Both the position numbers and the translations under genes were made by a program. Below, piece after piece: positions 1 to 64,000 of a stretch of 64,000 bases of DNA. This DNA comes from Collinsella tanakaei YIT 12063 (GTDB lineage Bacteria > Actinomycetota > Coriobacteriia > Coriobacteriales > Coriobacteriaceae): NCBI RefSeq assembly GCF_000225705.1, contig NZ_JH126468.1, positions 308,818 to 372,817 on the forward strand, given 5' to 3'. Under the pieces are notes generated by a model. The model was not told where the DNA came from, did no database searches, and saw only the letters and a program-made list of their open reading frames with translations. Position 1 is the first letter of the stretch. Each line of letters starts with the position of its first letter.

Positions 1-559
1 GCTGCGTAGTGGAGGCTATGCTCGCCTCCGTTCCGCGGTCCCCGGTAAGCAGAAACGTGATCAGATCGGGCACCATCAAGATCTGCGCGCCCATTGGAAG
101 AGGGCCCTCGTCGCGAATCTGCGCCGCAATCTGAACGGACGTGTTGATATCTAGCGGGGGGATTCCCGTCCTCTCGTAGGCATCTGCGAGCGTGCCGTCC
201 TCGAGCAAGGCGGCGGCGAGCCCCTCGGTACGAGCATCTCGGTAGCCCACCACCGGACCCAGCAGGTTGCCATCGCTATCGACCAAACCGTAGTCGACGC
301 CCCAGGTATCGATGGCGCATGTCTTCGCCCCGGCTTCCACCGCAGCCACCAGGCCCGCCTCGACCTGCGCGACGATCTTATCCATATCCCATACGAGCGT
401 CTCGCCATGGCGGACAAGGCCGTTTTCGAACCGATGGACCTCGCGCAGGGAAAGGCTCTGGCCGTCTTCGATGACGCCCACGATCACGCGACCGCTCGAA
501 GCCCCCAGATCGATTGCCGCAGCGCGACATCCTTCAAAACGATGTTCAACCTGTTCCAT
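1..559 (-). CDS. rhaB: Rhamnulokinase, N-terminal part (runs off the window)
   Basis: FGGY-family sugar kinase that phosphorylates L-rhamnulose in the cytoplasm. I translated 186 residues from the ATG at 559 to the window edge. The N-terminal phosphate-binding motif AIDLGASSGRV is at residues 15-25, followed by TWGVDYGLVD and VGYRDARTEG. These match the start of E. coli RhaB better than xylulo- or glycerol kinases. GGGAGGT lies 5 bases before the ATG and fixes the start. The C-terminal ATPase half is outside the window, so intactness is unknown. A 29-bp palindrome about 65 bp upstream is a likely operator. The family call is firm; the exact sugar is inferred from similarity to RhaB. Confidence 0.85.
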   Translation of the reverse strand, partial: MEQVEHRFEGCRAAAIDLGASSGRVIVGVIEDGQSLSLREVHRFENGLVRHGETLVWDMDKIVAQVEAGLVAAVEAGAKTCAIDTWGVDYGLVDSDGNLLGPVVGYRDARTEGLAAALLEDGTLADAYERTGIPPLDINTSVQIAAQIRDEGPLPMGAQILMVPDLITFLLTGDRGTEASIASTTQ

Positions 560-624
560 TTCGACCTCCCCTCATCAAGGCTTTTACCTGCTGGTTCTAT
601 AACATCACTGGTTTAGTGTGTTTG

Positions 625-653
625 TGTAACCGTTTCAACTTGAACCGTTTACA
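625..653. promoter_or_regulatory. Palindromic operator candidate upstream of rhaB
   Basis: A 29-bp imperfect palindrome begins TGTAA and ends TTACA, with a perfect core TTCAACTTGAA at 634-644. It also contains a direct repeat AACCGTTT at 628-635 and 643-650, 15 bp apart. The position, just upstream of rhaB on the minus strand, suits a sugar-responsive repressor or activator site. The cognate regulator is not visible here. Confidence 0.45.
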
Positions 654-1165
654 TTATTAGCAGGCAACCTCTGGGAAGCCAGATTTGAACACTTGAACGG
701 TAGTTATTTAGGGGACGAACGTATCTTTATGTTGTTTTTAGCCTTAGAGAAGCGGGGCCGCGTTCGTTTGAGCGGGCACAAGCGGGGGCTTACGCGCAGC
801 AGTCCGCGAACGAAGAGCAATGGCGCTTGCGGAGGTTGAAGACATTGGAGGACGTTTCCGTTAGGAATACAATTCTCATGCCTTGCCACGGTTCGGCTCG
901 ACGAAAATGCCGTGATGAACGCGCCCGCCTCATGACCGGTCTGGGCAACGAGCAGGGCGTTTTTTCCGCTCCGCCGCCCACACCATCGGCCGCAGCGAAG
1001 CTGATTGTGCGATGGGGCCGGCTCAGGCAGAGCCCAAGACGTTCCGCGCCGGCTACCAACATATTCGCGACATCAACAGCCGCCTCACCCGGTGGCAAAT
1101 CATGGCAGGAAGAGCCGGCTTGTTGGGAAATCCCCCGCAAGCCGGCCCCATTTCCATTGATCTTG
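654..1165. other. Intergenic stretch with no supported gene
   Basis: About 510 bases lie between the rhaB control region and the end of the first ATPase gene. Short open frames exist on both strands, but none has a ribosome site, a recognisable domain or consistent composition. A 9-bp perfect inverted repeat (GCCGGCTTG at 1114-1122 with 1138-1146) lies just past the ATPase stop. It could be a weak terminator, although it lacks a T-tract. Confidence 0.4.
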
Positions 1166-2476
1166 CTATTGGCTCAAAGCAAAGCGCTTGCTATGCATTA
1201 CCGCCCAAAGGGGAACATTAATCAGCCACCCATCGTCTCGATACGGAGACAATGATGTTCGGACAGCACGGTCAATGCAAAACTTTTCGCATGCAACGCG
1301 CAAGCTTTTAGACCGAAGGTTCTCCCCTGCCTTTACTTCAACAGGAATAATGCCGCGCGAACTGGTAAGCGCAAAGTCTATTTCTGCAGATCCTGAATCA
1401 TTAGACCAATAGACCGGCTGCTCTCCCTGGGCAACATACTCCTGCAAAACATATTGCTCGGTCAGCGCTCCCTTAAATTCAGTGAAGACGCGTGACCCAT
1501 CAATCACCGCCGTCTCCGGCAGCCCCGCCATAGCACCCAGCAAACCCAAATCGCAGCAAAAGAGCTTGAACGCAGATAGATCCTCATAGCCCCCAAGCGG
1601 AAGGCGTAACGCGGCGACGCGAGGAACTTTATAAACCACCCCATAATCTTCAAGCCACTGCAGAGCTTCCTCAAAATCACGCGCCCTAGCGCCCGGCCTT
1701 ACCGCTCCGTACACAAACTTCTTGTTCTCATGCGCAAGCTGGCTTGGTATAGAGCGCCACGCCATCCTCATGCGCTCCAACAGCCTAACCGGTGCGTGCT
1801 TGCTAAAGTCCGCATCATACGCTTGAAGGATATCGCCCTGCAGCCGTCGACACTCCGCATAATCGCCCGACGCGACAAACTCCGCCACCACTTCTGGCAT
1901 GCCGCCAATGACCATGTAATCTTTCAGATGGCGTTCAATCACATCCGCTACGCTATCAAGCAATGCCATGTCCCCCGCTTCAAGGGCGTCGGCAAGCACG
2001 TCACCCGCAGCAGCGCGAACAAACTCTTCAAACGTCAGGGGATAAAAGGTCAGCATGTCAACTTTGCCAACCGGATAGCTCTCCCCCTCACGTCGCAAAC
2101 CAAGTCCCATATAAGAGCCTGCTGCGACAACATGGTATTCAGGAGCCTGTTCACAGAAGTACTTTAGAGATGTAAGGCCACGAGGAGCTTCTTGTATTTC
2201 ATCAAAGAAGAGCAGCGTATCCTCAGGGTCTATGCGACGCCCCGTGCGCAGCTCAATTTGAGTGATGATTCTACGAGGATCAAGGTCTTGAGCAAAGAGG
2301 CTCTTATAGCTCTCATCGAGCATGAAATCGATCGTCACCGTATCGGCGAACTGTCGGCGCCCAAACTCCTTTACAAGCCAGGTCTTACCTGTCTGGCGAG
2401 CGCCTTTTACAATAAGAGGCTTACGTCCGGAACGGCCCTTCCACGCAACCAGCTCCGCCATACACGTTCTTTCCAT
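1166..2476 (-). CDS. AAA-family ATPase with DUF4143 domain
   Basis: 436-residue ATP-binding protein of the AAA_14/DUF4143 family, which is abundant and multi-copy in gut bacteria and has no assigned role. Walker A GARQTGKT is at residues 25-32, Walker B-like LLFFDE at 88-93, and a sensor segment VVAAGSYMG follows. The C-terminus has a nuclease-like pattern: Asp367 in SAEIDFAL, then Glu380 and Lys382 in PVEVKAG. This resembles the PD-(D/E)XK core. GGAGGGCTCT directly precedes the ATG. A 33-bp tandem array lies 50-140 bp upstream of the start. A related but broken gene lies at 4906-6232, beyond recQ. The family is clear; the function is unknown. Confidence 0.85.
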   Translation of the reverse strand: MERTCMAELVAWKGRSGRKPLIVKGARQTGKTWLVKEFGRRQFADTVTIDFMLDESYKSLFAQDLDPRRIITQIELRTGRRIDPEDTLLFFDEIQEAPRGLTSLKYFCEQAPEYHVVAAGSYMGLGLRREGESYPVGKVDMLTFYPLTFEEFVRAAAGDVLADALEAGDMALLDSVADVIERHLKDYMVIGGMPEVVAEFVASGDYAECRRLQGDILQAYDADFSKHAPVRLLERMRMAWRSIPSQLAHENKKFVYGAVRPGARARDFEEALQWLEDYGVVYKVPRVAALRLPLGGYEDLSAFKLFCCDLGLLGAMAGLPETAVIDGSRVFTEFKGALTEQYVLQEYVAQGEQPVYWSNDSGSAEIDFALTSSRGIIPVEVKAGENLRSKSLRVACEKFCIDRAVRTSLSPYRDDGWLINVPLWAVMHSKRFALSQ

Positions 2477-2523
2477 AGAGCCCTCCAGCCGCGCTCATCC
2501 TTATCTCTAGGTCAGTTTAGCAA

Positions 2524-2615
2524 CTTCCCAAGCAAAATGTGGGAGTCTCGCACAAAGTTCCAAGGAAAAATGTGGTAGTCTCGCACAAAGTTCCAAGGAA
2601 AAATGTGTGAGCACC
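2524..2615. repeat. 33-bp-period tandem array upstream of a DUF4143 ATPase
   Basis: Almost three copies of a 33-bp unit lie between the ATPase start (2476) and the recQ stop (2644). GTCTCGCACAAAGTTCC recurs exactly 33 bp later. Read in the direction of the ATPase gene, each unit carries TGTGCGAGACT. This resembles the GTGCGGAAATC repeat, also at 33-bp spacing, in front of the second ATPase gene at 4906. A helical-phase protein-binding array controlling the ATPase is one reading. Confidence 0.8.
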
Positions 2616-2643
2616 GCGTTCAACTGGACTTTTGCAACAGCGG

Positions 2644-4677
2644 CTAAACCTCACCCAAATGCTGGTCCTCAAACTCCTCGATGTGCTCCAAAAACGCGCG
2701 ACCAAAGTCCGCTGCCTTCTTCTCGCCGATGCCCGGAACATCCAAAAGCTCCTCAAGGCTATGGGGGCGCCGACGGCACATGCCGCGAAGAGCCGCGTCG
2801 CTGCACACCATATAGGGCGCCCAACCCCGCTCGCGTGCAAAATCCGTACGCAGCTCGCGCAGGCTCTCGAACAGCTCGGCGTCATCACCCACGCGAGGCC
2901 GAGCATCCAGGGCGGCTTCCTCGCGCAGCAAATCGACCGCACGGCGGGCGCGGGCAGATCTGGAGCGCTTGCTGGACCTGCGCTTGATAGTGAATTCAAA
3001 CGGCGTCGCAGACGCAGCCCCGTCGCCAGAGCTCTCTCCCAGCACCTCGACCGCACGCGGCCCCAGCGCGATCACGGGATACTGCCCCTGCGATACGGAA
3101 AGGTATCCGCGGCCCGCGAGCTGGTCCACCACATCCTTGATGCGCGCCATCTGGCAGTCTTCCAGCGCGCCGTACCCCGCCGCCTCATCGAGATGGCAGT
3201 TGCGCACCCGCTCGTTGTTGGCGCCGTGCAGGGCATCGGCTATAAGCGTCTTGCCAAACCGACCCGCCCGCGGCGCCACAAACTCCACGATCGCGCGGGC
3301 AACCTGCGTCACGTCCTCCACCTCAAACTCGGTAAGGCAGTTGGAGCATGCGCCGCAACCATCGCTCTTTGCGGACAAGGGCTGGCTGGCACCCAGCTGC
3401 GCGCCCGTCCGCGCATCCGGCAATGCGCCCTCGTCCCCAAAATAGCGGAGCATGTACTCGCGCAAGCACCCGGTAGTCTGGCAGTAGCCCTCCATCTGGC
3501 GCAGAAGACGGTAACGGTTCTGGCAGGCGCGCTCAAGCTGCTCCTGGTCAAGGTCGGGACGCGGCAAGCCGTCCTCGTCCAGCCCCGCCGCATCACGGCT
3601 CTTCTCTATCAAGAACCGGCGCAGTCTGAAATCGTTGCCATTCCACAGCAGATAGCAGCTGGCGGGATCGCCGTCGCGGCCGGCGCGGCCCGCCTCTTGG
3701 TAATACGCCTCGATGCTTTCCGGCACGTTGTTGTGAATCACGTATCGCACGTTGGGCTTGTCGATACCCATGCCAAACGCATTGGTGGCCACCATCACCG
3801 GCACGCGGTCGTCGATAAAGTCCGCCTGGTTTTGCGTTCGTTCATCGTTACCCAAGCCCGCGTGGTAGCGCCCCGCCCGGATACCTTGGGGCATCAACGC
3901 CAGCGACAGTTCCGCGGAAAGCTCGTCCACCGCCTTGCGAGTCGAGCAGTAGATGATGCCGCTCTCCTGGTTATGCTGCGCGACATAGGAGCGTATCCAG
4001 GCAGCCTTCGCCTTATCGCCCAGCTCTTCCACTCCAAAGAACAGATTGGGTCGGTCGAAACCGGTCACCACGGTCTGCGGCGAGCGCAAATCGAGCATAT
4101 GGACAATGTCCTCCCGCACGCGCTCGGTAGCGGTAGCCGTGAAGGCCGCTACCACCGGACGCTGCGGCAGGGCCTCTATGAATGCGGAGATCTGCAGATA
4201 GGATGGGCGAAAATCCTGGCCCCATTGGGAGACGCAGTGGGCCTCGTCCACCGCCACCAGCGGAATGCCGTAACCGCCGGGGGACGCCAGACGTTGCGCG
4301 AACTCCATAAAGCGCGGATCTGCCAAGCGCTCGGGCGCTACGTACATGATCTGGTACCATCCGTCTTCCGCGCGACGCAGTACCGTGTTCTGCTGCGGCA
4401 CGGTAAGGGATGAGTTGAGGTATGAAGGATGCGCGCCCGCCGCCAGCAGCGAACGCACCTGGTCGCCCATGAGCGACACCAGCGGGCTCACCACCAGCGT
4501 GAGTCCCTTCAGCATGAGCGCGGGCACCTGGTAGCAGATGGACTTGCCGGCACCGGTGGGCATGACTCCCAAGGCATCGCGGCCAGACAGGATGGCCTGC
4601 ACCATGCGGTCCTGCCCGGGACGGAAAGATCCATAACCAAAGTAGGTTTTAAGCGTGTCCAACGCCTGGTTATTCAT
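2644..4677 (-). CDS. recQ: ATP-dependent DNA helicase RecQ
   Basis: 677-residue superfamily 2 3'-5' DNA helicase used in recombinational repair and fork processing. Visible features in order: FGYGSFRPGQ near residue 13; motif I TGAGKS at 41-46; motif II DEAH at 144-147 followed by CVSQWG; motif III FTATAT; a helicase C-terminal part with GRAGRDGDP; four cysteines of the RecQ zinc-binding region around GCGACSNC; a winged-helix region; and a C-terminal HRDC domain (residues about 595-670, DVPGIGEKKAADFG). The length fits the E. coli-type enzyme. It sits between two DUF4143 ATPase loci with no obvious operon partner. A 593-residue antisense frame over it is a codon-bias shadow. Confidence 0.97.
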   Translation of the reverse strand: MNNQALDTLKTYFGYGSFRPGQDRMVQAILSGRDALGVMPTGAGKSICYQVPALMLKGLTLVVSPLVSLMGDQVRSLLAAGAHPSYLNSSLTVPQQNTVLRRAEDGWYQIMYVAPERLADPRFMEFAQRLASPGGYGIPLVAVDEAHCVSQWGQDFRPSYLQISAFIEALPQRPVVAAFTATATERVREDIVHMLDLRSPQTVVTGFDRPNLFFGVEELGDKAKAAWIRSYVAQHNQESGIIYCSTRKAVDELSAELSLALMPQGIRAGRYHAGLGNDERTQNQADFIDDRVPVMVATNAFGMGIDKPNVRYVIHNNVPESIEAYYQEAGRAGRDGDPASCYLLWNGNDFRLRRFLIEKSRDAAGLDEDGLPRPDLDQEQLERACQNRYRLLRQMEGYCQTTGCLREYMLRYFGDEGALPDARTGAQLGASQPLSAKSDGCGACSNCLTEFEVEDVTQVARAIVEFVAPRAGRFGKTLIADALHGANNERVRNCHLDEAAGYGALEDCQMARIKDVVDQLAGRGYLSVSQGQYPVIALGPRAVEVLGESSGDGAASATPFEFTIKRRSSKRSRSARARRAVDLLREEAALDARPRVGDDAELFESLRELRTDFARERGWAPYMVCSDAALRGMCRRRPHSLEELLDVPGIGEKKAADFGRAFLEHIEEFEDQHLGEV

Positions 4678-4845
4678 ACGGCCGCCCTCGCATCTCGCAT
4701 GGTCACACCTTGTAGGTCATAGCCTTGTACCCTCACCACGCTAGCAGAGGACGCCATCGACCTCCAGACCGGGTTTTCCTTAGGCTTGTTCCGCACGCTT
4801 GTGCGCCATGGCAACGCCTGCCGCAAGCCTTGGCTCAAGACTCAG

Positions 4846-4892
4846 AAAGTGCGGAAATCGGGTAAATCGCCCAAATAAAAAGTGCGGAAATC
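4846..4892 (+). repeat. Two-copy 33-bp-period repeat upstream of the second DUF4143 ATPase
   Basis: AAAGTGCGGAAATC occurs at 4846-4859 and 4879-4892, exactly 33 bp apart. It ends 13 bp before the ATPase ATG, so the array overlaps the expected promoter or leader. CAAATA at 4872-4877 precedes the second core. The combination CAAATA plus AGTGCGG also defines the intergenic elements at 38565 and 48270. Confidence 0.75.
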
Positions 4893-4905
4893 TGGTTGGA
4901 GGGCT

Positions 4906-6232
4906 ATGTTCACGCGAAAGATATATGAATACCTGCTGGAATGGAAGCGCAGAGATAGCGGCAGAACGGCAGCCCTTATCGAAGGGCCCCGGCGCGTTGG
5001 CAAGTCCGCTGTTGCCAAAGCGTTCGCACAAAACGAGTATCGCACCCACATCCTTGTAGATTTCTCAGCCGCACCCCAATCTGTTGGAGAGCTGTTCGAG
5101 GATGTCTCGGATTTGGACTATCTTTTTTTACAATTGCAGCTGCATTACGGAGTTCAACTCCATAAGCGAGAATCGGCAATTATCTTTGACGAGGTGCAGC
5201 TCTGCCCAAAGGCGCGGCAAGCAATCAAACATCTAGTCGCAGACGGTCGCTATGACCATATAGAGACCGGCTCGCTCATATCGATTAGAAGGAACGTCCA
5301 AGGAATTGTTATTCCCAGCGAAGAATATAAGCTTCAGATGCGGCCCATGGATTTTGAAGAGTTCAAATGGGCGCTTGGCGATACGGGCACAATCCCTCTA
5401 CTGAAGAAAACTTTTGAAGAGAGGCGTCCGCTTGGCGACCAGCTCAATCGCAAGCTCATGAGGGACTTCCGTCTTTACATGCTAGTTGGCGGTACGCCTC
5501 AAGCCGTCAGCTCATATATAGAAACCAACAACCTCCAGGCAGTCGATACCGTTAAACGCGGCATCATCTCGCTTTACGAAGACGACTTTCATAAGATCAG
5601 CCCGTCCGGAGCGCTATCCCTTCTCTTTGACGCCATTCCAGCGCAACTCTCCAAAAGGCATCTCGGTACCAGGTTTCAGCAGTGCTGGCCAATCGCCAGG
5701 CATCCGACGTACTTGAGGAGATATCAGAACTAAAGGAGTCTAAGACAACGCTTGTTGCCTATCACGCAAACGATCCCAATGTGGGAATGTCTTCAAGCAT
5801 AAATCTCGAGAAATTTAAACTATACCTTGCTGATACGGGACTGTTTGTAACCCTTATGTTCAAAGACAGGGATTTTACCGATAACACCGTGTACCAAGCA
5901 TTGCTTTCTGACAAGCTGCCGGCAAATCTCGGCTCGGTTTACGAAAACGTCGTTGCGCAGGAGCTGGTCGCACAAGGACACAGGCTGTTTTATCACACCT
6001 GGCCAAAAAGGGCGCAAACCGCAACTACGAGATTGACTTTGTTGTAAGCGACGGTAAAAAGATCTCTCCCGTTGAGGTCAAGTCCTCGGGATACAAAACC
6101 CATGTCTCACTTGATGCGTTTGGCGAGAAATATGCATCCAGGATTGGGCGACGCTTCCTGGCGTATACAAAAGACCTTCGACAAGACGGTGACGTCACCT
6201 GCATGCCAACATATATGGCGCGCTTTCTGTAA
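4906..6232 (+). pseudogene. DUF4143 AAA ATPase interrupted by two frameshifts
   Basis: The ATG at 4906 follows TTGGAGGG. Frame 1 gives GPRRVGKS (Walker A), IIFDEVQL (Walker B) and ETGSLISI. At the A-run 5653-5656 the homologous reading moves one frame back and continues as KKASRYQVSAV to about 6004. At the A-run 6005-6009 it moves again and ends as NYEIDFVV, PVEVKSSGYKTH and a TAA at 6232. Restoring one A in each run gives one protein of about 443 residues with all family motifs. Either the gene is inactivated, or the sequence has homopolymer errors, or slippage on the A-runs restores the product. Each shift is compatible in direction with -1 slippage. It belongs to the same family as 1166-2476. 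Confidence 0.85.
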
Positions 6233-6439
6233 ACAAGTCCAGAAACATCGCGCCCCACACAAGGCGCGAGGCGAAGATGATACGAACGCGGTCATAAATC
6301 CTGCCTTGCGAATCGCGTGCAAGGCCCACCACGCTTCGAGATAGATGCAGTCCGCGCGGATCATGGGGGTCGTCCTTAAACGCTGGACGAATCTCCCAAA
6401 AACCCGACTTCAAGCTCAAACCACCGATGCTCTCGGTAT

Positions 6440-6616
6440 TCATCTTGGGTTCCTCAACAAGAGGCTGAAGGGAAGATGTCGTAGGAGCCCTTGCCCCCTG
6501 TCACAGTACTCGCCGAGCAGCACCAGGCGCGACCCCACTTCGGAGAGGTCGACGCCGGCGAGCGCCTCCTCGAACTCGTCCAGGCAGCCGTGGATATCAG
6601 AAATAGCGTAGATCAT
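6440..6616 (-). pseudogene. Metallophosphatase (Ser/Thr phosphatase type) N-terminal remnant
   Basis: The ATG at 6616 follows a good GGAGG site. The first 40 or so residues carry AISDIHGCLDEFEEAL and LVLLGEYCDRG. This is the GDxHG/GDxVDRG start of calcineurin-like phosphatases, with Glu in place of the usual Asp in LLGDY. After CDRG the frame becomes unrelated sequence and stops at 6440. The GNHD and later metal-binding histidines are missing. The following open frame (6195-6435, minus) does not resemble the rest of the enzyme. I read this as a decayed or deletion-fused gene. Confidence 0.6.
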
Positions 6617-6952
6617 GGGAGGCCTCCGCCTTGTTGCCCACTCGCATATGGGGCTCATACCCAGAAATGCGTAGACCGCTTGAAGGCCGGCCGTATATCG
6701 CCATCTATACAAATCTATCAGGCGACTGCAAGCGCCCATCGATTGTGTAGACCGCCATTCGTATCGGACTCGCTTTTTCCGAAGCGTATACCCATGCGAA
6801 TCCACGAAGAGCCTGAAATTTGCCATGGATTAAGTAGAAGCGCTCAATCCGGCAAATGACCGAATCGAACGCTTCCAACCGCATCTTGAAGCTGTATGTA
6901 TTTTCGTTTAGCCTCTCAGCTCGCGATCCGCGAAGGGGCTTCAGTCCTCAAA
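6617..6952. other. Intergenic stretch with no supported gene
   Basis: 336 bases lie between the phosphatase remnant and the PTS IID stop codon. Short frames run through on both strands without start signals or domains. I see no clear T-tailed hairpin for the PTS operon. Confidence 0.35.
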
Positions 6953-7789
6953 TCAAAAGATGCCAAGCATGCATCCCAAAACGCTGAGTACGAAGATTCC
7001 AAGGATGATGTAAATGGTCTTAACGTTTTTATTAAGCAGCCAGACGCAAATGAAAGTCGCGGCAAGGGGCAGCAAATTCGGGAAGATCTGATCGAAGATA
7101 GACTGCAGCGCGGTTTCCGTACCGCCAAGCGTAAACGTTAAGCTGGTGGAAAGCGAGACCATGGTCGCGATCATCGCGCCGATAACGGTCATACCAAGGA
7201 TCGATGCGCCATAAGAAAGGCGTTCCATAAGATGCGCCTCTTCCGACTTCTCCAAAAACTGGGTTCCCAGCTGATAACCGAGTTTTCCCGCAAGAATTTT
7301 GGTTGCAAAATGAATCGCGGTGTACAAAAGAAAATAGAGGATGCTGCCCATCATGTTGCCGGTCGAGGCGAGGCCGATTCCGATTCCGGCGCAGATTACT
7401 CGAAACGTTCCCCAGAAGAATGAGTCACCGATTCCCGAAAGGGGACCCATCAGGCCAACCTTGAGGTTATTGATTGCCTTCACGTCAAAATCCGGATTCT
7501 TTGCCGCCTCCTCCTCCATGGCGACGGCCAGGCTTAGGACGAACGGAGAGACATGGGGCGTGATATTGAAGGTCTCGGTATGCCTTTCGAGGGCAGCGTA
7601 GAAGTCATCATCGCTCGAATAGATTCTACGAAGGGGCTTCTCGAGGGCGTACATGCATCCGTACGCCATCATCTTGTCGAACGACCAAGAACCCTGAATG
7701 GTAAACGAACGCCAGAATATACTGCGCTGCTCCGCGGGGGTCATCGTCCCGACGCCCTGCTTATTTACCTGAAAAGCCTGCTCGCTCAT
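6953..7789 (-). CDS. PTS system mannose/fructose/sorbose family IID component
   Basis: 278-residue membrane component of a mannose-family phosphotransferase transporter. The family signature is clear: an N-terminal FWRSFTIQGSWSFDKMMAYG, then TETFNITPHVSPFVLSLAVAMEE around residues 75-95, GLMGPLSGIGDSFFWGT, and C-terminal hydrophobic helices. Its ATG overlaps the IIC stop by one base (TAATG), so it is translationally coupled to IIC. It is the last gene of the operon deglycase - IIB - IIC - IID. No IIA subunit is encoded in this cluster. By analogy with gfr-type operons the substrate may be an Amadori (fructosamine) compound; that is inference. Confidence 0.93.
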   Translation of the reverse strand: MSEQAFQVNKQGVGTMTPAEQRSIFWRSFTIQGSWSFDKMMAYGCMYALEKPLRRIYSSDDDFYAALERHTETFNITPHVSPFVLSLAVAMEEEAAKNPDFDVKAINNLKVGLMGPLSGIGDSFFWGTFRVICAGIGIGLASTGNMMGSILYFLLYTAIHFATKILAGKLGYQLGTQFLEKSEEAHLMERLSYGASILGMTVIGAMIATMVSLSTSLTFTLGGTETALQSIFDQIFPNLLPLAATFICVWLLNKNVKTIYIILGIFVLSVLGCMLGIF

Positions 7790-8537
7790 TAGAAGTCCTC
7801 CTCTTCATCAAACTTCATGTTGAATACTGCAATGAGGGCAACGCAAAGACCCGCAACCGCGACGCCGATAACATCCATGCCCAGGTAAACGACCGCAATG
7901 AATCCCAGGAACAGGTAAGGAAGAATCTTGTTGTTCGACATGATCTTGATAAGCATGGCCAAGCCGACACAAGACAAAACGCCAGCCGCAACGTTGAATC
8001 CGTCGAGTACAACCTGCGGAATCGCGTTCAGCGCCGCATTGATTCCGTCCGCGCCAAAATACAAGGAAATGAACACCAGCAGCGCCGAGGGAATGCCAAG
8101 AGACAGAGGCACGACCGTAAGATGCAGAATATTTGCCCTTTTAAGATCGCGTGCGTCCAGCGCCTCCTGGATCTTCGTTCCAGCCCAGCTCCCCGGGACG
8201 GCATAGCAGAAATTTCTCCACATCTGCAAGAAGACAGAAAGGGGCAGAGCCAGCGCGACGGCAGAACCAGCGCCAGTACCGGCATTTATCGCCACGGCGA
8301 TGCTCACGTACTCGAAGCGTACACCTCGGGGGGAACGGCGCTGCCAACCATGATGGAGCCCATAAACATTGCTTCAAGAGCCGCTCCGACGGTTACACCC
8401 GTCTGGATATCGCCCATAATCGCACCGACCAGCATGCCGGTGAATAGGGGGCGTGCCATCATGCTTGCACCAAATAGTTGTTCATCGACCGAAGCGAGGA
8501 ACGCAACAACGGCGACTAGGGCTGCTTGAATAATCAT
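7789..8537 (-). pseudogene. PTS mannose-family IIC component, split by a one-base frameshift
   Basis: The first part (ATG 8537, AGAGGTGGGAATA upstream) reads through GDIQTGVTVGAALEAMFMG and VGSAVPPEVYAS, then stops at a TGA at 8304-8306. The second part continues in another frame from a GTG that overlaps this TGA (8307), with INAGTGAGSAVALALPLS, and ends at 7789. Together they make about 250 residues, the usual IIC length, with no sequence missing between YAS and the GTG-AG region. One extra G at about 8306 would restore a single frame. The neighbours are intact, so this may be a recent mutation, a sequencing error, or stop-restart translation at the GTGA overlap. Confidence 0.8.
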
Positions 8538-8580
8538 TATTCCCACCTCTCAAACTCTATCTCGTAAATTAGTTCCCCAC

Positions 8581-9051
8581 CTAGATAAGTGTTTCGACGG
8601 GAACGCTCGCCTCCGTTGGGACCGGCTGGCACCCTACCGAGACTCCCATGGAGAGGAGCTCTCGAATCGCCCCGATTTCCTCGTCCGTAGCGAATACCGA
8701 AGACGTAAGCTGCCGGCGGCCTTCAAGACGCTTCATGTTGCCAAGGTTCACGCTGGTGACGAGTCCGGTGCCCTTCGCAAGCTTGAGAGCATCCGCCACG
8801 CTGTCGACGACGATAAGCATCTTGTATTTATCCGTCTTACCGGAGTTAAGAACCTCGACAGCATCATCAACGCTTTTGGAGACGAATTTGACGCCGGCGG
8901 GCACCGCCATCTTAAGCGTCGTCAGGCGGAGCTTGTCTTTTCTAACGTCATCGTTAACCACGAAGATGCAATCGGCATTGAGGGAGTTGGTCCACGCAAG
9001 CGCCACCTGGCCGTGAACGAGGCGCTCGTCGACGCGCAATAGCTTAATCAT
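8581..9051 (-). CDS. PTS mannose/fructose/sorbose family IIB component
   Basis: 156-residue cytoplasmic phosphocarrier that passes phosphate from IIA to the sugar. The family active-site segment RVDERLVHGQVALAW is at residues 6-20, with the phosphorylated His at 14. Downstream, GVKFVSKSVDDAVEVL and LGNMKRLEGRRQL are typical. The start overlaps the preceding deglycase stop at 9051, so the two are coupled. It lies 43 bases upstream of IIC. Confidence 0.93.
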   Translation of the reverse strand: MIKLLRVDERLVHGQVALAWTNSLNADCIFVVNDDVRKDKLRLTTLKMAVPAGVKFVSKSVDDAVEVLNSGKTDKYKMLIVVDSVADALKLAKGTGLVTSVNLGNMKRLEGRRQLTSSVFATDEEIGAIRELLSMGVSVGCQPVPTEASVPVETLI

Positions 9052-10067
9052 TAGTACTCAACCACCCGATAGTAGCGGCGTATATCAAGATCGTGATCGC
9101 GAAGGATCGAGAGATGGGTGCTCACGCGCTCCAGCATCGCGGACATGACCAGAGGGGAGACGAGCGGGCGGACGCTCTCTTCGACTCCCTCAAGTTTGAA
9201 GTCCCTAGTGTCCCATACCTGAACTTTGTCGGTATGCTGGCGCACGAACCGCTCGACTCGGTCAACCAGGGGACGGGTCTCGTCCTCGCTCTTAAAGAGC
9301 ATGAAGCTCATTTCGGGATCGGTCATCTCAATGGTGCCGTGGAAGAATTCCGCAGCATGGATGGACTTGGTCGCGATCCACTGCATCTCCTCGAGCACGC
9401 ACATCGCGAAGCAGTAGGTCTCGCCCCAAACGTTGCCGGAGCCAACGCACATGTGGAACGGAGTATCCTTGTGCCTCGTTGCGAACTCGAGCGCCGCGGC
9501 GTCCTGCTGCTCCCTCACGCCCTGGAGAACATCGGGCATCTTCTTGAGGGCGCCCATGAAGCTGTCGTACTCGGGGAACTCCCCGTTATTCTTCATGAAG
9601 CGGGCGGCGATGGCAAAGTACTGGATATAGATCTCCTCGACGAGGTTGTCGTTCGATGCCTTCTTGTTCTCGAAAACGTAATCCGAGCATTCGGACAGTG
9701 GGCAGCCATCCTCTCCAACCAAAGAAATGACCTTAGCACCGAGGGACTGGGCGTACTTCGCTGCCTCGATTGTCTCGACAGTGGTTCCCGAAAGAGATGC
9801 CGTGATTACGACAGAATCCTTGCCGAGCGACACCGGCTTTGCTTTCACGAGCTCCGCGGCGATCTCCCAGTACCAGGGGATAGAAGAATGCGTCTTGAGA
9901 AGGTAGGTAACAGGACTTGCCATGGAATAAGTACCACCAGATCCAACCAGGTAGAGGTTCTTGTAGCCCTTCTCGCAGATCCCATCAACCGCCGCGTTGA
10001 TTTCGTCGATGTTATCAATTGCCTTCTCAAGTACCTCGCGATAGATCGCTTCGTCATATCCAACCAT
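9051..10067 (-). CDS. SIS-domain sugar isomerase/deglycase, FrlB-like
   Basis: 338-residue protein with two SIS (phosphosugar-binding) domains. The first carries LVGSGGTYSMASP near residue 40 and TASLSGTTVETIEAA near 90. The second carries KSIHAAEFFHGTIEM, where FrlB and GfrF have their catalytic region. The C-terminus DIRRYYRVVEY closely resembles the FrlB end. These enzymes cleave fructoselysine-6-phosphate or glucoselysine-6-phosphate to sugar phosphate and the amine. It is the first gene of the PTS operon, with GAGGAAGGAATTGAC before the ATG. The exact Amadori substrate cannot be read from sequence; a sugar-phosphate isomerase is the alternative. Confidence 0.8.
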   Translation of the reverse strand: MVGYDEAIYREVLEKAIDNIDEINAAVDGICEKGYKNLYLVGSGGTYSMASPVTYLLKTHSSIPWYWEIAAELVKAKPVSLGKDSVVITASLSGTTVETIEAAKYAQSLGAKVISLVGEDGCPLSECSDYVFENKKASNDNLVEEIYIQYFAIAARFMKNNGEFPEYDSFMGALKKMPDVLQGVREQQDAAALEFATRHKDTPFHMCVGSGNVWGETYCFAMCVLEEMQWIATKSIHAAEFFHGTIEMTDPEMSFMLFKSEDETRPLVDRVERFVRQHTDKVQVWDTRDFKLEGVEESVRPLVSPLVMSAMLERVSTHLSILRDHDLDIRRYYRVVEY

Positions 10068-10120
10068 GTCAATTCCTTCCTCGTCATACCAAGATGCGGT
10101 GGTCTAATTACTAAGCGTTG

Positions 10121-10220
10121 CAACCACTTGTTATTATAGATATACCTATTAATCAGAAATGACAACCACTATGACTTTTCAATCTACCATTTTTGCCATG
10201 AACGGTAGTTTTCCACCGTT
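10121..10220. promoter_or_regulatory. Divergent promoter/operator between the PTS operon and the GntR genes
   Basis: On the minus strand, TTGTCA (10160-10165) and TATCTA (10137-10142) are 17 bp apart and form a good sigma-70 promoter for the PTS operon. CAACCACT occurs at 10121-10128 and 10163-10170, 42 bp apart and flanking that promoter. Nearer the regulator, AACGGT-N8-ACCGTT at 10201-10220 is a perfect inverted repeat. Both are candidate sites for the adjacent GntR regulators. Confidence 0.6.
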
Positions 10221-10267
10221 ATTTGGTATATTTATCTGACCATGTGGTTAGAGAAGAGTTATCGCTG

Positions 10268-11005
10268 ATGAATTCGATCGACGATATTGCTAAAGCGCTG
10301 CAAGACGGAATAGCCTCGGGCGCATATCCCTGCGGAACGCGCATCCCTTCCGAGAGGACACTCGCCGAAACATTTGAAGTGAGCCGCGCAACGATCAGGT
10401 CGGCAATCGATATCCTTGTCGATACGGGCCGACTCAAGCGGGTCCATGGCAAAGGAACATTTGTCATGCAAACCGATATCGACGATGCCGCCATACACTT
10501 CAAGGGTATGAACGAGCTCCTTAGTCGCGCCGGCTACGAACCGTCCTCGAGCATATTGAGGACCCAGCTCCGCTCGGCAGGATTCTGCCTCTCCCGTATC
10601 TTCGATGTCCCCGAAAGCTCTGAGCTATTCCAGATTGTCCGCTTGCGCTCCGGCAACGGAGTCCCAATCTCCGTCGAAAACACGTTCACAATCCCGTCGC
10701 TCATAAAGGGTATCGAATCGATAGATTTTAAGGTCTACTCCCTTTACGACACCTTCCGGATGAACCACGTCGAGATCCAGCACATCAACCAGAAACTGTC
10801 GAGCACCCGCGCCCGACAGAGCAACGCCCGAGCGCTTGGCACGGCGGAGGGCACCCCCGTCATGCGCATCCAAATCACCGCGCTCGACGGAGGGGACAAC
10901 GTCGTTGAGTTCACCGACGTCGCCGTTCTACCTGCATTCTGCAGCTACTATACTGATGCCATCATCTCAGACGGCGTCTACTCGATCAACTACCAGGGCA
11001 TCTAG
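10268..11005 (+). CDS. GntR-family regulator with UTRA domain (HutC type)
   Basis: About 245 residues from the ATG at 10268, which follows GAGAAGAG; an upstream TTG at 10223 is less likely. The N-terminal winged helix has AYPCGTRIPSERTLAETFEVSRATIRSAIDILVDTG split over residues about 17-53, then the wing RVHGKGTFV. The C-terminal UTRA effector domain carries RLRSGNGVPISVENTF and YDTFRMNHVEIQ. HutC-type UTRA domains usually sense a phosphosugar or related metabolite. It is divergent from the PTS/deglycase operon and followed at 8 bp by a second GntR gene, so it probably controls that operon. Confidence 0.88.
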   Translation: MNSIDDIAKALQDGIASGAYPCGTRIPSERTLAETFEVSRATIRSAIDILVDTGRLKRVHGKGTFVMQTDIDDAAIHFKGMNELLSRAGYEPSSSILRTQLRSAGFCLSRIFDVPESSELFQIVRLRSGNGVPISVENTFTIPSLIKGIESIDFKVYSLYDTFRMNHVEIQHINQKLSSTRARQSNARALGTAEGTPVMRIQITALDGGDNVVEFTDVAVLPAFCSYYTDAIISDGVYSINYQGI

Positions 11006-11013
11006 GGATCCTC

Positions 11014-11718
11014 ATGCCGAAGCTTTTCAATCTTCTCTCAAGCGACGTTGAAGAATACGTACTTCAATTTATTGAAACGCACGGCCTCAAAGCAGGAGAC
11101 CGACTTCCAACTGAACGATCCCTTGCGGAGGAGCTCGGCATCACCCGCTCGTCATTAAGAAGCGGACTGCAGGCGCTCATCGACCAAGGAGTCATATATA
11201 GCAAGCAGGGAAGCGGCTCATACCTCTGCCACCCAAAAGCCGTTCGCTCCCTTGCAAAGTATTGCTTTCCCTTTGCCGACGAGAACCTTGCGAACAAGCG
11301 TTACGAAGCGATGCCGGTCGGATCCTTACCCTCCGACCTCGACTGGCTCGAAGACTATCTCATGGCAAGCAACGATAGGGACGTCGCCCAGCTTGACCTG
11401 TTTCTCGAATCAATTGATAACTGCCTCGTTGCGCTCACAGCTAACGCCCAATCGGCACAATCATGCGCCTTGTTCCCAAACTTGTTCAAACTGAACAACG
11501 TACCCGCTGGCATCGTCCAGACTCAGGAGGTTAGGGTCTTCGACAAACCGAGCGGCTCGGTTTCAAAGCTCCTCCGTACGCGCGAACCAGAGACGCTGCT
11601 CCTACTCCAAAACAGGTTGCTCCTTGGCGATCGTCAGATAGCCCTCTCCTACTCCATTTGCGTCGGCACACGCGTCGATCTCATATCGAGAACTGGTTTA
11701 CCCCGCAGGCCCAATTAA
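11014..11718 (+). CDS. Second GntR-family transcriptional regulator
   Basis: 234 residues with an N-terminal GntR winged helix: LKAGDRLPTERSLAEELGITRSSL at about residues 25-48 and the wing YSKQGSGSYL. The C-terminal domain (from about residue 100) is only weakly UTRA-like. It follows the first GntR gene by 8 bp, with GGGATCCTC before the ATG, and is probably co-transcribed. Two different GntR repressors in a row suggests dual control of the divergent PTS operon, or that one responds to another ligand. Confidence 0.82.
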   Translation: MPKLFNLLSSDVEEYVLQFIETHGLKAGDRLPTERSLAEELGITRSSLRSGLQALIDQGVIYSKQGSGSYLCHPKAVRSLAKYCFPFADENLANKRYEAMPVGSLPSDLDWLEDYLMASNDRDVAQLDLFLESIDNCLVALTANAQSAQSCALFPNLFKLNNVPAGIVQTQEVRVFDKPSGSVSKLLRTREPETLLLLQNRLLLGDRQIALSYSICVGTRVDLISRTGLPRRPN

Positions 11719-12387
11719 ACCTCCGGTAAAACTGCTGCACGACCATGAGCCGATTCTTTGTAACCGCTGCAACTTGAGTCTTCCGTAAGGGCGGGGCGTC
11801 TGGGAGATGCCACGCTAGCGCCTTCATGAGCGGCAGTCCAGGTAGTCACGTCGACCAACACGAGATATGGGCAATGGTTCCGGCAAACGATTCGAAATAT
11901 GGTGCCGTTCGACTCGCCGCCCTCGACCGATACGAGCAACATGCGAGGAAATTCCCTACGCCGCAGAATCGGTCGCCCGTCATGGAGTAGCGAGGCACGG
12001 TCATCGTTCTTTGTACGAGCGCCGGGACCGACCTGAGGGACGGCTTTCTTGTGGCGCCTACCGCTTATCAGTCCGCTCCCAGGTTTCTAAATCGCTCGTA
12101 AAACGCTTTCAGGCGCGCGACGACTCGCGACTTCACCTCCGCGCAGGCGTTTTGCGGCGCGAAGCGCGATAACTTCTTTGTCATGATGCCCGCGATCGCG
12201 GCGTCCGCCTCGGGAATACCGCCCATTAACCACACCTCCCAGACCTCGGTGAAGCTGAGAGAGCCAGAGTCGAAAGGTGCCCGCACCGCACCGCCTGACA
12301 GGAACGGCGATATGTGAAGCAAGCGCATGATACAATCGCTCGGCACATCCCAACCATCACCCCCACCACCGCAAAGGAGCAGCATCC
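11719..12387. other. Intergenic stretch, possibly decayed coding sequence
   Basis: About 670 bases without a supported gene. One plus-strand frame near 11870-11990 reads AMVPANDSKYGAVRLAALDRYEQ before a stop, which looks protein-like. It has no start signal and I cannot identify it. The last part (12373-12387) holds the AAGGAG site of the next gene. Confidence 0.35.
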
Positions 12388-13395
12388 GTGGCGAACGTCG
12401 TCGACAACCTCACCGACCGCGCGTTAGAGCTTGCGCGCCTCACCATAGTCCGCCGCATCATCACCGCGATCGCCGTCTTCGTGTCCGCTCTTATCCAGAC
12501 GTTCCTCATCCAGGCGTTCGTCCAGCCTGCGGACCTTTTGCCCAGCGGCTTTACCGGCGTGGCGGTCCTTGTCGACCGCATCACCTCGCTGGGAGGCGTT
12601 CGAATCGACACCTCCCTCGGCATGCTCGCGCTCAACATCCCCGTCGCCCTCATGTGCTGGAGCGGCATCAGCAAGCGCTTTGTCATCTTCTCCATGGCGC
12701 AGGTCGCGCTGTCCTCGCTCTTCCTCAACGTCTTCCATTTTGCTCCGTTTTTGGGCGATAAGATCATGCTCATCATCTTTGGCGGCGTGGTCTCCGGCCT
12801 CTCCATCGCCATCGCGCTCAAGGCGGGCGCATCTACCGGCGGCACCGACTTTATAGCCCTATGGGTCTCCAACCACACCGGCAAGACCATCTGGGGCGTC
12901 ATCTTCGCTTTCAACTGCTTCATCCTGGTCATCTTTGGCTGGATGTTCGGCTGGGACAACGCAGCGTATTCCATTGTGTTCCAGTTCATCTCCACCAAGA
13001 CCATCGACAGCTTCTACCATCGCTATGACCGCGTGACGCTGCAGATCACCACGCGTCTGGCGGACGAGGTCATGACCGCCTACGTCAACCACTTCCAGCA
13101 CGGCATCAGCTGCGCGGAGGTCATCGGCGGCTACAGCCGCGAAAAGATGTACCTGCTGCACACCGTGGTCTCCACATATGAAAGCCAGGACATCATCAAG
13201 CTGGTGCAGGATATCGACCCGGGCGCCGTCATCAACGTATTCCACACGCTCAACTTTGTGGGCGGCTGGTGGGGAGGCCACGTGGACGAGCCCCTGCCCA
13301 CGGCAGTTCCCGATCCCGATAAGCCCGCCCGCCTGCTCTCCAAGCAGGCTCGTCGCAACGAGCAGTCGCGCCTGCAACAGGACGACGGCCGTTAG
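12388..13395 (+). CDS. YitT-family membrane protein (DUF161 plus DUF2179)
   Basis: 335 residues starting at a GTG at 12388 with AAGGAG 8 bases upstream. Five or so hydrophobic helices occupy residues about 25-205. The conserved GASTGGTDFIALWVSNHTG lies around 152-170. The C-terminal soluble DUF2179 domain has VIGGYSREKMYLLHTVVS and DPGAVINVFHTLNFVGG. The family is widespread, sits in the cytoplasmic membrane and has no settled function. A charged tail follows. It stands alone, and a strong terminator follows 27 bp after the stop. Confidence 0.9.
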   Translation: MANVVDNLTDRALELARLTIVRRIITAIAVFVSALIQTFLIQAFVQPADLLPSGFTGVAVLVDRITSLGGVRIDTSLGMLALNIPVALMCWSGISKRFVIFSMAQVALSSLFLNVFHFAPFLGDKIMLIIFGGVVSGLSIAIALKAGASTGGTDFIALWVSNHTGKTIWGVIFAFNCFILVIFGWMFGWDNAAYSIVFQFISTKTIDSFYHRYDRVTLQITTRLADEVMTAYVNHFQHGISCAEVIGGYSREKMYLLHTVVSTYESQDIIKLVQDIDPGAVINVFHTLNFVGGWWGGHVDEPLPTAVPDPDKPARLLSKQARRNEQSRLQQDDGR

Positions 13396-13421
13396 ACCGC
13401 TACCTTCAACCTAGACGCATA

Positions 13422-13466
13422 GCGCCGCCGGCTTCCCTAGAAGAAGACGGCGGCGCTTCTTTATTT
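13422..13466. terminator. Rho-independent terminator after the YitT gene
   Basis: GCGCCGCCG (13422-13430) pairs perfectly with CGGCGGCGC (13448-13456), and a T-rich tail TTCTTTATTTATT follows. It lies between the convergent yitT-like gene and proC. Confidence 0.9.
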
Positions 13467-13496
13467 ATTGGAGCGAACGCTGAATATGCGACGACG

Positions 13497-14288
13497 CTAT
13501 CCCTCGATAGCATCGATGGCGCGGATGAACGCCGAGCGCATGCCCGCCGCCTCGAGCTCCGCCACGCCGCGGATGGTGGTGCCGCCGGGCGAGCATACCG
13601 CGTCCTTCATGGCGCCGGGGTGCGCACCCGTGGCAAGTTGCAGTTTTGCCGTGCCAGCCACCATCTGGCTCACCATCTGGTAAGCCGTGGCGCGCGGGAT
13701 GCCGTGCTTGACGGCGGCATCGCCCAGGGCCTCGATCACCATGGCGATGAACGCGGGCGAGCAACCGCCCACGGTACCAGCGACGGAGAGCAGGCGGCTT
13801 TCAACCTGAACCACGGATCCCAAGAGCTCCAACAGGCCGTGCACCAGCTCCGTCTCGGCATCGTCCAGCGTATGCTCTTTCTCGCACGCGATCACACCCT
13901 CATTGATGGAAACGGGGGTGTTGGGCACGGTCGAGAGATGATGCGTACCCGCAAGCAGCTCCTCATAGCGGTCGCAGCCCCAGCCCGCGGCAACAGACAA
14001 AATGGCCTTTGAGGCAAGGGCGCCTGCCAGCGGAGGCAGGACGGACTCGATCATGTAGGGCTTGATGGCGATAACCACCACGTCCGCAGCGTCGACAACC
14101 TCCGCCGCATCGGCAAGGGCATGCATGCCCCTGGCCTCGCAGCGCGGCACCAGCGCCTCGTAGCGGCCAGCGCACGCGTAGAGATTGCCCGCCGGCACGG
14201 CGCCGGACGCGATCCAGCCGTCCGCCATGGCGGATGCCATATTGCCAAACCCGATAAAACCAATCTTGCACTGTGACACGTCGACCAT
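13497..14288 (-). CDS. proC: Pyrroline-5-carboxylate reductase
   Basis: 263 residues from the ATG at 14288, chosen because GAAGGAGG precedes it and the Rossmann motif KIGFIGFGNMASAM begins a few residues later. Catalyses the last step of proline synthesis, reducing P5C with NAD(P)H. Typical motifs: VVIAIKPYMIESVLPPL, TVPNTPVSINEGV, TVGGCSPAFIAMVIEAL and the C-terminal DAVCSPGGTTIRGVAELE that forms the substrate site. The length is normal. It lies 98 bp downstream of glyA and may share its transcript. Confidence 0.95.
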   Translation of the reverse strand: MVDVSQCKIGFIGFGNMASAMADGWIASGAVPAGNLYACAGRYEALVPRCEARGMHALADAAEVVDAADVVVIAIKPYMIESVLPPLAGALASKAILSVAAGWGCDRYEELLAGTHHLSTVPNTPVSINEGVIACEKEHTLDDAETELVHGLLELLGSVVQVESRLLSVAGTVGGCSPAFIAMVIEALGDAAVKHGIPRATAYQMVSQMVAGTAKLQLATGAHPGAMKDAVCSPGGTTIRGVAELEAAGMRSAFIRAIDAIEG

Positions 14289-14386
14289 GGACGCCCTCCT
14301 TCGCAACCGCGCACGCGGCATAGCTGTTGTTTTGCTCGTTGACTATTGTGGCGCGGCAGACGCAACGCCGCAAATCGGAATGCCGG

Positions 14387-15562
14387 CTACAGGCCCGGGT
14401 AGAGCGGATGGGCCTCAAGCAGCTCGTCCACGCGAGCGCGAACGGCCGCGAGGACGCCCTCATCGTCCGCATTGAAGACCACGCGAGCGATAAGGCCGCC
14501 GATCTCGCGAAACTCATCCGCCGTAAAGCCGCGCGTGGTGCCCGCCGCGGAGCCGACGCGAATACCGCTGGTCACAAACGGGGAACGCGGCTCGCCGGGA
14601 ATAGAGTTCTTGTTGACGGTAAGGCCCGCGGCGTCCAGTAGATGCTCGGCGTCCTTGCCGGTGACGTCTGCGGGGGTGAGGTCGACTAGGCACAGATGGT
14701 TGTCCGTTCCACCCGAAACCAGGCGAAGACCGCCCTGGACCAGACCCTCGCCCAATGCCGCCGCATTAGCGACCACGTTGTCGATGTACTCGGCGAACGA
14801 CGGCTGCAAGGCCTCGCCAAACGCAACCGCCTTGCCTGCGATCACGTGCATGAGAGGACCGCCCTGGGTACCGGGGAACACCGCCTTGTCGATTGCGCGG
14901 GCAAGCTCCTCGTCATTAGTGAGGATGAACCCGCCGCGCGGGCCGCGAAGGGTCTTATGGCTGGTAGAGGTCACCACGTCCGCGTGAGGGAAGGGCGACG
15001 GATGGGCGCCGGTAGCGACCAAGCCGGCGATATGGGCCATATCGATCATAAGGCGCGCGCCCACGCCGTGCGCGATGGTCGCCATGCGCTCAAGCTCGTC
15101 ATAGTCGATGGTCTCCGTCTCAAGGTTAAGGCCGTACGGAACGAAGTTGTACAGCTTGCCTGAGAAGTTGACCGGGCTGCCGTGGGTAAGATGCCCGCCT
15201 TGGTCCAGGCTCATACCCAAGATGGTATCGCCCGGCTCCACCAGCGCGGCATAGGCTGCCAGGTTGGCGTTGGCGCCGCAATGAGGCTGGACGTTGGCGA
15301 ACTTGCAGCCAAACAGCTCGCAAGCGCGCTGGCGGGCCAGGTTCTCGACCACGTCCACCTTCTCGCAACCGCCGTAGTAGCGGCGCGAGGGATAGCCCTC
15401 GGCATATTTGTTGGTAAGCACCGTGCCCACCGCCTCGAGCACGGCGGGGCTAGTAAAGTTCTCCGATGCGATCAGCTCGATGGTCTGGCGCTGGCGCGCA
15501 AGCTCGTCATCGATCGCGGCGGCGATTTGGGGGTCGGAGTCGGCAAGGGATTTCATGAGCAT
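14387..15562 (-). CDS. glyA: Serine hydroxymethyltransferase
   Basis: 391 residues from the ATG at 15562, which has AAAGGAG 7 bases upstream; in-frame Mets at 15583 and 15556 are weaker. PLP enzyme that interconverts serine and glycine with tetrahydrofolate. Seen: [50 protein letters not shown]; and the PLP-lysine segment [14 protein letters not shown] with a Thr replacing the usual second residue. The length is slightly short of E. coli GlyA (417) but complete. It is divergent from the gene at 15809 and upstream of proC. Confidence 0.95.
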
Positions 15563-15808
15563 GTCTGGCTCCTTTACAATCATGTTGTACTTCTCGCCCG
15601 CATATAAGGCTGCCGCGGCAAAGCGACCGCAGGAGCCGCGCCGCACAAGCGGACAACATACCAACGCTACCCCGCGCGAGCACCGCTTACACGCCCGTTT
15701 CGCCGAAGCGGCGCAATTTAACATGACGGCGGCTGCCCCGGCGCTATACTGTGGCCAACTGCCGCGACATCCCCGCGCAAAACCGCGCCGGCCGCACAGG
15801 AGGCACGC

Positions 15809-16888
15809 ATGAGCAAGCGCCACACCGACATCGATCCGTTCAACGCCGGCGAGCCCATTTTGCCGTGGTGCGATCCCGATTCCTTTGATGATGATTCCGG
15901 GTTTGATATTGAGGACGAGAACGAGAGCACCCCGCACGAATACCCCGGCAGCTCCTCGTCCAGCTCCGCCTCAAGCCGCAGCAGCTCCCGGACATCGTCC
16001 AAACAATCCGCGTCCAAACGCCCAAAAGCGTCGGCGCACAGCGCTTGGAGCTCGCTTGACCTTAACAAGCCTGCGAAGTCGAGCAGAAAGACCAAGAAGG
16101 CAAAGGCTCTAAGCTCAAGCGACCAGCCGGTAAGCACGCGCAACCGCACGCGTCCCGTTCTTATAGGCATCTTGGTGCTCTTTTTGCTAAGCGGCGGGTT
16201 TTCATTTGTCGCGCGCATCCCCGGCTGCATAGCGGGAACCTTCTCGTCCTTTTTCAGCTCATCCGGCAGCTCGCTTGAAGACGATCTTGAAGACGCGCTG
16301 CCCGGAGGAGCACCAGAAGCACCCAACTACTCTGCAGAGGATCTTTCGGAGGCGGAAAACGCGTGCCTGGATGCCACCACGTCGCGCATGGAGCTGCTCA
16401 CCACCCCTGGCACAGCCGAATACCAGCAGGCAACCACGTTGATTGCGGACGATTTTAACCAGGCGTGCGAAGACTACCTATACTACAGTGCCGATGAGCT
16501 GGGTCTTAACGGCGAGACCGTGGCCACCTGGCTAATAGGCAGCCTGGATTACCAAATGTCGAGCGTCCACGCGTTTCCCAATGACACCCCGCCCTACGGC
16601 TCCGCCTACCTTGACGTCACCGTTGCGGACCCCTTGGGCCTGTATGACTCGTTTTTTACGCCCGCCTCCAACTACCTTATGGAGCAAGATCTACTTGGGT
16701 ATGATGACGAGCCCGGCCCCAGCGATGAGGTACGCTGGCACCTGGGCGGGATGCTACAAGACGCCATAGACTCCTCAACGGAAACGGCCCAACCTTTTGT
16801 GCGCTTTGAGCTTGTCTACGCCAACGGCACCTGGAGCATCAGCGAGACCGAATACGTCTCTGAGCTTGAGTTTATCTTTGGCATGTAG
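15809..16888 (+). CDS. Unassigned single-pass membrane protein with Ser-rich cytoplasmic part
   Basis: 359 residues, ATG at 15809 with AGGAGGCACGC upstream. Residues 1-110 are acidic, then Ser/Lys-rich and probably disordered. One transmembrane helix follows at about 115-137 ([19 protein letters not shown]). The rest is extracytoplasmic, including a conserved-looking domain from about 170 to 359 with [17 protein letters not shown] and a C-terminal [20 protein letters not shown] recognise no family. The layout resembles small secreted-domain proteins of Coriobacteriia that are often called hypothetical. A TATACT box lies about 60 bp upstream. Confidence 0.8.
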
Positions 16889-17201
16889 CATTACAGGGCA
16901 AGGTGCCAATCGCCCACATAGCGCACGCTTAACATACTCCCACAAGATACGAAGGGATGAAACGGCCGAAATGACACATCGTCATGCACGCGGTGCCCGA
17001 TGCCAAAACAACGTGGTACGGAAGCGCGCCATATTAAGCGTCTCGGCAATGCGCCCGCTTGCCGATAGGCGGGCGCGTCCATCGGAAACAACACTCGAAC
17101 AAACTCCTTTGAGCGTTAAATGATGCATAGTCTTGTCATCTACGACGAATAGAGCGAAATGGCTTTCCTGAACACTTCAATTAGCGATTGCGTATCAACC
17201 T
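16889..17201. other. Intergenic stretch with a GC hairpin
   Basis: 313 bases with no supported gene. A perfect 8-bp hairpin (GCGCCCGC 17051-17058 with GCGGGCGC 17069-17076) has no T-tract and may act as a weak terminator or mRNA-stabilising structure. Confidence 0.4.
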
Positions 17202-17587
17202 ATGGCACTTTTTTCTAAGAAAAAGCAGCTCCAATAGCTGTTGCCTTGTTAGTCACGGTAGCCTTATTTTTCGGCGCCGTGACATGGATTCTGCTGACAT
17301 CGCCGGGCGGCGGCGAAATCCGCAGTGCCATGTTTTTCAGCGATGGAACCGTAACGGATATATCAATTGAAAAGCATCACGTAGACATCTTAATCAATCG
17401 CTCCGACATCTACGATTCTGAATCAATCGTGACGTTCGACCTCTCCAACCATGCTGAAGAGCTCGACGACCTGAGCTTGGGAGAGATGGTCACCGTTCAT
17501 CATTGGATCGACAGCAGGGAGGGGAAAGCAGTCGATGCAAGGTCGGTTGAACCAATTGAACCAAATACTGACGGCAACGCCAGGTGA
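17202..17587 (+). pseudogene. Small membrane-anchored protein with a frameshift near its start
   Basis: The ATG at 17202 begins MALFSKKK, then hits a stop. The neighbouring frame supplies AAPIAVALLVTVALFFGAVTWILL (one transmembrane helix) and a soluble tail ending at 17587. The two join if the A-run at 17220-17224 had one more A, giving about 128 residues. The tail (ISIEKHHVDILI, LGEMVTVHHWIDSREGKAVDA) looks like a small beta-rich domain, but I recognise no family. No good ribosome site precedes 17202. It could instead start at the TTG at 17246 without the lysine stretch. The defect matches the A-run losses in the ATPase at 4906. Confidence 0.55.
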
Positions 17588-17757
17588 AGAAAAACCTGAC
17601 GGCTCCATCGAGCCCGCGGATATCAGCTTGTCAGGTGAGCGACGACTAACGATCATCGCGGCAGGCCGAGCAGGCTGGAGATATAGAACGCGGACCCAGG
17701 TCGAAAAACCCGGGCCCGCATAGTCATGCCTCTTGGCAATGGCTTTCTCATATTATT

Positions 17758-17781
17758 AAAAAGGCCCCATTGCTGGAGCCT
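17758..17781 (-). terminator. Terminator of tRNA-Leu(CAG)
   Basis: On the minus strand AGGCTCC and GGGGCCT form a 7-bp stem with a 10-base loop, followed by TTTTT. It lies 15 bases past the tRNA 3' end. Confidence 0.75.
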
Positions 17782-17795
17782 CTTTCAATTCAAGA

Positions 17796-17882
17796 TGGTG
17801 CGGGCGAAAGGACTTGAACCTTCACGAGCCGGAGCTCATATGGACCTGAACCATACGCGTCTGCCAATTCCGCCACGCCCGC
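17796..17882 (-). tRNA. tRNA-Leu, anticodon CAG
   Basis: 87-nt class II tRNA. The acceptor GCGGGCG pairs with CGCCCGC, CCA is encoded (17796-17798), and the T-loop is GGTTCAAGTCC. The anticodon stem ATGG/CCAT encloses the loop TTCAGGT, giving anticodon CAG. A long variable arm is present, as expected for Leu. Confidence 0.95.
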
Positions 17883-17993
17883 GCACTCGTTTATAATAAA
17901 CCAATAATCGACTTGGGTTCAAGAAGTATTTTCAACTTTTTTGGACGAGCATCGCAAGCGCGCCCGCAACCCCGTCAATCTACCGCAAGGCCC

Positions 17994-18359
17994 CTACTCG
18001 CGGCACAGATGAATGGCAAACCCGCCAATCTCTTCCTTAAAGTAGACCAGCTTGGTGGATCCGTCCTCATACAGGGCGCGCGATTCCTCGTTGATCTCGA
18101 AACCACGATCGCTAAACCACTTCTCTGCGGCGACAATGTCATTCACGGCAAAGCCAATGTGGCCATGAGTGCCGCGACCGTTCTGCTTCATGGTCTCCAC
18201 CAGGGTGTCGGAAAAGAAGGACACGGGCACCTCGTTCACGGGCAGGCCCATCAGCACAGAGAAGCGCTCGGCGATTCTCTTCGCCTGCTCCGGATTCTCC
18301 GCGTTGATGCCCACGTGGGCGATATGCATGTCAAACAGCTCTACAGGGTTCTCGCTCAT
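17994..18359 (-). CDS. VOC (glyoxalase/dioxygenase superfamily) protein
   Basis: About 121 residues from the ATG at 18359 with GGGAGAACGGT upstream; a longer upstream frame has no ribosome site. One glyoxalase-like domain: AHVGINAENPEQAKRIAERF, then THGHIGFAVNDIVAAEKWF, RGFEI and a C-terminal EEIGGFAIHLCRE. The sequence strongly recalls the VOC domain carried at the C-terminus of some KHG/KDPG aldolases of Firmicutes and Actinobacteria, here free-standing. Substrate unknown. It lies downstream of the PTS IIB gene and may be part of that sugar-related unit. Confidence 0.75.
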   Translation of the reverse strand: MSENPVELFDMHIAHVGINAENPEQAKRIAERFSVLMGLPVNEVPVSFFSDTLVETMKQNGRGTHGHIGFAVNDIVAAEKWFSDRGFEINEESRALYEDGSTKLVYFKEEIGGFAIHLCRE

Positions 18360-18488
18360 ACCGTTCTCCCATCGGTCAGTGTGCGCCACGCGCACATGCG
18401 AAAAAACGAAGCGCCCGCAAGCATCCATGCAAGCGAGCGCCGTAGCACATAGAGCGCTGCGGAAACCGCAGCAATGCAGCCCTTTGGC

Positions 18489-18773
18489 CTACTGAGCCAT
18501 AAGGTCGAGAATCTGCTTCTCGGCGTCGGCCTTGCCCATACCGGTCAGGAAGGGAACGCCGCTCACATAGGCGCAGGTGATACCGGCGGGGGCGACGGTG
18601 GTGGCGACCAGCATGTCGGCGCCCTCGCAATTGGCAGCGGCCTCGGAAATGGCGCACTGGACAATCTCGTACTGACCCTCGTAGCCGTTGGCGTTCAGCA
18701 GGTCGCTAACCTTCTTTGCCACGGCGGTGGAAGTAGCAACACCAGAACCGCAGGCAAGGACGATCTTCTTCAT
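18489..18773 (-). CDS. PTS galactitol-type IIB component
   Basis: 94-residue phosphocarrier. The active-site loop KKIVLACGSGVATSTAVAKK has the phosphorylated Cys at residue 8, typical of GatB/lactose-type IIB. The C-terminus GITCAYVSGVPFLTGMGKADAEK fits GatB. The ATG follows GAGAGAGTTCTC. A IIA partner lies upstream at 19417, but no IIC is present in the window. The pair must serve a permease encoded elsewhere or act in regulation. Confidence 0.88.
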   Translation of the reverse strand: MKKIVLACGSGVATSTAVAKKVSDLLNANGYEGQYEIVQCAISEAAANCEGADMLVATTVAPAGITCAYVSGVPFLTGMGKADAEKQILDLMAQ

Positions 18774-18916
18774 GAGAACTCTCTCCTCTCGGAAGTTACA
18801 GACAGGTACTAGTTTACTTCACTTTCCGCATGTGGCCACCTTCATAGGTGTCTAAGTTATCTTCTTTTATCGCATCTTCTGCTATGCCAAAGGTCGCTCC
18901 GTCGGCGCGCCCGCAA

Positions 18917-19417
18917 CTACACCCGGGACCCGCCGCACAACCTGGCCATGCACGCGCACAACGCCGCCGCGTCGTCGCACGCCAGAATCTCGTCCACTTT
19001 ATCCGCGTCCATAAAGATCTCCATCAACGCCTGCAAGGCCTCAACCTGCCAAGCGCCATCGTCTTCTTTACCGGCTTCCGTATGGCCCTTAAGACCCAAA
19101 TTGACAATCAGCCGCGCGCCAACCGTATCGCCCATGCCCGCCATGGGCTCAAACGCAACAGGCGTTTTTGGACGAACAGCCGCGATATAGGGCTTGATGA
19201 TATGGCACGGGTCCGCATGGGGAATCGCCACGCCGAGCTCTTGGCACGCAAGGCCGGTTGGATAGGCGCGTTCCCGCTCGCGTATGGCATCCAACCAGGT
19301 ATCCGCCACATAACCGCCCGCACGCAGATGGCGCCCGAGCAGCTCGAACACGTCATCGCTGCTACCAAGCTCGCAATCGCAAAACGTCAGCGCTTCGCAA
19401 AACAACGTCGCATCCAT
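18917..19417 (-). CDS. PTS IIA component, fructose/mannitol/galactitol family
   Basis: 166 residues from the ATG at 19417, with GGGAGG ideally placed; the longer frame runs through the tRNA-Leu gene and is not real. PTS_IIA_2 fold: ELLGRHLRAGGYVADTWLDAIRERERAYPTG-type helix, then GVAIPHADPCHI with the phosphorylated His in IPHAD, and the C-terminal helix with DDAAALCACMARL. It accepts phosphate from HPr and passes it to a IIB, probably the one at 18489, 143 bp downstream. Confidence 0.88.
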   Translation of the reverse strand: MDATLFCEALTFCDCELGSSDDVFELLGRHLRAGGYVADTWLDAIRERERAYPTGLACQELGVAIPHADPCHIIKPYIAAVRPKTPVAFEPMAGMGDTVGARLIVNLGLKGHTEAGKEDDGAWQVEALQALMEIFMDADKVDEILACDDAAALCACMARLCGGSRV

Positions 19418-19536
19418 CGTAAGGCCTCCCGCCACTCGCCGCCCGCACTCCAGCGCTCCCATGCGCCCGCAAGATCGCGCACCGCGATACCAAAGCAGCC
19501 GGCAACGCATATGCGCCCCGGCTGCTACATATCCTA

Positions 19537-19621
19537 TGGTAGGGGCGGTGGGACTCGAACCCACAATCCTTTCGGCCGAAGATTTTAAGTCTCCTGCGTA
19601 TGCCAATTCCGCCACGCCCCC
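19537..19621 (-). tRNA. tRNA-Leu, anticodon TAA
   Basis: 85-nt class II tRNA. The acceptor GGGGGCG pairs with CGCCCCT (one G-U), CCA is encoded (19537-19539), and the T-arm is GTGGGTTCGAGTCCCAC. The stem GGAGA/TCTTC encloses the loop CTTAAAA, anticodon TAA. The variable arm TTCGGCCGAAAGGAT is long, as expected for Leu. Confidence 0.95.
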
Positions 19622-19656
19622 GCATGACGCTACGGGTCGCCCCGCACGTTAGAAGT

Positions 19657-20643
19657 CTAACACGATACGCGCGGCATCCACCCTATGGCGGGAACTTCTT
19701 TGCACAGCGCCTCATAAAGCGTTGCCGCCATGCCCGCCATAAGGCTGTTCTCGCTCACCGTTAGCGACCCGTATCCACCGGTGCGCATAAGCTCGCCTAT
19801 AACCAGCGAGCCGGCAAGAATGACGGGCGCGCGCTTGGGCTGTATACCCGGAAGCGCCGCGATCTGCTCAACCGACAACGTTGAAAGCCGCCTTTGCGCC
19901 GCCTCCACCTGCGAAAGTTCCAAATCATGCAGGTGGACCAATGAGGAATCGTACACCTGCATGCCGCGATCCATCGCCACCAGCGTGGTCACGGTGCCGC
20001 CCACCGCCACCAGGCGCTCGGGACGGCGGGCCATCCGGGACCAGTAAGGCTCAAACTGCTCGCGAGCAAAGTCGCGCGCCGCTTCAAGATCTTCCGCGCG
20101 CGCCGGCTGGCAGCTCAAAAACCGCTCTGTAACGCGGCGGCATCCAATGTCCATCGAGCGGGCGCATTCAACCTCAAGCGGCTCGCCAGGCGTATAGCGA
20201 CCAACCACCACCTCGGTCGACCCGCCACCCGAATCCGCAACGGCAATGCGCTCGCCGGGAAAATCATGTGCCACGCCGTAAAACGTCAGCTTCGCCTCGA
20301 CCTCGCCGGGAATCACCTCCGGCACAAGCCCCAGGCGCTCAAGCCCGTCCAGCAGGTCTTGCCCGTTCGAGGCGTCTCGCGCCGCACTTGTAAGCGTGGT
20401 GCACACCGCTCGCGGGGCAAACGCCTCGATGTCCTCAACAAAGGACGAGCACGCCTTGAGCACGCGTGCCACGGCGGCGTCCAAAAACCGCCCCGTCGCG
20501 TCGACGCCCTCGCCCAGATCCGTAATGATCGTCCTCTTGCGAGAGTCGACGATCACGCCGTCCTTCACCTCGGCCAGCAGCAGGCGCGAAGACACCGTTC
20601 CCAAATCTATGGACGCCACGCGCACCATATCACCACGCTGCAC
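19657..20643 (-). CDS. ppx: Ppx/GppA phosphatase family protein (exopolyphosphatase)
   Basis: 328 residues of the ASKHA-fold Ppx/GppA family, which hydrolyses polyphosphate or pppGpp. Motifs: ASIDLGTVSSRLLLAEV at the N-terminus; TTLTSAARDASNGQDLL; ADSGGGSTEVVVG; VAVGGTVTTLVAMD; and ENSLMAGMAATLYE. It is the short actinobacterial form without the HD domain. The GTG at 20643 has GGAGAG upstream; an ATG five codons later is an alternative. It directly follows the divIC-like gene by 18 bp, as in other actinobacteria. Confidence 0.88.
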   Translation of the reverse strand: MQRGDMVRVASIDLGTVSSRLLLAEVKDGVIVDSRKRTIITDLGEGVDATGRFLDAAVARVLKACSSFVEDIEAFAPRAVCTTLTSAARDASNGQDLLDGLERLGLVPEVIPGEVEAKLTFYGVAHDFPGERIAVADSGGGSTEVVVGRYTPGEPLEVECARSMDIGCRRVTERFLSCQPARAEDLEAARDFAREQFEPYWSRMARRPERLVAVGGTVTTLVAMDRGMQVYDSSLVHLHDLELSQVEAAQRRLSTLSVEQIAALPGIQPKRAPVILAGSLVIGELMRTGGYGSLTVSENSLMAGMAATLYEALCKEVPAIGWMPRVSC

Positions 20644-20661
20644 GGCGCTCTCCTCTCTACC

Positions 20662-21900
20662 CTATTCGCCCGTTGACTTCACAACCTGGTCCGAAGGGCC
20701 AGAATAGAAGAACAGGGAGTCCAACACCTTGTAATACCAGGGGGATTTTGCGTAGACTTCGCGCTCCGCCCGCTCAACTTCCGCAGATGTGGACGGTTCG
20801 CTGGACGAGGAATCCGCCGTGTCCGCATTCGCCCCATCGCTCCCGCTATCGGCAGCGTCACCGCTCGCAGAATCCGCAGTGTCGCCAGAGCTGGCATCAT
20901 CGCCAGAACCTGCAGCATCGTCGGATTGCGCGCCGCCGGCCGATCCGTCCTGGGAGGACGCCTGCCCGTTATCGCCCAGCTGATCCGCGCCCTGCACGGT
21001 AATAGGGGTCTCGCCCGGCATCACCATGCCCTGCTCACGAGCCGCCTCCTCAATACCCTCTTGCGACAGGTACTTGTTCACCTCTTTTTCCAGCGACTCG
21101 TTGTACTTCTCCCTAATGGCCAGCTGCTCTTGCAAAATGCCGTTAGTCCTATGGGCGATGTAGAGGTCGCGCACGGGGAAATAGACGCCGAGGGCAATCA
21201 CGGCGACTACCAGCACGTAGAACACGGCGCGATACGGGCCGGACGTAAAGTCGTAGAGCGCCCGCACCACGCGGTTGTCATTGGCGTACTTCATCAGGCT
21301 CGACTGCCGGCGCGCCTCGTACGCGGCACGGCGGCTCGCGCGCTCCTCGTCCACCGCAGAGGCCCCAGCCCGAGCACCCGCGCTCGCGCCGCGCGCAGAC
21401 CTTCGCGCGGGCGCCGCACCCGCCGAGGCGCTCGCGGCAGCGCCTTTCACGCGCTCGGCGCCTGCGGAGACGGCATCCTTGACCTTACCGGCAAAACCAG
21501 ACGACCTGCGCGCAGTCGGCTCTGCGGAAGGAGACGATGCGGCGCCTGCGGCGGATACAGAAGTCGTCCTCGCAGCGCGATGACCCGTCGCGCCGGAACG
21601 AGCCGTCGCCGCAACCTCCGCCGCGATACCGGAACGACGGACGGACGGCCTATCGGCGGCAGTGCGGTTCGCAGCAGGCCTGGCCGCTCCCTTGGGAGCT
21701 CGGCGATGCGTCGGCGTCTGCTTCGCATCCGTCTGCCCCTGCTCGGCCTCGCCGTCCTTGTGGCGATGCCCGCGCTTTGCAGATGCAGATGCGGCCGCCT
21801 CGGAATACGCGCTCGAGACGGGCTTGACCTTCGGCGGCATTGGCTCGCCGGCGGTGCCGTTATGGACGGAAAAACCGTTGTGCTGTGAAGTGTTGTTCAT
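20662..21900 (-). CDS. FtsB/DivIC-like septum formation initiator with long flanking extensions
   Basis: 412 residues. Core domain about 205-300: a membrane helix VFYVLVVAVIALGVYFPV, a coiled coil NGILQEQLAIREKYNESLEKEVNKYL (spans about 26 residues), then IEEAAREQGMVMPGETPI. This is the FtsB/DivIC pattern: it bridges FtsQ and FtsL at the division site. The N-terminal 200 residues are Ala/Arg/Ser-rich, basic and low-complexity. After the core comes an Asp/Ser/Gly/Ala-rich extracytoplasmic stretch and a short hydrophobic end. The usual family length is 100-200, so the extensions are unusual. It precedes ppx and, in ancestral order, follows eno. Confidence 0.82.
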   Translation of the reverse strand: MNNTSQHNGFSVHNGTAGEPMPPKVKPVSSAYSEAAASASAKRGHRHKDGEAEQGQTDAKQTPTHRRAPKGAARPAANRTAADRPSVRRSGIAAEVAATARSGATGHRAARTTSVSAAGAASSPSAEPTARRSSGFAGKVKDAVSAGAERVKGAAASASAGAAPARRSARGASAGARAGASAVDEERASRRAAYEARRQSSLMKYANDNRVVRALYDFTSGPYRAVFYVLVVAVIALGVYFPVRDLYIAHRTNGILQEQLAIREKYNESLEKEVNKYLSQEGIEEAAREQGMVMPGETPITVQGADQLGDNGQASSQDGSAGGAQSDDAAGSGDDASSGDTADSASGDAADSGSDGANADTADSSSSEPSTSAEVERAEREVYAKSPWYYKVLDSLFFYSGPSDQVVKSTGE

Positions 21901-22038
21901 GGGCGCCTTGTTTGGTTGAGGTACGGTTGCGCTATCTTGCCTTCCAGTTATACCACGCGCGGGCGGCTCAGTTGTGCAGGCTTAGCGTTGAGCCGCGCCG
22001 GCGCGCCGCGCGAGCTGTCTTGGACGGCGCGAAGCACG

Positions 22039-22620
22039 TTAATACAGCGCCATCTCCATCAAGCCAAACAACGTGGTGCACGCGGGATCGCCCGCCTTGA
22101 TCGAGCCAAACATCGCCTTCCAGATGAACTCGGCGAGATGGTCCGCATCAAAGCGCTCGCGCGCCGCGGGCGTGATCGCGGCATCGCTCTTTATATGCGA
22201 CGCGATTCCCGCGCAGATGCCCCTGAAGCACTCCTCCTCGGCGGCGCGACTCCGCTCAAGGGAGCGCGCGTCAAGCGTAGAGATCTCGCGAAGCCAACTC
22301 GCCTGAAAATGCCCCAGGGACTCGCTTAGCTCCTCGGCCAGCCTGCGACAGTAAGCAAGCAGGCTCTTCTCGGCGCCGTCAGAGGACTCCTCGGCGTTTG
22401 AAAGCACGCCCGCTTCCTCGATGGCGGCGCGCCAAAAACGAGCTACGACCTCGGTCACCAACGACGCCTTATCCGGAAAGTAGTTATAGATGGTACCGAT
22501 GGCAACGCCGCACTCGTTGGCGATGGTTCTAATGCCAAGCGACGCCATGCCGTCCTTCTGCGCGCGCTCGTACGCCACGGACAAAATCGTTTCGCGAGAA
22601 ATCGCAGGTTTGCTCCCCAT
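22039..22620 (-). CDS. TetR-family repressor
   Basis: 193 residues from the ATG at 22620 with GGGAGGGGAG upstream; the longer frame to 22725 lacks a start signal. The N-terminal helix-turn-helix reads IRTIANECGVAIGTIYNYFPDKASL at about residues 27-51. The C-terminal ligand domain is divergent. It faces hsmA across an intergenic region with three identical-type TGAAC-N3-GTTCA palindromes, one close to its own start, so it probably represses both genes. The inducer is unknown. Confidence 0.92.
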   Translation of the reverse strand: MGSKPAISRETILSVAYERAQKDGMASLGIRTIANECGVAIGTIYNYFPDKASLVTEVVARFWRAAIEEAGVLSNAEESSDGAEKSLLAYCRRLAEELSESLGHFQASWLREISTLDARSLERSRAAEEECFRGICAGIASHIKSDAAITPAARERFDADHLAEFIWKAMFGSIKAGDPACTTLFGLMEMALY

Positions 22621-22671
22621 ACCGCTCCCCTCCCGCCAAACAACGCCAAACGTGCTTGGCAACACACAAAA

Positions 22672-22810
22672 TGAACTGTGTTCATCATAGCGGAACGCAA
22701 GTGAACAAGCAGGTGGAGAATTCATGGGGGAAAATTGGACGAGAAAAGTTCTCCTTGCAGAACCCAGTTCTCGTCCCTAAGATGAACCTTGTTCAGATGA
22801 ACGGTGTTCA
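22672..22810. promoter_or_regulatory. Three TetR operators TGAAC-N3-GTTCA
   Basis: TGAACTGTGTTCA at 22672-22684, TGAACCTTGTTCA at 22783-22795 and TGAACGGTGTTCA at 22798-22810. The last two are 15 bp apart, in front of hsmA; the first lies in front of tetR. All are perfect 5+5 inverted repeats with a 3-base centre. Three copies in a 187-bp segment between divergent genes make a very good operator prediction. Confidence 0.85.
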
Positions 22811-22858
22811 CCACGAACATCGACCACCTATTCACCTGCTAAGGAAGGGAATTAAGCA

Positions 22859-23362
22859 ATGTCACCCATGCTCATGATCGCCAGCCTCGCCATCACCGCG
22901 ACACTTGTCTTCTACACCATCGGCGTCTTCGCCGAGCGCCGCGCCGGCCACCTCAACGGCCGTCATCTCGCCCTGTTCTGGGCCGGCCTCGCCTGCGACA
23001 CCACCGGCACCACCGTAATGACCATCATGGCGCGCACCGCGGGAAGCGAGCCCGCGCCCGCCATCCACGGCATCACCGGCCTGCTCGCCATCATCCTCAT
23101 GCTCTTCCACGCCGGCTGGGCAACCCTGGTCTACGTGCGCGGCCGCCGTCATGATGACAAGGCGATTGCGCAGGAGCAGACCTTCCATCGCTTCAGCACC
23201 ATCGTATGGCTGCTCTGGCTGGTGCCCTATATCATCGGTTTGCTCGTGGGCATCCCCATGATTCACATGGCCACCGTCCCCGCCGTCATCCTCAGCGTCA
23301 TCATCGTCGCCATCCTCTCCTTCTTCCTGCTTCGCCCCGCGAACAAAATCGCTCGCGCATAG
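22859..23362 (+). CDS. HsmA-family four-helix membrane protein
   Basis: 167 residues with four or five hydrophobic segments. ATLVFYTIGVFAERRAGHL, LFWAGLACDTTGTTVMTIM and HGITGLLAIILMLFHAGWATLVY match the HsmA family (TIGR03987). Function in the membrane is unsettled. The ATG follows AAGGAAGGG. It is divergent from the TetR gene with paired operators just upstream, which suggests an inducible efflux or stress role; that is inference. Confidence 0.8.
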   Translation: MSPMLMIASLAITATLVFYTIGVFAERRAGHLNGRHLALFWAGLACDTTGTTVMTIMARTAGSEPAPAIHGITGLLAIILMLFHAGWATLVYVRGRRHDDKAIAQEQTFHRFSTIVWLLWLVPYIIGLLVGIPMIHMATVPAVILSVIIVAILSFFLLRPANKIARA

Positions 23363-23399
23363 CTCAACCCTGCGTGATCGATCGCGCGTCCAAGCAAAA

Positions 23400-23436
23400 G
23401 GACCTGCAGCCCAAACCGGCTGCAGGTCCTTTTTTC
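23400..23436. terminator. Bidirectional terminator between hsmA and eno
   Basis: GGACCTGCAGCC (23400-23411) pairs perfectly with GGCTGCAGGTCC (23418-23429), and TTTTTT follows. On the other strand the stem is followed by TTTTGC, so it can also end the eno transcript. Confidence 0.93.
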
Positions 23437-23474
23437 ACATCAACGCCTCGTTGGGCGCGGCGGTACAGCGTGCG

Positions 23475-24776
<1,302 letters not shown>

Positions 24777-24939
24777 TCATTGGATACGAGAGCAAGCGAC
24801 CCCGCCGAGATTCTTCCCGGCGAATGGTTAGACTTGGATAACTTCTTTAGTATGCCCGAGCGCGGTCCAACCATGCACGGAAAACCAAGAAACCAAAAGA
24901 TTCAACAATGCTGCAACGCCTTAGTATGGCGCTCGCACC

Positions 24940-24960
24940 AAAAAAGCCGGGGCAACCCCC
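24940..24960 (-). terminator. Terminator after larC
   Basis: Minus strand: GGGGGTTGCCCC hairpin with GGC and then TTTTTT (24940-24945). It starts at the larC stop codon. Confidence 0.75.
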
Positions 24961-26336
24961 TACAGATCGGTATTCCTACCCGCACGTATCTCTGCGGTAA
25001 TCTGGACGAGTGCGTCCGGAAACGCGATACCCTCGCGCGAGCTTATGCGGGCGACATCCTCATATTCGGGCTTGGAGCGGTGCTCGCCATCGGGAAGGAC
25101 AACGGTCTTGACGCGCACCGGTCCCAGAGACGTCTGCTCCACGCGCTCGCTGCGCTCAAGGACCTCGCGGTCCATCATCGTCCAGCGAACGCCAATGGTG
25201 GTGGTCTCCAAAAACAATAGCCGGCGCATGCGCTCGGCATCCTGAGGAGCGGCGATAACCTGCAGCTGATAGGCGGGCCGACCCTTCTTGCCAAAGACGG
25301 GCAGCCAGTGGGCCTCAAGCGCGCCGTCGCGAAGAAGCGCCTGCGCCGCATGGGCCATGCCCTCTGCGGGCTGGTCGTCCACGTCGCATTCCAGCTCGAT
25401 CACCCCGTCGACATGGGGCTGAGGCTCCCGCGCCCGCTCGATGCGATGAACGCGCACCAGCGATGGCACGCTGTAGCCCCTCTTGCCCGCGCCCATGCCC
25501 GTCGCCAGGATTGTGTAGGGAAAATCGGGGGCGCGGCGAGCATCCAACGCGGCGATAAGCGCGGCGCCCGTAGGCGTTACCAGCTCGCCCTCAACATCCA
25601 GGTGCGACGTGGGCAGCTCGCAGGCGCGGCAGATGTTCACCACCGCCGGAACGGGAACGGGGATGACGCCATGCTGGCAACGGATGGTGCCATGGCCGTC
25701 TGCTAGCGGCGTGGCGTAGACGGCATCGGGATCAAGGCTATCGGCCAAAACCGCTGCGGACACGATGTCGACGATAGAGTCGATCGCGCCAACCTCGTGA
25801 AAATGGACCTGGTCCACCGGCAACCCGTGCGCCTGTGCTTCTGCCTGGGCGAGAATCTCGAACGCGCGCGCGGCGATGGCGCGAGCGCTCTGCGTCATCT
25901 GCGCGGAGTCGATGATCGCCATAACGTCATGCAGGTTACGGTGCTCGTGATGATGCTCGTGGCGGCGGGCGTGCTCGTGCTGGTGGTCATGGTCGCCATG
26001 GGTGTGCCCGTGCGCATGGGCGTGCTCGCAGCAGTGATGGTCATCGTCCTCGTGCGCATGCTCGTGCGCGCGGCCGCACCGCCCCTCACCATGACCATGC
26101 AGATACGCCATATCATGGTCGTGGGTCTCATGGCCATGGCGCAGCACCACGTCGAAGTCGCAGGCACGCATGCCCGCCTTGGTCACGGTCGATATCGCTA
26201 TCTCAAACTCGTCCGCAACGGAAAGACTCGACAACGCGCGGTCCAGCGCTGCCGAATCGGCTCCGGCGTCCAGTAGCGCAGCGACCAGCATGTCCCCGCT
26301 CACGCCCAGCGAGCAATCGATGTACAGCGAACCCAT
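24960..26336 (-). CDS. larC: Nickel pincer cofactor biosynthesis protein LarC
   Basis: 458 residues. LarC inserts nickel into the pyridinium bisthiocarboxylate mononucleotide (CTP-dependent nickel cyclometallase) that lactate racemase uses. Start: SLYIDCSLGVSGDMLVAALLDAG. Conserved VHFHEVGAIDSIVDIVSAA and ELPTSHLDVEGELVTPTGAALIAAL follow, then the C-terminal half ending AFPDALVQITAEIR. Residues about 67-137 form a very His-rich insert with Cys and Asp, which could store or buffer nickel. It is one continuous frame, unlike Lactiplantibacillus plantarum where larC is read through a frameshift. It is downstream of larB and a Crp/Fnr regulator in one operon. Confidence 0.95.
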   Translation of the reverse strand: MGSLYIDCSLGVSGDMLVAALLDAGADSAALDRALSSLSVADEFEIAISTVTKAGMRACDFDVVLRHGHETHDHDMAYLHGHGEGRCGRAHEHAHEDDDHHCCEHAHAHGHTHGDHDHQHEHARRHEHHHEHRNLHDVMAIIDSAQMTQSARAIAARAFEILAQAEAQAHGLPVDQVHFHEVGAIDSIVDIVSAAVLADSLDPDAVYATPLADGHGTIRCQHGVIPVPVPAVVNICRACELPTSHLDVEGELVTPTGAALIAALDARRAPDFPYTILATGMGAGKRGYSVPSLVRVHRIERAREPQPHVDGVIELECDVDDQPAEGMAHAAQALLRDGALEAHWLPVFGKKGRPAYQLQVIAAPQDAERMRRLLFLETTTIGVRWTMMDREVLERSERVEQTSLGPVRVKTVVLPDGEHRSKPEYEDVARISSREGIAFPDALVQITAEIRAGRNTDL

Positions 26337-26372
26337 ATAAACCCTCTCCCCCAGCAGCGCGAAGGCCCGCGC

Positions 26373-27137
26373 CTATTTCATATGATTGATGAGCGACGCC
26401 TGGTACGCGGCGCCAAAACCGTTATCGATATTGACCACGGAAACACCGTTGGCGCAGCTGTTGAGCATCGCTAGCAGCGCGGCGACACCGCCCAAGCTCG
26501 CCCCGTACCCCACGCTGGTGGGAACCGCGATCACCGGGCAGCTCGCCAAACCGGCCACCACGCTGGCCAGCGCGCCCTCCATGCCGGCGACGGCCACGAT
26601 AACGCGCGCGTCGCGGATGCGCCTCTCGCACGCAAGCAAGCGGTGAATGCCGGCGACGCCCACGTCATAGGCGCGGTCCACGCGGTTGCCCAAATACTCA
26701 AGCGTGCGCGCCGCTTCCTCGGCAACCGGCAAGTCGCTGGTTCCAGCGCAAACCACAAGCACCGTTCCCAGCCCATCCGGCTCCTTGGCATCTCCAACCA
26801 TGCCCAAGCGCGCTACGGGGTCGTACTCCATGGCGATGCCGCCGGCGGCAAGCAGCTCGCTCACGCCGGCGGCCTTCTCGCCGTCAAGACGCGTTACCAG
26901 CACCCGACGCTGACAGGCCTCTAGCATTGACGTCACAATGCCCGCTATCTGCTCTTTTGTCTTTCCTGCACCATAGATGATCTCAGACGTGCCAGTACGG
27001 GCGCCGCGCTGGTTATCAACCGTGGCAAAGCCAAGGTCGGTCACCGGCGGCACCTGCAGCGCGCGCACCAGCTCATCGGGCGGCACTTCCCCGGCGGCCA
27101 CCCGTTCAGCCAGCAGTTTTGCATCGGCTGCGTCCAT
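26373..27137 (-). CDS. larB: Nickel pincer cofactor biosynthesis protein LarB
   Basis: 254 residues. LarB carboxylates and hydrolyses nicotinic acid adenine dinucleotide, the first step of the lactate racemase cofactor. N-terminal DLGFATVDNQRGARTGTSEIIYG and AGKTKEQIAGIV; C-terminal PurE-like domain with VVCAGTSDLPVAEEAA, DVGVAGIHRLL, AVAGMEGALASVVAGL and VPTSVGYGASLGGVAALLAMLN. Full length. It lies 12 bp downstream of the regulator and 36 bp upstream of larC. Confidence 0.96.
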   Translation of the reverse strand: MDAADAKLLAERVAAGEVPPDELVRALQVPPVTDLGFATVDNQRGARTGTSEIIYGAGKTKEQIAGIVTSMLEACQRRVLVTRLDGEKAAGVSELLAAGGIAMEYDPVARLGMVGDAKEPDGLGTVLVVCAGTSDLPVAEEAARTLEYLGNRVDRAYDVGVAGIHRLLACERRIRDARVIVAVAGMEGALASVVAGLASCPVIAVPTSVGYGASLGGVAALLAMLNSCANGVSVVNIDNGFGAAYQASLINHMK

Positions 27138-27149
27138 CGTCCACTCCCC

Positions 27150-27827
27150 CTAGTCCATTACAAACTGTTCCAGATAGTCTGCATCATGCACCACAATATG
27201 CGAATCATGGCCCTTTGTAGAGATAACGCCCTTTTCGCGCAGACCGCGCAATATGCGGTTCACGCTGTTTCTGGACGAGATACCGCAGAACTGGGCTATG
27301 TCCTCGTTGGTCACGTCCAGCGAGATCACCGTTCCGTCCTTGCACGGCTCGCCGTATTTAACGCTTAAGTCGAACAGCAAGGCCCCCACCGCGCCTATTT
27401 TTCCGTTCATGGTCAAAAAGCGCGTGCGGTCAAACGCGTCTTCCAGGTTTCTCCGATAGTAATCCTTTACGTAATCAAGCAGACGATGGTCCTCGTTCAC
27501 GTACTTCCAAAACGTCAGCCGAGGCACCACGTAAAACAGAGCCTCGTCCGACTCAACCCGTACGCTGAACGGAGACTTTGCCTTGGCGCTTTCCTCGTCC
27601 CGCAACAGCGAGACCGGGCTGGGCCCCTGCATATAGAACACGTTGAACTCGGTGCCCTCACGCATGGTGACGCTCGCCTTGACAACGCCCTCGATCAGGA
27701 CATAGACGTGCGATTGATCGAATCCGTAGTAGCAAAGGTACTCGTGCCGATGTTTCTTAACTTCCGGGTATCCCTTCGACCTCAAGTACTCAACGAGGTA
27801 GTCGTGGACCTTCTCCACACGCCTCAC
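27150..27827 (-). CDS. Crp/Fnr-family regulator of the lar genes (LarR-like), copy 1
   Basis: 225 residues. Cyclic-nucleotide-binding-like domain (YVLIEGVVKASVTMREG, FYMQGPSPVSLLRDEE), then a winged helix NEDIAQFCGISSRNSVNRILRGLREKG at about 178-204. No Fnr iron-sulphur cysteine cluster is obvious. First gene of an operon with larB and larC. It is a close paralogue of the regulator at 30365-31033, with an almost identical recognition helix, so both should read the same operator. In L. plantarum a Crp/Fnr protein (LarR) activates lar genes in response to L-lactate. The LarR role here is inferred from context. Confidence 0.88.
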   Translation of the reverse strand: MRRVEKVHDYLVEYLRSKGYPEVKKHRHEYLCYYGFDQSHVYVLIEGVVKASVTMREGTEFNVFYMQGPSPVSLLRDEESAKAKSPFSVRVESDEALFYVVPRLTFWKYVNEDHRLLDYVKDYYRRNLEDAFDRTRFLTMNGKIGAVGALLFDLSVKYGEPCKDGTVISLDVTNEDIAQFCGISSRNSVNRILRGLREKGVISTKGHDSHIVVHDADYLEQFVMD

Positions 27828-27878
27828 CCCTTTCTAACACGCTTGGCTGACAGGCTCGCTACTCTACGTGACAGAACA

Positions 27879-28260
27879 AAACGCCAAGTAACAAATGGTA
27901 CCAACAATCGATACTTCCACCGGACGCTCGCCCCTGCATAGTTGCAGGTAGCGAAGCGCGGTGTAAAAGACCCGCCGCCAACAGCAGCGTTGATTGGGGA
28001 ATCGCAATGTTCGAGGTAGACGTTTTGCTAGCTCGTCGCAACATGCACGTGCGCCAGGCTGAACCTATGCGGTACATCCCGCGCTCCGGGCGCACGACGT
28101 ACCGCCAAAACCCGTATCTTGGTGGCATTCTGGATTCATAGCCCCTTCATACTTACTGAAGGCCACGGCAATGTACGGTAGTGTTCTTATGTCCCTAGCG
28201 CAAAATGTTATGCACATTCATGCAATTACTGACGCAACGACCACATTTGGTACCCCGCCG
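27879..28260. promoter_or_regulatory. Regulatory region of the larR1-larB-larC operon
   Basis: ACAAATGGTACC at 27891-27902 and ACATTTGGTA at 28243-28252 both resemble ACATTTGGTA at 31097-31106 in front of larA. The stretch 27880-27914 aligns with 31084-31120 upstream of larA with one gap: an AAACG block, then the site, then an ATTCGAC/AATCGAT block. It is therefore probably a diverged copy of the same divergent promoter. An imperfect inverted repeat CTTCA-N7-TGAAG lies at 28147-28163. Confidence 0.55.
28007..28141 (+). pseudogene. Short frame resembling the LarA N-terminus (probable larA remnant)
   Basis: The 44-residue frame begins MFEVDVLLARRNMHV, which lines up with the LarA start MFDIDVPYDRTKLHI (identical or similar at about 9 of 15 places). 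After that the two diverge. GGGGAATCGCA precedes the ATG. It is divergent from larR1 exactly as larA is divergent from larR2, and the intergenic DNA is similar. I read it as a relic of a duplicated larR-larA unit. Chance similarity cannot be excluded at this length. Confidence 0.4.
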
Positions 28261-28276
28261 CCATTCGCGCTCGCTA

Positions 28277-29149
28277 CTAGGCGCGCTGACGCTTGACCTC
28301 GTCCCATAGGTCGTTGAGCTCTTGGGTCGACAAGCCCTCGATCGCAACCCCGCGCTGGCGGGCGAGACCTTCCATAGCCTGCCAGCGCGAGCGGAATTTC
28401 GCCGTGCTCGCGCGTAGCGCGCTTTCAGCGTCGATCCCCTCTTTGCGCGCTACGTTTACCAGTGCGAAGAGCACGTCGCCAAACTCCATTTCGCGCTCGG
28501 CGGTGCCGGGGGCCTCCTTCCGGAATTCCTCGCGCTCCTCGTCCACCTTATCCCACACGTCTTGAACCGTCTCCCATTCAAACCCCACGGCAGCGGCTTT
28601 GCGCGATACCTTTTGGGCTTGCATCAGGGCGGGAAGCGAGGTGGGAACGCCATCGAGCAGCCCTTCCGGCCTCTCGCCCGCCTGCACGCTCTCCTTGTCC
28701 TTGGCCTCCTTTTCGGCAAGCTTCACGTTGTCCCAAATCGCCAGCACCTCCTCGGCGTCTTGGGCCGCGGCGTCGCCAAACACGTGCGGGTGCCTGCGGA
28801 TGAGCTTTTGATCTATATCGCGGGCCACGTCCGCCATGGTGAATTCGCCCGCATCCGCCGCGATTTGCGCGTGCAGCACCACCTGCATCAAAACATCGCC
28901 CAGCTCTTCGCGCAGGTGGGCGACATCGTTCGACTCGATGCAATCGACCGCTTCGTAGGCTTCCTCGATCATGTTCTTGGCAATGCTGGCATGCGTCTGC
29001 TTTCGATCCCATGGGCACCCGTCGGGTTGACGCAGGCGCCAGATGGTCTCGACCAGGCCCTGAAACGCTTCGCGAGCATCCGACAGCGTCGAGGTATCGC
29101 GCACCAGACTTGCCAGGCTACCGCTACCGGTGTTCTTCCACTCCGCCAT
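28277..29149 (-). CDS. mazG: Nucleoside triphosphate pyrophosphohydrolase MazG
   Basis: 290 residues; house-cleaning hydrolysis of (d)NTPs to NMP and PPi. Two MazG-like all-alpha domains are visible. The first has LRQPDGCPWDRKQTHASI, MIEEAYEAVDCIE and REELGDVLMQVVLHA with the EExxE-12-28-ExxD metal site. The second has FEWETVQDVWDKVDEE, EFRKEAPG and EFGDVLFALVNVAR. The N-terminal 25 residues are extra. It overlaps no neighbour; the phosphoesterase stop is 5 bp upstream, so the two are one transcript. In actinobacteria mazG normally precedes eno; here larR1-larB-larC sits between them. Confidence 0.95.
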   Translation of the reverse strand: MAEWKNTGSGSLASLVRDTSTLSDAREAFQGLVETIWRLRQPDGCPWDRKQTHASIAKNMIEEAYEAVDCIESNDVAHLREELGDVLMQVVLHAQIAADAGEFTMADVARDIDQKLIRRHPHVFGDAAAQDAEEVLAIWDNVKLAEKEAKDKESVQAGERPEGLLDGVPTSLPALMQAQKVSRKAAAVGFEWETVQDVWDKVDEEREEFRKEAPGTAEREMEFGDVLFALVNVARKEGIDAESALRASTAKFRSRWQAMEGLARQRGVAIEGLSTQELNDLWDEVKRQRA

Positions 29150-29154
29150 AGCGC

Positions 29155-29709
29155 CTACTCCTCGTCCAAAATCACATGGCTAAACGCGCCGTCCTGATAA
29201 ATGCCATAGCTGTGCGTGCCGTCCTTGGGAATTGACACGCTGCCCGGATTGAACAGCCACAGCCCCGGATGCGCCTCGCTTTCCTGATTCACCTTGATAT
29301 GCGTGTGGCCGTACACCAGCGCGGAACCCGCGGGCAGAGACGGCGCGTTGTCCACGCTGTTGTGCATCCCGGCACCAAACACGTGGCCGTGGGTAAGAAA
29401 GAGCGTGCGACCGCTCTCATCAATGAGCTGAGAAAAGTCTGACATACAGGGGAAGGACAGCACCATCTGGTCCACCTCTGCCTCGCAGTTGCCGCGCACC
29501 GCAGTGAGGCAACCGGTTGACGCCAGGTCGTTCAACAAAGGAATCACCTGTTTGGGCGCATAGTCGCGCGGCAGGTCGTTGCGGGGGCCGTGGTAGAGCA
29601 AATCGCCCAGCAACACCACGCGATCAGGCGCCTCGCGCGCGATCGCGTCCATAAGACGGCGGGTCCAATATGCAGATCCATGCAGGTCAGAGGCTATTAC
29701 AAGCTTCAT
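29155..29709 (-). CDS. YfcE/MJ0936-type metallophosphoesterase
   Basis: 184 residues from the ATG at 29709 (GAAAGGAACGGCT upstream). Calcineurin-like phosphodiesterase with all metal motifs: ASDLHGSAYW, GDLLYHGPRND, RGNCEAEVD, LTHGHVFG and YGHTHI, followed by NPGSVSIPKDG. The family hydrolyses phosphodiesters such as bis-pNPP; the physiological substrate is unsettled. It forms an operon with mazG. Confidence 0.92.
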   Translation of the reverse strand: MKLVIASDLHGSAYWTRRLMDAIAREAPDRVVLLGDLLYHGPRNDLPRDYAPKQVIPLLNDLASTGCLTAVRGNCEAEVDQMVLSFPCMSDFSQLIDESGRTLFLTHGHVFGAGMHNSVDNAPSLPAGSALVYGHTHIKVNQESEAHPGLWLFNPGSVSIPKDGTHSYGIYQDGAFSHVILDEE

Positions 29710-29753
29710 AGCCGTTCCTTTCTCATCGACGTCGCTGCTTTGCATGATAAAAC

Positions 29754-29796
29754 GAAAAGGCGGGCGCGCACCCCTTTGGATACCCGTCCGCCTTGA
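29754..29796 (-). terminator. Terminator after the small membrane protein gene
   Basis: Minus strand: AAGGCGG (29788-29794) pairs with CCGCCTT (29757-29763), with extra partial pairing inside; TTCGTTTTA follows. Confidence 0.65.
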
Positions 29797-29823
29797 AAAC
29801 CCAGCCGTCAAACGTTTAAGGCC

Positions 29824-30195
29824 CTAGCGCAGGGCCTCTTTGTTGACCCGGTGCGCCGCAAAGGAATACACCAGGTTGACGGTCGCGTTGACCAGCGTGG
29901 GCACCCATAGCCCCTCCATAAGCATGATGTAGAGGACAGAGGCCGCGTTAACGATCAGAGCCATAACGATGATGGGCAAAAGGCCGGTCACGCGGCTGGG
30001 CACGTTGGCCGCAGTCGACCCCAAAAAGCCCAGCAGAATATCGAATAGCGCCGTCAGGGCGGTGAGCACCGCGATGATGATGCCGGGGAACGTCTCTGCG
30101 TGGATAAAGTTCATCACGGTGAGGGGGATGAACAGGCCACCCAAAACAAGCATGACGATGCTGGTGATCTTGAGCAACTTTTGCATTGCGGACAT
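29824..30195 (-). CDS. Small four-helix membrane protein, unassigned
   Basis: About 123 residues from the ATG at 30195 (AGAGAAG upstream). Four hydrophobic segments: SIVMLVLGGLFIPLTVM, PGIIIAVLTALTALFDILLG, VTGLLPIIVMALIVNAASVL and a last one around NLVYSFAAHRV. I recognise no family name, but such four-helix proteins are common in Coriobacteriia. TACAAT at about 30245-30250 on the minus strand is a possible -10 box. Confidence 0.75.
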   Translation of the reverse strand: MSAMQKLLKITSIVMLVLGGLFIPLTVMNFIHAETFPGIIIAVLTALTALFDILLGFLGSTAANVPSRVTGLLPIIVMALIVNAASVLYIMLMEGLWVPTLVNATVNLVYSFAAHRVNKEALR

Positions 30196-30364
30196 AGGCG
30201 TCTTCTCTTTCGCACGGTTGGTTGGCAGTTTTTGGACGAGGGTATTGTACCTGCCGCGCACGCCCTTGCACCCCGCAAGTGCCCGCTTGGGCGTGCGCTC
30301 CGCGCGTCAAACCGACCAACGGCAGCAACGTGCTCGACGAACGGCGGCGCTACCAACCCGGGCG

Positions 30365-31033
30365 CTAGCCCATCACGTAGCGCTCAAGCCGCTCTTTATC
30401 GTGAATCACAATGCGGCTTCCGCGCTCGCGCGTGGATATAATCCCCTTTTCGCGAAAGCCCCGCAGGATACGGTTAACGCTGCTTCTGGACGAGATGCCG
30501 CAGAACTGGGCGATGTCCTCGTTGGTGATGTCCAGAGTTATCATGCTTCCGCCCTCGCACGGGGCGCCAAATCGATCGTTCAGGTCGTAGAGAAATCCAC
30601 CTACCGCACCCACTTTGCCGTTCATGGTGAGGTACCTCATACGGTACAGGGTCTCTTCCAAGCTTGAGCGGTAGTAATCTTTCACGCAACCCAGCAGCAA
30701 AGGGTCCTCGTTCACAAAATCCCAAAACGCCACCCGCGGAATCCTCATATAGAGCGCCTCATCGGATTCCACCCGCACGGTAAACGGAGCCTTGGCACGG
30801 CTGCTCACCTCGTCGCGCAGCAGCGACACCGGGCTGGGGCCCTTGATATAGAAGATGTTGAATTCGCTTCCCTCCCGCAATGTGACGCTTGTTTTCACCA
30901 CGCCAGAGACCAAAACGTAGACATACTCCTGGTCGAGTCCGTAGTAGGAGAGATATTCGTGCCGTAGCTTACGCGTCTCGGCAAACCCCTTCTTTCTCAA
31001 ATAGTCAACTAGATAGCTAGACTCCTCCGCCAT
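30365..31033 (-). CDS. Crp/Fnr-family regulator divergent from larA (LarR-like), copy 2
   Basis: 222 residues. Same architecture as the protein at 27150: YVLVSGVVKTSVTLREGSEF, FYIKGPSPVSLLRDE, ESDEALYMRIPR and the winged helix NEDIAQFCGISSRSSVNRIL. The two are clearly paralogues (about 60% identical by eye). Its start is separated from larA by about 160 bp that hold the larA promoter and a candidate site ACATTTGGTA. This divergent regulator/larA layout is the same as larR/larA in L. plantarum. Lactate sensing is inferred. Confidence 0.9.
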   Translation of the reverse strand: MAEESSYLVDYLRKKGFAETRKLRHEYLSYYGLDQEYVYVLVSGVVKTSVTLREGSEFNIFYIKGPSPVSLLRDEVSSRAKAPFTVRVESDEALYMRIPRVAFWDFVNEDPLLLGCVKDYYRSSLEETLYRMRYLTMNGKVGAVGGFLYDLNDRFGAPCEGGSMITLDITNEDIAQFCGISSRSSVNRILRGFREKGIISTRERGSRIVIHDKERLERYVMG

Positions 31034-31093
31034 GCGGCGCCCCTTTCAGATTTGTTAAGCCCGACCACTGTATACACCTAGCGAAACGTTGAG

Positions 31094-31122
31094 TTGACAT
31101 TTGGTAACTACATTCGACATAA
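31094..31122 (+). promoter_or_regulatory. larA promoter with overlapping LarR-like site
   Basis: TTGACA (31094-31099), a 17-bp spacer and ACATAA (31117-31122). AGTTGACATTTGGTAACT, an imperfect 18-bp palindrome (AGTT..CA..TG..AACT), covers the -35 box at 31092-31109. The same ACATTTGGTA decamer occurs upstream of the other Crp/Fnr gene. Confidence 0.55.
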
Positions 31123-31196
31123 CGCGCACCCTTTCAAACCCCCATAGTTACCCCGGCTTAAACGCCAACGAAGGTATATGACAGAAAGGGATGGCC

Positions 31197-32471
31197 ATGT
31201 TTGACATCGACGTGCCGTACGACCGCACCAAGCTGCACATCAGCCTGCCAGAAGAGTGCGTCGCCGGAGTGCTCGAGGGGCACCAAAGCGAATTCAAGGC
31301 AGAAGGTACCCAGGAGCAGCTTATCGAGCGGGCCCTCGACAACCCGTATTCGTCGCCCACGCTTGAGGAGCTCTGCCAAAACAAGCACGACATCGTGATC
31401 ATCAGCTCCGACCACACCCGCCCCGTCCCCTCAAAGGTCACCATGCCCATTCTGCTGCGCCGCATCCACGCCGCCGCCCCGCAGGCTCGCGTGCGCATCC
31501 TGGTCGCAACCGGCATGCATCGCCCTTCCACCCACGAAGAGCTAGTCGATAAATACGGCGAGGAGATAGTGGCGAACGAGGAGATTGTGATGCACGTCGC
31601 CACCGATGACGACGCCATGATCCATATCGGCACCCTTCCCTCGGGCGGCTCCTGCATCATCAACCGCATCGCCGCCCAGGCAGACCTGCTTCTTGCAGAG
31701 GGCTTTATCGAGCCGCATTTCTTCGCCGGCTTCTCCGGTTCGCGCAAGTCTGTGCTCCCCGGCATCGCCTCATACAAGACCATCATGTACAACCACAACG
31801 GTCAGTTTATCCATGATTCCCACTCCCGCGCCGGCGTGCTCGACGGCAACCAGGTCCACAAGGACATGATGGCCGCGGCCGAGATGGCGGGCCTGAGATT
31901 CATCCTCAACGTAGTGCTCAACGGCGACCATGAGGTCATTGGAGCGTTTGCGGGCGATATCCACAACGCGCACGAGGCAGGCTGCTCCTTTGTGAGGGAG
32001 CTGGCAGGCGTCAAGGCCGTACCCTGCGATGTCGCCATCACCACCAACGGCGGCTACCCCCTTGACCAGAACATCTACCAGGCCGTCAAGGGCATGACCG
32101 CGGCAGAAGCCACGTTGGACGAGGGCGGCGTCATCATCTCGATCGCCGGCTGCAGTGACGGCCACGGTGGCGAGGGCTTTTATCGCAACATCGCCGAGAA
32201 TGACCCCGCGGAGTTTGAGAAGTCCTGCATCACCCGCGCCAAAAGCGACACGCTCGCCGACCAGTGGACCGCGCAGATCTTCGCCCGCATCCTGGCCCAT
32301 CATCCCGTCATCTTGGTCACCGACCTTTGCGACCATGACATGATCCGCGCCATGCATATGACCCCCGCCAGCACCGTGGAAGAGGCGATCGCCATCGCCA
32401 GAGACCTCAAGGGAGCGGATGCAAAGTTCGCGATCATCCCCGACGGACTGGGGGTTGTCGTCACTCGCTAG
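31197..32471 (+). CDS. larA: Nickel-dependent lactate racemase LarA
   Basis: 424 residues from the ATG at 31197; AAAGGG is 6 bases upstream and family proteins begin with this MFDIDVPY-type sequence. Interconverts D- and L-lactate using a nickel pincer cofactor bound to a lysine. Seen: SSDHTRPVPSKV (substrate Arg); LVATGMHRPSTHEE (catalytic His); EPHFFAGFSGSRKSVLPGI (second His and the cofactor-linked Lys); then HDSHSRAGVLDGNQVHKDM; a C-terminal domain with TNGGYPLDQNIYQAVKGM. All key residues are present. Other LarA-like enzymes racemize other 2-hydroxy acids, but larD downstream supports lactate. No larE (sulphur transferase) is in the window. Confidence 0.95.
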   Translation: MFDIDVPYDRTKLHISLPEECVAGVLEGHQSEFKAEGTQEQLIERALDNPYSSPTLEELCQNKHDIVIISSDHTRPVPSKVTMPILLRRIHAAAPQARVRILVATGMHRPSTHEELVDKYGEEIVANEEIVMHVATDDDAMIHIGTLPSGGSCIINRIAAQADLLLAEGFIEPHFFAGFSGSRKSVLPGIASYKTIMYNHNGQFIHDSHSRAGVLDGNQVHKDMMAAAEMAGLRFILNVVLNGDHEVIGAFAGDIHNAHEAGCSFVRELAGVKAVPCDVAITTNGGYPLDQNIYQAVKGMTAAEATLDEGGVIISIAGCSDGHGGEGFYRNIAENDPAEFEKSCITRAKSDTLADQWTAQIFARILAHHPVILVTDLCDHDMIRAMHMTPASTVEEAIAIARDLKGADAKFAIIPDGLGVVVTR

Positions 32472-32497
32472 CGCGCTGCAACCCCATCTTCCCCTCG

Positions 32498-32575
32498 CGC
32501 CCCTTCCCGCAAGCGCCCCTTCCCGCAAGCACCCCTTCCCGCAAGCACCCCCTCCCGCAAACACCCACTTCCCTT
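32498..32575. repeat. 16-bp tandem repeat between larA and larD
   Basis: About 4.8 copies of CGCCCCTTCCCGCAAG (with CA for CG in later copies) start 26 bp after the larA stop. Later copies degrade. Pyrimidine-rich on the plus strand. Function unknown; it may simply be slippage-prone DNA. Confidence 0.85.
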
Positions 32576-32649
32576 AGCCGAACGGTGCGCCATCGCGTCC
32601 AAGCGGCAATCTGGCAGCCGTGGTCGATTTCCCTCGCGCTCAAAACTGG

Positions 32650-32716
32650 TGAGAACGCCTTTTGGACGTTTTTGCGCGGTTTCGAAAGGCTGAAAAACGT
32701 CCAAATGGCGTTCTCA
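32650..32716. repeat. Long near-perfect inverted repeat between larA and larD
   Basis: Two 24-bp arms (32650-32673 and 32693-32716; left arm begins TGAGAACGCC and ends GACGTTTTT) differ at one base and enclose a 19-base loop. The RNA would form a very stable hairpin without a terminal T-tract. It may be a mobile palindromic element, an attenuator or an mRNA-processing site between larA and larD. Confidence 0.85.
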
Positions 32717-32893
32717 TGAAAACAGCCGCGGATAAACGGTCGCGGGAGCAGACAACAAGCAACGTCTTTGAGCAGCCACTCGGAAATGGGGGCTAAAAAG
32801 GATGCGAAGCAGAAAGGGGATGGCAGTCATATGCAGCTGCCCCCGTGCGCTTTCATCCCACCTTCTTTTTCGCTTCATCAAGATAGGATCCTT

Positions 32894-33625
32894 ATGTTTG
32901 AACATCTTTTTGCCGAATTCGCCTCAACCGCCCTGATGATTGTCTTTGGCGTCGGCGTCCATTGCGACGAAACCCTCAAAGGCAGCAAATACCGCGGATC
33001 AGGTCATATGTTTGCCATCACCACCTGGTCGTTTGGCATCTCCGTTTGCCTCTTTATCTTTGGAGGCGTATGCATGAACCCGGCTATGGCCCTGTGCCAA
33101 AGCATTGTGGGCCTTGTCCCTTGGAGCAGTCTGGTCCCTTACGTCATCGCCGAGATGCTCGGTGGCATCGCCGGCGCCTGCATGGCGTGGTTCATCTACG
33201 CCGACGACTTCAAGGCATCCGAGTTTGAGGTCGATCCCGTAGCCATACGCAACATCTTCTCCACCAACCCCACCACGGAGTCATACAACCTGCCGCGCAA
33301 TTTTGCGATCGAGGCATTCGACACGTTTATTTTCCTCACCGGCATCCTCTGCATCGCCGCGAACGTGGGCGAAAACACCATGATGCTGGGCATTGGCGTG
33401 GGTCTTTTGGTCTGGGCGGTAGGCATGGGCTTGGGCGGCGTCACCGGCTTTGCCATGAACCAGGCACGCGACCTTGGCCCCCGCATCGCCTATCAGATCC
33501 TCCCCATTGCCAACAAGACCGACAACGACTGGAAGTACGGCCTGTTGGTCCCCGGCATCGCCCCCTTTGTGGGCGCGATCGCAGCAGCCCTGTTCACCAC
33601 GCTGGTCCTGGGCGTCACCTTCTAG
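32894..33625 (+). CDS. larD: LarD-like lactate/glycerol facilitator (MIP family)
   Basis: 243 residues from the ATG at 32894 (AGGATCCTT upstream); an upstream in-frame start lacks a ribosome site. Aquaporin/GlpF superfamily channel with about six helices. First pore motif in GGVCMNPAMALCQSI; the second is NQA, not NPA, in GFAMNQARDLGPRIAYQILP. In L. plantarum LarD is a lactic-acid channel encoded in the lar operon, so the position after larA supports that role. An AT-rich, repeat-containing 420-bp gap separates it from larA. Confidence 0.85.
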   Translation: MFEHLFAEFASTALMIVFGVGVHCDETLKGSKYRGSGHMFAITTWSFGISVCLFIFGGVCMNPAMALCQSIVGLVPWSSLVPYVIAEMLGGIAGACMAWFIYADDFKASEFEVDPVAIRNIFSTNPTTESYNLPRNFAIEAFDTFIFLTGILCIAANVGENTMMLGIGVGLLVWAVGMGLGGVTGFAMNQARDLGPRIAYQILPIANKTDNDWKYGLLVPGIAPFVGAIAAALFTTLVLGVTF

Positions 33626-33660
33626 GGCCCTTTCTAGAACCATTCGGCACCGTGCTGGCA

Positions 33661-33708
33661 AAGAGCGCCCGCAGCGACATCCAATGCGCTGCGGGCGCTC
33701 TTTTTTGA
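33661..33708 (+). terminator. Strong terminator after larD
   Basis: AAGAGCGCCCGCAGCG (33661-33676) pairs perfectly with CGCTGCGGGCGCTCTT (33687-33702) over 16 bp, followed by more Ts. Confidence 0.95.
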
Positions 33709-33864
33709 TGCGCGGCCCGTATTCGCCACGATGATGCGCAAAGCGACACGGCGCCAATCAATCGACACGGCAAATATTCTGGACGATGCTATAGTAAACC
33801 GAGACTTACTTATACGCTTTTCAGGCGCTTGGGAAAAGCCGAGCGCCATCGGCTTGGAGGCCCC

Positions 33865-34209
33865 ATGGAAGATACCCCGCGCATCGCAGCAAGGCGCAAG
33901 CGTGAAAAACTCGTTGTCTCGCAGATGGTCGCCATCTATTGCGCCGGGCACCATCCGGCAGCGTCCCGCACCAAGACCGCCCACTGCGGCGGCGCCATAT
34001 GCCCAGACTGCGCCGAGCTTGATCGCTTTGCGGTGGCGCGCACCCAACGATGCCGTAAGATGGAGACAAAAACGTCTTGCAACAAATGCGAGCACCATTG
34101 CTATAGCCCGCAGATGCAGCAGCGCATTCGCGATGTCATGCGCTATGCGGGCCCACGCATGCTCTACCATCACCCCATCGCCGCCATCCGCCACATGCTG
34201 GGCAAATAG
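33865..34209 (+). CDS. YgbA-like protein (nitrous oxide-stimulated promoter family)
   Basis: 114 residues from the ATG at 33865 with GGAGGCCCC upstream. Cys/His-rich small protein of the PF11756 family: REKLVVSQMVAIYCAGHH, CPDCAELDRFA, CNKCEHHCYSPQMQQRIRDVMRYAGPRML (spread over residues about 70-100). The paired cysteines suggest a metal site. In E. coli ygbA is induced by nitric oxide through NsrR; no regulator is visible here. TATAGT at 33790-33795 may be its -10 box. Confidence 0.85.
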   Translation: MEDTPRIAARRKREKLVVSQMVAIYCAGHHPAASRTKTAHCGGAICPDCAELDRFAVARTQRCRKMETKTSCNKCEHHCYSPQMQQRIRDVMRYAGPRMLYHHPIAAIRHMLGK

Positions 34210-34249
34210 CCATCCCTATCGGCGCCGGAGCCAAATCCGTTCACCGATG

Positions 34250-34609
34250 CTACAGCAGGGCCTCCTCCCAAGAGGCCTCTTTGAAGCCCACCAAGACCGC
34301 ACCGTCCGTAACCACGATGGGGCGCTTCACCAGCATGCCGTCGGTCGCCAGCAGGGCGAAGGCCTCCTCATCCGACATGCCCGCATCCAGCTTGGCCTTG
34401 ATGCCCAGCTCGCGGTACTTCATGCCGCTGGTATTGAAGAAGCGACGGAGCGGCAGTCCGGAGCGCTGCTGCCAGGCAGCAAGCTCTTCAGCCGTGGGGT
34501 TATCCTCCACAATATGGCGATCGATGTACTCAACCCCATGCTCGTCCAACCATTTCTTAGCTTTCTTGCGCGTGGTGCACTTGGGATATTCGATAAAGAG
34601 AGCGGTCAT
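34250..34609 (-). CDS. ArsC/Spx-family protein (YffB-like)
   Basis: 119-residue thioredoxin-fold protein. IEYPKCTTRKKAKKWLDEHGV has one active-site Cys, YIDRHIVEDNPTAEEL and LPLRRFFNTSGMKYRELG follow, then LLATDGMLVKRPIVV, the Arg-containing signature of arsenate reductase-like proteins. It lacks the CxxC of Spx, so it is closer to YffB/ArsC-like reductases. Monocistronic; convergent with the YgbA-like gene. A role in arsenate detoxification is uncertain. Confidence 0.88.
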   Translation of the reverse strand: MTALFIEYPKCTTRKKAKKWLDEHGVEYIDRHIVEDNPTAEELAAWQQRSGLPLRRFFNTSGMKYRELGIKAKLDAGMSDEEAFALLATDGMLVKRPIVVTDGAVLVGFKEASWEEALL

Positions 34610-34839
34610 GTCTGACTCCTTGTTGGTAGCGTTTACATTGCCGCGATTCTAGCACGCGGACGCATGGGTCGCCACGGGCTCGCGACCATTTAGAAAAGCC
34701 GGGGGCGCCCAGCGGTCACCCTGCCGTTATCCATCCAAAAAGGCCGCGTTAAATTCGCGTCAAGCAAGAGCGGAGCGCGCGCGAAAACCAGCCAGACATG
34801 CCACAATTGCCCATACGCATACCCCGCAGAGGAGGAGCC

Positions 34840-35802
34840 ATGTCGCCAGCACATTCGCCTATCGCCCCGGTCGCCGCCCCAAACGCCTCGGCAGCCGTCC
34901 GGCCCATCGTCGACTGCCACACCCACACGCGCTTCTCTGACGGCGAGCCCACGTTTGAGGAGAACATCCGTGCCGCTGCTGCTGCGGGCTGCCGAATCAT
35001 GGTTTCCACCGACCACCTCACCCTGCCCGCCAGCATGGATCCCGCCGGCGAGGTCCAAGTAACGCTTACAGACCTGCCGGCGCACCGCGCCGCCTTTGAA
35101 TCAGCGCGCGGCCTCGCGGCGCGGATCGCCCCCAACCTTGAGGTTGTCTACGGTTTTGAATGCGACTGGTATCCCGGCTGCGAGGAAAACGTAGGCCGCT
35201 GGAGCGCCGGCGCCGTTGTGCGCCTGGGCAGCGTCCACTGGATTGGAGAAGTGGGCGACATTCGCCTTGCCGCCGGCGAAGCCGGGTCAAGAAACGTTAC
35301 CCGCGCAGATTCGCCCACCTCTGACAACGGCTGGATTGACGATGGCAGCGACCTGCACGTTTGGATCAACCTGGGCGCGGATGAGGTCTGGCGTCGCTAC
35401 GCGGACGCATGGTGCCGCGCTTGCGAGAGCCCCCTCGCCTTTGACATCATGGCTCACCCGGACCTCGCCATGCGCTTTGCCAACGAGGGCCTCGCCCCCA
35501 CTCGCGACCTCGCCCCGCTGTGGGACCAAATGGTCGCCTGCGCACGCGACACAGGCAGGCGCATCGAGGTATCGACCGCCGGATTGCGTAAGACCGTGGA
35601 CGATTACTACCCCACCCGCAGCCTGCTTGAGCGCTTCGCGCGCGCCGGCGTCCCCATCGCGCTTGGCTCGGACTCGCACCGCGCCCGCGATATCTGCTGG
35701 GGCATTCGCGATGCGCAGGCATATGCGTACTCATGTGGCTATCGCTCCTTCGATGCGCCCCATGCAGACGGCGATTGGGAAACCTTCTCTTTGGACGAGT
35801 AA
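34840..35802 (+). CDS. PHP-domain histidinol-phosphatase
   Basis: 320 residues from the ATG at 34840 with GGAGGAGCC. The PHP metal motifs are present: VDCHTHTRFSDGE, STDHLTLP, a VYGFECDWYPG strand, LGSVHWI, MAHPDLA, and C-terminal IALGSDSHRARDICWGI. The layout matches HisK/HisJ-type histidinol-phosphate phosphatases. The his operon 3 kb away has no phosphatase gene, so this enzyme could supply that step. The N-terminal 15 residues are a Pro/Ala linker. The assignment to histidine synthesis is inference; other PHP phosphoesterases look similar. Confidence 0.78.
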   Translation: MSPAHSPIAPVAAPNASAAVRPIVDCHTHTRFSDGEPTFEENIRAAAAAGCRIMVSTDHLTLPASMDPAGEVQVTLTDLPAHRAAFESARGLAARIAPNLEVVYGFECDWYPGCEENVGRWSAGAVVRLGSVHWIGEVGDIRLAAGEAGSRNVTRADSPTSDNGWIDDGSDLHVWINLGADEVWRRYADAWCRACESPLAFDIMAHPDLAMRFANEGLAPTRDLAPLWDQMVACARDTGRRIEVSTAGLRKTVDDYYPTRSLLERFARAGVPIALGSDSHRARDICWGIRDAQAYAYSCGYRSFDAPHADGDWETFSLDE

Positions 35803-35850
35803 ACGCCTCGAGGACCACTCATCCGGATGCCAAGCGGACCGCCCTACGCG

Positions 35851-37293
35851 CTACTCGGCATCCATCTCGGCACGCAGGGCTTCCAGCTCCACCTCGCAGC
35901 ACTCGTTGAGCCGCTGGACGGTCTCGCGCATAACCTGCTCGGTAGTCTCCGGGTGGATGCAGCAAATGCGCAGCACCTTCATCCCCTTGAGCTCGGTAGT
36001 GAACACGCCCGCATCGCCGCTCTCTACGATGCGATGCGAGACGCGCGCGCTGAGCACGTCTTTTTGCTCTTCGCTCAAGCCTTCCGGACTGTAGCGGAAG
36101 TTGAGCATCGCCATCTGCGCGGGCGAGACGATCTGCACCATGGGGTTCTTTTCAAGCTCATCCTGCGCCCAGCGAGCAAGGTCGAAACCATGTTCAACGG
36201 CGGCGGACAGCGCGTCCGACCCCATGACCTGCAGGGTGAACCACAGCTTGAGACCGCGCGCGGGGCGCGTGAGCTCCGGGCCCATATCCCATGGATTGGT
36301 GATCTGCGCGGACTCCTCCAGATCTTTGAGGTATTCCGGATGCGTGCTAAAGCTGCTAAGCAGGGTGCGCTCATCGCGTACCAGCACCATGCCGCAGGAA
36401 TACGTTTGGAACAGCCACTTGTGCGCATCCCAGCTAAGAGAATCGGCCCGCTCGATTCCACGCAACATGTCGCGGTAGCGCGTCAGCAGAACGGATGCGC
36501 CAATGGCGCCGTCCACGTGCATCCACAGGTTATGCGCCTGGGCGATATCCGCAATTTGGGGCAGCGGTCCCACCGCTCCGGTGTTGGTGCTACCGGCGGT
36601 CGCGATGATCACAAACGGCTTGAGACCGGCTTGCTCGTCCACGCAAATCGCCCGCTCTAGGGCGTCCAGGTCCATGGTGAAGTCATCATGGCAGGGGATG
36701 GTGCGAATACGGCCGGGTGCCACGCCCACCATATGCAGGCCCTTCGCCACAGAGCTATGCGTTTGCTCTGAAACGTAGGCGACGCCGCGGCACCAGTCCT
36801 CCTCGTCCAACTTTGCGTCACGGGCCGCGATGAGCGCCGTCATGTTCGCCATGGAACCGCCGGATACAAAGACACCGCCCGCCGTCTGGGGAAATCCAGC
36901 CTTGTCGCAAAACCAGCGCAGCAGCTCGTGCTCGGCAACACAGCCCGCTGGGTAGTTTGCAAAGCTGCCGGCATGGCGGTTATAGCCAGAGGCCATCATA
37001 TCGCCCAACCAAGACAGCGCGTTGACGGGACCGGGAACAAAGCCCATGAAGCGGGCGTGGTCGATGTTGTAGCCGTAGCCGATGATGTTCTCCTGCATCT
37101 CGGCAACCACCTCGTCCAAGGGGCGGCCCTGAGCGGGAATGCCCTGGTCCGCGATAGCCTGAAGCTGCTCGGGCGCGGCTTCGACGGCGATTGGTCCTTC
37201 GGAAAGATGGCGGTTTCGCGAGAACAGCTCGCAGACAAAGCGCACCGCCGCGAGCTCGACGTCGGCTTCTTGCGTGGACCCCTTTGCGTACAT
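35851..37293 (-). CDS. Group II PLP-dependent amino-acid decarboxylase
   Basis: 480 residues from the ATG at 37293 with GAAGGAAAAATGCC. Family features: IDHARFMGFVPGP, NRHAGSFANYPAG, a cofactor-binding GGVFVSGGSMANMTALIAARD (residues about 125-145), THSSVAKGLHMVG, the Asp of MHVDGAIGASVLL, and the PLP lysine in SWDAHKWLFQTYSCG. This is the aromatic-amino-acid / diaminobutyrate / tyrosine decarboxylase family; gut members make tryptamine, tyramine or phenethylamine. Substrate cannot be fixed from sequence. A divergent LysR gene shares the 217-bp promoter region. Confidence 0.9.
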   Translation of the reverse strand: MYAKGSTQEADVELAAVRFVCELFSRNRHLSEGPIAVEAAPEQLQAIADQGIPAQGRPLDEVVAEMQENIIGYGYNIDHARFMGFVPGPVNALSWLGDMMASGYNRHAGSFANYPAGCVAEHELLRWFCDKAGFPQTAGGVFVSGGSMANMTALIAARDAKLDEEDWCRGVAYVSEQTHSSVAKGLHMVGVAPGRIRTIPCHDDFTMDLDALERAICVDEQAGLKPFVIIATAGSTNTGAVGPLPQIADIAQAHNLWMHVDGAIGASVLLTRYRDMLRGIERADSLSWDAHKWLFQTYSCGMVLVRDERTLLSSFSTHPEYLKDLEESAQITNPWDMGPELTRPARGLKLWFTLQVMGSDALSAAVEHGFDLARWAQDELEKNPMVQIVSPAQMAMLNFRYSPEGLSEEQKDVLSARVSHRIVESGDAGVFTTELKGMKVLRICCIHPETTEQVMRETVQRLNECCEVELEALRAEMDAE

Positions 37294-37510
37294 GGCATTT
37301 TTCCTTCCCTGTGAAGACGCTCTTGAAGCGCGATGACTGAAGTGACTGGCCACATATTCGCAGCTCTGTTGCCATATGTATAATTCAACTATTTCATTGT
37401 GTGTTTAATAATATTTATACTTACAGGTAAGAGCCTATTTATTTCGAGCAATGAATCCCGCGTGCAAGCACGTTCCCGCGCCGCTATAGCCGCAATCGAG
37501 GAGGCAATTG

Positions 37511-38425
37511 ATGGAGCTGCGTGAAATTGAGACCTTTCTCGCCATTGTTGAGCAAGGCACCTTCTCCAAAGCTGCCGAGAAACTGGGATATTCGCAGTCC
37601 GCCGTGACCGTGCAGATCAAACAGTTAGAGCACGAGCTTGGCGCGCGCCTGTTTGACCGCGTGCCGCGAGGCGCCGCGCTCACCGAGCAGGGCCGAGCCT
37701 TTGCTTTTCACGCTAACGAAATAGCAGGCGCCGCACGGGCCGCCAGGGCCTCCGTCGCCTCCGCCCAAGCCGCTCCCCAAGACATCGCGGGCGTTCTGCG
37801 GTTGGGCAGCGTGGAGTCCGTGGCGACGGCGATTCTTCCAGAAGTCCTCGTCCACTTCCACTCAACCTGCCCGCGCGTCCAGGTGATTGTGACCACGGCG
37901 CAGCGCGACCGCATGATCGAGGGGCTGCGGAACAACACCATCGACTTGCTGCTCACGATGGAGGGGCACGTGCACCAATCCGGCCTGGTAACCCGCGCGC
38001 TAAGGCGCGAGCAGGTGGTGTTTGTAGCGTCGCCCGCACTGCTCGAGAGCGTTGACGAGGGCGCCCCTGCCGGTCGGCCCCTGGATGCGGCCTCCTTATG
38101 CGAGCTGCCGTTTGTTTTGACCGAGCGGGGCGAAAGCTATCGCCTTGAACTTGACCGCGCGCTGAGCGAGCTTGATCTGCATATAAATCCGCTAATCGAG
38201 GCAGGCAATACCGAGACCCTGGTTCACTTGGCCGAGCGCGGCGTTGGAGCAACGTTTGTACCCCGCTTTTCCGCCCAGCGCGAACTGGAACGGGGAAGCC
38301 TGATCGAAGTGACAACGCAGCTGGCACCTGTGGAGATGGAAACCCAGCTGATCCACCATACGGGCAAGTGGATCGCACCGCACATGAGGATGTTTATCGA
38401 AGTGCTCGAGTCGCTTGTGAAGTGA
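37511..38425 (+). CDS. LysR-family transcriptional regulator
   Basis: 304 residues from the ATG at 37511 (GGAGGCAATTG upstream). N-terminal helix-turn-helix: FLAIVEQGTFSKAAEKLGYSQSAVTVQ and RLFDRVPRGAALTEQG. The rest is a periplasmic-binding-like effector domain (GVLRLGSVESVATAILPEVL, EAGNTETLVHLAERGVGATFVPR). It is divergent from the decarboxylase and probably controls it. The intergenic DNA at 37370-37430 is AT-rich with T-N11-A type spacing. Confidence 0.93.
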   Translation: MELREIETFLAIVEQGTFSKAAEKLGYSQSAVTVQIKQLEHELGARLFDRVPRGAALTEQGRAFAFHANEIAGAARAARASVASAQAAPQDIAGVLRLGSVESVATAILPEVLVHFHSTCPRVQVIVTTAQRDRMIEGLRNNTIDLLLTMEGHVHQSGLVTRALRREQVVFVASPALLESVDEGAPAGRPLDAASLCELPFVLTERGESYRLELDRALSELDLHINPLIEAGNTETLVHLAERGVGATFVPRFSAQRELERGSLIEVTTQLAPVEMETQLIHHTGKWIAPHMRMFIEVLESLVK

Positions 38426-38564
38426 GTAGAGATGAATGAGGAGGGGCGCAAGCCTGAGAGCGGGCTCGCTATCTCCCCGCGCCGGGGCAGGGCGGGGCGG
38501 CGTCGGTCCGCGCCAGCGGCGCCCCCCCTTGCTGCGACCCAGTGGGGCCAAGCGTCTGCCGGAC

Positions 38565-38841
38565 CAAATAATGCGTTAGTGCGGAATCCGGGTGTGCCAA
38601 ATAATCGCTTAGTGCGGAGGTTGGGACAAATAGTTAGTTAGTGCGGTTCCCAGAGTGACAAATAGTGCGTTAGTGCGGTACGGATGAGGTGTACGAGGGT
38701 ACCTTATGAATAGGGAGTTCGCATCATCCGAGATAGATGGCTTGGACGAGTACGCCCGATGCATAAGAAATGCCCGCTGAACCTTCTCCAGACCGCACTA
38801 ACGCACTATTTGACCAAACCTCCGCACTAACACGTTATTTG
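38565..38841. repeat. Repeat-flanked intergenic element, copy 1
   Basis: Left arm: four direct copies of CAAATA-N7/8-TTAGTGCGG-like repeats starting at 38565, 38598, 38627 and 38659 (33, 29 and 32 bp apart). Right arm: two copies in reverse orientation, CCGCACTAAC..TATTTG, at 38793-38812 and 38822-38841. The centre 38697-38780 contains AGGGTACCTTATGAATAGGG-like sequence and GGCTTGGACGA that is shared, in reverse, with the element at 48270-48560. It is located between lysR and the end of the his operon. Not a CRISPR: the repeats are degenerate and the intervals are only 10-15 bases. Confidence 0.85.
38706..38780 (+). CDS. Conserved micro-ORF inside the repeat element, copy 1
   Basis: 24 codons plus TGA. 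It begins MNREFASSEIDGLDE, has one Cys near position 19 and ends NAR. AGGG lies 7 bases before the ATG. The counterpart at 48440-48345 begins MNRVFASPKLEGLDD and stays in the same frame without indels over these 24 residues. About 12 are identical and several are conservative (I/L, D/E, E/D, I/M). After the early TGA the frame would go on to a TAA formed by the flanking repeat, as in the second copy. Could be a real peptide, a leader, or the start of a lost gene. Confidence 0.45.
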   Translation: MNREFASSEIDGLDEYARCIRNAR

Positions 38842-38955
38842 ACACAGCGCGGGAACGCCCTCGCCGCTCGCCCGCCCGCCGCCCGCCGCTCGCCGCTCGC
38901 CCGCTCCACAGGAACGCGCTACCGGCCCCAATAGGTGCAGCAGGGCGCCGTCGCC

Positions 38956-39273
38956 CTACTTCATGCGAGCGTTCAGCTCTCCCGCCAGCTCGTCGATGGT
39001 AACGCCGTAGCGCTCAAGAACCACCAGAAGATGGTAGACCAGGTCGCCCGCCTCGTAACGAATGTGATCGCGGTCGTTGTCCTTGCAGGCCATGACAACT
39101 TCGCCCGCCTCCTCTATTACCTTTTTCAGAAGGCTGTCCTCCTCGCCCTGCAGCAGCTTGGCGGTATAGCTGGCCTCGGGCGAAGCCTCGCGGCGACCAT
39201 GTATTGTCGCGGCCAGGCCCTCCATGGTCTGCCCTATGTTTCCGTCTTGTACGTTAGCCGTGCGCACTCCCAT
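38956..39273 (-). CDS. hisE: Phosphoribosyl-ATP pyrophosphohydrolase
   Basis: 105 residues; second step of histidine synthesis. MazG-like fold with SYTAKLLQGEEDSLLKKVIEEAGEVVMA, then DRDHIRYEAGDLVYHLLVVLERYGV. Free-standing, not fused to HisI. Last gene of the his operon, GGGAGGAGCCGGC before the ATG. The N-terminal 20 residues are longer than usual. Confidence 0.95.
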   Translation of the reverse strand: MGVRTANVQDGNIGQTMEGLAATIHGRREASPEASYTAKLLQGEEDSLLKKVIEEAGEVVMACKDNDRDHIRYEAGDLVYHLLVVLERYGVTIDELAGELNARMK

Positions 39274-39324
39274 GCCGGCTCCTCCCTCTTCATCACCATG
39301 CGTCGCCGCCGCAATCGCGCCGCG

Positions 39325-39651
39325 CTAATCCTCGTTATCAAACGTCCTAAAAAAGCAGGTGCGGTTGCCGGTATGGCACGCAGGACCAGGCGAGTCGACG
39401 CGCGCCAACAGGGTGTCGGCGTCGCAATCCACCAACAGCTCGCGCAGCTGCTGCATGTTGCCGCTGGTAGCACCCTTGTTCCACAGCTCTTGGCGAGAGC
39501 GGCTCCAAAACCATGTGGTCCCGGTCTCAAGCGTAAGCGCCACGGATTCAGCATTCATCCAGGCGACCATAAGAACCTCGCCCGTATCATATTGCTGAAC
39601 CACGCACGGGATCAGCCCTTGCGCGTCAAACTTCAAATCCTCGACCTTCAT
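39325..39651 (-). CDS. hisI: Phosphoribosyl-AMP cyclohydrolase
   Basis: 108 residues from the ATG at 39651 (GAGAAAGGAGACGAC). Third step of histidine synthesis. Seen: [40 protein letters not shown]; and the zinc ligands in [23 protein letters not shown]. Separate from HisE, which follows 51 bp downstream. A 124-bp gap separates it from hisF. Confidence 0.96.
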
Positions 39652-39775
39652 GTCGTCTCCTTTCTCTCGCGCGATACGCACCCCCGAATGCCGCACGCCC
39701 CGGCGAGCACCGCGCGCACGGCAGGCATCACGCACCGCCCTAACGCATGCCGCGCACGACCAGCGCCCCCGCACG

Positions 39776-40558
39776 TTAGAAATCCAGCCGAACGGGGATT
39801 CCCTGGGCAGCCATGTACTCCTTGACCTGGCGAATGCTAAATGTGCCAAAGTGAAATACGCTCGCAGCCAGCACCGCGTCCGCCTCACCCTCGATAATGC
39901 CCTGGGCAAAGTGCTCAAGCTCGCCCACGCCGCCCGACGCGATCACGGGAACGGGCACGGCGCGCGCAACCGCGCGGGTTAGCGCCAGATCAAAGCCCGC
40001 CTTGGTACCGTCGCGGTCCATGCTGGTCAGCAAGATCTCGCCCGCGCCGCGGCGCGCCGCCTCGCAGGCCCACTCCACCGCGTCAAGCCCCGTGGGTGTA
40101 CGACCGCCCGCTACGTAAACCTCCCATTTGTCGGCCCCGGGACGTCCCGGCTCCCCCACGTGCTTGGCGTCGATGGCGCAGATAACCGCCTGGCTGCCAA
40201 ACGCCGCCGCGCCTTGGGTGATGAGCTGGGGATTTTTCACCGCCGCCGAATTGAGCGACACCTTGTCCGCGCCGGCAGCCACCATGCGCCGCATGCCCGC
40301 GAGGTCCCTAAAACCGCCGCCCACCGTGTAGGGAATGGCGAGTTCGCCCGCCGCACGCGACGCCATATCGATGGTGGTCGAGCGGTTGTCGCTAGTCGCG
40401 GTGATATCCAAAAAGATGACCTCGTCCGCACCCTCGCGATCATACGCGCTCGCAAGCTCAACGGGGTCGCCCGCATCGCGCAGCGATAGGAAGTTGATGC
40501 CCTTTACCACGCGCCCGTCTTTAACATCCAGGCACGGAATCACGCGCTTGGTCAGCAT
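39776..40558 (-). CDS. hisF: Imidazole glycerol phosphate synthase subunit HisF
   Basis: 260 residues from the ATG at 40558, which overlaps the hisA stop; a GTG two codons upstream is possible. TIM barrel cyclase: [22 protein letters not shown] with the first catalytic Asp, [42 protein letters not shown] with the second catalytic Asp, and [13 protein letters not shown]. Works with HisH. Confidence 0.97.
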
Positions 40559-41367
40559 ACGCACCCGCCTTTCGTGGACGAGGAATCCGCGTTGTCACCA
40601 GCCGTTGCCGCCGGAGCGCTCGCGCTTGCAGCGTCGCCTGCGGCGGCAAGGGCCTCCGCCAGCGTAAAGTTGCCCTCGTACAGGGCGCGCCCGGTGATGC
40701 AGCCCTCCACCACGTTGTCGCCGGCGGCGGCGAGCGCCCTGATATCGTCCAGCGTGGAAATGCCACCGGATGCCACCACGGGAAATCCGGCGCACGCGGC
40801 GATACGGCGATAGGCATCCACATCGATGCCCGTCTGCATGCCGTCGCGTGCGATATCGGTAAACACCAGGTGCCTAAAGCCCAAGCCCGCCAGCTCGCCC
40901 ACCACGTCTTCAGCGCTACGGCCAACGCCTTCACGCCAACCGTTCACCTTTACCTGGCCGTCACGCGCCGCAACGTCAGCAACCAAAAGCTCGCCAAAAC
41001 CACGAGCCGCCACCTCCGCAAAACCAGGTTCGCGCACCAGCACGGTGCCCAGAGCGATGCGCTTGGCGCCGTACGCTGCAAGCTGGTCGATGCGCGCCAG
41101 CGAGCGAACGCCGCCGCCCACGTCGATCGAGAGGCCGGGCACATGGCACAACGCCTCGATAGCGCGGTCATTTGCCTCGCGCGCCTCCTCGTCCTCTTCC
41201 AATGCGGCAGAAAGATCCACCACGTGAAGCCACGCGGCACCCTGCTCCTTAAAGTGCTCGGCCACCGCGACGGGATTGGACGAGTACACCTTCATGTGCG
41301 CGCGGTCTCCGCGCTCAAGGCGGACCACCTGGCCCGCGATAAGATCGATCGCAGGGAAGACAATCAT
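40552..41367 (-). CDS. hisA: ProFAR isomerase HisA
   Basis: 271 residues; TIM barrel isomerase with [69 protein letters not shown] and [16 protein letters not shown]. The C-terminal 30 residues (after about 240) are an Ala/Ser-rich tail ending in cysteines that is not part of the fold. A four-base overlap with hisH upstream and an overlap with hisF downstream indicate coupled translation. Confidence 0.96.
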
Positions 41368-42224
41368 GCTACCTCACCCCCATCGCCCGTTTGGCGTGTT
41401 ACGAACCCCTGCATAACGCAACCGGCAACCATATAAGACTCGCCGTCGCGCGCAGCGGCGACAATGCTTGCGAAGTTGCGCAAAACCTGTAGCCCGTGTG
41501 CGGACGATTTCTCCGGGTGGAATTGGCACCCAAACACGCGGCCCTTCCAAATTGCGCTAGCAAAGCTGCGCGTGTAATGCGTGCGGGCGGCGACCGCAGC
41601 GGGATCGGCATCTTGGTCCGCCGCATAGCTGTGCGTAAAGTACACATTGGCGCCCTCCGCCACATCGTCGAACAGAGGACAGGCCGATCCCGACGCGCCG
41701 GCGCCCACCAGGTGAATCTGGTCCCAACCAACGTGAGGCACCTTGAGGCGCGAACCGTCCAGCCTTGTGCACGAACCCGCGATTAAACCCAAGCCGCGCA
41801 CCCAGCGTCTGCCCGCCGCCTCGAACACGGTGCCGGGGGCCAAGCCGTCGCCGCGCCAGCCGGGGTCGTCAGAGGATGGCACAGCGGCAGCTGCGGCGCC
41901 GGCAGCCGCATCAGCGTTGTCGCCCGCCACGGGAACGCCCTCGTCCCCACGCTCAAATAACAGCTGCTGCCCCAGGCAAATGCCCAAAAAGGGCGCGCCG
42001 TTGGCAACGGCATCCATCACCGCGCGATCCTGTCCGGACTCGCTCATATATGCAATCGCATCGTAAAACGAGCCAACACCGGGCAGAACCAGGCCTTCTG
42101 CAGAGCGGATCTCATCCGGGTTATCCGTCGCATACGCGGCGGCGCCCGCACGGGCAAGCCCGCGCACCACGCTCGACAGGTTTCCCTTGTGGTAATCGAC
42201 CACCGCAATCCTAGGCGCGTCCAT
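41364..42224 (-). CDS. hisH: Imidazole glycerol phosphate synthase subunit HisH
   Basis: 286 residues; class I glutamine amidotransferase that feeds ammonia to HisF. Seen: VVDYHKGNLSSVVRGL; VLPGVGSFYDAI; the nucleophile Cys in GICLGQQLLFERGDEG; VPHVGWDQIHLV; TRSFASAIW; and the C-terminal GCQFHPEKSSAHG with catalytic His and Glu. An Ala-rich insert of about 45 residues (110-155) follows the Cys motif, which makes it longer than the typical 200. GGAGGTACGC precedes the ATG. Confidence 0.95.
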   Translation of the reverse strand: MDAPRIAVVDYHKGNLSSVVRGLARAGAAAYATDNPDEIRSAEGLVLPGVGSFYDAIAYMSESGQDRAVMDAVANGAPFLGICLGQQLLFERGDEGVPVAGDNADAAAGAAAAAVPSSDDPGWRGDGLAPGTVFEAAGRRWVRGLGLIAGSCTRLDGSRLKVPHVGWDQIHLVGAGASGSACPLFDDVAEGANVYFTHSYAADQDADPAAVAARTHYTRSFASAIWKGRVFGCQFHPEKSSAHGLQVLRNFASIVAAARDGESYMVAGCVMQGFVTRQTGDGGEVA

Positions 42225-42233
42225 GCGTACCTC

Positions 42234-42857
42234 CTACAGCGAACCCTTGGTTGAAGGGATGCCCACCACGCGCGGGTCGAGCTCGCACGCAAAGCGCATG
42301 GCGCGGCCGGCCGCCTTGAACGCGGCCTCGATAATGTGATGGGAGTTCTCGCCCGCAAGCTCGCGCACGTGCAGCGTCACGCCGGCGTCGCGCGCAAAGG
42401 CATAAAAGAACTCAACCGCCAGCTCCGTGTCAAACGAGCCCACGCGCTGGGTGGGGATGGGCAGATCGCAGTATGCCTGGCCTCGGCCAGAAATGTCCAC
42501 AGCGGCCTGCACCAAGGTCTCGTCCATGGGAATGCACACGTCGGCAAAGCGCGTGATGCCCGCTTTGTCCTGCAATGCGCGGGCAAAAGCCTGTCCCAGC
42601 ACAATGCCGGTGTCTTCCACGGTATGGTGCGCGTCGACCTTGACGTCGCCGGTTGCCTTGACGGTAAGGTCAAACTGGCCATGGCGGGCAAACGCGTTGA
42701 GCATGTGATCAAAGAACGGCACGCCGGTAGCGATGTCGCAGGCACCGGTTCCGTCCAGGTTGAGCTTGATGGAAATATCCGTCTCACCAGTGGTGCGGTG
42801 CACGTAGGCCTCACGCGGCTTCTCCAGATTGGCGACGGGCTTCTTGTAAATGGTCAT
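42234..42857 (-). CDS. hisB: Imidazoleglycerol-phosphate dehydratase
   Basis: 207 residues, monofunctional (no phosphatase domain). Seen: RTTGETDISIKLNLDGTG; TGVPFFDHMLNAFARHG; VDAHHTVEDTGIVLGQA; GSFDTELAVEFFYAFA; and AGENSHHIIEAAFKAAGRAM. These carry the Mn-binding His/Glu clusters. Because the phosphatase domain is absent, a separate histidinol phosphatase is needed; the PHP protein at 34840 is a candidate. Confidence 0.97.
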   Translation of the reverse strand: MTIYKKPVANLEKPREAYVHRTTGETDISIKLNLDGTGACDIATGVPFFDHMLNAFARHGQFDLTVKATGDVKVDAHHTVEDTGIVLGQAFARALQDKAGITRFADVCIPMDETLVQAAVDISGRGQAYCDLPIPTQRVGSFDTELAVEFFYAFARDAGVTLHVRELAGENSHHIIEAAFKAAGRAMRFACELDPRVVGIPSTKGSL

Positions 42858-42859
42858 GG

Positions 42860-43948
42860 CTACTCCTCTCGCAACAGCGAATCAAGCGCCGCGAGCACGG
42901 CGTCGTTCTCCTGTGGTGTACCCACCGTGATGCGCAGGCACCCCTCGAGTCCGGCGACGGCGCTGAAATCTCGGACAAGAATCGAGAACTCATCGCGCAG
43001 GCGCCGACGAACCGTGGAGGCGTTTGCCATGCGGACCAGCAAGAAGTTGGCGGCGCTGGACCATACGGTCACGCGGGGATCTTCAGATAGCGCCGCGTAC
43101 ATGCGATCGCGCTCCAAGCAGATGGTGGCAACGGTAGACGAAAACCGCTCGCGCTGTTTAACCATCTCCAACGCCGCCGCCTGCGTAAGCACGTTGACGG
43201 AATAGATCTGGCGGATCGCAGCGAACGCATCGATGATGTCGGACGCGGCGACCACGTACCCGCAACGGACGCCTGCGGCTCCGAATGCCTTGGACAACGT
43301 GCGGAGGACTACAAGGTTGGAGCACTCATCCAACAACCCCAGAGCAGATGCGGAGGCATCGGCGAACTCCATGTAGGCCTCGTCTAGCAACACCACGCCA
43401 GGGCACACGCGACACACCTCGCGGGTGAGGGCGGGGTCGATGAGATTGCCCGTTGGGTTGTTGGGCGAGGTCAGCACCACAACGTCGCAAGACGGAGCGG
43501 CGGCGAGCACGCGCGCGGCGTCCACCTCAAACGTCACGGGATCGCGAGGAATATCCAGCACAGACGTTTGGGTGAGGTCTGCAAAGAACTGGTACTCGGA
43601 AAACGCCGGGGTGCAGGTGAGCATGGTGCGCCCGCAGCCTCCGAACGCAAAGAGCAGGTTGAAGAGCAGCTCGTCGCCGCCGTTGCCCACGCAGATGTTT
43701 TCGCGCGCCACGCCGTGTCGACGCGCCAGCTCATCGCGCAGGCTGTTTGACATGGGGTCCGGATAGCGGTTGAGCGTCGTCGCGGCAAGCGCGGCGTCCA
43801 GCCGCTCGCGCACGCCGGAGGGCAGCGGGTAGGTGTTCTCGTTGGCCGAAAGGTTGATTTTGGTGGGCGTGAAGTTGGGGTCATAGGGCTCGATACCCCT
43901 CAAGTGGGGCTGCACGAGTTCGCGCATGCGGTCGGAAAGCTCTGCCAT
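42860..43948 (-). CDS. hisC: Histidinol-phosphate aminotransferase
   Basis: 362 residues; PLP aminotransferase. Seen: INLSANENTYPLPSGV; NRYPDPMSNSLRDELARRHGV; ICVGNGGDELLFNLLFAF; TSPNNPTGNLIDP; LLDEAYMEFAD; and LRTLSKAFGAAGVRCGYVV with the PLP lysine. It follows hisD by 7 bp and precedes hisB by 2 bp. Confidence 0.96.
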   Translation of the reverse strand: MAELSDRMRELVQPHLRGIEPYDPNFTPTKINLSANENTYPLPSGVRERLDAALAATTLNRYPDPMSNSLRDELARRHGVARENICVGNGGDELLFNLLFAFGGCGRTMLTCTPAFSEYQFFADLTQTSVLDIPRDPVTFEVDAARVLAAAPSCDVVVLTSPNNPTGNLIDPALTREVCRVCPGVVLLDEAYMEFADASASALGLLDECSNLVVLRTLSKAFGAAGVRCGYVVAASDIIDAFAAIRQIYSVNVLTQAAALEMVKQRERFSSTVATICLERDRMYAALSEDPRVTVWSSAANFLLVRMANASTVRRRLRDEFSILVRDFSAVAGLEGCLRITVGTPQENDAVLAALDSLLREE

Positions 43949-43955
43949 AGCGAAC

Positions 43956-45377
43956 CTACGCCTCCTTATCCATGCGGGCAGCAGCGTCCAAGGCGGCGCC
44001 CCGCATCACCACGGCAGCCTCGTCATCCGGCCAGGCGACCGCGGTGAGGTCCTCGCCTTGCAACGCGTCCGCGCTCACGCTGCCCTCGCCCTGCTGCAGC
44101 ACGCGACGGCGCAGGCCCGCAGACAACGCGTGAGCCCACAGTCCCTCGCGGCGCGCCATCGCCTGGGTGGCGGGAGCGTCGTTCATAAGGCCCTGCGGGG
44201 TATAGCAGATCACGCTGGAGCGCTTCACGAAATCGTCCACGGAAAGCGGGCTGGAGAACATGGCGGTGCCGCCGGTGGGCAGCGTGTGGTTGGGGCCGGC
44301 AACGTAGTCGCCCAGCGGCTCGGAGCTCCATGCACCCACAAAGATGGCACCTGCGTTGCGGATGGACCCCAGCAGGCCCATGGCGTTTTCGCAGTGCAGC
44401 TCAAGATGCTCCGGGGCGATGGTGTTGACGGCGTCGACGGCGGCGTCCATATCTGCGGCGACCACGATGACGCCCTCGTTATCCAAAGACGTACGGGTGA
44501 TGTCCTCACGTGGACTCTGGGCGACCAGCACCTCTACGGCACGCTCTACCTCGGTGGCAAACTGCGCATCGCAGGTCACCAAGTAGCAAGCCGCCAGAGG
44601 ATCGTGTTCCGCCTGCGCCATAAGGTCCGCCGCAACCACGGCGGGGTTGGCAGAGGCGTCCGCCAACACGCACACCTCGGAGGGACCGGCGATCATGTCG
44701 ATGCCCACTTCGCCCGAAACCAGGCGCTTGGCAGCCGCCACGTACGCGTTGCCGGGGCCGGTGATCTTCTCGACGCGCGGAATGGACTGCGTGCCATATG
44801 CCAGCGCGGCGATGGCCTGCGCGCCGCCCACGGTATAGACCTCGTCCACGCCCGCCACCTTGGCAGCTGCCAGCGTGTAGGGCGAGATGCCGCCGTCGCG
44901 CTGGGGCGGGGTCACCATGACCACGCGCTCGACGCCCGCGACCTTTGCCGGGATGGCGTTCATGAGGACGGTCGAGGGGTACTGCGCGCGACCACCCGGC
45001 ACGTAGATACCCGCGGCGCGCACCGGCGTGACCTTGACGCCCAGCATGGTGCCGTCCGCGCGCGTGGTGAACCAGGACTGCTGGACCTCGCGCTGGTGGA
45101 AATCGCGAATCTGCTCTGCGGCCTTTTCAAGCGCGGCCAGAAACGCTGGGTCGATATTGTCCAGCGCGGCGTCGATGCGCTCCTGCGGCAGGCGGAACTC
45201 ATCCACCTCAACTCCGTCGAAATCCTTGCAGTAGCGGCGAAGGGCCTCGTCGCCCGACGCACGCACGCCCTCGATGATGTCCTGTGCGGCGCGCGTGATC
45301 TTGAGCGGCACGGCGCCCTCGCGGTTGAGGTTGAGGACGGTGAGGCGCTCGCCGGCGCCCAACTGTACGGTCTTCAT
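43956..45377 (-). CDS. hisD: Histidinol dehydrogenase
   Basis: 473 residues; zinc enzyme catalysing the last two oxidation steps to histidine. Seen: GIYVPGGRAQYPSTVLMNAIPAKVAGVERVVMVTPP (spread over about 36 residues), VDEVYTVGGAQAIAALAYGT, ITGPGNAYVAAAKRLVSGEVGIDMIAGPSE, the catalytic Glu-His in IAPEHLELH and the C-terminal LPTGGTAMFSSPLSVDDF. The C-terminal about 50 residues extend beyond the usual end. It follows hisZG by 114 bp. Confidence 0.97.
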   Translation of the reverse strand: MKTVQLGAGERLTVLNLNREGAVPLKITRAAQDIIEGVRASGDEALRRYCKDFDGVEVDEFRLPQERIDAALDNIDPAFLAALEKAAEQIRDFHQREVQQSWFTTRADGTMLGVKVTPVRAAGIYVPGGRAQYPSTVLMNAIPAKVAGVERVVMVTPPQRDGGISPYTLAAAKVAGVDEVYTVGGAQAIAALAYGTQSIPRVEKITGPGNAYVAAAKRLVSGEVGIDMIAGPSEVCVLADASANPAVVAADLMAQAEHDPLAACYLVTCDAQFATEVERAVEVLVAQSPREDITRTSLDNEGVIVVAADMDAAVDAVNTIAPEHLELHCENAMGLLGSIRNAGAIFVGAWSSEPLGDYVAGPNHTLPTGGTAMFSSPLSVDDFVKRSSVICYTPQGLMNDAPATQAMARREGLWAHALSAGLRRRVLQQGEGSVSADALQGEDLTAVAWPDDEAAVVMRGAALDAAARMDKEA

Positions 45378-45490
45378 ATCTATTCCCCTTTGTTAACGTC
45401 CGCGGCGACCGATGCCGCACGCGGACGAGTCATTGCCTTGTTTTGGCGCAAGCACCTGCGGTACTTGGCGACGCGGCGCGAACGGCGCGA

Positions 45491-47188
45491 CTACGCCTGC
45501 GAGCGACGCCTCGCAGCCAGGCGATCTGCCAACTCGAGCACGCGGGCATCCAGGCGCGCGCGCCCGGGGTTCACAAAGAAGCGCGCCGTGCACTCCATAA
45601 GCTCACCCGTAATCACCAGATTGTTCTCCCGCAGCGTGGTGCCCGTCGCTGTGATGTCGACGATGCGGTCCGTCATACCAACGATTGGCCCAAGCTCGAT
45701 GTTGCCGTGCAGCGACACGATCTCCGCGTTGACCCCGCGGCTCTCATACCACGCGGCGGCGATGCGCGGGTACTTGGTCGCCACGCGCAAAGATCCACGA
45801 CGTGCATAGGCCCGCTCGGCCAAGCCGGCGCGATCCGCGGGCTCCGCCTCGATGAAACGGCAGGCGCCGTAGTTGAGGTCGACCAGCTGCAGCAGGTTGA
45901 GATCGGCCTCGATAAGGGAATCTCGTCCACAGATGCCGCAGTCCGCACCGCCGCACGCCACGAAGGCGGGGGCATCGGTTGGGCGGACGATGACCAGCTC
46001 CACGTCGCCGATGGTGCCACCGGGACGCATGTCGCGCGAGGAGACGATGAGATGCCGGCCCGGGTCGCGGAAATTGGAAACGTCCAGACCCACGGCCTCA
46101 AGCGCTTCTATGGTGCCGTCCTTGAGCGACCCCTTGGGAACCGCGATTCGCAGGGGCGAGGCGGCTTCGCGCGCCACCGCGTAGTCACCGTCTGCCGCGC
46201 GGGCGGAACCGGTTGCGCCCTCAAGGCGCTCCAGCGAGAAGGCGAAGCCTGCAGCGGGCACGCGGGTGGCGATTCCAAATGCCCCGTCGAGCACGGAGTC
46301 GTAGCGACCTCCGGAGCCAACCGGGTCCGGCAGGCCGCCGGCATAGGCCTTGAACACCAGGCCCGTGTAGTAATCGAAGGAGTTCATGAGCGAGAAGTCG
46401 AAGGCGATGCGCCCTGCTAGGACGTCCCCGTCCTCCGCTTGCGACAGCAAGCCCTTGTAGAGCGCACGCAGCTCCGTGGTCGCGCACTCGTCCGCACCGG
46501 CATCTGCCAGCAGCTCATCCACGCGATCGAGCGCGTCCAGGCCACCGTGGATGCGAGGGATCTCGCACATGGCGCGCGCCACGCACGGCGTGACGCCGCT
46601 TGCGGCAACGCGGTCATCCAGGTCGATAAAGTTGTTGGCATGCACCAGCTTGAGCGCGTCGCGGGAAAGCGCGGCGTCGTTTGCAAGGGCGAGCACCTCT
46701 TTGAAAGGACGAACGCTGCCGCACACGATGCGCCAATCATCCAAACCAAGTGCTTTGAGCGATGAGAGCGCGAGGCCCACGATTTCCTCGTCCGCTTTAC
46801 TGCCGCCCTCGCCGATAAGCTCATAGCCCAGCTGGGTAAACTGGCGCGATCCGCCGGTAAGGCGTGGCTGCTCGCGAACCACCGGCGCCTCATAGCGCAG
46901 GCGCAGAGGCAAGTCGCCGGAGGCCATGCGGGCCGAGACCAGCCGAACGATGGGCAGGGTGTTGTCCGGGCGCACCACCAGCAGCCCGCCGTCGTCATCA
47001 AAAAGCTTGAACGGGGTGTCCGCCATGCGGCCCGCCTGCTCCAGGGAGCGCTTGTCCTCAAGCAGGGGCGTCTCGACCGGAAGATAATGATGCTCGCGCA
47101 AGCAGCCTTTCACCGTAAGCGCGATGTCCTCGCGAAGCTGCGCCTCCTGCGGAAGAATGTCTCTGAATCCCCAAGGCGTCGCCGTCAT
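45491..47188 (-). CDS. hisZG: HisZ-HisG fusion: ATP phosphoribosyltransferase with its regulatory subunit
   Basis: 565 residues in one frame. Residues 1 to about 325 are HisZ (catalytically dead HisRS-like): GFRDILPQEAQLREDI; VETPLLEDKRS; VRPDNTLPIVRLVSARM; and RYDSVLDGAFG. After a linker, residues 346-565 are short-form HisG: LRIAVPKGSLKDGTIEALEA; SSRDMRPGGTIGDVELVIVRP-type strand; DCGICGRDSLIEA; VATKYPRIAAAWYES; and the PRPP-binding loop DITATGTTLRENNLV. These are normally two genes whose products form a hetero-octamer. Here they are covalently joined with no stop, overlap or restart between them. First gene of the his operon. Confidence 0.95.
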   Translation of the reverse strand: MTATPWGFRDILPQEAQLREDIALTVKGCLREHHYLPVETPLLEDKRSLEQAGRMADTPFKLFDDDGGLLVVRPDNTLPIVRLVSARMASGDLPLRLRYEAPVVREQPRLTGGSRQFTQLGYELIGEGGSKADEEIVGLALSSLKALGLDDWRIVCGSVRPFKEVLALANDAALSRDALKLVHANNFIDLDDRVAASGVTPCVARAMCEIPRIHGGLDALDRVDELLADAGADECATTELRALYKGLLSQAEDGDVLAGRIAFDFSLMNSFDYYTGLVFKAYAGGLPDPVGSGGRYDSVLDGAFGIATRVPAAGFAFSLERLEGATGSARAADGDYAVAREAASPLRIAVPKGSLKDGTIEALEAVGLDVSNFRDPGRHLIVSSRDMRPGGTIGDVELVIVRPTDAPAFVACGGADCGICGRDSLIEADLNLLQLVDLNYGACRFIEAEPADRAGLAERAYARRGSLRVATKYPRIAAAWYESRGVNAEIVSLHGNIELGPIVGMTDRIVDITATGTTLRENNLVITGELMECTARFFVNPGRARLDARVLELADRLAARRRSQA

Positions 47189-47242
47189 CGGTACCCCCTT
47201 TCAGCAAATGGCGCGCATGTGTTCGCGCCGACGTAGATGCAT

Positions 47243-47295
47243 AAAAAAATGGACTGGCAAAGCACCAGTCCATTAACTTTATCACAGTAAAGTTA
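47243..47295 (-). promoter_or_regulatory. Leader hairpins upstream of the his operon (possible operator plus attenuator)
   Basis: Read on the minus strand, TAACTTTA-N6-TAAAGTTA (47274-47295) is a perfect 8-bp palindrome. It is followed at once by TGGACTGG-N7-CCAGTCCA (47250-47272) and TTTTTTT, a textbook terminator. The hisZG ATG is only 54 bases beyond the T-tract. Either the terminator ends the upstream DUF4867 transcript, or it attenuates his transcription from a promoter just upstream. The palindrome could be an operator. No His-rich leader peptide or T-box is visible. Confidence 0.6.
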
Positions 47296-47383
47296 TCGTA
47301 TTTTCGCTCCATGCATCCGTAACACGCGCGTGACATTGCGCCGCGTGCGGATGCGCGCGCAATGAGAGAGAGGGTCGCTATGC

Positions 47384-48076
47384 CTAGCTGGCCGCGACAT
47401 CGCCAGCGCCGGCGTCGCTCGCCAAGCTGTCCGCGATGTCGATGTTCTCGCCCACCAAACCGACCCATGCGCCCAGCTCGCCCTTGCCGGATTCCTCATG
47501 AACGATAAGCCATTTGTCGGCCGCCCACAGCATGGCAGCGTCGCCGCCTTGGGCTCCCCGGGGCAACGCGGACTTGGGGCCGTTTGTGCCCTGTGGCAAG
47601 GCGACCAGCACCTTGTAGCCCTCGTCCGCGCACGCCTGGCAAGGAGCGTAGTGAAGCGTGGAGCCGTACACCTCGATCAGCGTGTTCGCGGGGACATGAA
47701 ACGCGCGGACCAGCGATGTATCGAGCTCGCCGTCGATAATCTGCTCCTCGCGGGCAAGCAGCAAAATGAAGTCGCGCGAGCCAAAGTTGAATTCGCTGGC
47801 GCGGTGATACTCGAGGCAGTTGAGCTTGGTGTTATGGCCGTTGCACCAGCCAAGCTGGGCGGGGCGACCGCCAAAGAACAGGGCGGAAAGCGCGGGCGCG
47901 CACGCCATGTTCTCAAGGGCGGGGTCGCTCGCGGAGTAGCTGCGGCCCTCTGGCATAGGGGTCGAGTGCTCCAACGTTTCAGCCAGCTCGACCAGGTACG
48001 CCTGGGGAACGTCGCTCCACACACGACCGTAAGGGCGAAACGCCTCATCCAATACGGATTCGATCTTGATGGCCAT
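47384..48076 (-). CDS. DUF4867-family protein
   Basis: 230 residues from the ATG at 48076 (GGGAGGCCGGTC). N-terminal IESVLDEAFRPYGRVW, then LSALFFGGRPAQLGWCNGHNTKLNCLEYH (a cupin-like metal or sugar site), SRDFILLLAREEQIIDG, and FHVPANTLIEVYGSTLHYAPC. The family is cupin-like and often sits near carbohydrate genes; its function is not known. The C-terminal tail is Asp/Ala-rich. Located upstream of and co-directional with the his operon. Confidence 0.75.
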   Translation of the reverse strand: MAIKIESVLDEAFRPYGRVWSDVPQAYLVELAETLEHSTPMPEGRSYSASDPALENMACAPALSALFFGGRPAQLGWCNGHNTKLNCLEYHRASEFNFGSRDFILLLAREEQIIDGELDTSLVRAFHVPANTLIEVYGSTLHYAPCQACADEGYKVLVALPQGTNGPKSALPRGAQGGDAAMLWAADKWLIVHEESGKGELGAWVGLVGENIDIADSLASDAGAGDVAAS

Positions 48077-48269
48077 GACCGGCCTCCCTTCTCTTGGGCA
48101 CAGCAGCGCCCATCGACGCGGTTCAGCTTGGTGCATTCGATGCGATCGCGCCGGGCACCTGTGCGCCTCAACATTACTGCTCATTTTCGCACAGTATTAA
48201 TCATTTATAAACGATAATCAACATTTCTTTCATCTTTTCCGCCACCCCTTTTGGGCTGGAGCGGTGGTG

Positions 48270-48560
48270 CCAAAAACCGACTTAGTGCGGAAAGGGAAGA
48301 GTGTCAAAAAACGCGTTAGTGCGGAGGTTTGGTCAAATAGTACGTTAGTGCGGTTCGAAGGTCGCCCGACGCAACTTCCGCATGCATCCGCCCATATCGT
48401 CCAAGCCTTCTAGCTTTGGCGATGCGAATACCCTATTCATAAGGTACCCTGCCTATCGCCCTTCCTCTCCGCACTAACGCATTGTTTGACACGCCAGAGA
48501 CCGCACTAAGCCACTATTTGTCCAAACCTCCGCACTAAGCGATTATTTGGCACGCCCGAT
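48270..48560. repeat. Repeat-flanked intergenic element, copy 2 (reverse of copy 1)
   Basis: Left arm: three copies of CAAAnA..TTAGTGCGG at 48270-48290, 48304-48324 and 48333-48353. Right arm: CCGCACTAA..TNTTTG at about 48469-48488, 48501-48520 and 48530-48550. The centre, read on the minus strand, has AGGGTACCTTATGAATAGGG (48432-48451), then TTCGCATC and GGCTTGGACGA at the same spacing as in copy 1. The element lies between DUF4867 and the Gx transporter gene. Together the two copies bracket about 9.4 kb holding DUF4867 and the whole his operon, in inverted orientation. Confidence 0.85.
48345..48440 (-). CDS. Conserved micro-ORF inside the repeat element, copy 2
   Basis: 31 codons plus TAA; begins MNRVFASPKLEGLDD and ends TFEPH. 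AGGG is 7 bases before the ATG. The TAA stop is part of the first flanking CCGCACTAA repeat. The frame matches the micro-ORF at 38706, including the TTC...CCG CAC TAA end if that copy's earlier TGA is ignored. It is either a genuine peptide or conserved DNA that happens to be open. Confidence 0.45.
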   Translation of the reverse strand: MNRVFASPKLEGLDDMGGCMRKLRRATFEPH

Positions 48561-48647
48561 CCGCCGCAGCAACCGCCCTAGTCGCCACCAGGCACAATCG
48601 AACCGTCGCTATAAGAAGAGCCCGTAAAACCAGCTATACTACTCAGC

Positions 48648-49187
48648 ATGATTACGAACGAACACCCACATAGCAACGCCCCCGCATCGCCCGCCAGACG
48701 CGCGGCGCTTTACGGCGTCTTGGCAGCCCTTGCGCTGGTCGCCGGCTATCTTGAGGTCCTGGTTCCGCTTCCCGTCACCATCACCGGTGTCAAACTGGGC
48801 CTGGGCAACGCGATCGTCCTCTTCGCGCTCGAGCGCATGGGGGCCAAGCCGGCCTTCATACTTATGCTTATCAAGGTGGCGTGCTCGACCATGCTCTTCG
48901 CCAACCCGCAAATGTTTGTCTTTAGCATCGCTGGCGGCGTGCTGTCCTGGGCAATTATGGTGGCGGCGCACAAGAGCGGTTTGTTCTCCACCATATCGAT
49001 ATCGGTGCTGGGCGGAATCGCACACAACGCGGGCCAGCTCATCATGGTCGCGCTTACGCTCTCCCCCACCGTCGCCCTTGTCAACGCGCCTGTCCTGGCA
49101 GTCGCCGGAATCATTTGCGGTCTGGCAATCGGCATACTGGTCCAAGCGGTGCTCTCCGCCATTCCGCAGGAGGCGACCCGTGTTTAA
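48648..49187 (+). CDS. Gx transporter family / heptaprenyl diphosphate synthase component I-like membrane protein
   Basis: 179 residues with five or six helices. Family hallmark LVAGYLEVLVPLPVTITGVKLGLGNAIVLFALERMG near the N-terminus (spread over about 36 residues), then VACSTMLFANPQMFVFSIAGG and IAHNAGQLIMVAL. PF07456 proteins are found beside ApbE/Rnf or polyprenyl synthase genes; transport or quinone-related roles are proposed. Its stop overlaps the apbE GTG, so the two are translated together. Confidence 0.88.
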   Translation: MITNEHPHSNAPASPARRAALYGVLAALALVAGYLEVLVPLPVTITGVKLGLGNAIVLFALERMGAKPAFILMLIKVACSTMLFANPQMFVFSIAGGVLSWAIMVAAHKSGLFSTISISVLGGIAHNAGQLIMVALTLSPTVALVNAPVLAVAGIICGLAIGILVQAVLSAIPQEATRV

Positions 49188-50319
49188 GCCGCTTCGCCTC
49201 GTAAATAGCAAGCCCACCGACCGCCCCGGCAATAAAACCGCCGGCACCAGAGCGCGCCTCAACGCGCCCACCGTCCCCGCGCTCACACGCAGGCAAGCCG
49301 TCTGCGCCGCGGCATCAACAGCGGCTCTTGTTGCCGCCGGCCTTGCGGGATGTTCCAAAAACACCAACCAAACGTCCGCCTCGCAGGAAGACTCGTCAAA
49401 GCCCGCCACCGGATCCACCTTCGCGTTCGATACATACTGCACGTTCACCGTGTGGGGGGATGACACTGCCTTGTCCCAGCTATCGGCAGCGTGCGCGCAC
49501 TATGACGAGCTCTTCGACCTCTACAGCCCGTCAAGCGACGTAGCGCGCATCAACGCCGCCCAAGGAGCTGCAACCGCCGTCGATCCCGACACCGCGCAGC
49601 TCATCGCCCTCGCGCTCGAGTACTGCGCCCAGGCAGACGGGCTGTTCGACATAACCATCGGCGCCGTCTCGACGCTATGGGACTTTGAAAAGGGCGTCCG
49701 TCCCAATGACGCGGCCATCGCGGACGCGCTCCAACACGTCGACTGGCATGGGGTGGAAGTGGACGAGGAATCCTCGACGGTTCGGCTTACCGACCCCCAG
49801 GCAAAACTCGACCTGGGCGGCATCGCCAAGGGCTACATCGCAGATCGCCTGTGCGAACTGTTGGCGAGCAAAACCAAAGCCACCGCCGCGGTCATCTCGC
49901 TGGGCGGCAACATCGCCTTCTTTGGCACCAAGCCGGACGCTTCGACCTGGAACACCGGCATCCGCGATCCCAACGACCCCGGCGGAAGCACCGTGGTGGG
50001 CACGGCCCATGTCTCCGGCGGCTCGTTGGTGACCAGCGGTCTCTACGAGCGCACGTTTGAGCTGGACGGCACCACGTACTGGCACATCCTAGACCCCCGC
50101 ACCGGCATGCCCGTCCAAACCGATACCGCCAGCGTAACCGTCGCCTGCCCCTCATCCACCACAGCAGATGCGCTCTCTACCACGCTGTTTGTTGCGGGCA
50201 GCAAAAACGGCGGCGCCCTGGCAGACACCCACCAAGACACCGCCGCCTACTTCATCAAGCTCGATGGCAGCCATGCGGAGAGCTCGCGCTGGCAAGAGCT
50301 CACCAGCTTCGAGTCCTAG
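49180..50319 (+). CDS. apbE: FAD:protein FMN transferase (ApbE), lipoprotein
   Basis: 379 residues from the GTG at 49180 with GGAGGCGACCC. It attaches FMN covalently to Thr/Ser in extracytoplasmic flavoproteins. N-terminal twin-Arg (RRQA, 37-40) and hydrophobic segment, then lipobox LAGC with Cys58: an exported lipoprotein. ApbE motifs: FDTYCTFTVWG, HYDELFDLYSPSSDVARIN, LDLGGIAKGYIADRL, SLGGNIAFFG and HILDPRTGMPVQTDTASVTV. Gut Coriobacteriia rely on flavinylated extracytoplasmic reductases, which gives a plausible role. Confidence 0.94.
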   Translation: MFKPLRLVNSKPTDRPGNKTAGTRARLNAPTVPALTRRQAVCAAASTAALVAAGLAGCSKNTNQTSASQEDSSKPATGSTFAFDTYCTFTVWGDDTALSQLSAACAHYDELFDLYSPSSDVARINAAQGAATAVDPDTAQLIALALEYCAQADGLFDITIGAVSTLWDFEKGVRPNDAAIADALQHVDWHGVEVDEESSTVRLTDPQAKLDLGGIAKGYIADRLCELLASKTKATAAVISLGGNIAFFGTKPDASTWNTGIRDPNDPGGSTVVGTAHVSGGSLVTSGLYERTFELDGTTYWHILDPRTGMPVQTDTASVTVACPSSTTADALSTTLFVAGSKNGGALADTHQDTAAYFIKLDGSHAESSRWQELTSFES

Positions 50320-50366
50320 GCCCCATCTCGCAAGCCCGCCCCCCGCAAGCCCCGCGGCCGCGCCGG

Positions 50367-51314
50367 CTAGGCAAACTCGCCCACGCGCCTTACCTCAGGC
50401 TCAAGGTCAACGCCAAACTGCGCCTTTACCTCGTCTTGAATATGGGCGATCAAGGCGCACACGTCCGCCGCCGTGGCGCGACCGGTATTCACCACAAAGC
50501 CGCAATGCTTCTCGGACACCTGCGCGCCGCCCACGCTCGCCCCGCGAAGGCCTGCGTCCATAATTAGCTTGCCGGCAAAATATCCCTCGGGCCGCTTGAA
50601 GGTGGAGCCGGCGGACGGCATGTCCAAGGGCTGCTTCTCCTCGCGGCGCGCCTGGAAATCATCCATGGCAAAGCGAATGGCATCCGGGCTGTCCGGTGTC
50701 AGCTTAAAGATGGCGCTCAGGACGATGAGCCCATCCGTATTCACGCGGCTCTTGCGGTATCCCATGTTGAGCTGCTCCACGTCCAACGTGCAGACCGACC
50801 CGCGCTGCCCGCGCTTGCTGGGCACGTAGACGTCAACGGACTCCAAAACGTCGGAGGTCTGGCCGCCGTAGGCGCCGGCGTTCATAAAGCACGCGCCGCC
50901 CACCGTAGCGGGAATCCCCCACAGGGGCTCCAGGCCAGAAAGCCCCGCATCCGCGGCGGCAAGCGCCACGTCTCGCAGCAGCGCACCCGCCTGGGCAATA
51001 ACGCGCGCGCCCTCAATGCGCACGTCCGCCATGTTCTCGCGCAGCAGCACCACCACGCCACGAATGCCGCGGTCGCTTACCAGCAAGTCCGACCCATTGC
51101 CAACCACGGTAACGGGGGTCTCGGCAAATGTGCAGGTGTCCAGCACGCGCACCAGCTGCTGGGGATCCTGGGGCTTCACCAGCAAATCGGCCGGTCCGCC
51201 AATCTTAAAGGTGGTGTGCAGCTTCATGGGTTCCACCATAAGCACGTTGTCCTCGCCCACCACGCCGGCAAGGGCGCAAATAAGGTCGGGGTTGAAACTT
51301 TCGTAATCGTGCAT
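50367..51314 (-). CDS. murB: UDP-N-acetylenolpyruvoylglucosamine reductase MurB
   Basis: 315 residues from the ATG at 51314 (AAGGCGG upstream). The frame extends further but runs into the FMN riboswitch on the other strand and has no start signal. Flavoenzyme of peptidoglycan precursor synthesis: TTFKIGGPADLLVKP; VTVVGNGSDLLVSDRGIRGVVV; SGLEPLWGIPATVGGACFMNAGAYGG; SAGSTFKRPEGYFAGKLIMDAGLRG; and HCGFVVNTG. Type I-like order, with the active Ser in PSAGSTFKRP. Confidence 0.95.
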   Translation of the reverse strand: MHDYESFNPDLICALAGVVGEDNVLMVEPMKLHTTFKIGGPADLLVKPQDPQQLVRVLDTCTFAETPVTVVGNGSDLLVSDRGIRGVVVLLRENMADVRIEGARVIAQAGALLRDVALAAADAGLSGLEPLWGIPATVGGACFMNAGAYGGQTSDVLESVDVYVPSKRGQRGSVCTLDVEQLNMGYRKSRVNTDGLIVLSAIFKLTPDSPDAIRFAMDDFQARREEKQPLDMPSAGSTFKRPEGYFAGKLIMDAGLRGASVGGAQVSEKHCGFVVNTGRATAADVCALIAHIQDEVKAQFGVDLEPEVRRVGEFA

Positions 51315-51373
51315 GAGCACCGCCTTGATGTCGCTTGAATTATGCAGCTTAACTATACCCAGCGCACAGCCCC

Positions 51374-51403
51374 TTGCATATGACTCCATCAAGCGAGTAT
51401 AGT
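51374..51403 (+). promoter_or_regulatory. Promoter of the riboflavin uptake operon
   Basis: TTGCAT (51374-51379), an 18-bp spacer and TATAGT (51398-51403). About 15 bases downstream the FMN riboswitch begins. Confidence 0.7.
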
Positions 51404-51417
51404 GGCCTCGCATATGT

Positions 51418-51551
51418 TTCAGGGCGGGGCGAAATTCCCCACCGGCGGTAAATGGATGCGAAACGTGCGTCCACAAGCCCGCGAGCCGCGCAAGCGGTTG
51501 ATCCGGTGCGAATCCGGGGCCGACGGTATAGTCCGGATGAGAGAAACGAGG
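51418..51551 (+). promoter_or_regulatory. FMN riboswitch (RFN element)
   Basis: All conserved RFN blocks are in order: AGGGCGGGGCGAAATTCCCC, ACCGGCGGTAAAT, AGCCCGCGAGC, TGATCCGGTGCGAATCCGG, GGCCGACGGTATAGTCCGGA and TGAGAGAAACGAGG. The ribU ATG at 51561 is about 10 bases after the last block and no separate terminator is visible. Control is therefore probably at translation initiation by hiding the ribosome site when FMN binds. Confidence 0.96.
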
Positions 51552-51560
51552 TCTCCTATT

Positions 51561-52097
51561 ATGAACAACTCTATCGATACCAAGCGAATCGTCCTTGCCG
51601 CGCTGTTTACCGCGGCCTCATTCGCGCTCTCCTTTATCCAAATCCCCATCTTCCCTGCGGCCCCCTGGCTTATGTACGACCCCTCGGGCATCGTCTGCTT
51701 GCTTGCCGCGCTGGCGTTTGGCCCCAAGCTGGGCGCCGCCGTCGCCATCCTGTCCTGGTTGCCGCGCGTCTTCCTCGACCCCTTTGGTGCACCCATGGGT
51801 ATGCTCTCCACGTGCTGCCTCATCATCCCCACAGCGATTATCTACGCCAAGTCCGGCAACACCCGCGCGGGCTCCATCGCGGGCATGGTTTTCGGCGCCG
51901 CGCTGTCCATCGTCGCCGCCTGCGCGCTCAACCTGGTGGTGACGCCGTTGTACACCGCCGTCACCATGGAGCAGGTAGCGGGCATGATCCTGCCCATCCT
52001 GCTACCCTTCAACACCCTTAAGATGGTCATCAACGTGGTTGCCGGCCAAGTGCTGCTGGCCCCCTGCATGAACGTCCTGCACTCCAGCAAGGCATAA
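51561..52097 (+). CDS. ribU: Riboflavin ECF transporter S component RibU
   Basis: 178 residues, six hydrophobic helices: RIVLAALFTAASFALSFIQIPIFPAAPWLMYDPSGIVCLLAALAFGP (covers about 45 residues), FGAPMGMLSTCCLIIPTAIIYAKSGN, VVTPLYTAVTMEQVAGMILP and FNTLKMVINVVAGQVL. The YDPSGI motif is the RibU substrate-region signature. An FMN riboswitch directly precedes it and the ECF energy module follows, which fixes the substrate. Confidence 0.95.
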   Translation: MNNSIDTKRIVLAALFTAASFALSFIQIPIFPAAPWLMYDPSGIVCLLAALAFGPKLGAAVAILSWLPRVFLDPFGAPMGMLSTCCLIIPTAIIYAKSGNTRAGSIAGMVFGAALSIVAACALNLVVTPLYTAVTMEQVAGMILPILLPFNTLKMVINVVAGQVLLAPCMNVLHSSKA

Positions 52098-52198
52098 ACT
52101 CCACGCAAGCCCAGCCTTGCGCAAGCGCGGGCGCGACCACACCGCAACGTGCCCGCTCTTGTCCGTTGCAGCTTTTGCTCACCATTAGAAAGCATCCT

Positions 52199-54049
52199 AT
52201 GCACAGCTCGCCCATCATCCAGCTAGACAACGTACGCCTCAGCTACCCCTCCCCTACCGCGCAGCCCGTAGAAGCGCTTCGCGGCATCACGCTCTCTATC
52301 GCTCAAGGCGAGCATGTCTGCATTCTAGGCAGCAACGGGTCGGGGAAGTCCTCCCTCATCCAGCTGTTCAACGCGCTGATTCTGCCCACATCGGGAGACG
52401 TTCGCGTTTTGGGCAAAAGCACGCTGGATCCCGCTAACGCCATGGCGATCCGCACGCGGGCAGCCATGGTGTTCCAGCATCCAGAAGACCAAATGACCAC
52501 CAGCGTCGTCGCAGACGACGTCGCCTTTGGCCCGGAAAACCTGGGCGTTCCGCGTGAGCAGATTGTCCAGCGCGTCGATGCCGCCCTGGCAGCCGTGGGC
52601 ATGGGCCACCTGGCGCAAGCAGACCCCGCGGATCTTTCCGGCGGGCAAAAGCAGCGCGTCGCCATCGCCGGCGCGCTCGCCATGGATCCGCAGATCTTGC
52701 TGCTCGATGAGCCGGCGGCCATGCTCGACACCCACGGCAGACAGTCGATCCAGCGCATTGTGGGCTCGCTCAAGCGCCGCGGCATCACCGTGGTTCACGT
52801 CACGCATTATATGGACGATGCCCTGCTCGCAGACCGCGTCATAGTGCTGGACCACGGCCTCGTCGCGCTGGACGGGACGCCGCAGCGGGTCTTCGCCCAC
52901 CATGAACGTATCAACCAGCTTGGCTTGGAGCTCCCCTTCGCCATGCGCCTGTCCCAGCGTCTTCGCGACAGCGGCATCAACGCACCCCTCACCGCAGGCC
53001 AAGACGAACTTGCCCATTCCCTTGCGTCCATGGCGCCGCAAGGCCCCGTCCGCCACACGCCGTCAAGCAACGAAGCCGGCATCGGCAGCGCGCCCCGGAA
53101 CCACGAAGACGCCATCCCCGCCATCGCTTTCCGCGACGTCTCCTATGACTACGCGCAGGCAGCATCTGCCCGCAAAAAGCGCCGGCACGGGCTCTGCCAG
53201 CCCGCCAAGAAGCGCCCCTCGGGGCCGCTCGCCTTGGATAACGCGAGCTTCTCTTTGGCACCGGGCTCCCTAACCGCCCTGGTAGGCCATACCGGATCGG
53301 GCAAATCAACCAGCATCGAGCTCGCATGCGCACTCAAAGTCCCCCTTACCGGCACCGTCAAGGTAAACGGCATCGACACCGCGGACCTTCGACTTCGTCC
53401 GCGCCTTAGAAAAGAGATCGGCTACGTGTCGCAGCTGCCCGAACGCCAGCTTTTTGCGCAAACCGTCTATGAGGACGTTGCGTTTGGCCCGCATAATTTG
53501 GGTTTGGACGAGGACGAGGTTCGCGAACGCGTAGCGAGCGCTCTCGCTAAAACCGGTCTTGAGCCTACAGAGGCATTGCTTTGCCGATCGCCCTTCGCGC
53601 TTTCCGGCGGCCAGCAACGCTGCGTCGCCCTGGCCGGGGTCCTTTCCATGCGCCAGCCCGTCTTGGTGCTTGACGAGCCCATGGCGGGGCTTGACCCCCG
53701 CGGCCGCGAGCACGTTCGCGCCCTGCTGCAAGACCTTAAAAAACAGGGCACCGCGCTGCTGGTTGTCACGCATTCTATGGACGATGTCGCCGAGCTTGCA
53801 GACCACGTCGTCATCCTTGATCACGGGCGCGTCGTCGCCGACGGCACGCCGCGCGAGGTTTTCACCACCCGCGCAGACGCCCTGGAGAGCATAGGCATCC
53901 CAAGCGCGCAAGCGTTCGCAGAGCGTCTTGCCAGCATGGGACTCTCCTTTGCCGCCTCGTCCGCTAACGCCGCCGAAAACATCCCGCTCACCATCGATGA
54001 ACTTGTTGCGTCTCTTACGGAGGTGCTGCCCCATGGCGCTGCGCGCTAG
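52199..54049 (+). CDS. ecfA: ECF transporter ATPase, EcfA1 and EcfA2 fused in one chain
   Basis: 616 residues from the ATG at 52199. Two complete ABC domains. First: LRGITLSIAQGEHVCILGSNGSGKSSL (Walker A), VFQHPEDQMTTSVVADDVAFGPENL, LSGGQKQRV, LLLDEPAAMLD, HVTHYMDD. A linker at about 290-345 joins them. Second: GHTGSGKSTSIELAC, VSQLPERQLFAQTVYEDVAFGPHNLG, LSGGQQRCVALAGVL, VLDEPMAGLDPRGRE, VVTHSMDD. Most organisms have two genes; the covalent fusion is less common. It overlaps ecfT by 17 bases. Confidence 0.95.
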   Translation: MHSSPIIQLDNVRLSYPSPTAQPVEALRGITLSIAQGEHVCILGSNGSGKSSLIQLFNALILPTSGDVRVLGKSTLDPANAMAIRTRAAMVFQHPEDQMTTSVVADDVAFGPENLGVPREQIVQRVDAALAAVGMGHLAQADPADLSGGQKQRVAIAGALAMDPQILLLDEPAAMLDTHGRQSIQRIVGSLKRRGITVVHVTHYMDDALLADRVIVLDHGLVALDGTPQRVFAHHERINQLGLELPFAMRLSQRLRDSGINAPLTAGQDELAHSLASMAPQGPVRHTPSSNEAGIGSAPRNHEDAIPAIAFRDVSYDYAQAASARKKRRHGLCQPAKKRPSGPLALDNASFSLAPGSLTALVGHTGSGKSTSIELACALKVPLTGTVKVNGIDTADLRLRPRLRKEIGYVSQLPERQLFAQTVYEDVAFGPHNLGLDEDEVRERVASALAKTGLEPTEALLCRSPFALSGGQQRCVALAGVLSMRQPVLVLDEPMAGLDPRGREHVRALLQDLKKQGTALLVVTHSMDDVAELADHVVILDHGRVVADGTPREVFTTRADALESIGIPSAQAFAERLASMGLSFAASSANAAENIPLTIDELVASLTEVLPHGAAR

Positions 54050-54842
54050 CATTGGCCAATACTATTCTGCCAACTCCGCCATCCACCGCCTCGACCCGCG
54101 GGCAAAGCTTGTGGCGACCGTCGCCTTTATGGCGAGCTGCTTCTTTGTGCACTCCTTGGCCGGACTCGCCATAGCGGGAGTTGCCGTGGGCTCATGCGTC
54201 GCGCTGGCAAACGTGCCGGCGGGCCGGCTGCTATCCCAAATCAAGCCCATCGCGCTTTTCCTCTTTATCACATCGTTTATCAACCTGTTTTTTGTGCAAA
54301 CCGGCCAGGAGCTTGTTGGCTTTGGCCCCATCCGCATCTTTAGCGGCGGCGTCGAGGCGGCGATTCTCTATACGTTTCGCTTCTTTTTGCTGCTTATCGC
54401 AGGGTCGCTGCTTATGCTCACCACCACGCCCACGGCGCTTACCGATGGCGCGGCAAAACTACTCGCGCCCTTAGAGCGCCTGGGCGTTCCCGTAAGCCAG
54501 GGAGCGCTGGTGTTGTCCATCGCGCTGCGCTTTGTTCCCACGCTCGCGCAAGAGGCGGACAACATTGTTGCCGCGCAAACCGCACGCGGGGCAGACCTTG
54601 AGAACAAAGGCGCCCTGGCCTACGCACGCGCATGCGCGCCGCTGGTGGTACCGCTGTTTGCAAGCGCGCTGCGCCACGCGGACAACCTTGGCCGCGCGCT
54701 AGATGCCCGCTGCTACACCGGCGACGCCTCCCGCACCCACTACCATGAGATGCGCTTCTCCCCGCACGCGGACGGTCCTTTCGCCGCGGCGTGCCTGGTT
54801 TACCTGGCAGGCCTGTGTGTCATCAACCTACTCGGCATCTAG
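54033..54842 (+). CDS. ecfT: ECF transporter transmembrane component EcfT
   Basis: 269 residues from the ATG at 54033 with ACGGAGGTGCTGCCCC, inside the end of ecfA. N-terminal GQYYSANSAIHRLDPRAKLVATV, then five or more helices (FLFITSFINLFFVQT, FRFFLLLIAGSLLMLTT), and the two coupling motifs: ALRFVPTLAQEADNIVAAQTARGAD and LFASALRHADNLGRALDARCY. These Ala-Arg-Gly/Asp helices contact the two ATPases. Confidence 0.94.
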   Translation: MALRASIGQYYSANSAIHRLDPRAKLVATVAFMASCFFVHSLAGLAIAGVAVGSCVALANVPAGRLLSQIKPIALFLFITSFINLFFVQTGQELVGFGPIRIFSGGVEAAILYTFRFFLLLIAGSLLMLTTTPTALTDGAAKLLAPLERLGVPVSQGALVLSIALRFVPTLAQEADNIVAAQTARGADLENKGALAYARACAPLVVPLFASALRHADNLGRALDARCYTGDASRTHYHEMRFSPHADGPFAAACLVYLAGLCVINLLGI

Positions 54843-54950
54843 CAGCACAGCATCCAGACCCGGTGCAGGCGCCCAGTACAACACGCGCCAACACCGACAG
54901 TACGCCGCAAGTTCACCACGCACCACGCCGGCAAGCCATCAAACACAAAG

Positions 54951-55010
54951 GCGCCCCCGCCATCCCCTAGATGCTCCGCGAAGCGCGCATCTAGGGGATG
55001 GCGGGGGCGC
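54951..55010. terminator. Large hairpin terminator between ecfT and the NlpC/P60 gene
   Basis: Perfect 24-bp arms (54951-54974 and 54987-55010; begins GCGCCCCCGCC) with a 12-base loop. The tail is weak on both strands (TGCCCGTTTG one way, CTTTGTGTTTG the other). Placed between convergent genes, it can stop both. Confidence 0.75.
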
Positions 55011-55029
55011 TGCCCGTTTGGAACGCTTG

Positions 55030-56256
55030 CTATCCGGCGAGGTTGTTGCCGTTCGCCCAGCCCCAACGCGGGGTCACGATACCGCCGTAATAGCTGATCC
55101 ACTCGTCCACATTAATGCTGCGGATATAGCCAACGTTATCCATTACGGTATTGTCGCCCACGTAAATGCCCACGTGGCCGTAGATCCTGCCCGCCCATGT
55201 ATGGCTGTGAGACGAGACCGCGATAATCATGCCAACCTGCAGGTTCGACTTTTTAGAACTGGTGCAGAAGTTGCTATACATATCGTCGGCGTTACCGGGA
55301 ACGTTGCCCAGGCCCGCGCGCTCAAACACGTCAGAAACCCACCAGGCGCAAAGACCCACGCCGGGGGACGGCGTCTTCTTGCACCACGCCACAACAAGCT
55401 GCTGCAGGTTGCCCGCGCTGGACGATCCCTGGCCGTCGCCCGGAATGCTCGTGGCGCCGCCGCCAGACGCCTGTTGTTTAGCGGCCTCCTCGGCAGCGCG
55501 GCGCGCCTCCTCTTCCGCTTTCGCAGCGGCGAGAATCTCGGCATCGCGCTTGGCGATAAGGTCCTTTACATCTTGGTCAAGGCCATCAAGCAGCGCCTGG
55601 ACCTCGTCCTTCTTATCTTTCATGCTTTGCAGCTGCGCGGTCTGCTGTTCTTTAAGGCCCTCAAGCTCAACCTTCTGGCTTTCCAGCTCCGCCTTGGTTT
55701 CTTTTAGGTCCTCTTGGATCTGCGCCACTTCTTCAATGGCGCGCTGATCGCTTTCGTTCACCTTGTTGATGTAGTAGGTCTTGGACAGCAGATCGCTAAA
55801 GGATTCGGACGAAAGCAGCAGCGCCAGCATGCGATTATCGCCAGCCTTATAGCTGCTCGACACACGGTGGGCCAGATCGCCCTGCTTCTCCTCAAGCTCC
55901 TCTTGCTTCTCCTCGATCAGCTCCTGCGTGTCATCGATCTGGCCGTTGACGTCCTCGATCTGGCCGATAGTATCGTCCAGCTCCTCAGATAACGTCTGAA
56001 ATTGATCGGAAAGGTCATCGAGTTGCTGCTGCGCCTCTTCAAATTTCTTTTGGGCGGCAGCCAGGGCATCGGTGGTCTCTTTGGTTGCAGAGGGCGTAGC
56101 GAAGGCGCGCATGGGGCTGGCGAACAGCGTTGCCGCTGCCGCCGCGCCAAACAGCGCTTTTATGGCATTGCGCCGGCTTATGGCAAGCCGGTCGCTTTCA
56201 AGTGCGCAAATCTCGCCCGCCTTGTTACGGGGCGCTTGCATGGTGGGCTGTGACAT
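55030..56256 (-). CDS. Secreted coiled-coil NlpC/P60-type peptidoglycan hydrolase
   Basis: 408 residues. Tat-like signal SRRNAIKALFGAAAAATLFA at about 27-46. Then a long coiled coil (60-275: EEAQQQLDDLSDQFQTL, EEKQEELEEKQGDLAHRV, LESQKVELEGLKEQQTA) and an SGGGATSIPGDGQGSSS linker. The catalytic domain from about 290 has Cys in SPGVGLCAWWVSDVF and His in IYGHVGIYVGDNTVMDN. The layout resembles RipA/PcsB-type division hydrolases where the coiled coil controls activity. Substrate bond not fixed by sequence. Confidence 0.88.
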   Translation of the reverse strand: MSQPTMQAPRNKAGEICALESDRLAISRRNAIKALFGAAAAATLFASPMRAFATPSATKETTDALAAAQKKFEEAQQQLDDLSDQFQTLSEELDDTIGQIEDVNGQIDDTQELIEEKQEELEEKQGDLAHRVSSSYKAGDNRMLALLLSSESFSDLLSKTYYINKVNESDQRAIEEVAQIQEDLKETKAELESQKVELEGLKEQQTAQLQSMKDKKDEVQALLDGLDQDVKDLIAKRDAEILAAAKAEEEARRAAEEAAKQQASGGGATSIPGDGQGSSSAGNLQQLVVAWCKKTPSPGVGLCAWWVSDVFERAGLGNVPGNADDMYSNFCTSSKKSNLQVGMIIAVSSHSHTWAGRIYGHVGIYVGDNTVMDNVGYIRSINVDEWISYYGGIVTPRWGWANGNNLAG

Positions 56257-56432
56257 ATGGACTCCGTTTAATGTGTAATGATATGTCGAACACTGCCTGT
56301 CGCATAAGGATACCCCAGGAGCACCCTCTTCGGATTACCCTGGACGAGATTCATCAACACCCAACGGATGAACGGCCGCCCCAGGCAGTGCGCTATACTT
56401 TTGAGAGTTCGTGCAAACACAGAGGAGGACCT

Positions 56433-57494
56433 ATGTCTCAAGAACTTGCACCTCAGGATATCTGCGTACTCGTCACCGGCGGCGCCGGCTTTATCGGCTC
56501 GCACACCGTGGTCGAGCTCCTTGCCAAGGACTATCAGGTTGTCATCGTGGACGACCTCTCTAATTCCAGCCCCATCGCCGTCGACCGCATCAAGCAGATC
56601 GCTGGCGACGAGGCCGCGAAGCGCCTCACCTTCTACGAGGCGAACGTTCTTGATCGCGACGCCATGAACCGCATCTTTGACGCGCACCACATCGACCGCG
56701 TGATCCATTTCGCCGGCTTCAAGGCCGTGGGCGAGTCCGTTCACAAGCCCATTGAGTACTACCACAACAACATCGATAACACGCTGGTACTTGTTGACGT
56801 GATGCGCCAGCATGGCTGCAAGTCGATCATCTTCTCCAGCTCCGCAACCGTCTACGGCGACCCCGACCGCCTGCCCGTGCGCGAAACCGATCCCAAGAAG
56901 CCCGCCACCAATCCCTATGGCTGGACCAAGTGGATGATCGAGGAGATGCTCACCGACCTGCACACCGCCGACCCCGAGTGGAACGTTGTGCTACTTCGCT
57001 ACTTCAACCCCATCGGCGCCCATAAGAGCGGCCTTATCGGCGAAGATCCCAAGGGCATCCCCAACAACCTTGTCCCCTATGTTGCGCAAGTCGCCGTAGG
57101 CAAGCTCGAGGCCGTCCAGGTTTTTGGCGACGACTACGACACCCCCGATGGCACCGGCGTGCGCGACTACATCCACGTTGTCGACCTTGCAACCGGCCAT
57201 GTCGCCGCCCTCGACTGGATGAACGGCCGCGAGGGCGTTGAGATCTTTAACCTGGGCACCGGCCAGGGCACGTCCGTACTCGAAGTTGTCCGTGCGTTCT
57301 CCGCTGCATGCGGCCGCGAGCTGCCCTACAAGATCTGCCCGCGCCGCGGTGGAGACGTTGCCGCCGTCTACGGCGATGCTTCCAAGGCAGAGCGCGAAAT
57401 GGGCTGGAAGGCTCAGTACGGTATCGATGACATGTGCCGCGACTCGTGGAACTGGCAGTCCAAAAACCCCGACGGCTTCGCCACCGCGCAGTAG
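56433..57494 (+). CDS. galE: UDP-glucose 4-epimerase
   Basis: 353 residues from the ATG at 56433 with GAGGAGGACCT; the longer upstream frame has no start signal. Short-chain dehydrogenase fold: TGGAGFIGSHTVVELLA at 15-31; VIHFAGFKAVGESVHKP; SSSATVYGD; the catalytic YxxxK in NPYGWTKWMIEE; RYFNPIGAH; and VRDYIHVVDLATGHVAAL. Interconverts UDP-glucose and UDP-galactose. TATACT at 56391-56396 may be its -10 box. Confidence 0.95.
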   Translation: MSQELAPQDICVLVTGGAGFIGSHTVVELLAKDYQVVIVDDLSNSSPIAVDRIKQIAGDEAAKRLTFYEANVLDRDAMNRIFDAHHIDRVIHFAGFKAVGESVHKPIEYYHNNIDNTLVLVDVMRQHGCKSIIFSSSATVYGDPDRLPVRETDPKKPATNPYGWTKWMIEEMLTDLHTADPEWNVVLLRYFNPIGAHKSGLIGEDPKGIPNNLVPYVAQVAVGKLEAVQVFGDDYDTPDGTGVRDYIHVVDLATGHVAALDWMNGREGVEIFNLGTGQGTSVLEVVRAFSAACGRELPYKICPRRGGDVAAVYGDASKAEREMGWKAQYGIDDMCRDSWNWQSKNPDGFATAQ

Positions 57495-57570
57495 AGCCAA
57501 CAGCGATTCTCGCCAGTCCGTCCACCTGCCCGTTTAAGCAAGCTATTTATGCAAAGGACCCTGATTTAGC

Positions 57571-58584
57571 GTGCCTAGCCCGTTCACCGGTTTCCTCAAC
57601 CGACACTTTGAAGAAATCAACCGGCATTTGGTGTCGTTCTTTACCGACAAAACCGATAACGCCGACATCGAAGCCTATCTTTACGCACCGCTGGGACGCT
57701 TTTCGGCAAATGCGGGCAAGCGTCACCGCCCCCTTATCTGCATGCTTGCCTGCCAGGCGGTGGGCGGAGACTTCCACGCCGCCATCAGCGCGGCGGCCGC
57801 GATCGAGCATTTTCAGTCCGCCGCCCTTATCCATGACGATATCGCCGACAACGGCCAGCTACGACGCGGCGAGCCATGCATGTACCTCACCGAGGGCGAG
57901 GGCATTGCCATCAACTGCGGCGACCTCGCCCTCTCATTGGTGACGGGCAGCGTTTTGGACGATGACTCGCTTGACGACCACATGAAGATCCGTTTGCTGT
58001 ACGAGCTTGTCGACATGACCACGCGCACCATCGAAGGCCAGGCGCTCGATCTTGGCTGGGTGCGCGACCAGCGCTTTGACCTCACCGTCGATGACTACCT
58101 GCGCATGGCCACGCTCAAAACCGCCTACTACAGCGGCGCCACGCCCCTGGCATGCGGAGCCATCATTGGCCGCGGCTCAAACGAACAGGTAGAGGCGCTG
58201 CGTGCTTTTGGCCTTAACACAGGGCTCGCCTTCCAAATTCAGGACGACCTGCTCAACTTGGTGGGCAAAAAAGAGGCGAGAAACAAGGACTTCCGCTCAG
58301 ACATCACCGAGGGCAAGCGCACCTTGGTCGCCGTCCACGCCCTCGCCCACAGCAGCCACCGCGACGAGCTGGTGCAGATCTTGCAATCCGGCGCCACAGA
58401 CCCCAAGGTTCTCTCGCGCGCCGTCGAGATCTTCGAGGAGGCGGGATCCATAGACTTTGCGCGCGACTATTCGTTCAAACTCACGGCGCAGGCAAAGGAG
58501 CTCCTCGCCATTATTGAACTGGACAACCATTGCAAGGAGCTCTTCATGAGCATGGCGGATTTCTTTGTCGAGCGCCTGAGCTAG
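57571..58584 (+). CDS. Polyprenyl diphosphate synthase (trans-isoprenyl transferase)
   Basis: 337 residues from the GTG at 57571. First Asp-rich motif DDIAD in AALIHDDIADNGQLRRGEP; second motif in FQIQDDLLNLVGK (DDLLN, weak at the last place); then KDFRSDITEGKRTLVAVHAL. It makes long-chain prenyl diphosphate for quinones or lipid carriers. The Gx/HppS-I-like membrane protein at 48648 could be functionally linked. Chain length cannot be read directly. Confidence 0.88.
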   Translation: MPSPFTGFLNRHFEEINRHLVSFFTDKTDNADIEAYLYAPLGRFSANAGKRHRPLICMLACQAVGGDFHAAISAAAAIEHFQSAALIHDDIADNGQLRRGEPCMYLTEGEGIAINCGDLALSLVTGSVLDDDSLDDHMKIRLLYELVDMTTRTIEGQALDLGWVRDQRFDLTVDDYLRMATLKTAYYSGATPLACGAIIGRGSNEQVEALRAFGLNTGLAFQIQDDLLNLVGKKEARNKDFRSDITEGKRTLVAVHALAHSSHRDELVQILQSGATDPKVLSRAVEIFEEAGSIDFARDYSFKLTAQAKELLAIIELDNHCKELFMSMADFFVERLS

Positions 58585-58644
58585 CAGGGTCGCCTCAGGC
58601 ATTGGCGCCACCGCCAACGTATCCATCTAAACCGCCCAAATCAC

Positions 58645-58686
58645 AAAGCGGGCCGGACTGCGCACGCGCAATCCGGCCCGCTTTTA
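58645..58686 (+). terminator. Terminator after the polyprenyl synthase gene
   Basis: AAAGCGGGCCGGA (58645-58657) pairs perfectly with TCCGGCCCGCTTT (58672-58684) and Ts follow. Confidence 0.93.
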
Positions 58687-58732
58687 GGCTTACGCTCTGG
58701 TTCTTACCGGCTTTTCCGCCCTCGCTTTAGCG

Positions 58733-58885
58733 CTACAGAAGCTGCGAAACCAGCAGCGCCACCAAGATCACGCTGCAAATTGCTGCAGAAGCAAGGGCAC
58801 CCTTATCTTCCAGCAAGGGCAGCACGTCAAATTCGACGCCGTCCTCATCCATCATTACGTCGCCCCACGCGCGCGGCTTGTTCAT
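58733..58885 (-). CDS. 50-residue membrane-anchored small protein
   Basis: Complete short frame ATG 58885 to TAG 58733 with AAGGGGATGAGAAG before the start. The N-terminal half is soluble and acidic (NKPRAWGDVMMDEDGVEFDV). The C-terminal part is one hydrophobic helix (ALASAAICSVILVALLVSQLL, 21 residues, partly quoted here as start ALASAA and end VSQLL). Tail-anchored layout. It sits alone between the terminator at 58686 and the TVP38 gene. No family recognised. Confidence 0.65.
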   Translation of the reverse strand: MNKPRAWGDVMMDEDGVEFDVLPLLEDKGALASAAICSVILVALLVSQLL

Positions 58886-59019
58886 CTTCTCATCCCCTTA
58901 ACGCAGCTCACAGCACTCGTCGCGCCGTGGCATTCTTGCCGTGACCCTATCCTACGCGCCCATGGCAAGCCGGGCGTAAAGACCAGGGCACGGCGAAGTA
59001 AGCGTTTACCCGCGCGCCT

Positions 59020-59820
59020 CTAGCGGCGGGCTCTCGCCTCAAGCGACCTATACGCAATGGCGCCCAGGCCCACAAGCAAAACGGCAATCACCATCGAGAC
59101 AACCATGATGCCGTACTCGCCCGCGCCAAACGCAGAAGCGGCAACGGTCGATGTCACAATAGAGGGAATCCTGCCTACCGTGGCAATCGCCAAAACGGCG
59201 CCAAAACGCATACGCGTAAGGCCGGCGAAATACGTGAGAAAATCCTTGGGCGTACCCGGGATAAGGAAGATCACCAACATGATGAACTCGAGCTTGCGCG
59301 CATCTTTAAGCCAGCTAAACCGCTCAAACTGCTCGCGGGTAAAGAACAGCCCCATAACCTTCCAGCCCCAGCGGCGCACGGCCCAATAGACCAGCGAGGA
59401 CCCCACCGCGCTTGCCACCAGGCAGGCCGCGGTGCCTTCCCAAAAACCAAAGGCGTAGCCGCTTGCCAGCTCAATGGGCTCGCCGGGCAAAAACGCCAGC
59501 ACTATCTGAAGCGTATTGACGCCTATGATGGCAAGGCGACTGAGAGCCGCATGCTGCTCCACGTACGCATGCACGGCATCGGGATTAGAAAGCCATGCGT
59601 ATACGTCTGGCAAATAACGCCAGCACAGGCCCAACACCAAGGCGGCAACAATCACCAGCGCGCATACCACATGCCAACGGCGCAGGTGAAAACCGCCCCG
59701 GTGCCCGGCATCGCCCGCGCCTCGCACGCCCGTACCTGCGCCCGAGGCCGTCTCAGCCCCCTCGGCAAACGACACACTGCCCAGCGCGGGCTCCGGCTCC
59801 AAACCATTCACAGGCATCAT
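59020..59820 (-). CDS. TVP38/TMEM64-family (DedA-like) membrane protein
   Basis: 266 residues from the ATG at 59820 with GGGGAGGTCGCC. About six helices. Conserved: LAFLPGEPIELASGYAFGFWEGTAACLVASAVGS (in the family FxPxxPxExxAG-like position), KLEFIMLVIFLIPGTPKDFLTYFAGLTRM. The family (SNARE-associated Golgi/VTT) handles lipid movement in some members. The N-terminal 40 residues are Gly/Ala-rich and cytosolic. Confidence 0.9.
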   Translation of the reverse strand: MMPVNGLEPEPALGSVSFAEGAETASGAGTGVRGAGDAGHRGGFHLRRWHVVCALVIVAALVLGLCWRYLPDVYAWLSNPDAVHAYVEQHAALSRLAIIGVNTLQIVLAFLPGEPIELASGYAFGFWEGTAACLVASAVGSSLVYWAVRRWGWKVMGLFFTREQFERFSWLKDARKLEFIMLVIFLIPGTPKDFLTYFAGLTRMRFGAVLAIATVGRIPSIVTSTVAASAFGAGEYGIMVVSMVIAVLLVGLGAIAYRSLEARARR

Positions 59821-59941
59821 GGCGACCTCCCCTAACATCTTCCTTATCATTAGGTTCGCATCCGCCTGTCAACTCTTTGTCAACGGTCGAATAGTTTTTT
59901 TTGAATCCCGTAGGAAACCGCGTCCGAACGTCCTCGCGCTC

Positions 59942-61645
59942 TTATGAAAACGCGCCGACGTCAAACGTTGCGGTCACGCGGGCCCCGCCATCCGGCGCGT
60001 TGCCCAACTCAATCTTGCCTCCGTGTAGCTGGACGAGGATCTGCGACACGTTGAGGCCTAGGCCAAAGTGCTCCGCCGACTTGCGATCGCTATAAAAGGG
60101 GTCGCACCCGCGGTGCAGCGCCTCGGGTGTAAAGCCGGGTCCATCGTCCTCAATAGCCACAACAAGTATCCCATCGCCCGCGCTGCCATCGCCACCGTCG
60201 CCGGCCGCGGCGCCCCCAGCCGCAGCGCCGCAAGACACCGCCACGGTTATGTTTCCCGCCGCATGCCCGCACGCGTTGTTGAGAACGTTGCCCATGACCT
60301 CCTCGACAAGCGCCACGTCCACGCAGGCATCCCCCTCAAGCAGACCGCGCTTGCACGCAAGCTCCAGCCCTTCGCCGCGGGCGGACACGATGTCGGCGGC
60401 ATGCTCAAATAGCTCGTCGGCAAGCTCTTCGGCCCCTATCGAAGTCCGAACCACGTCTCTGTCTTCAAGCTTGGATAATCCGCTCATAGCGTTGGCATAG
60501 GACTCAAGTCGCCCAACCTGCCCCGCAAGCGTCTCAAGCCGCTCCTCGTCCATATGCTCGCCCTTTGCCTCGCGCAGGCGCGCCATCTCGACCGTGCCCT
60601 TTAGCACCGTCACGGGCGTACGCAGATCATGTGCAAACGCCGCATTGAGCCTGCGGCGCTCCTCCGCAGTGCGCCATAGCTCGCGCTGAGCCGCCAGCAG
60701 CGATGCTCGCATGTCCTCCAGCGTGACCGAAAGAGCGCCCAGCTCCTTGCCCTGCACCGGCTGAATGCAAAAATCGAGGTCTTGGGCGGCAATGCGGCGA
60801 GCGGCGCCGGAAAGATCATCCAGGGGCTCGGCGATGTGCACGCGGTAGAAGCGACGGAACATGATGATGGCCAGGCCGCCGTAAATCACAAATGGCGACG
60901 CGCCTATCAATAGGTTCAAAATGGTATAGCCCGGCTCTGCAACCCTTATGGCGTCGGCATAGTAGGCAACGTTGGATGTCTTGCCGGTGCCAAACGCCTG
61001 GGCAAAGTCTATGCCCGTCGCCGCCTCAAACATCGCGACGGAGTCCACGCGACCCGCGCGGTTGATCCGATCGTATTCTGGCAGCACCTGCGCGGTGATG
61101 TCATCGTAGTCGCTCAGCACGTCTTCCTGCGGATACTGGTCGTTGTAATTAAGGCCCCAGTCATAGAGCTCGATCTGGCCAGATTCAAGCATCTCAAGCG
61201 TCGCATACACCTCACGGTACCTATCGCTGGAGCCATCCTGCGTATACGCCGGCACGCTTTGCTCGTCCACGCTCACAAACACGGCATAGGGGTTATCGCC
61301 CGGCACGTCTATTTCCGTGGCGGGAGCCAGCTGATTTAGCTCCTCGTCATAAATATAGGGGCCCGAATCAACCGCCGCGTGCGTCACGCGCCCGCCCTGG
61401 TCCTCAAATTCAACTTCGTAATACTGAATAAAGTCGCTGCGGTCAAACGCGCTTATAACCACCATGGTAAGCGCGGTCGCTACAACCAGATAACACGCCA
61501 GGTACACGGCAAACGTCACCGCGAGGGGGCGAGAGGCCCACCACGCGCGAAGGCGCTTCAGCCTACTAGGGCGAGGCGAGCCAACCTCCTTCGATCGATG
61601 TCCGCCCGCGCCCCGGTGGCTCGTTTTTGGCAGCAAACGCCTCAT
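59942..61645 (-). CDS. Two-component sensor histidine kinase
   Basis: 567 residues from the ATG at 61645, overlapping the regulator stop (ATGA). Two membrane helices (about 42-64 and about 255-280) frame an extracytoplasmic sensor domain of about 190 residues. HAMP-like segment, then H-box NAAFAHDLRTPVTVLKGTVE, N-box LNNACGHAAGN, G1 IEDDGPGFTPEAL and G2 GLGLNVSQILVQLHGG. A Gly/Ala-rich insert separates N and G1 boxes. Ligand unknown. It is co-transcribed with the regulator. Confidence 0.94.
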   Translation of the reverse strand: MRRLLPKTSHRGAGGHRSKEVGSPRPSRLKRLRAWWASRPLAVTFAVYLACYLVVATALTMVVISAFDRSDFIQYYEVEFEDQGGRVTHAAVDSGPYIYDEELNQLAPATEIDVPGDNPYAVFVSVDEQSVPAYTQDGSSDRYREVYATLEMLESGQIELYDWGLNYNDQYPQEDVLSDYDDITAQVLPEYDRINRAGRVDSVAMFEAATGIDFAQAFGTGKTSNVAYYADAIRVAEPGYTILNLLIGASPFVIYGGLAIIMFRRFYRVHIAEPLDDLSGAARRIAAQDLDFCIQPVQGKELGALSVTLEDMRASLLAAQRELWRTAEERRRLNAAFAHDLRTPVTVLKGTVEMARLREAKGEHMDEERLETLAGQVGRLESYANAMSGLSKLEDRDVVRTSIGAEELADELFEHAADIVSARGEGLELACKRGLLEGDACVDVALVEEVMGNVLNNACGHAAGNITVAVSCGAAAGGAAAGDGGDGSAGDGILVVAIEDDGPGFTPEALHRGCDPFYSDRKSAEHFGLGLNVSQILVQLHGGKIELGNAPDGGARVTATFDVGAFS

Positions 61646-62361
61646 TTGGCCACCCAGCGGTAACCCACGCCCCATACGGTCTCTATGCAGTCATCGCCCG
61701 CGCCGGCGCCCGCCAACTTCTTGCGAACGCGACGCATGTGCTCGCGGACAATGGACGAGTCTCCCGTTGCGTCCCAACCCCAAACGCGCTGGTAAATAAG
61801 GTCGCGGTCAAACACCCTTCCAGGGCTTTTGCTCAACAGCGCAATGATGTCAAACTCCGTTCGCGTCAGCTCGACCGGCACCGCCTCACCGCAATCGCCG
61901 CGCACCTCGACCGTGCGCATTCCGTAATCTATGGTTAGGCGCTCAAAAAACTTCACCGAAGAGCCCTGCTCGCGAACGCGGTTTTCACGTGCCAGATGAG
62001 CTGCCACGCGGCGCCCCAGGACCTCTAGCGAAAACGGCTTGAGCACGTAATCGTCCGCGCCGGCGGCAAACCCGTCCAGCTGGTCCACATCCTCCACGCG
62101 CGCGGTAAGAAAGATGATGGGGCAGGCCAGGTGCTCGCGCAGACGACGGCACACCTCAAACCCATCCATGCCGGGCATGTTGACATCAAGGAGCACAATA
62201 TCCGCGCCGGATTCAGCGCGTGCAAGAGCCGCAGAACTGTCGTTTGCCACAACGGTCTCATAGCCCTCCATCGAAAAATAATCGGCCAGCATCGCCGCGA
62301 TGTCCTGCTCATCGTCCACAATCAACATTTTGCGCGTTGAAGCTGCAGCTACTCGTTCCAC
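61642..62361 (-). CDS. OmpR/PhoB-family response regulator
   Basis: 239 residues from the GTG at 62361 (GGGGGGAACC). Receiver: MLIVDDEQDIAAMLADYF, phospho-Asp in DIVLLDVNMPGMDGFEV, FLTARVEDVDQLDGFAAGADDYVLKPF (covers about 27 residues). C-terminal winged helix: LTRTEFDIIALLSKSPGRVFDRD, VREHMRRVRKKL, TVWGVGYRWV. It heads the two-gene operon. Confidence 0.95.
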   Translation of the reverse strand: MERVAAASTRKMLIVDDEQDIAAMLADYFSMEGYETVVANDSSAALARAESGADIVLLDVNMPGMDGFEVCRRLREHLACPIIFLTARVEDVDQLDGFAAGADDYVLKPFSLEVLGRRVAAHLARENRVREQGSSVKFFERLTIDYGMRTVEVRGDCGEAVPVELTRTEFDIIALLSKSPGRVFDRDLIYQRVWGWDATGDSSIVREHMRRVRKKLAGAGAGDDCIETVWGVGYRWVAK

Positions 62362-62652
62362 GGTTCCCCCCTCATATGAAAAGCCGGATGCGCGCAATGC
62401 GCCCCAACCATATCATGCAACGCAATTGTCGACTATTTTCCTACACGTCGGTACGCCACCCGCCTTAAAGCCACCTTAAGGCTTGCGAAAGATTTGAACG
62501 GCAAGAACACATATGCCCGCATCATAATTGATACACTGTAGGTTGGTTCACCATGCACAGGCGGACCGATTCGCAAACACTGAGCATTCTGCCTCGCCCT
62601 TTTATATGGATGATTTCATACAAGGGCAAGGTCACCATAGGAAGGGGTTTCG

Positions 62653-63561
62653 ATGGACTCGATCAAGCAAGGCATGCAGGGCCCTGCCGTCGAAGACGTG
62701 CAGACGCGCCTGGCATCGCTTGGCTACGCCATCGACGAGCATGAGCTCGAGGGTAGCGACTACGGCGCCTCCACCGCAAAGGCCGTGTCAGATTTTCGCG
62801 TTGTATCCGGTCTTGCCACGGGGGACGAGGTCGACTCCGTTTGCTGGAGCGCCTTAGTCGATGCGTCGTACAAACTGGGCGACCGCACACTCTACCTGCG
62901 CCTCCCTAATTTCCACGGAGCAGATGTACGCGCGTTGCAGCAAGCGCTCAACGTGCTTGGCTTTGCCTGCGGCATCGATGACGGCTATTTTGGTCCGCAT
63001 ACCGAGGCGGCGCTGCAGCAGTTTCAAGAAAACGTGGGCCTCTTTGCAGACGGCATGGCGTTTCAGGACACTTTTAACTACATCAAGCGCCTGCACCACG
63101 TGTGGAAGGACAAGCCTTCCGTGGTGAACATCGACTCCGAGGCTCGCTCCGGCTTTGCCCGCGCAGCAAGCGTTCTTGAGCACGTCAACGTTGCCGTGGG
63201 CGGCGAGGACGCCATCGCCCGCAACATCGCCTCGCGCATTTGGAATATCGCGTCCGCCACCACCGAGAACAGCGGCGTGGTTCTGTACGACTCCGAAGAG
63301 CCTCAGGACATGGACGTGATCTTTGTCCTTGCGAGCGAACCGCTGCCCGAGTCCGCAGCCCCCGTGGCCACTATCACGCTGGCTGAATGCACCAACCTGT
63401 CCCAGCGCATCCGCACCGCGATCGCCGCGTCGACGCAAAAGCCCGCACGCGTGCGTTTTGAGCTCACCGGGCTCACCCGCTACGGCACATTTACCTCAAG
63501 TGACGCACAAACTCTTGCAATCCGTCTGCTTGATGGCGTTTGCGACGCACTTAGCGCCTAA
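62653..63561 (+). CDS. Peptidoglycan-binding-domain protein
   Basis: 302 residues, ATG at 62653 with AGGAAGGGG. Two PG_binding_1 repeats: GMQGPAVEDVQTRLASLGY (6-24) and LPNFHGADVRALQQALNVLGF (about 78-98) with GYFGPHTEAALQQFQENVGL. The C-terminal half (from about 155) has no named domain: RNIASRIWNIASAT, VATITLAECTNLSQRIRTAI. No signal peptide, so the location is unclear. Likely a cell-wall or N-acetylmuramoyl amidase-related regulator in Coriobacteriia; that is inference. Confidence 0.85.
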   Translation: MDSIKQGMQGPAVEDVQTRLASLGYAIDEHELEGSDYGASTAKAVSDFRVVSGLATGDEVDSVCWSALVDASYKLGDRTLYLRLPNFHGADVRALQQALNVLGFACGIDDGYFGPHTEAALQQFQENVGLFADGMAFQDTFNYIKRLHHVWKDKPSVVNIDSEARSGFARAASVLEHVNVAVGGEDAIARNIASRIWNIASATTENSGVVLYDSEEPQDMDVIFVLASEPLPESAAPVATITLAECTNLSQRIRTAIAASTQKPARVRFELTGLTRYGTFTSSDAQTLAIRLLDGVCDALSA

Positions 63562-63586
63562 AGTACGCTACACTATTCCATTGTCT

Positions 63587-63660
63587 TGGGGCATCGTCCA
63601 GCGGCAGGACCCCGGTTTTTGGTGCCGGTTACGGGGGTTCGAATCCCTCTGCCCCAGCCA
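63587..63660 (+). tRNA. tRNA-Gln, anticodon TTG
   Basis: 74 nt. Acceptor TGGGGCA pairs with TGCCCCA, CCA encoded (63658-63660), T-loop GGGGGTTCGAATCCCTC. The stem CCGGT/GCCGG encloses the loop with anticodon TTG. Confidence 0.96.
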
Positions 63661-63671
63661 TTAAGAAATAG

Positions 63672-63711
63672 CAGGTCAAAGCATGTTTTTGCTTTGGCCT
63701 GTTTTCTTTTT
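63672..63711 (+). terminator. Terminator after tRNA-Gln
   Basis: CAGGTCAAAGCA and TGCTTTGGCCTG form a stem with one mismatch, followed by TTTTCTTTTT. Confidence 0.8.
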
Positions 63712-63719
63712 CATAGCTC

Positions 63720-63751
63720 ATGGGAAATGCCCATGGGAAATCTATGGGAAA
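63720..63751 (+). repeat. Three short direct repeats after tRNA-Gln
   Basis: ATGGGAAA at 63720-63727, 63733-63740 and 63744-63751 (13 and 11 bp apart). Clusters like this next to a tRNA 3' end resemble arm-type integrase sites, but they may also be chance in AT-rich DNA. Confidence 0.5.
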
Positions 63752-64000
63752 AATTGCCCTCGATACCATGCAAGCCAATGAGAAAGTGCTTAGGGCTAGC
63801 TATCGTAGATCGCTAGAAACAGACCCTTTGAAACAGCTCTCAGCGATTTAAACGTGAAGCATTCCTAGAAAAAACCCTATCGGGGAGAGAATCTGCTATG
63901 CCGCCGGGAGCTAGAAGAAAAAATAAAAGCAGGGGATTCCCCCGTGGTATTTCTCATTGATAGCGTTTATTCAGCAACGCCAAACAAGCGATTCAAGCCA
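63744..64000 (+). pseudogene. Degenerate coding sequence at the window edge, unidentified
   Basis: A frame from ATG 63744 (MGKIALDTMQANEKVLRAS) runs to a TAA at 63851. Another frame, open from about 63869 to the edge, reads NLLCRRELEEKIKAGDSP and VVFLIDSVYSATPNK. Both look protein-like but lie in different frames. It is probably a decayed or frameshifted gene of a different origin (AT-richer than the rest). I recognise no family. Confidence 0.3.

Follow-up and report, generated by a model that had tools for sequence, protein, structure and literature searches.

Results

Two DUF4143 ATPase genes preceded by direct repeats

The window analysed here, a stretch of 64,000 nucleotides from Collinsella tanakaei YIT 12063 (contig NZ_JH126468.1, positions 308,818 to 372,817), carries two genes encoding ATPases of the DUF4143 family, each with direct repeats at its 5' side, as well as two copies of a dispersed palindromic element:

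1166..2476, minus strand: DUF4143 ATPase gene 1, intact, AAA_14 and DUF4143 domains (Pfam, PADLOC PDC-S01, AlphaFold2 model)
2534..2611, minus strand: array 1, 33-bp direct repeats 5' of gene 1 (TRF; repeat score)
4848..4895, plus strand: array 2, two repeat copies 5' of gene 2 (repeat score)
4906..6232, plus strand: DUF4143 ATPase gene 2, frameshifted, pieces in three frames (Pfam, reading of the sequence)
38565..38842, no strand assigned: dispersed palindromic element, inverted CAAATA-N5-TTAGTGCGG arrays around a core
48270..48551, no strand assigned: second copy of this element, with the same inverted CAAATA-N5-TTAGTGCGG arrays around a core

Gene 1 exceeds the curated Pfam cut-offs for both AAA_14 (E-value 5.3e-23; 81.9 bits vs 27) and DUF4143 (8.9e-34; 117 bits vs 28.1), and is matched over its full length by the PADLOC phage defence candidate PDC-S01 (AAA_14-DUF4143; 1.1e-169), of which it is a full-length member. 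In gene 2, AAA_14 (2.8e-19) is found in the ORF 4882-5733, which shares its frame with 4906-5733, part of DUF4143 (2.3e-10) lies in a different frame at 5682-6047, and an EVK motif can be read from the sequence near 6074 in the third frame. The nearest kin of gene 2, in genome G017, is 69% identical over residues 17-290.

Array 1 (TRF: period 33, 2.4 copies, 93% matches) is located at about -135 to -57 relative to the start of gene 1, between this start and an ORF of 677 aa (2644-4677, minus strand) which we take to be RecQ-like. Gene 2 and array 2 lie on the far side of this ORF from gene 1; here, AGTGCGGAAATC occurs at 4848 and 4881, i.e. at a spacing of exactly 33 bp, and the array ends about 11 bp before the ATG at 4906. 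Both copies in array 2 are intact, although gene 2 is broken by frameshifts.

Repeats were quantified by a direct-repeat score (match +1, mismatch -2, best ungapped offset between 15 and 50), which for the region from -200 to +20 of the start is 38 for gene 1 and 15 for gene 2, with an offset of 33 in both cases. Only 3 of the 51 non-overlapping ORFs of at least 150 aa in the window score 15 or more, namely both DUF4143 genes and the ORF 38934-39825, whose upstream region contains one arm of the dispersed element. The arrays with a 33-bp period which the sequence-only reading had placed before both ATPase genes are thus borne out by TRF, by the exact 33-bp copies and by the scores. An Rfam scan of the window yielded no match at either array; it detected an FMN riboswitch at 51411-51552 (110.2 bits) and three tRNAs. 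Elsewhere in the window, at 32500-32573, there is a tandem array with a 16-bp unit (4.6 copies, 91% matches).

A common code for arrays and dispersed elements is not upheld

The same reading had linked the two arrays and the dispersed elements to each other by shared motif sequences. GTGCGRRANT is indeed present in both arrays, with four of its five occurrences in the window being array copies. The pairing of CAAATA with a following AGTGCGG, said to link array 2 to the dispersed elements, exists in one copy, albeit with a gap of 3 bases as compared to 7 in the elements. Beyond that, similarity is weak in all comparisons. Array 1 vs array 2 gives a score of 10, which 11 of 500 shuffles equal or exceed for a motif that was chosen post hoc; array 2 vs the dispersed element gives 12.5 (25 of 2000 shuffles as good), while unrelated DUF4143 upstream regions reach 16, a comparison that favours those regions, since they and the controls span 135 bp against 61 bp for array 2. 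Further evidence against a common code comes from paralogues within one genome, whose arrays score 9.1 on average compared to 8.2 for shuffles (85 pairs, 7 genomes); the top scores of 20 and 22 belong to proteins that are 51 and 58% identical. A code common to all of them, whether GTGCGRRANT or the CAAATA/AGTGCGG pair, was therefore rejected, and so was kinship between the dispersed element and the ATPase arrays. Given its weak likeness to array 2, we treat the dispersed element as a separate feature.

The pattern CAAATA-N3-9-TTAGTGCGG has 89 matches in the genome of the window (none for a reversed control pattern), which we grouped into 26 sites, 24 of them intergenic by simple ORF calls. The distance between the innermost repeats is 123-127 bp in 23 of the 25 two-armed sites, and exactly 124 bp in 18. 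The sites follow no orientation rule (+- 10, -+ 7, ++ 5, -- 4), and RNAalifold, applied to 24 cores, predicts pairing of the innermost repeats only. Within this genome the copies are just 75-83% identical over most of their length. The element was not detected by blastn in the 41 other genomes of the genus, nor as a pattern in 42 others; across 297 genomes of the order the pattern has one lone further match.

Direct repeats usually precede DUF4143 ATPase genes

The genome of the window has nine DUF4143 matches, and their upstream sequences suggest that most of these genes are preceded by a repeat of their own. Within the genus, the family occurs in 39 of 42 genomes with up to 12 copies each among the matches listed. 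For genus genes hand-picked from the best matches listed, hence no random sample, and including the own genome, 52 of 97 score at least 14, compared to 0 of 115 neighbouring genes. For a set spanning several phyla we used the best 80 of at least 573 relatives, which represent one subfamily. Here, 62 of 79 loci (locus L167 left out) score at least 10 vs 20 of 186 neighbours, with an offset of 32 or 33 in 61 of the 62. By record title, these genes belong to Actinomycetota, Bacillota, Bacteroidota, Chlorobiota, Pseudomonadota, Spirochaetota, Verrucomicrobiota, Lentisphaerota, Cyanobacteriota and Chloroflexota.

A whole-family search in sixteen of the cross-phylum genomes added 70 loci. The pooled set comprises 232 distinct genes with starts refined by a profile HMM, left from 252 full-length proteins after removal of 17 duplicate upstream regions, one upstream region that was too short, one protein without a start and one not reaching the N-terminus. 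A direct repeat scoring at least 10 within 200 bp of the start is present in 167 of the 232 genes (72%), compared to 31 of 333 neighbouring genes (9%) and 26 of 1160 dinucleotide shuffles of the family upstream regions (2%); at a score of at least 14 the numbers are 119, 7 and 0, respectively. The 333 controls include gene 2 of the window as well as the ORF beside another family array (locus L104), which biases the comparison against our claim. Repeats of at least 10 occur in every source (own genome 5/7, genus 67/87, cross-phylum loci 63/84, sixteen genomes 32/54), and when the 110 clusters at 60% identity are each represented by one random member, 74 reach this score on average. The remaining 65 genes score below 10. 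No spacing class was assigned to 73 genes; of these, 37 carry an inverted repeat scoring at least 10 (controls 35/333, shuffles 5/232), leaving 36 of the 232 with neither. Periodic arrays are hence found upstream of homologues and are rare before unrelated neighbours, the two points on which the earlier reading could be checked, and the arrays of the window are examples of a family-wide rule. With a query from one subfamily, tblastn matched 59 of 72,556 plasmid records and 13 of 50,697 phage records; the corresponding DNA had no blastn match in E. coli genomes.

The repeats are positioned in front of the genes, with the median 3' end of the array at -43 relative to the start codon. Scores of at least 10 occur in 3 of 232 mid-coding regions, 24 of 228 downstream regions (18 of the 24 at other offsets) and 26 of 224 regions further upstream; 14 of the 228 downstream regions reach 14, mostly again at other offsets. 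Ends of transposons or insertion sequences were considered and rejected, as repeats occur in 24/228 regions downstream vs 167/232 upstream. Sigma-70-like sites were detected in the upstream regions of 68 of 159 arrays (49 expected), and 51 of these 68 sites overlap the array (53% expected), which is no more than suggestive of an overlap between promoter and array. Near the two window genes the promoter scan returned no sigma-70-like site.

Spacing follows the protein tree and repeat sequence follows the protein

Offsets of the 167 arrays amount to 32-34 bp in 119, to 22-23 or 46 bp in 40 and to other values in 8, so that 159 of the 167 fall into two spacing classes. On a protein tree built with FastTree the class changes only twice, whereas 200 label shuffles require 35.4 changes on average and at least 31. 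No cluster with at least two calls mixes the classes, neither at 60% (22 clusters) nor at 40% identity (8 clusters). The spacing class goes with the clade to which the protein belongs. In the 84 arrays whose match is shorter than the period, identity between copies is 94% in the cores (median length 19 bp) and 28% in the spacers; the length of the spacer is conserved, its sequence is not.

When pairs with both members in the genus are left out (at most 250 sampled per identity bin), array similarity rises from 7.7 to 9.5 and 13.3 at 25-35, 50-60 and 60-75% protein identity, respectively, as compared to 6.6, 6.6 and 6.7 for flanks and 7.0, 7.1 and 7.5 for shuffled arrays. Above 75% identity the flanks become similar, too. 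The repeat sequence tracks protein similarity, with the flanks staying at background level as long as identity does not exceed 75%.

The largest cluster (102 genes) has a recurrent half-site, AAAARTGB, with a same-strand spacing of 32-33 bp in 74 of 92 cases. Its direction is forward in 35 genes and reversed in 4, including gene 1 of the window, and it occurs on both strands in 9, in 8 of which opposite half-sites are 16-17 bp apart; the other 54 genes contain too few matches for an orientation to be assigned. Half-sites that are flipped or present on both strands behave like DNA sites and not like RNA repeats.

The modelled fold of the ATPase resembles STAND and ORC-type proteins

The AlphaFold2 model of gene 1 (pLDDT 92.6, pTM 0.91) is predicted to comprise an AAA domain (about residues 1-147), a helical lid (148-205), a winged-helix-like region (206-308) and a C-terminal domain, with limits set by our reading of the secondary structure. 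Among 41 aligned rows, the invariant residues include G25, G30, K31, D92, E93, E340, E380 and K382, while D367 is nearly invariant. E380 and K382 make up an E-x-K motif of the kind seen in PD-(D/E)XK nucleases, and PDC-S01 has been described as a fusion of an ATPase with a PD-(D/E)XK-type domain (PMC12988326). Structure comparison of residues 1-318 retrieves 2qen (Z = 16.6), 2fna (15.8), CED-4 (14.4), plant NLRs (14.3), Avs5 (11.4) and Orc2 (11.0). The likeness to STAND ATPases and ORC/Cdc6 concerns the fold of this segment only, at an identity of 6-15%, and the C-terminal domain stays outside most alignments. A sequence search of the PDB returned no chain named DUF4143, the best match being 2fna (7.6e-08). 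In a regression comparing the protein domains, the rank coefficients are 0.25 for AAA, 0.18 for the winged helix, 0.03 for the lid and -0.10 for the nuclease domain; the winged helix is thus not singled out as specificity determinant.

Discussion

The association between array and gene is upheld, and we infer that the ATPase itself is the best candidate for the reader of the array. Such a reader has to be gene-specific, to travel with the gene across phyla and to impose a geometry that is fixed within a clade, which at these loci only the ATPase does; a repeat sequence particular to the gene, combined with a spacing particular to the branch, likewise suggests that the gene recognised by each protein is its own. 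Judged from these sequence patterns, we consider it probable (roughly 0.6) that the arrays serve as gene-specific operators, each recognised by the ATPase whose gene follows directly, i.e. that the genes are autoregulated. The winged helix of this STAND-like AAA+ protein would bind the repeats, and the subunits would be aligned along the array at a clade-specific step of 22-23 or 32-33 bp. Bound subunits could then lie over the promoter or next to it and keep expression of the gene low, until infection removes the protein from the array or alters its nucleotide state; release would result in higher expression of the nuclease-type effector. The defence role of the ATPase is a further step that we infer beyond operator reading.

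It is unlikely, though the most serious of the alternatives, that the ATPase binds the array mainly as an address, be it an assembly platform or a tag by which the nuclease recognises self, and not for transcription control. All evidence for the ATPase as reader fits this equally well, and the fold is similar to that of ORC/Cdc6 and of STAND proteins that assemble; what speaks for autoregulation is that the arrays sit in the promoter region and not downstream of or within the genes.

Somewhat less probable is a separate regulator comparable to RptR of E. coli, which is reported to repress a defence island by binding a series of three direct repeats in its promoter (PMC12255303). This case shows that defence genes can be under the control of repeat operators, in that instance via a separate repressor. 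As described in that source, RptR is a small regulator distinct from the genes it controls, whose repeats measure 9 bp and whose single site is TAGCTA, whereas the DUF4143 arrays have longer sites that differ from gene to gene, with no conserved regulator gene nearby: among 259 ORFs at the 80 cross-phylum loci, the best neighbour family recurs in 3 loci. Moreover, the many differing arrays per genome would require equally many regulators encoded elsewhere, and the spacing class follows the tree of the ATPase.

In type III toxin-antitoxin systems, a repeat antitoxin acts as RNA. Repeats directly upstream of a likely toxic gene recall this arrangement; an RNA role is nevertheless very improbable here, considering the variable orientation of the half-sites (reversed in 4 genes, present on both strands in 9), the unconserved spacers and, in the window, the lack of a terminator-like site separating the array from the gene. 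Functionless tandem duplication, or chance, hardly deserves consideration: 67 arrays do repeat across the full period, as expected of recent duplication, but neither shuffles nor neighbours reproduce the frequency of arrays, 84 arrays hold their spacing with diverged spacers, and the spacing follows the protein tree.

The autoregulated operators proposed here may be part of something broader. Before genes of the Arch_ATPase/DUF234 family (PF03008), a repeat of at least 8 at 15 or 30 bp, a threshold chosen post hoc, precedes 6 of 12 genes vs 12 of 333 controls (loci L321-L336, with 4 of 16 matches dropped for doubtful starts). These arrays differ from the DUF4143 arrays in spacing and, the sample being small, give no more than a hint that the array principle may extend beyond the DUF4143 family. 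More tentatively, and at somewhat less than even odds, we envisage a superfamily of NLR-like ATPase-nucleases that are self-marked by private arrays, with the step of the array reflecting the subunit spacing of an ATPase filament formed at the promoter, so that orthogonal genes could coexist and fire once this filament is disturbed. The steps would then count 22-23 or 32-33 bp in the DUF4143 family and about 15 bp in the DUF234 family.

PDC-S01 is reported to be the fourth most common defence system across prokaryotes, and the same source describes validation as pending for most PDCs (PMC12988326). A literature search covering mostly open-access papers, without preprints, returned neither a description of such arrays nor an account of PDC-S01 control. 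For this family of very common candidate bacterial defence proteins, the arrays predict sequence-specific DNA binding by the DUF4143 ATPases; they provide predicted DNA ligands for many proteins, with a spacing rule that is open to test, and a set of candidate orthogonal protein-operator pairs. If the reading as private arrays is true, many self-addressed defence genes could coexist in one cell.
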